From Terriglobia bacterium (lineage in GTDB: Bacteria > Acidobacteriota > Terriglobia > Bryobacterales > Bryobacteraceae): a stretch of 34,271 bases of DNA. The notes below the pieces were generated by a model. The model saw only the letters and a list, made by a program, of their open reading frames with translations, was not told the DNA's origin and made no database searches. Every line of letters begins with the position of its first letter. Within the stretch, counting starts at the first letter, position 1. The stretch covers positions 1 to 34,271 of the forward strand of contig JANYJA010000161.1 of the NCBI GenBank assembly GCA_025358575.1, read 5' to 3'. Below are positions 1 through 34,271 of the stretch, one piece after another. Both the position numbers and the translations under genes were made by a program.

Positions 1-1281
1 TTGCGGGTCCATGATTACGTCATCGGGGTCGACGCCGTCGCGTTCTTTGAGCCGGCGGCGGAGAGTGGCGCGGCGCTCGGAAGTCTCCCACCAATCGAGC
101 ATGCGCCCGAGAGTCTCGCCGGTGACGGTCAGGGCGTCCAATTCGAGGAGCCCCGCGCGTTTCAGATGCAGCATGACTTCGGGGACGCCGCCAGCTTGGA
201 AGACCTGAACGGTGGGGTGTGAGCGGGGGCCGTTTGGGAGTGCATCGACCAGACGGGGGATCTTGCGATTGATGGTGGACCAATCGTCGGCGGTGGGGCG
301 GCGCAATCCGGCGGCGTGAGCGACGGCGGGCAGGTGCAGAATGAGATTGGTGGAGCCGCCAAAGGCCGCGTGCACGGTCATGGCGTTGTGGATGGAAGCG
401 TCGGTAAGGATGTGTTTCATGGTGATGCCGCGCGATTCGAGCGACAGAACGGCGCGGCCGGAGCGACGCGCCATGTCGAGCCAGATGGGGTGTCCTGAAG
501 GCGAGAGTGCAGCGTGCGTGAGCGCGATCCCGAGCGCTTCGGCGACGACTTGCGATGTGGCCGCAGTGCCGAGGAACTGGCATCCGCCGCCGGGAGTGGC
601 GCAGGCGCGGCAGAGGTTTTCAGCGGCATCTTCAAGCGTGATCTGGTTGTGCGCAAAGCGCGCGCCGACGGATTGGACGCGTCCGGCATCTTCGCCCGCT
701 TCGGCGAGCAGTGTGACGCCGCCGGGGACAAGCACGCAGGGGAGATCGTGCATCGCGCCGAGGGCGAGCATCATGGCGGGAAGGCCTTTATCGCAAGTGG
801 CGACGCCGATGACGCCGCGGCGGGTGGGCAGAGAGCGGATTAGGCGGCGGAAGATAGTGGCGGCGTCGTTGCGATAGGGGAGGGAATCGAACATGCCGGG
901 GGTGCCTTGGGTGCGGCCGTCACAGGGATCGGTGCAGTAGGCGGCGAAGGGGACAGCGCCGCGCGCCGACAGTTCTTCGGCGGCGGCTTCCATAAGGAGG
1001 CCGACTTCCCAGTGGCCGGTGTGATAGCCGAGGGCGACGGGGGAACCATCCGGACGCCGGATGCCGCCGTGCGTGCTGAGGATCAGAATTTCGGTGCCAT
1101 TCATGCGGGCGGGGGACCAGCCCATGCCAGCGTTCTGACTCCACCCAAAGAGGTCGCCGGAGGGGCGGGTGAGCAGCATCTCTGGGGTAATGGGGAGGGA
1201 GCCTTGCGGGCCCGGGGCTTTGGAGCGGACGTCAAAAAGGGAGGGGTCGGAATCGGTGAGATCGGGGAGGGTGATGGGCAT
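1..1281 (-). CDS. yjhG: YjhG/YagF-type sugar-acid (D-xylonate-like) dehydratase, N-terminal 427 residues, cut by window edge
   Basis: Member of the IlvD/Edd Fe-S dehydratases, which remove water from sugar acids to give 2-keto-3-deoxy acids in the cytoplasm. The reverse-strand reading frame is open from ATG at 1281 to the left edge and closely resembles E. coli YjhG/YagF as I remember them: an early PSGDLFG...NAGMGWSP block (residues 40-56), DPCDGRTQG (C120), a CDKGLP block (C163) and [10 protein letters not shown] (C234). These three cysteines are the expected iron-sulphur ligands. The family is about 650 residues, so roughly the last third lies outside. An in-frame TAG lies 21 nt upstream, which fixes the start. 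TACAAT sits 7 nt before the ATG and no Shine-Dalgarno is visible. With the dehydratase at 1761 and the SDR at 3042 it forms a sugar-acid group. The exact substrate (xylonate or another aldonate) is inference. Confidence 0.9.
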
Positions 1282-1288
1282 GAAGCCG

Positions 1289-1294
1289 ATTGTA
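1289..1294 (-). promoter_or_regulatory. Candidate -10 box (TACAAT) 7 nt before the yjhG start
   Basis: TACAAT on the minus strand matches the sigma-70 -10 consensus at 5 of 6 positions and leaves exactly 7 nt to the ATG at 1281, which would place the transcript start at or near the start codon. No convincing -35 box or Shine-Dalgarno is visible. The same spacing recurs at other genes in this window. Confidence 0.4.
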
Positions 1295-1314
1295 TCCGTC
1301 TAAGCTGAAATGTG

Positions 1315-1713
1315 ATGAGCGGTGAAGAAAACATCTTTGTGTACGGAACGCTGCGGGCTGGCTTCGAAAACGAGTTTGCCAGGATGCTGGCGCGGTCGGC
1401 ACGGCTGCTCGGCGGCGGGGCGGTGAAGGGGCGGCTGTATCTGATCGCGGATTATCCGGGGCTTGCGGTGTCGGATGGCGACGAGTGGGTTCGCGGTGAG
1501 GTGTACGCTCTTGCGGATCCCGAAGAGATTTACCTGAGCCTTGATGAATATGAGGGTTGCGGGTCGGCTGATACGGCGCCGTATGAGTTCGAGCGCGCAG
1601 TGATTCGCGTGCTTCTGGATTCGGGTGAGTGGATTTCGGCGAGTGCCTACATTTATTCGCTCCCGACTGTTGGGAAAAGCGGAATTGCGTCGGGGGATTT
1701 TCTGTTTAGCTAG
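1315..1713 (+). CDS. Gamma-glutamylcyclotransferase-like (AIG2-like/GGCT fold) protein
   Basis: A 132-residue cytoplasmic protein of the AIG2-like/GGCT family, whose characterised members cyclise gamma-glutamyl amines or dipeptides to 5-oxoproline. The N-terminus has the fold's nucleotide-like loop motif VYGTLRAG, and the central LDEYEG carries the glutamate that serves as acid/base in the family. Length is typical for the bacterial stand-alone form. GTG at 1312 precedes ATG at 1315 in frame; ATG is preferred. No strong ribosome site is visible. It is divergent from yjhG with only about 30 bp between them, so the two promoters must be interleaved. Its position inside a sugar-acid group may be accidental. 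Family assignment is firm; the substrate is unknown. Confidence 0.82.
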   Translation: MSGEENIFVYGTLRAGFENEFARMLARSARLLGGGAVKGRLYLIADYPGLAVSDGDEWVRGEVYALADPEEIYLSLDEYEGCGSADTAPYEFERAVIRVLLDSGEWISASAYIYSLPTVGKSGIASGDFLFS

Positions 1714-1760
1714 GACGGGGCTGCCCGGGGGTGAATAGCGATTCGGAAAGTTGGACCGAT

Positions 1761-3008
1761 TTACTCGAAAAACTTCTCGCCGGGTTTAAGGTACTTCTCG
1801 ACTTGGTTGAGATCGAGTTCGATGCCGAGGCCCGGCGCATCCGGCACTTTGACTTTGCCGTCGCGGATCATGGGGCCTTCGCCGCCCTTAACTAACTCGT
1901 CGAAGAACGGGACGCTGGCCGCGTGCCATTCCAGCGCGAGCAGGTTCGGAATGGCGGCGGAAAGATGCACGCCGGCTATGGTGCCGAGGGGGCCGCTGAT
2001 GTTGTGGAACGAGAGATTGACATAGTGCATGTCGCACAGGTCGGCCAGTTTGCGGCCCTCCCATAGCCCGATCTTTTGCACGTCGGGCGCGAGCACACGC
2101 AGGCCCGCTTCGACGATGAGACGCTGGAAATCAACGCGGAAGTAGTGATTTTCGCCGGTCGCAACGGTGGTCGCGGTGTTGCGCTGCACTTCGCCGATGG
2201 CGCGGATGTTTTCGGGCGGCACCGGATCTTCGAACCAGAGCAGCTTGTAAGGCTCGACGGCTCGCGCCATCTCGACGGCGGCCGCGACACCGTAGTTCCA
2301 GTGGCAGTCGATCGCCAGGCCGATTTCCATGCCAACAGCTTTGCGGGTGGCTTCGACGAGGCTGGCCATGTGTTCGATTTCCATGTGGCTCAGGTCTCGG
2401 TTGTACTCATCGGTCTCGTAGGGCGTGGGGACATCCACATCGAACTTTAGAATTTTGAAGCCGCGTTGCGCCATCTCGCGTGCGCGCTGGCCATAGGCGT
2501 CGGGCGAGAGATGGTCTTTGTCGGAAGCGTCCCAGCCGTGGTGTTTCAGGCTGATGACGCTCTCGCGCTCGACGTCGCCCGCGCGCTTCATCCACTGCGG
2601 GGTGCGCGGCTTCAGCAGAGGACTGATGCTTTCCAGGGCGCCGCCGGCGTGGCAATCGGCGTAGATGCGGACAGAGTCGCGATACTTGCCGCCAAGAATT
2701 TGCCACACGGGCATCTTGTGTTTCTTGCCGATGATATCGAGCAGCGCGGTTTCGATTCCGTGGATGGCGTGGAAGGTCAGGCCGGGGGAGGCGTGCACGC
2801 AGCTCATGCGCATGCGGCGCGCGATGCGATCAATGGAAGTGGGATCTTCACCGACGAGGATGGCGCCGAACTCCTGGATCACGGCGGTCAGGCCGGGGCC
2901 CAGAAACGCTTCGCCGTAGCCGGTGATTTTCTGGTCCGTTTCGATGCGGATTATGGTCCAATCGAAATTCGACTCCATGACCGCGGTGCTGATCTTCGTG
3001 ATTTTCAT
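1761..3008 (-). CDS. Enolase-superfamily acid-sugar dehydratase (GalD/ManD-like)
   Basis: A 415-residue mandelate racemase/muconate lactonizing enzyme-type protein. Expected activity is Mg2+-dependent syn- or anti-dehydration of an aldonate to a 2-keto-3-deoxy acid. Visible features: alpha+beta capping domain (residues 1-125), then the TIM barrel with a KFD strand near K188, metal ligands D234 (in IDCHW), E260 (WFEDP) and E286 (ATGEN), and H335 in SFHNISGPLG. H236 beside D234 and the late histidine are the acid/base pattern of galactonate- and mannonate-type dehydratases rather than of racemases. The ATG at 3008 agrees with the normal N-terminus of the family. It is divergent from the SDR gene, with 33 bp between them. 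Together with yjhG it suggests catabolism of more than one sugar acid. The substrate cannot be read from sequence. Confidence 0.88.
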   Translation of the reverse strand: MKITKISTAVMESNFDWTIIRIETDQKITGYGEAFLGPGLTAVIQEFGAILVGEDPTSIDRIARRMRMSCVHASPGLTFHAIHGIETALLDIIGKKHKMPVWQILGGKYRDSVRIYADCHAGGALESISPLLKPRTPQWMKRAGDVERESVISLKHHGWDASDKDHLSPDAYGQRAREMAQRGFKILKFDVDVPTPYETDEYNRDLSHMEIEHMASLVEATRKAVGMEIGLAIDCHWNYGVAAAVEMARAVEPYKLLWFEDPVPPENIRAIGEVQRNTATTVATGENHYFRVDFQRLIVEAGLRVLAPDVQKIGLWEGRKLADLCDMHYVNLSFHNISGPLGTIAGVHLSAAIPNLLALEWHAASVPFFDELVKGGEGPMIRDGKVKVPDAPGLGIELDLNQVEKYLKPGEKFFE

Positions 3009-3041
3009 TCATTCTGAGATTACTAAAAAGAAGGAGGAGCG

Positions 3042-3983
3042 ATGAACGTTCTGGTGACGGGGGCGCAAGGGTGCATCGGAAGCTGGGTGGTGAAGCAACT
3101 GCTGGAGCGCGGGGCGGACGTGGTGATGTTCGACACGGAGTCAAACACCGCGCGTATCGAAATGATTGCGCCGAAAGCGCTGGTCAGCCGCGCGCGCATT
3201 GAGACGGGGCGGATCGAGAACACCGAACGAATCGTGAGTCTGGTTCGGGACGCGGGCATCACACATATTGTTCACTTAGCCGCGGTACTGATGCCGTTCT
3301 GCCAGGCTAACCCGGTGGAAGGCGCGACGATCAACGTGATCGGCACGCTCAATGTGTTCCAGGCCGCACGCGACGCAGGAAGACCCGTGCGGGTGGTGTA
3401 TGCGAGCTCCTCGGCGGTGTGGGGACCGGAAGATGCCTATGGCAATGTTTCGTTGACGGAATACGATGCGCTGAAGCCCTCGACAAACTACGGCGTTTAC
3501 AAACAGGCCAACGAGGGGAGTGCGCGAGTTTTTTACAATACGCACGGGGTCTCAAGCATCGGACTGCGCCCTTGGACCGTTTTTGGGGTGGGCCGCGATC
3601 GCGGGCTGACGGCGGACCCGACGCTGGCGATGAAGGCCGTGGCTCAGCGGGAAAAGTTTCACATCCGCGTTAGCGGTCACATGGACCTGCAATATGTGGA
3701 AGATGTAGCGGAAATCTTTATTCGCTGCCTGGTCTCCCCGGTGGAAGGGGCACATGTATTTAACTTGGCTGGGACCATCGTGACGATGGATGAGTTGATC
3801 GGGAAACTGGATGAAATTCGGCCTGGAGCGGCGGGATTGATAACGGCAGGAGGACCGCCGGTGCCGGTGGCGTACCGGATGGACGACTCGCATTTGAGGG
3901 CGACGATCGGCGAAATGCCGATGACCCCTCTAAATGAAGCTATACAAAAAACCATTGAGAATTTCGAGGCGATTTCATACTAG
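3042..3983 (+). CDS. NAD(P)-dependent extended short-chain dehydrogenase / sugar epimerase-like
   Basis: A 313-residue extended SDR with the N-terminal Rossmann motif GAQGCIG (residues 7-13) and the catalytic Ser122-124 / Tyr150 / Lys154 set (ASSS, YGVYK). D31 follows strand beta-2 and favours NAD over NADP. Family members are nucleotide-sugar epimerases, uronate dehydrogenases and aldonate dehydrogenases. The neighbouring acid-sugar dehydratases make oxidation of a sugar or sugar lactone more likely than cell-wall sugar synthesis, but that is inference. The start is well supported: AAGGAGGAG lies just before ATG 3042. It ends in a TAG followed by a 165-bp gap before the next gene. Confidence 0.87.
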   Translation: MNVLVTGAQGCIGSWVVKQLLERGADVVMFDTESNTARIEMIAPKALVSRARIETGRIENTERIVSLVRDAGITHIVHLAAVLMPFCQANPVEGATINVIGTLNVFQAARDAGRPVRVVYASSSAVWGPEDAYGNVSLTEYDALKPSTNYGVYKQANEGSARVFYNTHGVSSIGLRPWTVFGVGRDRGLTADPTLAMKAVAQREKFHIRVSGHMDLQYVEDVAEIFIRCLVSPVEGAHVFNLAGTIVTMDELIGKLDEIRPGAAGLITAGGPPVPVAYRMDDSHLRATIGEMPMTPLNEAIQKTIENFEAISY

Positions 3984-4080
3984 AACTCATAGCGCGAAGG
4001 GGTGTAAAGGTTTCATATTGAGCGGTTTAGTACTAACTTGTTGTTTGGTTACCCAAGACGCAAAATTCACAGTAACGATT

Positions 4081-4091
4081 TTGTATACAAT
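4081..4091 (+). promoter_or_regulatory. Possible -10 region inside a TTGTATACAA palindrome
   Basis: The AT-rich gap 3984-4148 holds a perfect 10-bp palindrome TTGTATACAA followed by T. TACAAT at 4086-4091 could serve as a -10 box for the HD-GYP operon, giving a leader of about 50 nt. No -35 box lies at the normal distance, so this could equally be a small operator. Confidence 0.25.
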
Positions 4092-4148
4092 CCTTCAAAA
4101 TTAGTAGCAGGTGTCCAAGCAGTTTTGTAACATAGGGGGATATTTCGA

Positions 4149-5243
4149 ATGGGAGCGAAACGGGTCCTCATCGTTGACGACGAAGAACAGATCCGAAGCG
4201 TGCTTCTGAAATTCCTTCGGTTTCGTGGATTCGATCCTCAGGCAGTGAATACTGGGGAAGAAGCTTTGCTGGAGCTGAAAGCCGCCCACTTCGAGTTAAT
4301 GCTGGCCGATGTGCGCATGCCGGGGATGGGGGGCATCGCGCTCCTAGAACGGGCGGTTAGAGAGCATCCGGGACTGGGCGTGGTGATGTTGAGCGGTTGC
4401 GATGACGTGAAACTGGCGGTGAAGGCCATGCAATTGGGCGCGCTGGACTACATCGTAAAGCCATTTCACCTGGAGGACGTCGAACAAAAGCTGCAAGAAG
4501 CCGGGCGGCGCTGCAAGGAAGATCGCGATAGAGCCCTCCACGTGAGCGACTTGGAGGCGACGCTCGACCGTAAGTCGATTGAGCTTCAGCAGACACTTGC
4601 CGACCTTCACGACGCCTCGGAAGTGACGCTGGACGCCTTGGTATCGGCTCTTGATGCGCGCGAGCGGGAGACGCAGGCGCATTCGAAGCGGGTGAGCGAG
4701 TATTCGGTTCATTTGGCGTCACGGATGGGCGTAAAGGCAGAGGCGCTGGACGTGATCCGCCGCGGGTCGATGCTGCATGACATTGGAAAGATTGGTATTT
4801 CCGACGCTGTTCTGCTGAAACCCGGCCGGCTTACGGAGGCAGAGTGGGTGGAAATGCGAAGGCATCCACAGATCGGCTATTGGATCGTAAACGGGGTGGA
4901 AGGGCTGCGTCCCGCCGCAGAGATTGTGCTGGCGCATCACGAGCGGTTCGATTATCGGGGGTATCCGTCGCGGATCGGCGGCGAAGAAATCCCGTTGGGC
5001 GCGCGGGTCTTCTCCGTGGTAGACACTCTGGATGCGATCACGTCGGACCGGCCCTACCAGCGCGGCCGGAGTTACGCGGAGGCGCGCACCGAGATTTCGC
5101 GCAACGCCGGTTCGCAGTTCGACCCGGGAGTAGTGAACGCTTTCCTGGATGTGGCTCCGCACGTTTGGGACGACATTCGTTCCCACACCATGTCGAACCG
5201 CTCAAGCGAGACCGCCGGCCGCACTCACCTGGTGTATATATGA
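4149..5243 (+). CDS. Response regulator with HD-GYP domain (RpfG-like cyclic-di-GMP phosphodiesterase)
   Basis: A 364-residue two-domain protein. Residues 1-120 form a CheY-like receiver with acidic DDEE near the N-terminus, phospho-acceptor D54 (LADVRMPG) and K104 (VKPF). A charged, probably coiled-coil linker (about 125-165) leads to an HD-GYP domain with the metal motif H210-D211 (MLHDIGKIG), HH at 263-264 and the signature written DYRGYP at 268-273. HD-GYP proteins hydrolyse cyclic-di-GMP to linear pGpG or GMP. The usual signature is DGxGYP; here Tyr replaces the first Gly, while GYP itself is intact, so activity is likely but not certain. The start has GGGGGA about 8 nt upstream. The stop overlaps the next gene's start (ATGA), so regulator and kinase are translationally coupled and probably a cognate pair. 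Confidence 0.92.
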   Translation: MGAKRVLIVDDEEQIRSVLLKFLRFRGFDPQAVNTGEEALLELKAAHFELMLADVRMPGMGGIALLERAVREHPGLGVVMLSGCDDVKLAVKAMQLGALDYIVKPFHLEDVEQKLQEAGRRCKEDRDRALHVSDLEATLDRKSIELQQTLADLHDASEVTLDALVSALDARERETQAHSKRVSEYSVHLASRMGVKAEALDVIRRGSMLHDIGKIGISDAVLLKPGRLTEAEWVEMRRHPQIGYWIVNGVEGLRPAAEIVLAHHERFDYRGYPSRIGGEEIPLGARVFSVVDTLDAITSDRPYQRGRSYAEARTEISRNAGSQFDPGVVNAFLDVAPHVWDDIRSHTMSNRSSETAGRTHLVYI

Positions 5244-6772
5244 CGGGACCCATTCCAAACGCTTTTGAAGGCCTATTTGAGAACAGCCCGGAGGCGATCT
5301 GGGTGGTGGATCGAAACACGCTGAACTTTCTGGAATGTAATTTTCTCGCGACCGAGAGGTATGGCTTCTCCAGACATGAATTCCTGCGTATGAATCTGGC
5401 CGACCTGCACATGCCGGAAAATATCCGCCGGCTGAACTTGCTGCTAGCCGAGGGTAAATACAGCGGCCCGGAGCTCTCCAACTGGAAGAGCCGGACGCGC
5501 TCGGGCGACTTGCTGGATGTGGATCAATTGATCCGCCCGGTGCATTTCCGGGGCATTGATGCGCTGATCGTAGTGCCTGTCGACGTGCGCGAAAGAAAGG
5601 CCGTGGAAGCACAATTGATGCATGCGCAAAAGATGGAAGCGGTGGGCATGCTGGCGGGGGGTATTGCTCACGATTTTAACAATCTGCTGACCATTATTTC
5701 GGGTTACAGCCAGATGATGCTGGCCGGCATGGCGCAAGCGCATCCGGAACGCAACGGCGTGGAGCAGATATTGAAGGCAAGCGAGAGGGCCGCGGATTTG
5801 ACGCGGCAACTGCTAGCTTTCAGCCGCAGGCAAGTGGCTCAGCCCAAGGTGCTGAATCTCAACGCGATTCTTGACGGAATGAGCACGATGCTGCGGCGGC
5901 TGATCGGCGAGCACATCGACCTGAAGATCGATTCGGGTTTGGATATTGGCAGCGTACGCGCGGATACGGGGCAACTCGACCAGTTGGTGATGAATCTGGT
6001 GGTGAACGCGCGCGACGCCATGTCGCGGGGTGGCATGCTGTTGATCGAAACGCGCAACGTTGAACTGGATGAGAGCTATGCAAGAGAGCATTTGACGGTG
6101 CGCGCAGGGCGCTACGTGATGCTGTCCGTAACCGACACGGGCATCGGCATGGACGAGAAGACCCGGATGCAAGTGTTCGACCCGTTCTTCACCACGAAAG
6201 GCGAGGGACATGGAACGGGTTTAGGGATGTCCACGGTCTACGGGATTATTAAGCAAGGCGGCGGCGCCGTCGACATTTATAGTGAACTGGGGAAGGGCAC
6301 GGTTGTCAAAATTTATTTCCCGCGCGTGGATGAAGCTGCGCAAGCGGAAGACGATCTTGAGGTGAAACCCACCGGCGGTCGCGAGACGATTCTAGTGGTG
6401 GAGGACGAAGAAGCCGTGCGCAAACTGGTGCGCGCCACCTTGGAGAGACATGGCTATCACGTTCTGGTGGCGCCCAGCGGCGCTCAGGCTTTACTTCGAA
6501 CGAAAGAGCATCCGGGGAAAATCGACTTACTGATTACGGATATGGTGATGCCGGAGATGAGCGGACGCGACGTATCGAGGCGAATTCGGCGGCTGCGCAA
6601 AGACATTGCGGTTTTGTATATGTCGGGGTACACTGACCTTTCGTTACAGCACACAGGGAAGCTTTCGCGAGGAATGCAATTTCTGCAAAAGCCATTTACA
6701 CCGACCGTTCTGGTGCGGAAGGTGCGTGAGATGCTGGATGTGCGCGAGGCCAAGAAAGAGAAGTCGGCATAA
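5240..6772 (+). CDS. Soluble PAS-containing hybrid histidine kinase with C-terminal receiver
   Basis: A 510-residue protein starting at ATG 5240, which overlaps the upstream stop by 4 nt. A much longer open frame exists upstream but lies inside the HD-GYP gene. Domains: PAS (about 8-120) with no membrane segment, so a cytoplasmic sensor; HisKA with phosphorylatable H144 in GGIAHDFNNLL; HATPase with N-box NLVVNARDA (about 252-260), DTGIG (299-303) and the FTTK/GTGLG lid region; then a receiver domain with E388-D389-E390 and acceptor D434 (LITDMVMP), K484. The HDFNN H-box is the common hybrid-kinase subtype. Phosphate could pass to its own receiver or to the HD-GYP regulator encoded just before it, linking an intracellular signal (redox, ligand or light; not readable) to cyclic-di-GMP turnover. 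Confidence 0.92.
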   Translation: MTGPIPNAFEGLFENSPEAIWVVDRNTLNFLECNFLATERYGFSRHEFLRMNLADLHMPENIRRLNLLLAEGKYSGPELSNWKSRTRSGDLLDVDQLIRPVHFRGIDALIVVPVDVRERKAVEAQLMHAQKMEAVGMLAGGIAHDFNNLLTIISGYSQMMLAGMAQAHPERNGVEQILKASERAADLTRQLLAFSRRQVAQPKVLNLNAILDGMSTMLRRLIGEHIDLKIDSGLDIGSVRADTGQLDQLVMNLVVNARDAMSRGGMLLIETRNVELDESYAREHLTVRAGRYVMLSVTDTGIGMDEKTRMQVFDPFFTTKGEGHGTGLGMSTVYGIIKQGGGAVDIYSELGKGTVVKIYFPRVDEAAQAEDDLEVKPTGGRETILVVEDEEAVRKLVRATLERHGYHVLVAPSGAQALLRTKEHPGKIDLLITDMVMPEMSGRDVSRRIRRLRKDIAVLYMSGYTDLSLQHTGKLSRGMQFLQKPFTPTVLVRKVREMLDVREAKKEKSA

Positions 6773-6780
6773 GTGGGGGT

Positions 6781-8946
6781 GTGAACGTCGTGAGGGTGGC
6801 GCAACGCGCCTTATTTTTAGTGTTAGGCGTGCAATGCTGTCTCGGTACGACACTGAAGCTTCTGACATCCGACCCGATCAACGTGGACGGCACCGGGAAT
6901 ACGGGTTCCACGCATCTTCGGATTAAGAACACCGATCCGAAGCAGCCATCAACTTGCACGCTTTTTATCAAGGATTTCATAAGTACTAATACAAACGGCA
7001 AAATGGGCGTGACGGCGACCTTTTACGATAAGGACATGCCGACGTCGGCGGGCCGAGCCGTAGGCCCGACGATTGCATTACAAGCTGCCGCGAACGAAGA
7101 ATTCAGCATTAAGGTGGACTTCGCGCACATGGTGGAAGCAGGCGAATCCAAAGGGGATCTGTACTGCGGCGACAGCGACACCCCCATCGGCACGCTCGCG
7201 GCCATTAAGCAACTGGGACTTCCGTTCAAGGTTTCGGTGAATGAGAATCCGCAGGAGAAGCCGGAACTTGCCTTTATCGACGGACAATCACTTAGCGTGC
7301 AGCTAAGGAATGACGACCCGGTCACTTACCCTTTTACTTGGGAGATGCTGATCAAAGGCAAATCAAAGAAGGGGAGCGGCCAGATAGGCCCGAACGGCGT
7401 GGCAACGATCCCGGTTACACCCGACCCGGACTGGTTTTCGCCTTATCAAAGCTTCTTCAAAGACGAACCCGTGGATGGCAAACTAACCCTGCGCTATCAG
7501 CCCAAGGGGGCCCAATCGGAGGATTTCTATCCTGCCAAGCCCATTCCAATCAAGGCGCGATTGAGCTCATTTACGCCGGGACGGCGGGAGGCTCAGTCGA
7601 CGATCGTGATCCTTCTGGTGCTCGCTTTTGGCGGAATACTTTCCTCTTACTTCAACGTCGATTTAGTGAACCGGCTGCGCATGGTTGGGATAAAGAAGCG
7701 GCTCGGCAAATTGGTTAAGGAGACAGGCGAGATTTCCCCTCAATTGACCTCGCAATTGAGGGTGACGCTGCTGCTGGAGCACAAACGCGTTGTGGCGGAC
7801 CTGCCTAAAGGGGTATTTTTCACGCCGGAAACCGCAAGCGTCCTGGCGCAGAGCGCAACCGATACCGACGGACTCGAGATGCGGGTGAACTTAGCGGTAC
7901 AGATTGCCGACGCGGCGGCACGGCTGGGCCGCGGCACGGACACGGGGATGATCGCGCAGTCGCTAGCCGACCGGGTAGACCGTGATCTATCGAGCGCGCA
8001 AGATCTGCTCAGGAAATCCACGCTCTCGGCAGCCGAACAGCAAAAGGTGCAGACCGGAATTGCCGATGCCGTGAATGTTTTGGACGCTTTGGACGCGCCA
8101 GACACCGCGCTGGAAGAGACTTTGGCGGCACGCGTTCGGGATTTGCAGGCCCGATTTACCGACGCCGTAAAGGGAGACCCGATCTACGTTCAAATCAAAA
8201 GTCAGGCGCCGGTTCCGTTCCTGCTGCTCACTCCCGGAAGAAGCGCGGGGTCGCAAGCGGAAAGAGACGCGAGCAGTCTTAAATTGAAAGTGGTGGCCGA
8301 TCTGATCGAAATGCAAGCTAAGCCGAGCACGGAGATGATCGATGCATTGCGCAGGCAAGATCCCCACTCGGTTCGCAGCGCGGAGCTGCTGTTAAGAGAA
8401 TTGAAAGACGAGGTGACGCCAGAGGATCTCCGGAATGCGATTCAAGCGAGCCCTCCACAGTTTTCGATCCTGATCGATCGTGACGTAGTTCGCGTCAACC
8501 GGGCTTCGCTGATGAGGGTGGTATTCAACAATCAGAGATATAACCAAGCTTCCGCGAAGAGCTTGATCGAATGCACTTGGCATTTCGGGCACCTCAATTT
8601 GACCGAGCGGGGCTGGGAGGTGTTTCATTATTTTCCGGCGGTTAGGCCGGAACCTTATCAGGTGGATGTCACATTCAAGGATGAGAAGCAAAAAGACATT
8701 CCACAAGGAATTCCGGTTCAGAGTTTGAGCATTGAAGTTCAGCCTCCTTATTCCGAAGGAAGCCCCCACTGGGCCATCGAAATTCAACGGTGGCTTATCG
8801 GCTTTCTAGTCGCGGTCCTTGGCCTGTTTGCCGGGGCGAAGGATAAGATAACGACGCTCGACACGTTGGGAACCCTGTTTGCGATATTTCTGTTAGGATT
8901 CGCGGTGGATATGGCGAAGAACCTGATATTGCCGAAAACATCGTAG
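6781..8946 (+). CDS. Large membrane protein of unknown function (exported N-domain, three membrane helices)
   Basis: I do not recognise this protein. GTG at 6781 gives 721 residues; GTG at 6790 is better placed relative to the GGGGG at 6775-6779 and keeps the signal sequence. Visible in order: a signal-like hydrophobic segment (8-22); an extracytoplasmic beta-rich region (about 25-265) with cysteine pairs C59/C129 that could form a disulphide; a membrane helix (273-292); a basic segment then a long helical region (about 300-555) with heptad-like Leu/Ala patterns; a beta-rich, Ig-like-looking stretch (about 558-655); and two closing helices (about 670-685 and 694-711). If the signal is cleaved, residues 293-668 face the cytoplasm. 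It follows the kinase gene by 8 bp and is probably co-transcribed. A receptor or membrane-scaffold role is only a guess. Confidence 0.75.
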   Translation: MNVVRVAQRALFLVLGVQCCLGTTLKLLTSDPINVDGTGNTGSTHLRIKNTDPKQPSTCTLFIKDFISTNTNGKMGVTATFYDKDMPTSAGRAVGPTIALQAAANEEFSIKVDFAHMVEAGESKGDLYCGDSDTPIGTLAAIKQLGLPFKVSVNENPQEKPELAFIDGQSLSVQLRNDDPVTYPFTWEMLIKGKSKKGSGQIGPNGVATIPVTPDPDWFSPYQSFFKDEPVDGKLTLRYQPKGAQSEDFYPAKPIPIKARLSSFTPGRREAQSTIVILLVLAFGGILSSYFNVDLVNRLRMVGIKKRLGKLVKETGEISPQLTSQLRVTLLLEHKRVVADLPKGVFFTPETASVLAQSATDTDGLEMRVNLAVQIADAAARLGRGTDTGMIAQSLADRVDRDLSSAQDLLRKSTLSAAEQQKVQTGIADAVNVLDALDAPDTALEETLAARVRDLQARFTDAVKGDPIYVQIKSQAPVPFLLLTPGRSAGSQAERDASSLKLKVVADLIEMQAKPSTEMIDALRRQDPHSVRSAELLLRELKDEVTPEDLRNAIQASPPQFSILIDRDVVRVNRASLMRVVFNNQRYNQASAKSLIECTWHFGHLNLTERGWEVFHYFPAVRPEPYQVDVTFKDEKQKDIPQGIPVQSLSIEVQPPYSEGSPHWAIEIQRWLIGFLVAVLGLFAGAKDKITTLDTLGTLFAIFLLGFAVDMAKNLILPKTS

Positions 8947-9579
8947 TTAATCAAAAATGGTTGGCCACTCCGGGTGCGCCCGGTGCTCGAAGGCCATTCG
9001 GATCTGCTCCGGCAACGTCCGCGTCAAAGACAACGATGGAATTTCATTTTGAGCGAAAAATCCAACGGCGCTGGTCTCGTTGCTCGCCGCCGCCTCACCG
9101 CCGACGATTTCACACAGGAAAATCATCTTGAACGAAGCGAACGGAATCGGCGGGTGCGGATACCGGTCACGCTCCAATACGGCGAGCAGTTTGAAGGCCC
9201 GCGTCTCATATCCCGATTCCTCGCGAATCTCGCGCACCACCGACTGCGCTGCACTCTGTCCCAAGTCGGCCCAGCCGCCGGGCAGCGTCCACCCGCCGTC
9301 CTCGCGTTCCTGAACCAGCAGGATGCGATCGTCTTGAAAGACCGCGCCACGAACATCGACCTTCGGCGTGGCATAACCCTGGTCGCGAGAAAACATGGTG
9401 TGGAATGCAGCCGGATCGGCACCCCACTGAGCTGCCATCATCTCGGCTGCGATGGCGCGCACTTCACCAAAACGCTCGCGATCAAATTCGTTCAGAGCAT
9501 AATAAAGCCCTGTTTGCGAAATGGCCTGCAATCGCTGCGCCCAGCGCAGCGCGCGATCGGCATAGGTCGGCGGGTTCAT
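8947..9579 (-). CDS. Nudix hydrolase with N-terminal Nudix-associated domain
   Basis: A 210-residue cytoplasmic enzyme. Residues 1-65 match the helical domain found before some Nudix hydrolases acting on nucleoside diphosphates linked to another moiety; residues 73-200 are the Nudix fold. The Nudix box runs G102 to Y124 (GX5EX7REUXEEXGU) with R116, E117, E120 and E121 present, but the first glutamate is Gln108. GTG 9600 and ATG 9594 lie in frame upstream, but ATG 9579 has GGAG 9 nt before it and gives the N-terminus expected for the family. The gene is convergent with the membrane-protein gene: the two stop codons abut with no base between them. It is last in a run of minus-strand genes. The substrate is unknown. 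Confidence 0.88.
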   Translation of the reverse strand: MNPPTYADRALRWAQRLQAISQTGLYYALNEFDRERFGEVRAIAAEMMAAQWGADPAAFHTMFSRDQGYATPKVDVRGAVFQDDRILLVQEREDGGWTLPGGWADLGQSAAQSVVREIREESGYETRAFKLLAVLERDRYPHPPIPFASFKMIFLCEIVGGEAAASNETSAVGFFAQNEIPSLSLTRTLPEQIRMAFEHRAHPEWPTIFD

Positions 9580-9624
9580 GAGTTTAAGCTCCATGCTCAC
9601 ACTTTCTGAACCCGCGCGACGTGT

Positions 9625-10095
9625 CTACACCATCTGCCAAGCCGTCACAATTGGCATCTCGCCCGCAATCTCAGGCCAAACCCAGATCCGCGAAATGTCA
9701 ATGGTATCGAGGCCCGTGGGATCGCTCAGCGTCCACGCGTCGGACTGCCCATTGTTGTAGCTGGCATCGTAATTTGGCCAGAGCTCGACAAACGCAAAAT
9801 CGCCCTGGTCTCGCGGCACATTCATCCCGCTGGTCCCGATAGCGACCTTGCCCGCATTCCCAGGATTCACCTGAACGCGCACGCAACTCGCGAATTGCGA
9901 AACCGAAGCCAGTTGTTTAACTCCGTTCGGTGTGCCGGTCGTATCGAACGGACCTGCCAGTATGACGGACAGCACCCTCCCACGCGTTCCCGCCGGCGGC
10001 CCGTTAAACGGGGGGCTCTGAGCCGCGGCTCGCCCAGCCAGCGCAACCGCGCCTCCCGCGGCTACTACACTTTTCAACCACTCGCGCCGTTTCAT
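9625..10095 (-). CDS. Tat-exported small protein of unknown function
   Basis: A 156-residue protein with a twin-arginine-type signal: KRREWLK then a hydrophobic alanine-rich segment ending in AAAQ (residue 26), so it is probably folded before export. The mature part is beta-rich, with one remaining cysteine and a closing block IDISRIWVW...GEMPIVTAW. That block and the central 'FAFVELWP' region resemble the upstream gene at 10092-10427, so the two are paralogous domains. The start ATG overlaps the upstream stop (ATGA), giving tight translational coupling. I know no named family. The Tat signal is clear in type; the function is unknown. Confidence 0.75.
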   Translation of the reverse strand: MKRREWLKSVVAAGGAVALAGRAAAQSPPFNGPPAGTRGRVLSVILAGPFDTTGTPNGVKQLASVSQFASCVRVQVNPGNAGKVAIGTSGMNVPRDQGDFAFVELWPNYDASYNNGQSDAWTLSDPTGLDTIDISRIWVWPEIAGEMPIVTAWQMV

Positions 10096-10427
10096 ATCGT
10101 TTGGTACTCGAACGCTTCGACCATGGGGGTATCGCCCGAAACGGTCGCGTAGATGTAAATTTGGCTGAGGTCGATGGTGTTCTGCCCGCCCTCATCTTGC
10201 AATAAAAAGACATCTGCAATTCCGCCGTAAGGCACGGGATATAACACGGCGAAGGCGTTGCTCTCATCAGGCAGCAGACTGGGGCCGCCGATCAACACTT
10301 TAGACCACTGGCCGAGGCGCGGCTTGACGGCAACTTTATTGACGAGTTTCGATGCGGTCGCGAGCGGAACCGGAATACCTGAAACCAGATGAGCACCGGC
10401 TTCAGCGGATGGATTGAGCACAACCAT
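10092..10427 (-). CDS. Small paralogue of the downstream Tat-exported protein, no signal peptide
   Basis: A 111-residue protein without a signal sequence. The end (TIDLSQIYIYATVSGDTPMV) lines up with TIDISRIWVWPEIAGEMPIV of the downstream protein, and the middle (FAVLYPVPY, KVLIGG) also corresponds loosely, so the pair probably arose by duplication. The start is supported by AAAGGAA about 8 nt before ATG 10427. It overlaps the downstream gene by 4 nt. One paralogue appears cytoplasmic and the other exported, which is unusual for a duplicated pair unless this one leaves by another route. No cysteines. Function unknown. Confidence 0.68.
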   Translation of the reverse strand: MVVLNPSAEAGAHLVSGIPVPLATASKLVNKVAVKPRLGQWSKVLIGGPSLLPDESNAFAVLYPVPYGGIADVFLLQDEGGQNTIDLSQIYIYATVSGDTPMVEAFEYQTI

Positions 10428-10445
10428 GACAAGATTCCTTTCGAA

Positions 10446-10655
10446 CTAACGCAATTTGTGAGCGGCGCGAAGGTCCGCTGCTTTGCCGATATAGACCAAG
10501 CGGTCATCAGCGTCGAAGACCCCGTGCGTGGCACCGGGATGTTGGAGGGTGAAAAGCGCGAGCGAGGCAGGGTAGTTTCCCTTCGCGTGGGTCGCCTTGA
10601 CGTACTTCTGGTAATACGAATCCGTCAGTACCTTAACGGAAATGGGATGTTTCAC
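10446..10655 (-). CDS. Small protein with a UvrC-like 'YIGKA..LR' segment
   Basis: A 69-residue protein starting at GTG 10655, which has AAAGGGG just upstream; the open frame extends to 10700 but without a ribosome site. The last 20 residues (FDADDRLVYIGKAADLRAAH) resemble the opening of GIY-YIG domains such as UvrC, where an acidic turn is followed by YxGKAxxLR. The protein ends there, so the catalytic Arg, Glu and Asn that normally follow are absent and nuclease activity is very unlikely. It precedes the small paralogue pair by 18 bp and probably shares their transcript. It may be a truncated domain or an unrelated small fold; I cannot decide. Confidence 0.5.
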   Translation of the reverse strand: MKHPISVKVLTDSYYQKYVKATHAKGNYPASLALFTLQHPGATHGVFDADDRLVYIGKAADLRAAHKLR

Positions 10656-10739
10656 ATTAGCCCCTTTGGAGTAACTAACGTGGGGAAAGAGCGAAAACAT
10701 TCTCTGGCGGAATTGCTGGTGCCCGGCCGTAAATCGCGT

Positions 10740-11978
10740 TTACTGAATGGCGACGGTCACCGCATTCGAAGCCACGCCGCTGATGGTGACTACTACCGGA
10801 ACGGCGTCGCCCACAGGCGCGGCATCTGGAATTTTGGCATTTACCTGATAAAGCCCAACTGTGCCTGGCGTCAATCCGGCAAAGTTGACTACGGCGGGCA
10901 CCCCTCCAATGGTCACTGACGCAGGCAGCAGGGTCTCGGCTGGGGGATCGCTCGGAGCCGGCGCGCCGCTTGCCTGGGAACTTTTAAGGGGTCCCAGACC
11001 GGTGCCATAGATTTCCAAAAAGTCGCCGTGCCGCGCGGGATGGGCGCCGGGAATCGGGCCAGCGGGTGCGGCCACCGTCGCGGTCCCGGAAATTAAGATC
11101 GCCCCTTGGCCGGAGCCCTGCTGATTGGTCGCGAACAGCGTTGGTGCATAAGGCGTGAGGGTGACGGTTACCGGCTCACTCGAGAGCGTTCCGAGGGTGT
11201 GCGTCAATACGACGTGCGTGCTTCCCGCCAGCGCCCAGGGAACCTGGATATTCACCTGCCCGCGCGAAACGAAATATAGCGGCGCGAGCGACCCTCCCAT
11301 TTGCATGATGGCGCCCCCTAGCGTAGAAGGCAGTGCGCCCGCGCTGGCGCTAGCCACCACCGGAGCTAGATTCGTCCCATATACCGAGACGATGCTGCCT
11401 GGTGCCACCGCCGCATCCACAGGATAAGCCGCGCTCACAATGCCCGTCGGCGCCACGACAGGTGCCGGTCCAATGGTGAGGTTCGCGGCGTTTGAAAGGC
11501 CGCCCGCCAGCACAATCGCGCCGGTGGCGAGCGAGGCTTGCGTGTCGGTAAGAGGGGTCCAGGAAGCGCCCCCGTCGATGGTCTTCCATACACCACCTTC
11601 CGCCGCTCCTGCGTAGACCACGTCGGAATTGCGTGGATCCACGGCCACGGCTGTGATCCGCCCACTGAACGGATTTGAGCCTGTTCCAATCGGTTGCGGA
11701 CCAATGAGAGTCCATTGATCCGTCGCGGCGGAGACACCTCTTCGCGGGCTTTTCCCGGAATTTTGGGGGGCCTCATTGAGAAGCATGCGATCCAAGGCGC
11801 GCAAAGCCCGCACACGCGCTCCGCCAGGAATGCGAGTTCCTAGATAGGCGCGCTCTTTATGAAAAGCATCTTCCCTGGCGTAAGGATTGTCGCCTTCGTC
11901 CAAATCGGTCTGAGCGAGGCCGGTTGAGATACAGAGCATACCCAGGAGAGCAGGCAGGACGAGCCGGAGGAAACACAT
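10740..11978 (-). CDS. Secreted BNR-like / TIGR03437 domain protein
   Basis: A 412-residue exported protein. Residues 1-22 are a signal peptide (cleavage near GLAQ). Residues about 88-150 look like a single BNR/sortilin-type blade pair: WTLIGPQP, then DVVYAGAAEGGVWKTIDGGASW. From about 160 to the end it is the domain known as TIGR03437, with VAPGSIVSVYGTNLAP, GQVNIQVPW and a repeated subdomain ending VASNAVTVAI. BNR-type relatives carry many blades, whereas here one blade runs straight into the C-terminal domain, so the gene looks like a contracted or fused version. The start ATG 11978 has no good ribosome site. It is divergent from arsA with 54 bp between. Likely extracellular or cell-surface; ligand unknown. 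The C-terminal domain is strongly associated with Solibacter-type acidobacteria. Confidence 0.85.
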   Translation of the reverse strand: MCFLRLVLPALLGMLCISTGLAQTDLDEGDNPYAREDAFHKERAYLGTRIPGGARVRALRALDRMLLNEAPQNSGKSPRRGVSAATDQWTLIGPQPIGTGSNPFSGRITAVAVDPRNSDVVYAGAAEGGVWKTIDGGASWTPLTDTQASLATGAIVLAGGLSNAANLTIGPAPVVAPTGIVSAAYPVDAAVAPGSIVSVYGTNLAPVVASASAGALPSTLGGAIMQMGGSLAPLYFVSRGQVNIQVPWALAGSTHVVLTHTLGTLSSEPVTVTLTPYAPTLFATNQQGSGQGAILISGTATVAAPAGPIPGAHPARHGDFLEIYGTGLGPLKSSQASGAPAPSDPPAETLLPASVTIGGVPAVVNFAGLTPGTVGLYQVNAKIPDAAPVGDAVPVVVTISGVASNAVTVAIQ

Positions 11979-12021
11979 AGGGGAAACCGAACGCAGAGGT
12001 TAGTGTAGCGCGACCGCACGT

Positions 12022-12027
12022 TAGAAT
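12022..12027 (+). promoter_or_regulatory. Candidate -10 box (TAGAAT) 5 nt before arsA
   Basis: TAGAAT matches the -10 consensus at 5 of 6 positions and is followed by GGTTC and the ATG at 12033. No Shine-Dalgarno fits in this space, so the transcript may start at the start codon. No clear -35 box. Confidence 0.4.
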
Positions 12028-12032
12028 GGTTC

Positions 12033-13229
12033 ATGCGAATCCTTCTATTCAGCGGCAAGGGTGGTGTTGGCAAAACCAGCCTGGCGGCGGCAACGGGTTT
12101 GCAACTTTCCAAGCTGGGCTACAAGACGCTGGTGATGTCGGTCGACCCAGCCCACAGCCTCGCCGATTCGTTCGATCTTGAAACCAGTCTATTCAACGCC
12201 TCTACCGGGGACCCTTACCGCATTCACGACAATCTCTTCATCCACGAAGTGAATATTCAGCGCGAGATCAAACGCTACTGGAGCGAGATCTCGACGTATA
12301 TAATCTCCGTTCTGCGCACCACCGGCATCGGGGACGTTGAATCGGAAGAACTCGCCATTCTGCCGGGCATGGAAGAGCTCAGCGCCATGATGTACGTGAA
12401 TCAGTACCGTCGCGAGAAGTCGTACGACGTTATTGTTCTGGATTGCGCGCCAACAGCGGAATCGCTGCGCTTTGTCAGCATGCCGACCACGCTTGAGTGG
12501 TACATGAAACACATTTTCCCGTGGCAGCGCGGGTTGCTTAAAGCGGTGCGCCCGCTTGCCAATCGCGTGTCGCCGGTCCAATTGCCGAAGGACACTTACT
12601 TCGCCAATATTCAGAGCTTGTTCGAACGCGTGGAAGGCATCGGCGAGATTTTGCAGGACCCCATGACCACGAGTGTGCGGCTGGTGACAAACCCGGAAAA
12701 GATGGTGCTACGCGAAACGCAGCGAGCCTTCGTTTATTTCTCGCTGCATGGTTTGACCGTGGATGGAATTCTTGTGAATCGCGTTCTTCCGGCGGAAGTA
12801 ACGGACGTTTACTTTCAGGGGTGGCGGGCCTCGCAAGCCAGGATTATCGAGGAGATTGAAACTTACTTCGCGCCCGTGGCGGTGAAGCAGGTTCCGCTTT
12901 TCACACAAGAAGTGCTGGGCGTGGAACGGCTGGAGGCTTTGGCGGGCGTGCTTTACCAGGACCGGGAGGACCCGTCACTTGTCACCCGCACCGAAACGCC
13001 GTATAGTTTCGAAAAGGTCAACTCGCACTACGAAGTGCATTTGCGGCTGCCATTCGCGGTGAAGGGAGAAGTCGGTTTGTTCAAGAAGGGCGATGAATTA
13101 GTGGTGCAAATCGGGACACTGCGGCGTCACATTGGATTACCCACTTCGATGTCGAGTTTGTCGCCCACTAAGGCAACGCTGGCGAATCAGTTGTTAGTTG
13201 TTGAAATGAAGGAGAGCACAAATGGATGA
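12033..13229 (+). CDS. ArsA/Get3-family ATPase with C-terminal HSP20-like domain
   Basis: A 398-residue cytoplasmic ATPase. The deviant Walker A GKGGVGKT is at residues 8-15, switch I DPAHSL at 38-43 and switch II DCAPTAE starting at D137, all diagnostic of the ArsA/Get3 branch of SIMIBI NTPases. Residues about 325-390 form the small beta-sandwich known as the ArsA HSP20-like domain, found in bacterial single-copy members. The paired Cys of Get3's zinc site and the three-cysteine metalloid site of arsenical pumps are not evident, and no arsB, arsR or arsC gene is nearby. Arsenite extrusion is therefore unlikely; a chaperone or membrane-targeting role is more plausible but unproven. The gene overlaps the following 75-codon gene by 8 nt, so the two products are probably made together. 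Confidence 0.9.
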   Translation: MRILLFSGKGGVGKTSLAAATGLQLSKLGYKTLVMSVDPAHSLADSFDLETSLFNASTGDPYRIHDNLFIHEVNIQREIKRYWSEISTYIISVLRTTGIGDVESEELAILPGMEELSAMMYVNQYRREKSYDVIVLDCAPTAESLRFVSMPTTLEWYMKHIFPWQRGLLKAVRPLANRVSPVQLPKDTYFANIQSLFERVEGIGEILQDPMTTSVRLVTNPEKMVLRETQRAFVYFSLHGLTVDGILVNRVLPAEVTDVYFQGWRASQARIIEEIETYFAPVAVKQVPLFTQEVLGVERLEALAGVLYQDREDPSLVTRTETPYSFEKVNSHYEVHLRLPFAVKGEVGLFKKGDELVVQIGTLRRHIGLPTSMSSLSPTKATLANQLLVVEMKESTNG

Positions 13230-13449
13230 GAAGACGAACCAACCTCACGAGCAAGGCGGATGCTTCTGTATGGGCGTCGGTCCGCAGGTGACTTCAATGG
13301 CCGACAATCTTTGGTCGCGAGCTACCAATGACCATTTTCGCAACTCGCGGGTGGAATTTCTGAAGGGTCTGCGCAGTTTGCTGGACGATCGGATTGATAA
13401 AATGTCCCGGAGTGGACCGGCTAAGGGCACGCAAGTGCCGGTGGAATAA
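13222..13449 (+). CDS. 75-residue ArsA-linked protein of unknown function
   Basis: A small protein with a strong ribosome site (GAAGGAG) before ATG 13222, placed inside the end of the ArsA gene with 8 nt overlap, so it is very likely real and coupled. The N-terminus carries GGCFCMG (Cys14, Cys16). The rest is a single predicted amphipathic helix region (about 35-65) rich in Arg, Leu and Asp, with a pattern like FRNSRVEFLKGLRSLLDDRI. No signal or membrane segment. The Cys-x-Cys could bind metal or be redox-active. Coupling suggests a client, adaptor or cofactor of the ATPase. I do not know the family by name. Confidence 0.8.
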   Translation: MDEKTNQPHEQGGCFCMGVGPQVTSMADNLWSRATNDHFRNSRVEFLKGLRSLLDDRIDKMSRSGPAKGTQVPVE

Positions 13450-13563
13450 AATTTGGAGGCAAGCCAAGCGCGCCAAGCACGTTGCATACACGCCGGGGTC
13501 GGTGGCAGCGCCGGTCCTAATTCAAGAACGCAGCAGGTAACTTCTCGGAAGGACTGGGAGCGA

Positions 13564-14709
13564 ATGACAAATCTACTGAGTGGGGAAGAGCAAAAACAAA
13601 TTTTGAACCGCGGGTTTTCCCGCCGATCGCTGGGCAAATTCGCCAGCATTTTGACGGCTGGCGCCGCGCTGCCGTTCTATAACGAGTCGGCGATGGCGCA
13701 GCTTTCCATGGTGAAGGATATTCCCGCAGACGCAGTGAAAATCAACGCCAACGAGAACCCTTTGGGGCCGTGTCCCGAGGCCGCCGACGCCATCCATAGC
13801 ATTGTGCAGAAGGGCGGTCGCTACCTGTACGACGAGACCTTCAACTTTGCGGGTACGCTGGCTGGAATTGAAGGCGTGAAGCCGAATTACGTGATTCCGT
13901 ACGCCGGTTCAAGCGACCCGCTGCACCGCGCGGTGCTGGCTTACACTTCGCCGACAAAGAGCTTCGTGGTTGCCGATCCCGGTTATGAAGCTGGCGGTCG
14001 CGCGGCCGAATATGTCGGGGCCAAAGTAGTCAAGGTTCCGCTTACAAAATCATTCGCTCATGACGTCAGGGCAATGGCTGAGGCGGACCCAAACGCGGGC
14101 GTGATCTACGTCTGCAATCCCAATAACCCGACAGGCACGCTGACTTCGCGCGCGGATATCGAGTGGATTCTAGCTAACAAGCCGAAAGGCTCGGTCCTGC
14201 TTCTGGACGAAGCCTATCTGCACTTCTCCGATGCGACGCCTTGCAGCGATATGGTGGCCGCCGATAAGGAACTCATTATTCTGCGCACGTTCTCGAAGCT
14301 TTTTGGCATGGCCGGGCTTCGCGCCGGAGCTGCAATTGGCCGTCCCGATCTGCTCGCCAAAATGCAGATGTACTCGGCGGGAGCACTGCCCGTCACTGGA
14401 ATGGTGGGCGCGAAAGTGAGCTTGCAGCAGAAGAGCCTGGTCGCCAGCCGCAAAAAAGCCATGCGCGCTATTCGAGCCGACACGTTCGACTTTTTGGCCA
14501 AAAACAATATTGAATTTATCCCCTCGGACAGCAATTGCTTCATGCTGAATGCCAAGCGTTCAGCGCACGAGTTCATCGGTGCCATGGCTAAGGAGAAGGT
14601 GTATGTCGGACGGTCCTGGCCTTCGATGCCCACTTACAGCCGGATCACGGTCGGAACGGCCGACGAGATGGCCAAGTTCCAGGCCGCCGCAAAAAAAGTG
14701 CTGGCATAA
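13564..14709 (+). CDS. Tat-exported class I/II aminotransferase (histidinol-phosphate aminotransferase homologue)
   Basis: A 381-residue PLP fold-type I enzyme related to HisC. Visible: ANENPLGP (62-69) at the substrate site, NPNNPTG (185-191), DEAY (215-218, Asp contacts the PLP pyridine nitrogen) and PLP lysine K245 in TFSKLFGMAGLRAG. In front is a twin-arginine signal (SRRSLGKFA at 19-27, then a hydrophobic stretch to AMAQ near 45), which cytoplasmic HisC lacks. Export after cofactor loading is what Tat does, so an active periplasmic aminotransferase is plausible. Substrate unknown. The start ATG 13564 has GGGAG upstream. No other his genes are nearby. It ends before a hairpin terminator. 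Confidence 0.88.
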   Translation: MTNLLSGEEQKQILNRGFSRRSLGKFASILTAGAALPFYNESAMAQLSMVKDIPADAVKINANENPLGPCPEAADAIHSIVQKGGRYLYDETFNFAGTLAGIEGVKPNYVIPYAGSSDPLHRAVLAYTSPTKSFVVADPGYEAGGRAAEYVGAKVVKVPLTKSFAHDVRAMAEADPNAGVIYVCNPNNPTGTLTSRADIEWILANKPKGSVLLLDEAYLHFSDATPCSDMVAADKELIILRTFSKLFGMAGLRAGAAIGRPDLLAKMQMYSAGALPVTGMVGAKVSLQQKSLVASRKKAMRAIRADTFDFLAKNNIEFIPSDSNCFMLNAKRSAHEFIGAMAKEKVYVGRSWPSMPTYSRITVGTADEMAKFQAAAKKVLA

Positions 14710-14721
14710 AGTTAGTCCGGG

Positions 14722-14754
14722 GAGGCGAACGGCGAGATTGCCGCTCGCCTCTTT
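14722..14754 (+). terminator. Hairpin with short T tract after the aminotransferase gene
   Basis: GAGGCGA (14722-14728) pairs with TCGCCTC (14745-14751); inside, CGGC (14730-14733) pairs with GCCG around the loop GAGATT, separated by an A/C mismatch. TTT follows. It looks like a rho-independent terminator with a short tail. The next start codon lies only 9 nt after the stem. Confidence 0.6.
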
Positions 14755-14760
14755 CCCTAA

Positions 14761-16041
14761 ATGATCAAAAGACTCCGCCGGTACAACTGGACGTCGTTCA
14801 GCGGCGACTTATTCGGCGGTTTCATCGCGTCGCTAATCGCGTTTCCTTACGGGCTCGCCATGGCTTCGGCGATGGGGCTGCCGCCGATTCTCGGGATTTT
14901 TACGTCGATACTCACCGCGCCCATCACGGCTTTGCCGGGGCGAAATACGGTGATGATCGGAGGGGCGTCTTCGGTTACCATTCCGTTCATTGCGGTCGCC
15001 GTGCGCGCGCAGGGACTAGGCGGCGCGGCAAAGGTGTCGATTGTAGCCGCGATCCTGATGCTGATCTTTAGCACGCTACGGCTCGGGCGATACATTTCTT
15101 TGGTGCCCCACACCGTGATGGCTGGGTTTTCGTGCGGCATTGGCGGCATGATGGTCATTTCGCAACTGCGAACCATTTTCGGATTGCAGGCAACGCCGGG
15201 CGCCGGCGACATGTCGTTAATGGCGCAGCTATTCGATTGCCTCCGCAACCTGAATCACATCGGGTGGATGCCGACGATGACCGCGCTGGTGGTGATCGCG
15301 GTCGCGAGCTGGTGCGCCCATTACTCGCCCAAGATTCCGGCCCCTCTGATTGGAATATTGGCGGCAATTCTGGCAGCTGCGGCCTTTGGATGGAGTTCCA
15401 AAGAAGTCGGGTGGCTGCCCACCTCACTGCCGCCGTTTGCCGGCTTTGCGTGGACACCGTCGGACGTGTACACGGTGCTTCCAGCGGGCTTCGGACTGGC
15501 ATTCGTGACGTCCGTGAATTTGCTGATCACGTCACGCGTGGTGGAACACTTCCGCGGCCGCCATAAAGCGATGAAGAAGACGGATGCGGATCGGGAGCTG
15601 GGAGCTTACGGAATCGCGAATCTGGCGGCGGGTATGTTTGCCGCGCCGATGAGCGTGGGAATTCCCGCGCGCAGCCTGGCCAACGTTCAGTGCGGCGGAG
15701 TATCGCGTGTGTCGAACCTGATTCACGCGGGATTCCTTCTTTTGTTCGTGATGGAAGGGTCGAATCTGATTGCCCACATCCCACTCGCCGCGCTAGCGGG
15801 TGTCACGGCATGGATGGGCGTTCGGTTGATGGAGTGGAGCACCTGGAACAGATTGCCGATGATGCGCCGCTTAGATGCAAGCGCTTTTTTAGCGACCGCC
15901 TTGTCGACCCTATTCGTGAACGCGGTTTTCGCTGTTACGCTGGGCTGCTCATTCTACTTAGCGCAGTATATCTACCAGAATTATTTCTCAACCCGCAAGT
16001 TGTTGGTCACCGAGAAAACGCCCGGAACGCCATTAGCCTGA
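14761..16041 (+). CDS. SulP-family anion transporter lacking a STAS domain
   Basis: A 426-residue polytopic inner-membrane protein with about ten or more hydrophobic helices. The opening (DLFGGFIASLIAFPYGLAMA) followed by GLPPILGIFTSI is the signature region of SulP/SLC26 transporters, which move sulphate, bicarbonate or dicarboxylates. Most bacterial members add a C-terminal STAS domain; this one stops after the last helices. An in-frame TAA directly precedes the ATG, so the start is at or after 14761. No ribosome site is possible next to the terminator hairpin, so initiation is puzzling. The last 61 nt overlap the convergent BON gene. Substrate not predictable. Confidence 0.85.
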   Translation: MIKRLRRYNWTSFSGDLFGGFIASLIAFPYGLAMASAMGLPPILGIFTSILTAPITALPGRNTVMIGGASSVTIPFIAVAVRAQGLGGAAKVSIVAAILMLIFSTLRLGRYISLVPHTVMAGFSCGIGGMMVISQLRTIFGLQATPGAGDMSLMAQLFDCLRNLNHIGWMPTMTALVVIAVASWCAHYSPKIPAPLIGILAAILAAAAFGWSSKEVGWLPTSLPPFAGFAWTPSDVYTVLPAGFGLAFVTSVNLLITSRVVEHFRGRHKAMKKTDADRELGAYGIANLAAGMFAAPMSVGIPARSLANVQCGGVSRVSNLIHAGFLLLFVMEGSNLIAHIPLAALAGVTAWMGVRLMEWSTWNRLPMMRRLDASAFLATALSTLFVNAVFAVTLGCSFYLAQYIYQNYFSTRKLLVTEKTPGTPLA

Positions 16042-16565
16042 ATATTGGTGATGTTGCGGTCGCCTTCGTTTGCAACCACTCCCTCTAGCGTCACATGACC
16101 ATTAGCGACGATGATGTGGATGGAGGGCAGCGCCTGAAAACCATAGCGGGTTGAAAGCGCGGGGTAGCCATAAATGGAGCGATAAACGGCCCGACGAATT
16201 TGATCATCATTGGGTGACAGCGGTAGGACTTCGATGTTGTTGACGACGTTCGTAACGCCCTCTATACGCCTGATGACGTTCCCCGCGTCCGATTTCAGGG
16301 TGGGGCGGGTTACTTGGCCGAAAAGCGTCACCGTACTGCCGTCCACGCGGTACGCCAAGTTATCGAAAACGCCGTAATAGGGAAGCATCACCAACTCGTG
16401 GCGAACCTCGCGGACCAGCCGATTCTGGGCTCGATCTGGAGAATACCCGGCCGTGTCATCGTAATCCCGAACTTTGTGCTTGTCCGCAGCGGCAATAATC
16501 CCGCTCGATGCCAGGACCACCAATGCAGCCACTACAGCTTTCGAAACACGAGTCAACACGGACAT
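15981..16565 (-). CDS. Exported protein with two BON domains
   Basis: A 194-residue protein. A signal peptide (residues 1-27, ending SSGIIAAAD) is followed by two BON-type repeats at roughly 50-115 and 120-192, each with a hydrophobic/glycine core (VDGSTVTLFGQV and VANGHVTLEGVV) and a closing VTNVVNNI / FSVTNNLRV. BON domains occur in OsmY-like periplasmic proteins and bind membranes or phospholipid. ATG 16565 has GAGGTGA upstream; the longer ORF start at 16610 lacks one. Its 3' end overlaps the convergent SulP gene by 61 bp. It lies 63 bp after thiC on the same strand, but a functional link is not evident. Confidence 0.86.
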   Translation of the reverse strand: MSVLTRVSKAVVAALVVLASSGIIAAADKHKVRDYDDTAGYSPDRAQNRLVREVRHELVMLPYYGVFDNLAYRVDGSTVTLFGQVTRPTLKSDAGNVIRRIEGVTNVVNNIEVLPLSPNDDQIRRAVYRSIYGYPALSTRYGFQALPSIHIIVANGHVTLEGVVANEGDRNITNIQANGVPGVFSVTNNLRVEK

Positions 16566-16628
16566 CGCAATCACCTCACGCTCTAGATGAAGGGGCACGT
16601 TGGATGCCACTCTGTCAAAAGTTATCTG

Positions 16629-18065
<1,437 letters not shown>

Positions 18066-18071
18066 CTACAG

Positions 18072-18131
18072 CTACTTCTTGTCTTTCTTGGGCTTCTTAG
18101 TTTCCTTTTTGCGATCCATTCCTTTGGACAT
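18072..18131 (-). CDS. 19-residue lysine-rich small protein
   Basis: ATG 18131 has AGGGAGA about 7 nt upstream and opens a 20-codon frame: MSKGMDRKKETKK then PKKDKK and a TAG. Almost half the residues are lysine. From memory, short annotated bacterial proteins beginning MSKGMD.KK.TKK are widespread, which, with the ribosome site, supports translation. It precedes thiC by 63 bp on the same strand and follows a TATAAT box. Possibly nucleic-acid binding or unstructured; function unknown. Confidence 0.6.
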   Translation of the reverse strand: MSKGMDRKKETKKPKKDKK

Positions 18132-18157
18132 AATTGATTCTCCCTTCGCCTATAAAT

Positions 18158-18185
18158 TATAACTGTTTGCGCGGGCGCAGTTATA
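18158..18185. promoter_or_regulatory. 8-bp inverted repeat joining two divergent -10 boxes
   Basis: TATAACTG (18158-18165) and CAGTTATA (18178-18185) are perfect reverse complements 12 nt apart, with an inner TGCGC/GCGCA dyad. The left arm overlaps a minus-strand TATAAT (18161-18156) for the thiC side, and the right arm overlaps a plus-strand TATACT (18182-18187) for pepP. A shared operator for both promoters is plausible. Confidence 0.45.
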
Positions 18186-18187
18186 CT
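18182..18187 (+). promoter_or_regulatory. Candidate -10 box (TATACT) 7 nt before pepP-like gene
   Basis: TATACT matches the -10 consensus at 5 of 6 positions and leaves CAAGAAC before the ATG at 18195, with no ribosome site. It fits a leaderless start. No good -35 box. Confidence 0.42.
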
Positions 18188-18194
18188 CAAGAAC

Positions 18195-19520
18195 ATGCGA
18201 TTTTGTTTGGCGCTGCTCGCTGCCTGTGCGCCGGTCTTCGCCGCTCCCGCAAGCGTGGAGAGCGCGACATTGATGAGTCAATATCGCACGCGCCGCGCGG
18301 ATCTGCGCAAGGCCGTGCCCGGTTCGATGATTGTGATCTTCGGACGCGCCGAAGCCGAGTCGGACGATCTGCACTACAGCTTCTTTCAAGAGCCCAATTT
18401 TTATTACCTGACGGGATGGCGCGAACCCGGCGCGATTCTGGTGTTAGCGCCATTGCCGGAGGCGCAAGACACGCCCGGCTACGCCGCACTCGAAAAATTG
18501 CCGCGCGAAATTCTCTTTCTTCCGCAACGCGCGCCGTTGCAGGAGAAATGGACCGGACGCAAGCTCGGTCCCGACGACCCGAATTCCGCTTTAAAGACCG
18601 GCTTCGACGTTGTACGTCCGGCGGAAACGTTCGAGATGGAGTTTCGTAAGCTGCTTGAGTTTTATGCGTCGGTGCAGACTCTGACGGATCGCCCGCAGGC
18701 GAAAGCGTTGGAGTCGCTAGCGCCGCTGCGACCGGTGGGGAATGTCGCGCTCGAGATCGGCAAGCTGCGGATGCACAAATCTCCGGAAGAGATCGCTCTG
18801 ATCCAACACGCGACGGATGCGAGCGTAGCGGCGCACATCGCTGCGTGGAGGCGCGCGGCGCCCGGACTGTACGAATATCAGGTTGCAGCGACGATGACCG
18901 ATGTTTATTTCGAATACGGTTGCGAGCGCAGTTCGTACGCGCCCATCGTCGGGTCGGGCCCGAACACGACCACGCTACACTACTCGCGCAATGACCGGCG
19001 GATGGATCGCGGCGAGCTGCTGCTGATGGACGTGGCGGCGGAGTGCTCGGGTTACGCTTCGGATATTACGCGCACGATCCCGATAGGCGGCAAGTTTAGC
19101 GCGCGCCAGCGTGAGATTTACGACATTGTGCTTGGCGCGCAGAAGGCGGCGATTGCGGCCATCAAACCGGGCATGACGCTAGGCAAGAAGACGCCGAATA
19201 GCCTTCACAAAATTGCGTTCGATTACATTAATACGCACGGGAAAGATCTGCATGGCGAACCGCTCGGAAAGTATTTCACGCACGGACTCGGCCACCACGT
19301 TGGGCTCGATGTGCACGACGCGAACGATCCTTCGGCGCCGCTTGAAGCGGGGATGGTGATCACGATTGAGCCCGGAATTTACATTCCGGAAGAGAGTATC
19401 GGGGTGCGCATTGAAGACACCCTGGTGGTCACGGAAACGGGCGCGCGCAACATGAGCGAAGCACTTCCGCGCGAGCCGGCGGCAATTGAAAACGCATTAC
19501 GCGTCTCCGCTTCCAAGTAG
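18195..19520 (+). CDS. Exported Xaa-Pro aminopeptidase (M24B, PepP-like)
   Basis: A 441-residue metallopeptidase that removes the N-terminal residue before proline. Signal peptide 1-16 (cleavage near VFAAP). Residues about 25-165 are the AMP_N domain. The pita-bread catalytic domain follows, with the full dinuclear metal set D279 (LLMDVAAE), D290 (GYASDITRT), H367 (THGLGHHVGLDVHD), E392 (TIEPGIY) and E407 (RIEDT). Most bacterial PepP proteins are cytoplasmic; the signal here predicts a periplasmic or secreted enzyme for peptide scavenging. Six nt separate it from the CHASE2 kinase gene, so peptidase, sensor kinase and sigma-54 regulator look like one operon. Confidence 0.93.
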   Translation: MRFCLALLAACAPVFAAPASVESATLMSQYRTRRADLRKAVPGSMIVIFGRAEAESDDLHYSFFQEPNFYYLTGWREPGAILVLAPLPEAQDTPGYAALEKLPREILFLPQRAPLQEKWTGRKLGPDDPNSALKTGFDVVRPAETFEMEFRKLLEFYASVQTLTDRPQAKALESLAPLRPVGNVALEIGKLRMHKSPEEIALIQHATDASVAAHIAAWRRAAPGLYEYQVAATMTDVYFEYGCERSSYAPIVGSGPNTTTLHYSRNDRRMDRGELLLMDVAAECSGYASDITRTIPIGGKFSARQREIYDIVLGAQKAAIAAIKPGMTLGKKTPNSLHKIAFDYINTHGKDLHGEPLGKYFTHGLGHHVGLDVHDANDPSAPLEAGMVITIEPGIYIPEESIGVRIEDTLVVTETGARNMSEALPREPAAIENALRVSASK

Positions 19521-19526
19521 CCCAAT

Positions 19527-21347
19527 GTGAAGAAGCGCCTCGTCTATGTCGCGCTGATGGCTGCGGCGTGGCTGCTTGGCATCATGGCGAGCTGGACGGC
19601 GTTCGGCAGACAAATCGACAGCTTCGCGTACGATTTCGTGTTTCGTTTGCATCAGCCGAAACCGTGGCCAGCCCAGTCGATGATTCTGGCGCTGGATCAG
19701 GCGACACTGAAATCGCTCGGCGGGGTGCGTGGCATGCGGCAGGCTCTGGCAATGGGGTTGGAGAAGGTGGCAGCCGCGCACCCGAAGGCCGTTGCGGTGG
19801 ATGTAATTCTGGCGGAACCGGCCGACGAAGCGGGTGATGCCGCACTCGAAGCGGCGTTTCGCAAGACGCCGAATCTGGTGCTTCCGTGCGATCTGCTGCC
19901 CGATGAAAAAGGCTGGGACGATCCGCTTCCGCGTTTTCGCAAGCTCGCGGTGGCGGTGGGACAAGTCCACGCGGGGCTCGATTCGCTCGACGCGATTAGC
20001 CGCGAACTGCCGCTCGAACTCGCGGCGGGGAAGGATCGACGATGGGCGCTGGCGCTCGAGGCATTTCGCGCAAGTGACGGATCCCAGATTCTGGAATCGC
20101 CGGACGATTTGGACGTCGGCGGCACGATTATTCCCGCGCGGCTAACTTCGGCCGGGCGATTGTTGCGGATTCGCTATCGCCCACTCGATTCGCCCATTTC
20201 GCGGATCTCCGTAAAGCAGTTGATGGATAAGCCAGGGCTCGCGGCGCAGTTTACGGGCAAGGTGGTATTCGCGGGCCTCACGGATCAGACCGCGGTGCGC
20301 GATCGCTGGATGACGCCCTACTCGAACGGAAGCATTATGCCTGGAGTTGAAATTCACGCGAGCGCTTTCGAGACCATCGCGGAGAAAATGTTTCTAGTGA
20401 GCGCGCCGGAGTGGTCCGTGCTGCTATTCGCGATGGCGCTCACGGCGGGCGCGGGGCTCACGTTCGCTTATCTATCCGGATGGGCCGCGAATGTGGCGGC
20501 GGCCAGTCTGGTGATTGCGGCGCACCTTGTGCCCTACGCTGCGTTCACCGAGCGCATCGTATTTCCATACCTTCCAGGAACACTGGCCGTGTGGCTGGCG
20601 ATTGTCGCTGCGGCCTCGTGGCGCCACTTCGTCGTGCGCGGGCAACTGGGAAAATCCGAATCGGAGCGGCTGCGGTACCAGCACGCGATGCACTTTGTAA
20701 CGCATGAAATGCGCACGCCGCTGACCGCGATTCAAGGATCGAGCGAGCTCATTGGCCGCTACGCCATGACCGATGAAAAGCGCAAACAGATGGCCGCGCT
20801 GATCGTGACGGAATCGAAGCGTCTCGGGAGCATGATCGAGACATTTCTAAGCGTCGAGCGTCTCTCGGCCGGCGAAATTCAGTTGAAGGAAGAGTCTTTT
20901 ACGGCAGCGGAAGTGATGCAAACCTGCCTTTCGCGCGCGCTTCCCCTGGCCGAGCGGAAGCAGATCGCAATCGACTCCGCGGAACTTCCCAATGAGCGCA
21001 TTCGCGGCGATCGCGAGCTGATTGAATACGCCTTCTTCAACATACTGACGAATGCGGTGAAGTATTCGCCCGCTGGCACGCGCATCGAATTGTCCGGGCG
21101 GCGGGTCAAAGATCGCGTGAGCGTATCGGTGCGCGATCAGGGCATCGGAATGAATCAGCGGGAAATGCGTCGAGTGTTCGAAAAATTCTATCGGACCACG
21201 CGCGCGCAGCAGTCGGGGGAAGCTGGTTCCGGGATCGGGCTTTCTATAGTGGAACAGATTGTGGAGCAGCACGGCGGGTCGATTTTAGTCGAGAGCGAAC
21301 CGGGCAAAGGTTCTTGTTTCACGCTGTTACTGCCAGTAGAACGCTAA
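19527..21347 (+). CDS. Membrane histidine kinase with extracytoplasmic CHASE2 sensor
   Basis: A 606-residue kinase starting at GTG 19527 (the overlapping ATG at 19525 meets TGA at once). Order: membrane anchor (6-24); CHASE2 domain (about 30-285) with ILALDQATL and the FTGKVVFAGLTD strand typical of the family; three C-terminal helices (about 295-365); HisKA with H393 in FVTHEMRTPL; HATPase with NILTNAVKYS (505-514), DQGIG (537-541) and GSGIGLS (568-573). No PAS domain follows the helices. The next gene encodes an NtrC-type regulator starting 17 nt after the stop, so phosphate very likely passes to it. CHASE2 senses an unknown extracytoplasmic signal; peptides are an inference from the peptidase upstream. 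Confidence 0.93.
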   Translation: MKKRLVYVALMAAAWLLGIMASWTAFGRQIDSFAYDFVFRLHQPKPWPAQSMILALDQATLKSLGGVRGMRQALAMGLEKVAAAHPKAVAVDVILAEPADEAGDAALEAAFRKTPNLVLPCDLLPDEKGWDDPLPRFRKLAVAVGQVHAGLDSLDAISRELPLELAAGKDRRWALALEAFRASDGSQILESPDDLDVGGTIIPARLTSAGRLLRIRYRPLDSPISRISVKQLMDKPGLAAQFTGKVVFAGLTDQTAVRDRWMTPYSNGSIMPGVEIHASAFETIAEKMFLVSAPEWSVLLFAMALTAGAGLTFAYLSGWAANVAAASLVIAAHLVPYAAFTERIVFPYLPGTLAVWLAIVAAASWRHFVVRGQLGKSESERLRYQHAMHFVTHEMRTPLTAIQGSSELIGRYAMTDEKRKQMAALIVTESKRLGSMIETFLSVERLSAGEIQLKEESFTAAEVMQTCLSRALPLAERKQIAIDSAELPNERIRGDRELIEYAFFNILTNAVKYSPAGTRIELSGRRVKDRVSVSVRDQGIGMNQREMRRVFEKFYRTTRAQQSGEAGSGIGLSIVEQIVEQHGGSILVESEPGKGSCFTLLLPVER

Positions 21348-21364
21348 GATTGAAGTTGCCCGAG

Positions 21365-22675
21365 ATGCAGAAGCTATTGGTGGTCGAAGACGATAACAGC
21401 GTTCGCACGACCATTGTCACGTTTCTGGAGTTTGAAGGTTACTCGGTGGATGCCGTTGGGTCGACACGCGAGGCTATGGAGAGGCTAAAAGAGTCGGCCT
21501 ATCCGATTGTGATCTCGGATATCTACATCGACGACCGGACCGGGCTGGACGTTCTGGATGCGGCGCGCAAGCAAGATCCAAAGTGTTCGGTGATCCTCAT
21601 GACCGCGCGAGGCACTATGGAAACGGTGATGGCGGCGACGCGCGGCGGAGCGTTCGACTATATTGCCAAGCCTTTCGATCTAGACCGAATGCTGGAGACA
21701 GTCAAACGCGCGGAAGCTTCGCGCGGACCGCAAGATGAGGAAATCGAGCGGGAAGAACTTCCCGAGACCGAGATGATCGGAAGCTCTTCGGTGATGGTGG
21801 AGATTTACAAGACCGCTTCGCGCGTAGCGCCAACCGATGCGACGGTGGTCATCGAAGGTGAAACCGGCACTGGCAAAGAGCTAGTGGCGCGCATGATTCA
21901 TCGGCACAGTTTGCGCGCGTCGCACCCGTTCATCACAGTGGACTGCGCCTCAATCGCGCCGTCGTTGATAGAGAGCGAACTCTTCGGGGCAATGCGCGGG
22001 GCGTTCACCGGAGCCGAACGCGATCGTGTCGGCGTGTTTGAAGCGGCCCATCGTGGCACGGTTTTTCTGGATGAAATCGGCGACGTGGATTTGAATTTTC
22101 AATCGCGCCTGCTGCGGTTTTTACAGGAGCGCGAGATCCGACCGGTGGGCGCATCGCGATCAAAGCCGGTGGATGTGCGCGTGATTGCGGCCACGAATCG
22201 CGATATGAAGAAGCTGGTGGACGAAGGGAAGTTTCGCGAAGATCTATGGTTCAGATTGAGCGTCGTGCCGATTACACTGCCTCCTTTGCGGGAGCGGCGC
22301 GGCGATGTGCCGCTGCTCGCACGCTTCTTCGTCAATAAATACAACGAACGTTACAACCGGGCGGTGAAGCTGATGGATTCCGGCGTGAAAACCATGCAGG
22401 AGCAGCTTTGGCCAGGCAATGTGCGGCAGTTGCAGCACATGCTGGAACGGCTGACGATTCTCGCACCGGATGAACGTATCGATAGCGAAAGCGTTCACGA
22501 TGCCTTGCAATCGATGGAAGCGCGCGAACAGCCAACGGAATCTCTGGCGGATGCGGAAGCCGAACAGATCAAGCGTGTTTTAGCCGCGACCGGCGGCAAC
22601 AAAAGTCGCGCGTCGCAAATTCTGGGAATCGAAAGGAAGACCCTTTACCGCAAACTGGAGCGGATGAAGCAGTAG
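21365..22675 (+). CDS. NtrC-family sigma-54-dependent response regulator
   Basis: A 436-residue activator. Receiver domain 1-120 with E8-D9-D10, acceptor D52 (VISDIYIDD) and K102 (AKPF); AAA+ domain about 137-365 with Walker A GETGTGKE (165-172), the sigma-54-contacting GAFTGA loop (212-217), Walker [10 protein letters not shown] (232-240) and arginine finger region; Fis-type helix-turn-helix at the end ([22 protein letters not shown]). The intact GAFTGA means it should activate sigma-54 RNA polymerase. ATG 21365 is chosen over in-frame TTG/GTG codons because it starts at the usual receiver boundary. Partner of the CHASE2 kinase. No -24/-12 promoter was recognised in the window. Confidence 0.94.
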
Positions 22676-22815
22676 GGGCGAAACCACTCGGCCGTGCCGA
22701 CCCCGGTTTTGACCCTTTTACAGAAAGGGCGGGAATCCACCGAGCACCTTTAGGAGTCACCCCCGGCCTTGCGACCGTTGAGACTAGCACACCAGCACTT
22801 CTTGAGCAGACCCCC

Positions 22816-22843
22816 TAATTTTTGAGCATTGGATCAAAAATTA
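22816..22843. repeat. 10-bp perfect inverted repeat, terminator- or operator-like
   Basis: TAATTTTTGA and TCAAAAATTA flank the 8-nt GCATTGGA; CCC and GGG lie just outside with one unpaired A, so a longer stem with a bulge is possible. The stem is AT-rich and no T run follows on the plus strand, so an operator or a bidirectional terminator are both open. Confidence 0.5.
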
Positions 22844-22892
22844 AGGGCCTTCACCTGCGTCGTAGAAACGCCCCTTTGAGTATTCTAGCGCG

Positions 22893-22915
22893 AAATTTTC
22901 CTCAATCGAAAATTT
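22893..22915. repeat. 8-bp perfect inverted repeat just upstream of the blaI -35 box
   Basis: AAATTTTC and GAAAATTT are separated by CTCAATC and end 3 nt before the TTGACG box. The A/T tracts could act as an UP element, the dyad as a repressor site, or both. Confidence 0.45.
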
Positions 22916-22918
22916 AAC

Positions 22919-22954
22919 TTGACGCGCCTACGGAGCAGTGCTAGATTTTTAGCA
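22919..22954 (+). promoter_or_regulatory. Promoter with overlapping dyad operator for the BlaI operon
   Basis: TTGACG (22919-22924) and TAGATT (22942-22947) are exactly 17 bp apart, matching -35 at 5 of 6 and -10 at 4 of 6. TGCTA (22939-22943) and TAGCA (22950-22954) form an inverted repeat around GATTTT that covers the -10 box. BlaI/MecI repressors bind such dyads at their own promoters, so autorepression is likely. Confidence 0.6.
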
Positions 22955-22973
22955 TAATGCTGGTTTTGCAGCG

Positions 22974-23363
22974 ATGAAGAATTCGACGCATTCGGACTTG
23001 AGCCGGCGCGAGCGCCAGATTATGGACATTCTTTATAAGAATGGCCGCGCCACTGCGACTGAAGTTCAGACCGGACTGCCGAAGCCGCCTTCGTATTCGG
23101 CGGTTCGGGCGATGCTGCGCGTTCTCGAAGAGAAGGGCCATATTCGCCACGAAGAGAAAGACCTGCGATACGTCTTTCTGCCCACCGTGCCGCGCGATCA
23201 AGCGCGCCGGTCCGCCGCGTCTCATCTGATGCACACATTCTTCGAGAATTCGGTGGAACAGACGGTCGCTACGCTTCTCGATGTCTCATCGCGCAAACTT
23301 TCTCTCGACGACCTCGACCGCATTGCGGCGCTAATTGCGGCCGCACGGAAAGAGGGCAAGTAG
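22974..23363 (+). CDS. BlaI/MecI/CopY-family transcriptional repressor
   Basis: A 129-residue winged-helix repressor. Residues about 8-75 form the DNA-binding domain (LSRRERQIMDILY, ATEVQ, YSAVRAMLRVLEEKGHI, YVFLPTV), and the rest is the helical dimerisation arm. In the known systems the repressor is cut by a membrane M56 protease when that senses a signal, which releases the promoter. The next gene encodes exactly such a protease 0 nt after the stop. ATG 22974 has no strong ribosome site; the transcript leader would be about 20 nt. Function as repressor is secure; the inducing signal is unknown. Confidence 0.92.
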   Translation: MKNSTHSDLSRRERQIMDILYKNGRATATEVQTGLPKPPSYSAVRAMLRVLEEKGHIRHEEKDLRYVFLPTVPRDQARRSAASHLMHTFFENSVEQTVATLLDVSSRKLSLDDLDRIAALIAAARKEGK

Positions 23364-24530
23364 GTGCTGATTCTTCTCCTTATCAAATTCACCTTGATCC
23401 TGGCCATCGCGGGATTACTGAATAGCGGGCTGAGAAAAGCGCCGGCGTCAACCCGACATTTGATTTGGCTGAGCGCGCTAGGAGGGGTTTTTCTTCTGCC
23501 GTTGCTCTCTGTAATTCTGCCAGCGCTTTCATTTAGATTGGCGCACCCGGGGCAAGGTCTGATCGAAATCACGCAAACGCTCAGCCTTGGTGTCAGCCAC
23601 CGGAACTTCTTAGATTTGGGGACGCCGCTCATCTGTTGCTGGTTGAGCGGAGTGGTCGCCGGAGTTGTCCGCGCGCTCTATGCCGCAATCGCCGTGCGAA
23701 CGTTGGCGCGGAACTCACGACCTTTGCACGCTCCCGAATATCGCGTGCCCATTCTCATTTCGAATGGGGAAACCATGCCGCTAGTGTTTCGTCTTTTCAA
23801 ACCAACGGTGATTCTTCCGGCAAGCGCCGCCGACTGGTCGGAGCGCAAGCGACGCTTGGTTCTTCTGCACGAACTCGCTCACATCCAGCGCCGAGATCTC
23901 TGGTCTCAAGCACTCGCTCAGTGGGTAACAATCGTCTACTGGTTTCATCCGCTAGTTTGGTTTGCCGCGCGCCGAATGCAAAGTGAAAGCGAGATGGCCT
24001 GCGATGAATCCGTGGTGCGGTCCGGCGTTACCCCGAGCGACTACGCCGCCGAGTTGCTCGACGTGGCGCGTTCGCTGCAATGGCGGAAATCCTGGTCGGG
24101 GCGCGCTCTCGCCGTGGCGCGAAACTCCCACCTGGAAAGCCGGGTCCACGCCATTCTCGGTGGCGTGAGGCGTGGGTCCATATGGACCAGGATCGCTGTC
24201 CTATCGGTTGTGGTTGCCATACTACTGTCCGCAGCACTGCGTCCAGAGCCGTCGCTAGTTCCTCGGATATATGAATTGCCATCATCGACAATTCTCATTC
24301 GTGAGCAACCCGTCTATCCCGAAGCCGCCAAACGTCGCGGCATCAGCGGTATCGTCACCATCCGCGCCCACGTCGCGCCCGACGGCGGCATTAAAGAGGT
24401 AGAGTGTCTATCCGGGCCCGACGACACGCTGAAGAGCGCGGCAATAGAAGCCGTGCGCCACTGGCGTTACCAGCCTGTTTCCGTTGAAGGCTATACCATC
24501 ATCAAGATCTACTTCTCACTTTATAAATAA
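23364..24530 (+). CDS. BlaR1-like M56 membrane metalloprotease with C-terminal TonB-type domain
   Basis: A 388-residue inner-membrane sensor protease. GTG 23364 follows the repressor stop directly and has GAGGG upstream. Hydrophobic helices lie at about 1-18, 34-58 and 88-112; the zinc motif HELAH is at 169-173 (H169, E170, H173) with the downstream ESEMACDE region typical of M56; another helix lies near 277-297. In BlaR1 a penicillin-binding sensor follows; here residues about 310-388 are a TonB C-terminal-like domain (PVYPEAAKRRGISG...VTIRAHVAPDGGIKEV...AIEAVRHWRY). So the signal is probably not a beta-lactam. It should cleave the BlaI-type repressor. Confidence 0.9.
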   Translation: MLILLLIKFTLILAIAGLLNSGLRKAPASTRHLIWLSALGGVFLLPLLSVILPALSFRLAHPGQGLIEITQTLSLGVSHRNFLDLGTPLICCWLSGVVAGVVRALYAAIAVRTLARNSRPLHAPEYRVPILISNGETMPLVFRLFKPTVILPASAADWSERKRRLVLLHELAHIQRRDLWSQALAQWVTIVYWFHPLVWFAARRMQSESEMACDESVVRSGVTPSDYAAELLDVARSLQWRKSWSGRALAVARNSHLESRVHAILGGVRRGSIWTRIAVLSVVVAILLSAALRPEPSLVPRIYELPSSTILIREQPVYPEAAKRRGISGIVTIRAHVAPDGGIKEVECLSGPDDTLKSAAIEAVRHWRYQPVSVEGYTIIKIYFSLYK

Positions 24531-24539
24531 GGAGCCGTT

Positions 24540-25178
24540 ATGTACAAACTAGTAATCGCCGTTCTCGCCTTCAATTTCATCGCATCCGCAGCCAGCATCG
24601 GCGGGAGCGTTCTCGATGCTTCCGGTGCCCCGATAGCCCAAGCCCGCATCACACTCTGGAATCCGGTTGCCACGGGGGAGCAGACTGCCGCGACCAATGA
24701 GTCGGGCGCTTTTTCTTTTCCAAATCTCGCCGCGGGACAGTTTCTTTTGCGCGTCGAGAAGTTGGGCTTTGGCTCCGCCTTCCGCGAGTTCACGATTAAA
24801 GAGGACTCCCAGGTCCAGCGCAAAATGTTCATCGGACCGGCCGGAACCCTGCTGAATCCGGGAGCGGAGTCTTTCAACTCGCCAAACCGAATTCGCATCG
24901 GGGGCAGCGAGCAGAGCGCTCAACGGATACATCTGGTGCAACCAAACTACCCGGCAGGCGCTAAAGCTGCCGGAATCCAAGGCCTTGTTCAAATCTCCGC
25001 CATCATCCTAAAAGACGGCTCCATCGGCGAACTTAGCGTCATATCAAGTGCCAGTGACGACCTCGCCGCAGCCTCCCTCGAAGCCGTGCGGCAGTGGAGT
25101 TACAATCCGACACTTCTTAACGGGGAGCCCGTAGAAGTAGAAACCACCATCGGCGTGACTTTCCAGTTGGCGCCGTAG
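24540..25178 (+). CDS. Exported CarboxypepD-regulatory-like / TonB C-terminal domain protein
   Basis: A 212-residue secreted or periplasmic protein with AAGGAG 6 nt before ATG 24540. Signal peptide 1-18 (ending ASAAS). Residues about 19-100 are a carboxypeptidase-regulatory-like beta-sandwich (IGGSVLDASGAPIAQARITLW, then NESGAFSFPNLAAGQFLLRV). Residues about 125-212 are a TonB C-terminal-like domain (LVQPNYPAGAKAAGIQGLVQISAIIL...AASLEAVRQWSYNP), the same fold that ends the neighbouring sensor protease. It is the last gene of the repressor-protease unit and the probable regulated product. Role in envelope maintenance or transport is inference. Confidence 0.87.
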   Translation: MYKLVIAVLAFNFIASAASIGGSVLDASGAPIAQARITLWNPVATGEQTAATNESGAFSFPNLAAGQFLLRVEKLGFGSAFREFTIKEDSQVQRKMFIGPAGTLLNPGAESFNSPNRIRIGGSEQSAQRIHLVQPNYPAGAKAAGIQGLVQISAIILKDGSIGELSVISSASDDLAAASLEAVRQWSYNPTLLNGEPVEVETTIGVTFQLAP

Positions 25179-25181
25179 CGC

Positions 25182-25211
25182 TTGCCGAAACCACCTCCAT
25201 TTCAGTAGAGT
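25182..25211 (+). promoter_or_regulatory. Weak promoter candidate before the symporter operon
   Basis: TTGCCG (25182-25187) and TAGAGT (25206-25211) are 18 bp apart and match the consensus boxes at 4 of 6 each. It is the only reasonable pair in the 95-bp gap. Confidence 0.28.
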
Positions 25212-25273
25212 CTATGGAAGGATAGGCCAGCCTTTCTGTCCCCCCTTGCTGCGGAATGGAGTGAAATTTAAAG

Positions 25274-26923
25274 TTGAAACTAGCCGCTGTCGACTATCTC
25301 ATCCTAGCCCTGTACTTTGGTTTTGTAATCGCGATTGGCTGGCGATTACGCAAGACTTCCGAGTCGGGAAGCGACTTTCTCACCGGCGGTCGCTCCGTTC
25401 CCGTCTGGATAACCAGTCTCGCTTTTCTAGCAGCGAACCTGGGCGCGCAGGAAGTGATCGGAATGGCCGCATCAGGGGCCAAGTACGGCATTATGACGGC
25501 GCATTTCTACTGGATCGGCGCCGTGCCCGCCATGCTATTTGTCGGCGTTTTCATGATGCCGTTTTATTACGGCAGCAAGGCGCGCTCGGTCCCCGAATAT
25601 TTGAGACTGCGCTTCGACGAGAAAACGCGGGGACTGAACGCCATTACGTTTGCATTCATGACGCTGTTTTCGTCGGGCATCTCCATGTATGCGCTGGGAC
25701 TGCTATTCCGGCTGATTCTTGGTTGGAGCTTCACCGCGTCGGTCCTGCTATCGGCGTCCATCGTCCTGGCCTACACCTATCTCGGCGGACTTAAAAGCGC
25801 CATCTACAACGAAGTGCTGCAATTCTTTCTCATCGTGATGGGATTCTCGCCGCTGGCGATGCTCGCCCTCTGGAAAGCTGGCGGCTGGTCCGGAATGTCG
25901 CATAGATTGCCTGAAGTGATGACGCATACGTGGAAGCATGTCGGGTCGGCGGCCGAGAATCCCATGGGTGTAGAAGTCTTCGGACTGGTGGCAGGGCTCG
26001 GATTTGTGCTTTCGTTCGGCTACTGGTGCACTGACTTTCTGGTGATTCAGCGCGCCATGGCTGCCGACTCCATGTCCGCGGCGCGGCGTACTCCTCTGAT
26101 GGCCGCGTTCCCGAAAATGATTATGCCGTTCATCGTGATTCTTCCCGGCATAGCTGCGCTGGCCCTCACCAGCATGCATACCGGCTATTCACTTCCGCTG
26201 AAGGGCAACGGCTACGATTACGATCAAGCACTAACTACGTTGATGGCGCAATTTTATCCGTCGGGTCTGCTGGGCGTTGGGCTCACCGCATTGATGGCAT
26301 CGTTCATGTCCGGCATGGCCGGCAACGTCACCGCGTTCAACACGGTGTTCACTTACGATATTTACCAGAGCTACATCCGCCCCGGCGCTCCGGACCGCCA
26401 CTATTTGAACGTGGGACGTTTCGCGACCATCGCCGGGACGCTGGCATCGGTGGGGACGGCTTATTTGGCGGCGCAGTTCAACAACATCATGGACTTTCTG
26501 CAGCTCGTCTTCGGTGTGGTGAACGCGCCGCTATTCGCGACATTCCTCCTCGGAATGTTCTGGAAGCGGACTACGGGCCATGGTGCGTTTGTGGGACTAT
26601 GCACCGGTACCGGCGTTGCGGGCATGGTGCTGGCGTGCACCCAAGCGGAGGGGAAAGGCGGGTGGATCACGATCCTGCATACTTTTCCTTCGAGCATGGC
26701 CCAGAATTTCTGGATCGCGATTTTCGCGTGGACATCGTGCTTCCTGATGACGATTGTGGTGAGCCTTGCGACCCGGCCTCGTCCCGATGCAGAGCTCGAA
26801 GGCCTGGTATACGGCCTCACAAAGCTGCCTTCCGATGCCGGGGTAGTATGGTACAAACGCCCCGGACCTCTGGCTATTGTGGTGATTGTGGCACTTGTTT
26901 TTCTGAATATTGCGTTTCGATAG
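25274..26923 (+). CDS. Sodium/solute symporter (SSS family), probably sugar
   Basis: A 549-residue polytopic transporter with about 13-14 helices. The start is TTG 25274; no ATG or GTG in frame lies before the first helix (VDYLILALYFGFVIAIGW). Family signatures are FLTGGRSVPVWITSLAFLAANLGAQEVIGM in the first third and the YTYLGGLKSAIYNE segment. The SGLT branch couples sugar uptake to Na+. Galactokinase is encoded 200 bp downstream in the same run of genes, so galactose or a related hexose is the most likely substrate; this is inference. GGAG lies 12 nt before the TTG, rather far. Confidence 0.9.
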   Translation: MKLAAVDYLILALYFGFVIAIGWRLRKTSESGSDFLTGGRSVPVWITSLAFLAANLGAQEVIGMAASGAKYGIMTAHFYWIGAVPAMLFVGVFMMPFYYGSKARSVPEYLRLRFDEKTRGLNAITFAFMTLFSSGISMYALGLLFRLILGWSFTASVLLSASIVLAYTYLGGLKSAIYNEVLQFFLIVMGFSPLAMLALWKAGGWSGMSHRLPEVMTHTWKHVGSAAENPMGVEVFGLVAGLGFVLSFGYWCTDFLVIQRAMAADSMSAARRTPLMAAFPKMIMPFIVILPGIAALALTSMHTGYSLPLKGNGYDYDQALTTLMAQFYPSGLLGVGLTALMASFMSGMAGNVTAFNTVFTYDIYQSYIRPGAPDRHYLNVGRFATIAGTLASVGTAYLAAQFNNIMDFLQLVFGVVNAPLFATFLLGMFWKRTTGHGAFVGLCTGTGVAGMVLACTQAEGKGGWITILHTFPSSMAQNFWIAIFAWTSCFLMTIVVSLATRPRPDAELEGLVYGLTKLPSDAGVVWYKRPGPLAIVVIVALVFLNIAFR

Positions 26924-26932
26924 GAATAGGTG

Positions 26933-27127
26933 ATGGAGATGGATTTACGCGTACCTTCCGGGCTGTTCTTCGCGTTAACCGGCCTGATCCTGATGGGGGT
27001 TGGCCTGTTCGTGCCAGGCGCTGTTGCACCGATGACCGATATCAACATCAACCTTTACGTTGGACTCGCGATGCTGGCGTTTGGCGGAATCCTGTTGCTG
27101 CTGGCGCGCCGTTCTTTGAGGTCATGA
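26933..27127 (+). CDS. 64-residue two-helix membrane protein
   Basis: Sits between symporter and galactokinase: starts 9 nt after one and overlaps the other by 4 nt (ATGA), which strongly supports it as a gene. GTG 26930, ATG 26933 and ATG 26939 are possible starts; AGGAATAGG lies upstream. Two hydrophobic helices (about 10-31 and 40-58) joined by a loop with PGAVAPMTDIN; the C-terminus is arginine-rich, so both ends are probably cytoplasmic. No family recognised. It may assist the symporter or be an unrelated small membrane protein carried in the operon. Confidence 0.72.
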   Translation: MEMDLRVPSGLFFALTGLILMGVGLFVPGAVAPMTDININLYVGLAMLAFGGILLLLARRSLRS

Positions 27128-28215
27128 GCCGCGAGTTTCGCGCGCCGGGCCGCGTTAACTTGATCGGGGAGCACACCGACTACAATCTTGGATTCGTGCT
27201 GCCGATCGCTCTCGACATGGCTTGCGTGGTGACGCGAACTGAAGGCAGCGATGGGCACATTTCTTTGCATGCCCTCGATCGCGACGAGACCGCGGACTTC
27301 GCGGTGTCGGAGATTGCGCTGTTGAAGCCAATGCACCGGTGGACCGACTATCCCGTTGGAGTTGCGCAGCAACTGCTCAGCAGCGGTTTTCGGATTGACG
27401 CCGCCAAGCTGGAAATTCATAGCACCGTGCCCGAAGGGTCGGGGCTGAGTTCGTCGGCCGCCCTGGAAGTATCCAGCGCTCTGGCGTTGCTTGGGGATCA
27501 ACGGATCGATCCCCTGGAACTGGCAAAGCTTTGCCAGCGCGCGGAGATTGAATTCGTGGGGATGCCTTGCGGCATCATGGACCAGTACATTTCCGTGTTC
27601 GGCAAAGCCAATGCGGCCGTGAGAATCGATTGCCTCAGTCTGGAATACCAGCTAGTGGAGTTGCCGGAAAACGCGGCGATTATCGCAGTGAATTCGATGG
27701 TGAAACACGAGCTGGCAAGCTCGGCCTATCGGGATCGCGTGGAAGAGTGCGCCATGGCGGTAGACGCGATTCAACGCCAGTACCCGGAAGTGAAAAGCTT
27801 GCGCGATGCCACCATGGAGCATTTGGAAAAGGTGAAACTGCCGAACCTGATCTTGCGGCGCGCCCGCCATATTGTCACGGAAAATGCGCGCGTGCTTCTG
27901 TTCGTCAAAGCCGCGGCACGCAGAGATCTGGCACGGATGGGCGAGCTTTTCGTGGAGTCGCACGTCAGCATGCAGCATGACTATGAGATTAGTTGCCCGG
28001 AGATCGATTTTCTGGTGGACGCCGCGGTGGGGATTCCGGGCGTCTACGGCGCGCGCATGACGGGCGGCGGCTTTGGAGGCTGCACCGTGAACTTGGTTCG
28101 TCCCGATGCGGTGAAAAGATTCGAAGAGAGCATCATCGCCGCCTACCAGGAGCGCTTTAGCGTGATTCCGAAAGTATTCGCCTGCGTACCTTCCGAAGGC
28201 GCACGTGAAATCTAG
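27124..28215 (+). CDS. galK: Galactokinase
   Basis: A 363-residue GHMP kinase that phosphorylates D-galactose at C1, the first step of the Leloir pathway. The galactokinase signature GRVNLIGEHTDYN lies near the N-terminus, the GHMP ATP loop PEGSGLSSSAAL in the middle, and MTGGGFGGCTVNL near the end. The open frame extends far upstream, but ATG 27124 overlaps the preceding stop and gives the family's N-terminus, although 15-20 residues shorter than E. coli GalK. No galT or galE is next to it; the SDR at 3042 is not an obvious GalE. With the symporter it makes an uptake-and-phosphorylation unit. Confidence 0.93.
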   Translation: MSREFRAPGRVNLIGEHTDYNLGFVLPIALDMACVVTRTEGSDGHISLHALDRDETADFAVSEIALLKPMHRWTDYPVGVAQQLLSSGFRIDAAKLEIHSTVPEGSGLSSSAALEVSSALALLGDQRIDPLELAKLCQRAEIEFVGMPCGIMDQYISVFGKANAAVRIDCLSLEYQLVELPENAAIIAVNSMVKHELASSAYRDRVEECAMAVDAIQRQYPEVKSLRDATMEHLEKVKLPNLILRRARHIVTENARVLLFVKAAARRDLARMGELFVESHVSMQHDYEISCPEIDFLVDAAVGIPGVYGARMTGGGFGGCTVNLVRPDAVKRFEESIIAAYQERFSVIPKVFACVPSEGAREI

Positions 28216-28220
28216 GCGCC

Positions 28221-28226
28221 TACAAT
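28221..28226 (+). promoter_or_regulatory. Candidate -10 box (TACAAT) 9 nt before miaB
   Basis: TACAATAGA lies in the 20-bp gap between galK and miaB, with the GTG 9 nt further on. It resembles the boxes before yjhG and tyrS. No -35 box is clear. Confidence 0.35.
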
Positions 28227-28235
28227 AGAAGCACC

Positions 28236-29558
28236 GTGCAAAAAACGTTTTACATCGAGACTTTCGGCTGCCAGATGAATGCGCACGATTCCGAGAAGGT
28301 GGTCGGCACGCTGCTGGCTACGGGCTACTCTCAGGTCGAGACTGTCGAAGAAGCCAACTACGTCTTCTATAACACCTGCAGCATTCGCGATAAGGCGGAG
28401 CAGAAGGTGTTTCACCGCCTCGATACTTTCAAGAAAGCGGCGGGAGGGGGAAAGGTATTCGCCGTCCTCGGATGTGTGGCACAGCAGGAAGGCGAGAAGA
28501 TTTTTGCCAAGGCTCCGCATGTGAGTCTGGTCGCGGGCTCCGCCAGTTACACGAAGCTGCCGCAGATGCTGGTGCAACTGGAAGCCGGAAATCGCCGGGT
28601 GACGGGATTGAGTTTCGATACCGACGAAGCCTTTGACACGCCCTACACCCGACGCGACAATCCGCATCGGGCCTACCTGACCATCATCGAAGGGTGCGAC
28701 AAGAGCTGCGCCTATTGCGTGGTGCCGTTTACTCGCGGCCCGGAGCGCAGCCGCACCAGCCAGAGCGTACTGGAAGAAGGGCGGCGCTTGGCGGCGGACG
28801 GGTATACCGAAATCCAACTTCTCGGGCAGAATGTGAACAGCTACCGCGATCCTTCTCCGGTGGGCTGGGATTTCGCGACGCTGCTTTCAAAAGTTGGCGA
28901 AATTCCGGGCATGCGTCGGGTGCGCTTTACGACGTCGCATCCGCGCGATTTCGTAAAGCCGATCATCGATGCCATCGACGAGAATCCGAACTTGTGTAAT
29001 CACGTGCACCTGCCGGTGCAGTCCGGTTCCACGCGAGTGCTTGCGGCGATGCAGCGTCTGTACACGCGTGACCAATACATGCAGCGCATCGAATGGATGA
29101 AGAACGCCAGGCGGCCGATAGCCATCACGACGGACATCATCGTCGGCTTCCCGGGCGAGACTGAGACGGATTTCGAAGATACTCTCAAGCTGCTCGACGA
29201 GGTGCGGTACGATTCGCTCTTCGCATTCAAATATTCGGTGCGGCCAAACACCGCGGCGCTCACGATGCCGGGACAGATCCCCGAAGAAGAAAAAACGCGG
29301 CGCATCCAGATTGTTTTGGAGCGGCAGCGGGCTATCCAGATCCGGCTCAATTCCGATCTCATCGGCAACGTGGAAGAAGTGCTTGTGGAGGGCCAGAACA
29401 AGGCCTTGGGACAGTGGATTGGGCGCACTTCGCAGCACCGCCCGTTGAACTTTGCATCCCAACCTGGCGAGTCGCTCTTAGGCACGTATTTGCCGGTGCG
29501 CGTGACGCGCGCGGGACCCAATTCGCTGGTCGGGGAGCGCGTTACCCCTGTGGTGTAA
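28236..29558 (+). CDS. miaB: tRNA (N6-isopentenyl adenosine-37 C2)-methylthiotransferase MiaB
   Basis: A 440-residue radical-SAM methylthiotransferase that completes ms2i6A37 in tRNAs reading UNN codons. The N-terminal domain has the three ligands of the auxiliary cluster, C12 (TFGCQMN), C48 (NTCSIRDKAEQ) and C80 (LGCVAQ); the radical-SAM motif is C154-x3-C158-x2-C161 (GCDKSCAYC). A TRAM domain for tRNA binding closes the protein (about 375-438). NTCSIRDKAEQKV and GCDKSCAYCVVPFTRG separate it from RimO and MtaB. The start is GTG 28236. It overlaps nothing and is followed closely by the bifunctional-nuclease-family gene, a neighbour often seen. Confidence 0.96.
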   Translation: MQKTFYIETFGCQMNAHDSEKVVGTLLATGYSQVETVEEANYVFYNTCSIRDKAEQKVFHRLDTFKKAAGGGKVFAVLGCVAQQEGEKIFAKAPHVSLVAGSASYTKLPQMLVQLEAGNRRVTGLSFDTDEAFDTPYTRRDNPHRAYLTIIEGCDKSCAYCVVPFTRGPERSRTSQSVLEEGRRLAADGYTEIQLLGQNVNSYRDPSPVGWDFATLLSKVGEIPGMRRVRFTTSHPRDFVKPIIDAIDENPNLCNHVHLPVQSGSTRVLAAMQRLYTRDQYMQRIEWMKNARRPIAITTDIIVGFPGETETDFEDTLKLLDEVRYDSLFAFKYSVRPNTAALTMPGQIPEEEKTRRIQIVLERQRAIQIRLNSDLIGNVEEVLVEGQNKALGQWIGRTSQHRPLNFASQPGESLLGTYLPVRVTRAGPNSLVGERVTPVV

Positions 29559-29578
29559 TGAATTCAGGGGAGGGGCTC

Positions 29579-30064
29579 ATGGAAGTTGAAATGAAGATCC
29601 GGGGTCTGATGATGGATCCGGCGACAAACATGCCGATCGTGATTCTGAAAGATGTCGGCAGCAATATGGTTCTCCCCATCTGGGTGGGCATCTACGAGGC
29701 CAACGCGATTGCGCTCGAAATCGAGAAGGTAGCGACGCCGCGTCCGATGACGCACGATTTATTGAAGAGCGTGCTTCTCGGGCTGCATACGGGGATTCGC
29801 AAAGTTGTGGTGAGCGAGTTGAAGGAAGACACTTTTTACGCTTTGATTTGGTTGGAGCGTGAGGGCGAGTTGATTTCGGTGGATTCACGGCCGAGTGACG
29901 CGCTGGCGCTAGCATTGCGGCTGGACTGTCCGATCTTTGTGGATGATTCGGTGCTGAAGTCGTCGAAGTTGACCGCGACTGTGTCGGACAAAGTAAATAA
30001 CGAGGAACTTCGCCGCTGGCTCGAAGGGCTGAACGACGAAGATCTCGGGCGATATAAAATGTAG
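29579..30064 (+). CDS. Bifunctional nuclease (BFN/DUF151) family protein
   Basis: A 161-residue cytoplasmic protein. Residues about 5-135 are the BFN domain, with VILKDVGSNMVLPIWVGIYEANAIALE and RPMTHDLLKSVL motifs and the RPSDALALALRLDCPIFVDDSVL segment that marks the family. Residues about 136-160 form an acidic/basic tail (NNEELRRWLEGLNDEDLGR), like a UvrB/C-type helix. Some members cut RNA and DNA; most are untested. ATG 29579 follows AGGGGAGGGG by 3-5 nt, so it is preferred over the in-frame ATG 29558 that overlaps the miaB stop. Likely co-transcribed with miaB. Confidence 0.9.
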   Translation: MEVEMKIRGLMMDPATNMPIVILKDVGSNMVLPIWVGIYEANAIALEIEKVATPRPMTHDLLKSVLLGLHTGIRKVVVSELKEDTFYALIWLEREGELISVDSRPSDALALALRLDCPIFVDDSVLKSSKLTATVSDKVNNEELRRWLEGLNDEDLGRYKM

Positions 30065-30087
30065 TTCGCGCCATGCTCGGGGGGTGG

Positions 30088-30093
30088 CATAAT
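30088..30093 (+). promoter_or_regulatory. Candidate -10 box (CATAAT) 6 nt before the S9 peptidase
   Basis: CATAAT matches the -10 consensus at 5 of 6 positions and is followed by TGCTCA and ATG 30100. A weak TTCGCG lies 17 nt upstream. It favours ATG 30100 as the start over ATG 30073. Confidence 0.38.
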
Positions 30094-30099
30094 TGCTCA

Positions 30100-32181
30100 A
30101 TGCTCCCGCGCTTGGCGCTATTTTTGGCTTGCACTGCATCCCTTTGGGCAGCCAAACTGCCTTCCCCCTTTTCACTTGAGCAGGTTCTTGGTTCCCCGTT
30201 CCCGACTGAATTGAGAGCTGCGCCAACTGGCGGCGCCGTGGCGTGGATTGTGAATGCGCGGGGAGTTCGCAACGTTTGGATCGCGGAAGCTCCCGGCTAC
30301 CTGGGCCGCCAGCTTACCAACTACACCGAAGACGACGGGATGGAAATTTCAGATCTTGCATGGAGTCCGGACGCGCGCACGCTGGTGTACGTTCGCGGCG
30401 ATGGCACGAACGGCAAGGGCGAGTACCCTAACCCGATTAGCGAACCCGCGGGCGTGGAGCAGAATGTAAGTGCGGTTTCGATAATCGGAGGCGCACCGCG
30501 CGCGCTCGGCGTGGGGTCGCACCCGGCCATTTCGCCGGACCAGACTGCCGCATTCGTCTTCAAGGGCCAGATCTGGTCCGCGCCTCTGGATGCGCACGCA
30601 AAGGCCGTTCAATTGATTCATGCCCGTGGCAGCGCGTCGCAATTACGCTGGGCTCGGGACGGAACGCGCCTAGTCTTTGACAGCGATCGCGTGGATCATG
30701 CATTCATCGGAGTCTACTCCGTCGCCGGCAAATCACTCAACTTTCTGGACCCTTCGGCCGATCGTGATTCGCAGCCGGAGTGGTCGCCGGATGGAAAACA
30801 AATCGCGTTCATTCGAGAGCCGGCGTCGCGCTACGCGTTTTTTTTTGGGCCTAAGCGAACTGCTGAACCATGGTCCATTCGCGTGGCCGACGCAACCTCG
30901 GGCAAGTCTCGCGAGGTATGGCACGCCGACCCAGGGCAGGGCAGCGCGTTTTTTCCCGTGAGCGCGACGAACCAGTTGCTGTGGGCGAAGAGCGATCGCC
31001 TGATTTTTCCCTGGGAGCGCGATGGATGGATGCATCTTTATGCAACGAGTGTGCGAGAGGGCGGCGCAACTTTGCTGACACCCGGCGATTTCGAAGTGGA
31101 GCACGTCACCCTCACCCCCGATGGCGCGCACGTAATTTATTCGTCGAATCAAGATGATATCGACCGTCGACACATTTGGAAAGTCGCTGTGGATGGCGGC
31201 GCGCCCGTCGCCGTGACGGCCGCGACAAAGTCATCACAGATTGAGTGGGAGCCCGCGGTTACAAGCGACGGGCACGCGATTGCGGTGCTGCATTCGGACG
31301 CCCAACATCCCGCTCGTGCAGCCGTTATCGTGGGGACCGCACTTCCTCGCGATCTCGCGCCCGCCTCTATGCCGCCGGACTTTCCTTCCGATGCCATGGC
31401 GACTCCCGAACTGGTCATTCTCAGCGGCGCCGACGGCATGAAGCTGCACGGGCAGCTTTTCCTCCCGACTTCGCACGCCGGGCCAAAACATCCAGCCGTC
31501 GTTTTCTTCCACGGAGGCTCGCGCCGCCAGATGCTGCTCGGGTGGCACTACATGTTCTATTACCACCAGGCATACGCGTTCAACCAATACCTGGCGAGCC
31601 AGGGATACGTGGTGCTCTCGGTGAATTATCGCAGCGGCGTGGGCTACGGTTTGAATTTTCGCGAGGCCGTGGATTACGGTGCGACGGGCGGCAGCGAATA
31701 CAACGATGTGCTTGGGGCAGGACTTTATTTGCGCGGTCGGGCGGACGTGGACCCGGCGCGCATTGGGCTGTGGGGCGGATCGTACGGCGGATATATGACG
31801 GCCATGGGGCTAGCGCGCGCATCGGATCTATTTGCCGCGGGAGTCGATCTGCACGGCGTGCACGATTGGAATCTGGAAATCACTAATTTCATCCCGTCCT
31901 ACGATCCGGAAAAACGAGTGGATGAGGCGCGCGTGGCGTTCAACTCCTCGCCGATGGCGTTCGTGGATACATGGCGCTCGCCCGTGCTGTTGATCCATGG
32001 GGACGACGACCGCAACGTTCCTTTTGCCGAAACCGTGATGCTGGTTGAGGCGCTTCGAAAGCGGCACGTGCCAATCGAGCAGTTAATTTTCCCCGATGAG
32101 ATCCACGACCTGCTGGTGCATCGGCACTGGCTTGAGGCGTATCACGCGGCCGATAGTTTCCTCGCGCGCTACTTACAATAG
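30100..32181 (+). CDS. Exported S9 family peptidase (DPP-IV / acylaminoacyl-peptidase-like)
   Basis: A 693-residue serine peptidase acting on short peptides, often after proline. Signal peptide 1-17 (ending SLWAA) from ATG 30100; ATG 30073 would add nine residues and spoil the signal. Residues about 25-425 form a WD40/TolB-like propeller with repeated [22 protein letters not shown] and [13 protein letters not shown] blades. The alpha/beta-hydrolase domain follows: oxyanion region [10 protein letters not shown], nucleophile S561 in GGSYGGYM, acid D637 in HGDDDRNVP, and histidine in FPDEIHDLL. All catalytic residues are present. It complements the exported Xaa-Pro aminopeptidase at 18195 in peptide scavenging. 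Confidence 0.92.
32174..32179 (+). promoter_or_regulatory. Candidate -10 box (TACAAT) 7 nt before tyrS
   Basis: TACAATAGA spans the last codons of the S9 gene (Leu-Gln-stop), and the GTG of tyrS begins 7 nt later. It may be a real internal promoter or simply the coding sequence for Leu-Gln-stop. Confidence 0.32.
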
Positions 32182-32186
32182 ACGGA

Positions 32187-33368
32187 GTGCCTACCGTCGA
32201 CGACCAATTAATTTATTTAAAGAAAGGCCTCGCCGAACTCATACGCGAAGACGACTTGCGCGCGCGGCTCATGCAGGCGGGCAAAGAAGGCCGGGTGCTG
32301 CGAGTCAAGGCCGGGTTCGACCCCACGGCGCCGGATTTGCACTTGGGACACACCGTGCTGCTGCGCAAGATGAAACACTTCCAGGACCTAGGGCATCAGG
32401 TCATTTTTCTGATTGGCGACACCACGGCGATGATCGGCGACCCCTCGGGCCGCAATACCGCGCGCCCTCCAATGACGCAGGAGCAGATCGTCGTTAATTC
32501 TGAAACTTACAAGCGGCAGGTGTTTAGGATTCTGGATCCGGAGAAGACAGAAATTCGCTTCAATAGCGAATGGCTGGAGAAATTTAGCTTCCAAGATGTA
32601 ATCCGGCTGTGCTCGAAATACACCGTGGCGCGGATTCTGGAACGCGACGATTTTTCGAAACGTTATAGCGACAAGGTTCCAATCTCCGTTCACGAATTGC
32701 TCTATCCGCTGGCACAGGCTTACGATTCGGTGGCGCTAAAGTGTGATGTGGAAATGGGCGGCACCGATCAAAAATTCAACCTGCTGGTGGGCCGTGAAAT
32801 TCAGAAAGACTTTGGTCAAGCGCCTCAAATCGTAGCGACGGTTCCGATTCTCGAAGGTCTCGACGGCGAGAAGAAAATGTCGAAGTCGCTCGGCAATTAT
32901 ATCGGGATCACGGAACCTGCCGAGGTGATGTTTCGTAAGGTGATGCAGATCGGCGACGAGTTGATGTTCCGTTATTATGAACTGCTGACCGACAAGAGCT
33001 TGACCGACATCGCCCAGTTGCGTCAGCGGCATCCGATGGACGCGAAGCTGGATCTGGCACGCCTGATCGTTACGGATTTTCATTCCTCAGACGACGCCGT
33101 CCGTGCCGCCGAGGAATTTACGCGCGTCGTGCGCCAGAAGGAAGTTCCATCGGAGATCCCGGTGGTCCAACTCGATGAGCGTCTTCGTATTGACAAGTTG
33201 CTGGTGAAGGTAGGGCTTGCTCCATCGGTGAGCGAAGCAGTTCGCAGGCTCAAAGCCAACGCCGTGGAAATTAACGGGTCGCGCGTCTCCGATCTTTCCT
33301 TCAACAGCGCCGAGAGGGAGCTGCTGATCCAGGTCGGCAAGAACTGGCGTCGCGTGCTGCTTCCTTAA
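32187..33368 (+). CDS. tyrS: Tyrosine--tRNA ligase
   Basis: A 393-residue class I aminoacyl-tRNA synthetase charging tRNA-Tyr. HIGH motif as HLGH (52-55), KMSKS exact at 230-234, tyrosine-site segments [12 protein letters not shown] and [12 protein letters not shown]...[15 protein letters not shown], and a C-terminal S4 RNA-binding domain (about 330-390: [23 protein letters not shown]...VEINGSRV). It resembles the TyrZ-like bacterial subgroup rather than E. coli TyrS. The start is GTG 32187, 5 nt after the peptidase stop; GGAG overlaps too closely to be a ribosome site. I see no T-box leader. Confidence 0.96.
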
Positions 33369-34271
33369 ATGATTGCCACGCGCGATAATCTTCTGCTATC
33401 TGCGGACTCCATCCGCGCCCACAAGCTCCGCGCTATTCTCACGGTGATCGGCCTCACCATGGGTGTGGCAACGCTCATCACGGTGATGACTTTGGTCCAG
33501 GGCGCCAATAAATATGTGGAGCAGAAGATCGCGAACCTTGGAACCAACGTGTTCCGAATTGCGCGCACGCCGTTCGCCGTCACGGACTTCACGCTGGTGG
33601 TGAAGGCGCTTCGCAATAAGCACATTACGTTGGAAGACATGCAGACGGTGGCGGAACAATGTGTTCACTGTCAGGCGGTGGGGGCGTCGGAATCAGCGTC
33701 GGTTTCGATCAACTACAAGAACAAGCAGCTCGATGATGCGACCCTGTATGGCCACACGCCGAATATGGTCGACATCGACACGCGGACGGTGGACGAGGGG
33801 CGGTACTTCACCGAGTCCGAGGACCAGCACAGCGCGGCGGTGTGTTTAATCGGCGATAAGCTGCTGCACGAATTCTTCGAAGGGATCGATCCTCTGGGTC
33901 AAACGGTGCGCGTCGCGAATCAGGAATTTCGCATTGTGGGAACGTTCGAGAAGATCGGTTCGGTGCTGGGTCAAGACCAGGACAACTTCATTGTGATCCC
34001 GCTGAGTTCGTTCCTGCGCTTTCGAGGGTCGGCGCGATCGAGTCTAACGCTGGAAGTGAAAGCCACCGGGGGCGAGAAGATTTTCCAGCAGGCGCAAGAT
34101 GAAGCCCGCGTGATTCTGCGCGTGCGCCGGCACAACGTGGGCGCGGCGGACGACGATTTTTTCATCGGCACATCCCAGAGTTACATCTCGTTGTGGCAGA
34201 GCATCAGCGGCGCGTTCTTCGCTGTATTCGTAATGGTGAGTTCCATATCGGCGGTGGTGGGCGGCATCGTC
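33369..34271 (+). CDS. ABC transporter permease, MacB/FtsX-like, N-terminal 301 residues, cut by window edge
   Basis: The frame starts at ATG 33369, directly after the tyrS stop, and runs to the right edge. The N-terminus has the MacB_PCD layout: a cytoplasmic AHKLRAILTVIGLTMGVATLI with the first membrane helix (about 20-44), then a large periplasmic domain (about 45-265) with IANLGTNVFRI, a CVHC pair and GDKLLHEFF...DPLGQTVRV...FRIVGTFEK. A second helix begins near 283 (AFFAVFVMVSSISAVVGG). Such permeases work with a MacB/LolD-type ATPase on lipoproteins, peptides or drugs. Three or four helices would be in the whole protein, and the ATPase should lie just outside. There is no ribosome site beyond the coupling to tyrS. 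Confidence 0.9.
   Translation, partial: MIATRDNLLLSADSIRAHKLRAILTVIGLTMGVATLITVMTLVQGANKYVEQKIANLGTNVFRIARTPFAVTDFTLVVKALRNKHITLEDMQTVAEQCVHCQAVGASESASVSINYKNKQLDDATLYGHTPNMVDIDTRTVDEGRYFTESEDQHSAAVCLIGDKLLHEFFEGIDPLGQTVRVANQEFRIVGTFEKIGSVLGQDQDNFIVIPLSSFLRFRGSARSSLTLEVKATGGEKIFQQAQDEARVILRVRRHNVGAADDDFFIGTSQSYISLWQSISGAFFAVFVMVSSISAVVGGIV

Follow-up and report, generated by a model that had tools for sequence, protein, structure and literature searches.

A small protein with a tail of the small heat-shock protein type is linked to Get3d-like ATPases bearing an alpha-crystallin domain and is probably their missing partner

The described proteins closest to the ATPase analyzed here are Get3d (AtGet3d, 8elf; NosGet3d, 3igf and 8egk), which have an ATPase domain followed by an alpha-crystallin domain (alphaCD) and no CXXC motif. 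According to the parts of PMC10248533 available to us, Get3d is conserved in land plants and photosynthetic bacteria, its alphaCD packs on the ATPase dimer and occupies the site on Get3 to which Get4 binds in yeast, it would need new partners, and the role of the alphaCD is unclear; no small partner is named for Get3d in those parts. Small heat-shock proteins combine an alpha-crystallin domain with a C-terminal [IV]-x-[IV] tail, and the available part of PMC4823740 describes that this C-terminal IXI motif binds the beta4-beta8 groove of a neighbouring alpha-crystallin domain. Judged from titles and the beginnings of abstracts, the open-licence literature yielded no other paper on alphaCD-Get3 ATPases with a partner, and in the accessible portion of PMC12040988 Get3d is cited solely in the reference list.

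We analyzed a stretch of 34,271 nucleotides (the window) from a Terriglobia bacterium of the phylum Acidobacteriota (GCA_025358575.1, contig JANYJA010000161.1). The gene at 12033–13229 on the forward strand encodes a Get3/ArsA-fold ATPase of 398 residues, which is a single half and has no tandem halves. Its ATPase domain (residues 1–309, 12033–12959) carries the P-loop GKGGVGKT and the DPAHSL and DCAPT motifs and matches ArsA_ATPase (PF02374, E = 1.6e-92, 310.4 bits). The HSP20-like tail that the first-pass annotation had described is an alphaCD (residues 330–392, 13020–13208) matching ArsA_HSP20 (PF17886, E = 1.6e-16, 60 bits, cut-off 22.5). The two-domain architecture is common to the window ATPase and Get3d, and NosGet3d (8egk) superposed on residues 1–388 of a model of a related protein (L098, described below) with Z 32.4 over 338 residues at 25% identity. 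On the NosAFP/Get3d model NF050088 the window ATPase scored 137.8 bits against a cut-off of 325, and the cyanobacterial ATPase of L103 likewise stayed under this cut-off with 200.4 bits.

The ArsA arsenite pump has the fold and the P-loop motifs in common with the window ATPase, but the latter differs in being a single half, in its alphaCD and in having one cysteine, Cys138, which lies inside the DCAPT motif, with no CXXC zinc motif. It scored 86.4 bits on the arsenical pump model TIGR04291 (cut-off 650) and 241.9 bits on TIGR00345, the TRC40/GET3/ArsA subfamily, above the cut-off of 135. Six of the ten neighbouring ORFs scanned matched Pfam (NUDIX hydrolase, aminotransferase, sulfate permease, BON protein, ThiC and M24 peptidase), and no arsenic gene was found among the ten; the remaining window was covered as ORF translations read by eye. 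The arsenic-pump reading was rejected because of the one cysteine, the low TIGR04291 score and the lack of ars genes in the ten scanned neighbours. The window ATPase is Get3d-like and of the bacterial targeting type (Get3) rather than an arsenite pump, in agreement with the first-pass annotation, which had noted that metalloid-site cysteines were not evident and that no arsenic genes were nearby. In the window genome the ATPase was matched once, and the small protein described below had a single good match (next best E 0.55). Elsewhere in the window, a 412-residue ORF on the reverse strand (10740–11978) begins, by eye, like a secreted protein and matched no Pfam family at E 1e-4. A promoter and terminator scan of 11700–13800 gave a single match of each kind, neither beyond what chance would give.

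The last 8 bases of the ATPase ORF, stop codon included, are also the first 8 bases of a small ORF on the same strand (13222–13449, 75 residues). An AAGGAG ribosome site (13209–13214) precedes its ATG by 7 bases and lies within the ATPase codons for K-E, so both the overlap and the strong ribosome site that had been reported were found. The VEMKE end of the ATPase (13200–13214), which is common among relatives, is spelled by the ribosome-site bases of the next gene, and its conservation in the protein may therefore partly be at the RNA level. In 23 aligned rows (22 of the window's family and L027 of the next family), GGAG, AGGA or GAGG occurred within 18 bases upstream of the small gene in every row. 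Counted from where the ATPase stop codon ends, the small gene started at −4 in 12 rows, at −8 in the window, at −1 in one, at +1 or +2 in six, and at +13 and +30 in one each, the last row being an artefact of a broken ATPase frame. Since homologues as distant as 30% identity occupy the corresponding position in relatives and ribosome-type sites were present in all 23 rows, the small ORF is not a chance frame.

The small protein family had no named match in the libraries that were scanned: the window protein had no Pfam or NCBIfam family above the cut-off, its 23 relatives had no Pfam family at E 0.01, and the small counterparts of the named loci gave no family match (10 scanned in Pfam, 5 in NCBIfam). 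Its profile also had no match up to E 1 among PDB sequences, yeast Get4 included. In two genomes the small gene or part of it is repeated. The small protein at L027:2624–2890 (G037) contains two tandem copies of its Cys motif segment, APMCYCAGVGPRLS, and G432 has two near-identical small-gene copies 5.7 kb apart (C151:2036–2245 and 7768–7977; L091, L069), alongside a single ATPase match with an E of at most 1e-20.

The co-occurrence of the two families, which had been proposed as a check, was analyzed first among relatives and then across the phylum. In 61 related genomes, with a close ATPase defined by a best E below 1e-90 and the small protein by E up to 0.01, the ATPase was present in 29, the small protein in 29 and both in 28; the small gene was thus found in 28/29 genomes with a close ATPase compared with 1/32 of the others. 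G057 had the ATPase only, and G058 had only weak small-protein matches without the tail. The first-pass annotation had also raised the case of a small gene missing beside most orthologous ATPases; in the 25 ATPase genomes of the window's family the small gene lay directly behind the ATPase gene in 23, and the remaining two had it no more than 1.3 kb away, so that this case did not arise. In these two, an OsmC-like gene (G018, small gene about 0.5 kb further on) or a NagA-like gene (G004, 1.2 kb further on) stands between, both names coming from reading of the translations.

In 396 Acidobacteriota genomes, 40 of which had an ATPase relative (E below 1e-70), a 23-row profile of the small protein matched in 24 genomes, namely 23/40 with the ATPase relative compared with 1/356 of the others. 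The Fisher p value of 2e-25 serves as a guide only because the genomes are related, and both groups may hold misses because the searches scored at most 4 (ATPase) and 14 (small protein) first-look candidates per genome. The 40 leave out 29 genomes with an ATPase E between 1e-70 and 1e-20, mostly classical ArsA; in two of the genomes left out, G173 and G333, partial ATPase matches reach the alphaCD region, and these may be alphaCD-ATPases without a match to the small-protein profile. The small gene was near the ATPase in 21 of the 23 profile-matched genomes and on another contig in G382 and G390, where it bears the tail. Position added further small ORFs (G066, G115, G126, G158, G236, G280, G400, G408, G443 and G065), and by profile and position together, 31/40 genomes had a small ORF no more than 0.4 kb from the ATPase and in the same orientation. 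The C-terminal tail described below stood at the end in 27 of these 31 and 14 residues inside in G063; the ORF of G270 was cut by the contig end, and the adjacent homologues of G065 and G315 had no tail. In G346 the tail is seemingly in cis, the ATPase ending in MTRIEVQE about 35 residues past the last domain strand. No small partner was found in 6/40 genomes (G156, G183, G225, G326, G405 and G435; G225 by profile only). The gene order was reversed in G080, G155 and G315, with the small gene upstream of the ATPase gene and, in G080 and G315, overlapping its start. Because a number of the records are metagenome bins, binning or assembly errors may lie behind the cis case of G346 and individual taxon names.

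Such an association could arise if two unrelated functions merely shared an operon, the linkage being transcriptional only. In its favour, the gene after the pair differs between relatives, so the surroundings reshuffle; against this, the linkage is seen in several phyla, in reversed order and with another gene inserted (L013, L019), and it extends to unlinked loci (G382, G390) and to an apparent cis tail. We therefore give this explanation very little weight. The ATPase and the small protein are very probably functionally linked, and the small gene is tied to the ATPase more generally than the first-pass annotation had supposed.

Beyond the phylum, the alphaCD was called with a profile made from the ATPase alignment, which divided the 80 ATPase loci listed into 42 with and 38 without the domain, the latter including L125, where the contig ends within the ATPase. 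A 48-row small-protein profile matched (E below 1e-3) at 11/42 alphaCD loci compared with 0/38 others among the matches listed. The 11 loci belong to Terriglobia (the window's phylum), two Deltaproteobacteria, Desulfobacteraceae, three Chloroflexi, Archaeoglobaceae, Scalindua, Dormibacterota and Anaerolineae, and in Anaerolineae the small ORF, 33 bases behind the ATPase, runs in the opposite direction. Position and tail added L095, L097, L100, L102, L115, L119–L121, L132, L133 and L137, giving a small ORF beside 22/42 alphaCD-ATPases among the matches listed, 11 of these small ORFs being candidate homologues of the window's small protein by position and tail, with a profile E above 1e-3 or no profile match. 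The tail motif is not at the very end in L119, L120 and L133, and the small ORF of L119 starts about 240 bases behind the ATPase. In the actinobacterial loci L097, L132 and L133 (locus 5193–6635), the small ORF lies between the ATPase gene and a kinase gene, which we take to encode a ROK-type sugar kinase; CxxC-like motifs occur in the small ORFs of L132 and L133. DUF5304 was considered as the actinobacterial counterpart and rejected, as six actinobacterial small ORFs scanned had no such Pfam match.

No such small ORF was seen behind 20/42 alphaCD-ATPases among the matches listed (five cyanobacteria, four Chlorobiaceae, two Chloroflexus, three Bacteroidetes, two Clostridia, L104, L116, L129 and L139), which indicates that the ATPase does not always need the small protein. 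The ORF after the ATPase carried the strict tail pattern at 16/42 alphaCD loci compared with 0/34 others, and in a loose pattern at 18/42 compared with 1/34, again among the matches listed; the patterns were chosen after the tails had been seen, the ORFs examined numbered 33 behind alphaCD-ATPases and 15 behind others, and the 34 are the 38 loci minus four without a stop inside the locus. In a quick tree of the listed loci, with 31/83 inner branches open, the small-partner label was clustered (11 changes compared with 23 in shuffles), and the ATPase was tentatively grouped with the cyanobacterial members in a 40-row branch with an SH-aLRT of 95. The tree left out L104, L125 and two outgroup rows, its labels were set by hand, and L127, with the opposite-strand ORF, was labelled as having none.

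The features of the small protein were scored in 47 Acidobacteriota homologues, which are the 48 small proteins less L039, whose sequence runs off the contig. The GGCFCMG motif pointed out in the first-pass annotation is present at residues 12–18 and includes the C-x-C at residues 14–16 (13261–13269); it did not stand as a defining feature, since CxC or CxxC within the last 85 residues occurred in 28/47 homologues and was missing in 19/47. The Cys motif is thus optional for the family. These 28 homologues, together with CxxC-type motifs in actinobacterial counterparts, could suggest a metal or redox sensor or chaperone in which the CxC would sense a metal for the ATPase or hand it over, as ArsD does with ArsA. 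The 19 homologues without the motif, the single ATPase cysteine within DCAPT, the lack of a Pfam family at E 0.01 in 23 members and the lack of arsenic genes in the ten scanned neighbours all argue against this role, which we consider distinctly improbable. An ArsD-like metallochaperone identity was rejected, with no Pfam match in the 23 small-protein members.

The alignment instead points to two other parts of the protein. The helix core (residues 37–62, 13330–13407) contains the conserved H38, E45, L47, R51, D55 and I58, and the C-terminal tail KGTQVPVE (13423–13446) contains V72-x-V74 as an IXI/V-type motif, which the first-pass annotation had overlooked. Positions 72 and 74 were I, L, V or M in 89% and 98%, with an acidic end in 85%. 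The strict tail [IV].[IVL] near the C-terminal end was found in 42/47 homologues, compared with a mean of 3.9 and a maximum of 13 when the last 20 residues were shuffled in 2000 trials; the count of 42/47 is biased because the gathering profile includes the tail, and among rows found by position only, where tails were already being looked for, it was 6/7. The helix had been described as amphipathic, a claim that did not hold up: the hydrophobic moment was no higher than in shuffles, for the single sequence and for the family column averages alike. Judged from their sequences, the small proteins appear to have in common a helix core and, at the C-terminus, an [IV]-x-[IVL] tail that resembles the IXI tails of small heat-shock proteins.

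The alpha-crystallin domain and the tail of a small heat-shock protein are in one chain, whereas in the pair the Get3 ATPase carries the domain, as a fusion, and the second protein carries the tail (V72-P-V74). The small heat-shock protein encoded in the window genome itself has the C-terminus PRQVKVQVQQT, in which PRQVKV aligns with PRRIQV of 5j7n. In the aligned ATPases no more than about 16 residues follow the last domain strand. We infer docking in trans because these ATPases are mostly without a tail of their own while the small partner has one. Docking of the tail on the alphaCD of the ATPase seems to us slightly favoured; the packing of the Get3d alphaCD on the ATPase dimer, as given in the available parts of PMC10248533, speaks against it in so far as the docking groove may not be free.

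AlphaFold was run on read-through tandems (ATPase plus small protein) of the relative L098 and the archaeal L115; three alignment rows underlie the small part in each model, and separate small proteins were left out because they misaligned. The L098 tandem had a mean pLDDT of 79.8 and a pTM of 0.74, with seven strands in the alphaCD, and the tail residues 474–477 were modelled as a strand at a pLDDT of about 52. The L115 tandem had a mean pLDDT of 83.0 and a pTM of 0.78, and its tail was unstructured at a pLDDT of about 41. The helix of the small part was predicted at low confidence in these models, with a pLDDT of about 55–65. The two tandem models disagree on the tail and, as predictions, neither show nor exclude docking.

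Small genes beside alphaCD-ATPases also include those of the chlorosome envelope proteins CsmA and CsmC, which belong to named Pfam families, neither of which the small partner matched. In a Chlorobiaceae locus (L117:112–5152), CsmC and Bac_chlorC (the CsmA family) lie between two alphaCD-ATPases. At L122:4001–5524, L182:897–2493 and L177, Bac_chlorC lies behind the alphaCD-ATPase in Chloroflexus, and Bac_chlorC and a UbiA-type prenyltransferase lie around one in acidobacterial genomes. As a sign of a phototrophic host, Bac_chlorC was looked for in the window genome and not found, though the control search gave no match anywhere. The accessible passages of one paper on ArsA and chlorosomes contain no mention of a link between alphaCD-ATPases and chlorosome genes.

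The first-pass annotation had left the small protein as a client or an adaptor. As the main client, it would be a helical protein that is chaperoned or delivered to the membrane by the ATPase, with no adaptor role, and the small chlorosome proteins adjoining the same ATPase family in green phototrophs (Bac_chlorC and CsmC in L117, Bac_chlorC in L122 and L182) would be comparable as possible clients. The small protein has no membrane-spanning stretch by eye, its hydrophilic tail is among its most conserved parts and is seemingly fused to one ATPase, and it was not found with all alphaCD-ATPases; we consider a client role unlikely. The tie of the small gene to the ATPase stood, and of the two roles an adaptor or subunit is favoured over a client by the conserved tail, the reversed gene order (G080, G155 and G315) and the apparent cis tail of G346.

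In summary, the small protein is probably the missing partner of the ATPase, and the reading we prefer, and regard as reasonably likely, is a two-part machine of a Get3d-like ATPase and a dedicated small adaptor whose tail would dock on the alphaCD. The C-terminal V/I-x-V/I tail of the adaptor would add a strand to the alphaCD at the beta4/beta8 groove, so that the tail carried in cis by small heat-shock proteins would here be supplied in trans. The docked helix would then sit near the client chamber of the ATPase as a regulator, a lid or a receptor for clients or the membrane, and may be moved by the ATP cycle, while coupled translation would keep the ATPase and the small protein in step.

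A widespread, gene-linked small protein with a tail suited to the alphaCD bears on the partners of Get3d and on the role of the alphaCD, both of which are raised in the available parts of PMC10248533. Among the matches listed, alphaCD-ATPases were present in archaea and in bacteria not known as phototrophs, which contrasts with the land plants and photosynthetic bacteria named in the abstract of that paper. We tentatively suggest, at somewhat less than even chances, that ATPases combining Get3 and alphaCD were in origin a two-component chaperone or targeting machine of bacteria and archaea, in which the ATPase is worked by an adaptor whose small heat-shock protein-like tail clips in trans onto the alphaCD. 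The single-gene Get3d found in cyanobacteria and plants, which has until now been linked to photosynthesis, would then be derived, the adaptor having been lost. To our knowledge, there is no accepted Get pathway in bacteria, and a co-conserved adaptor would give a concrete handle on bacterial Get-type targeting.
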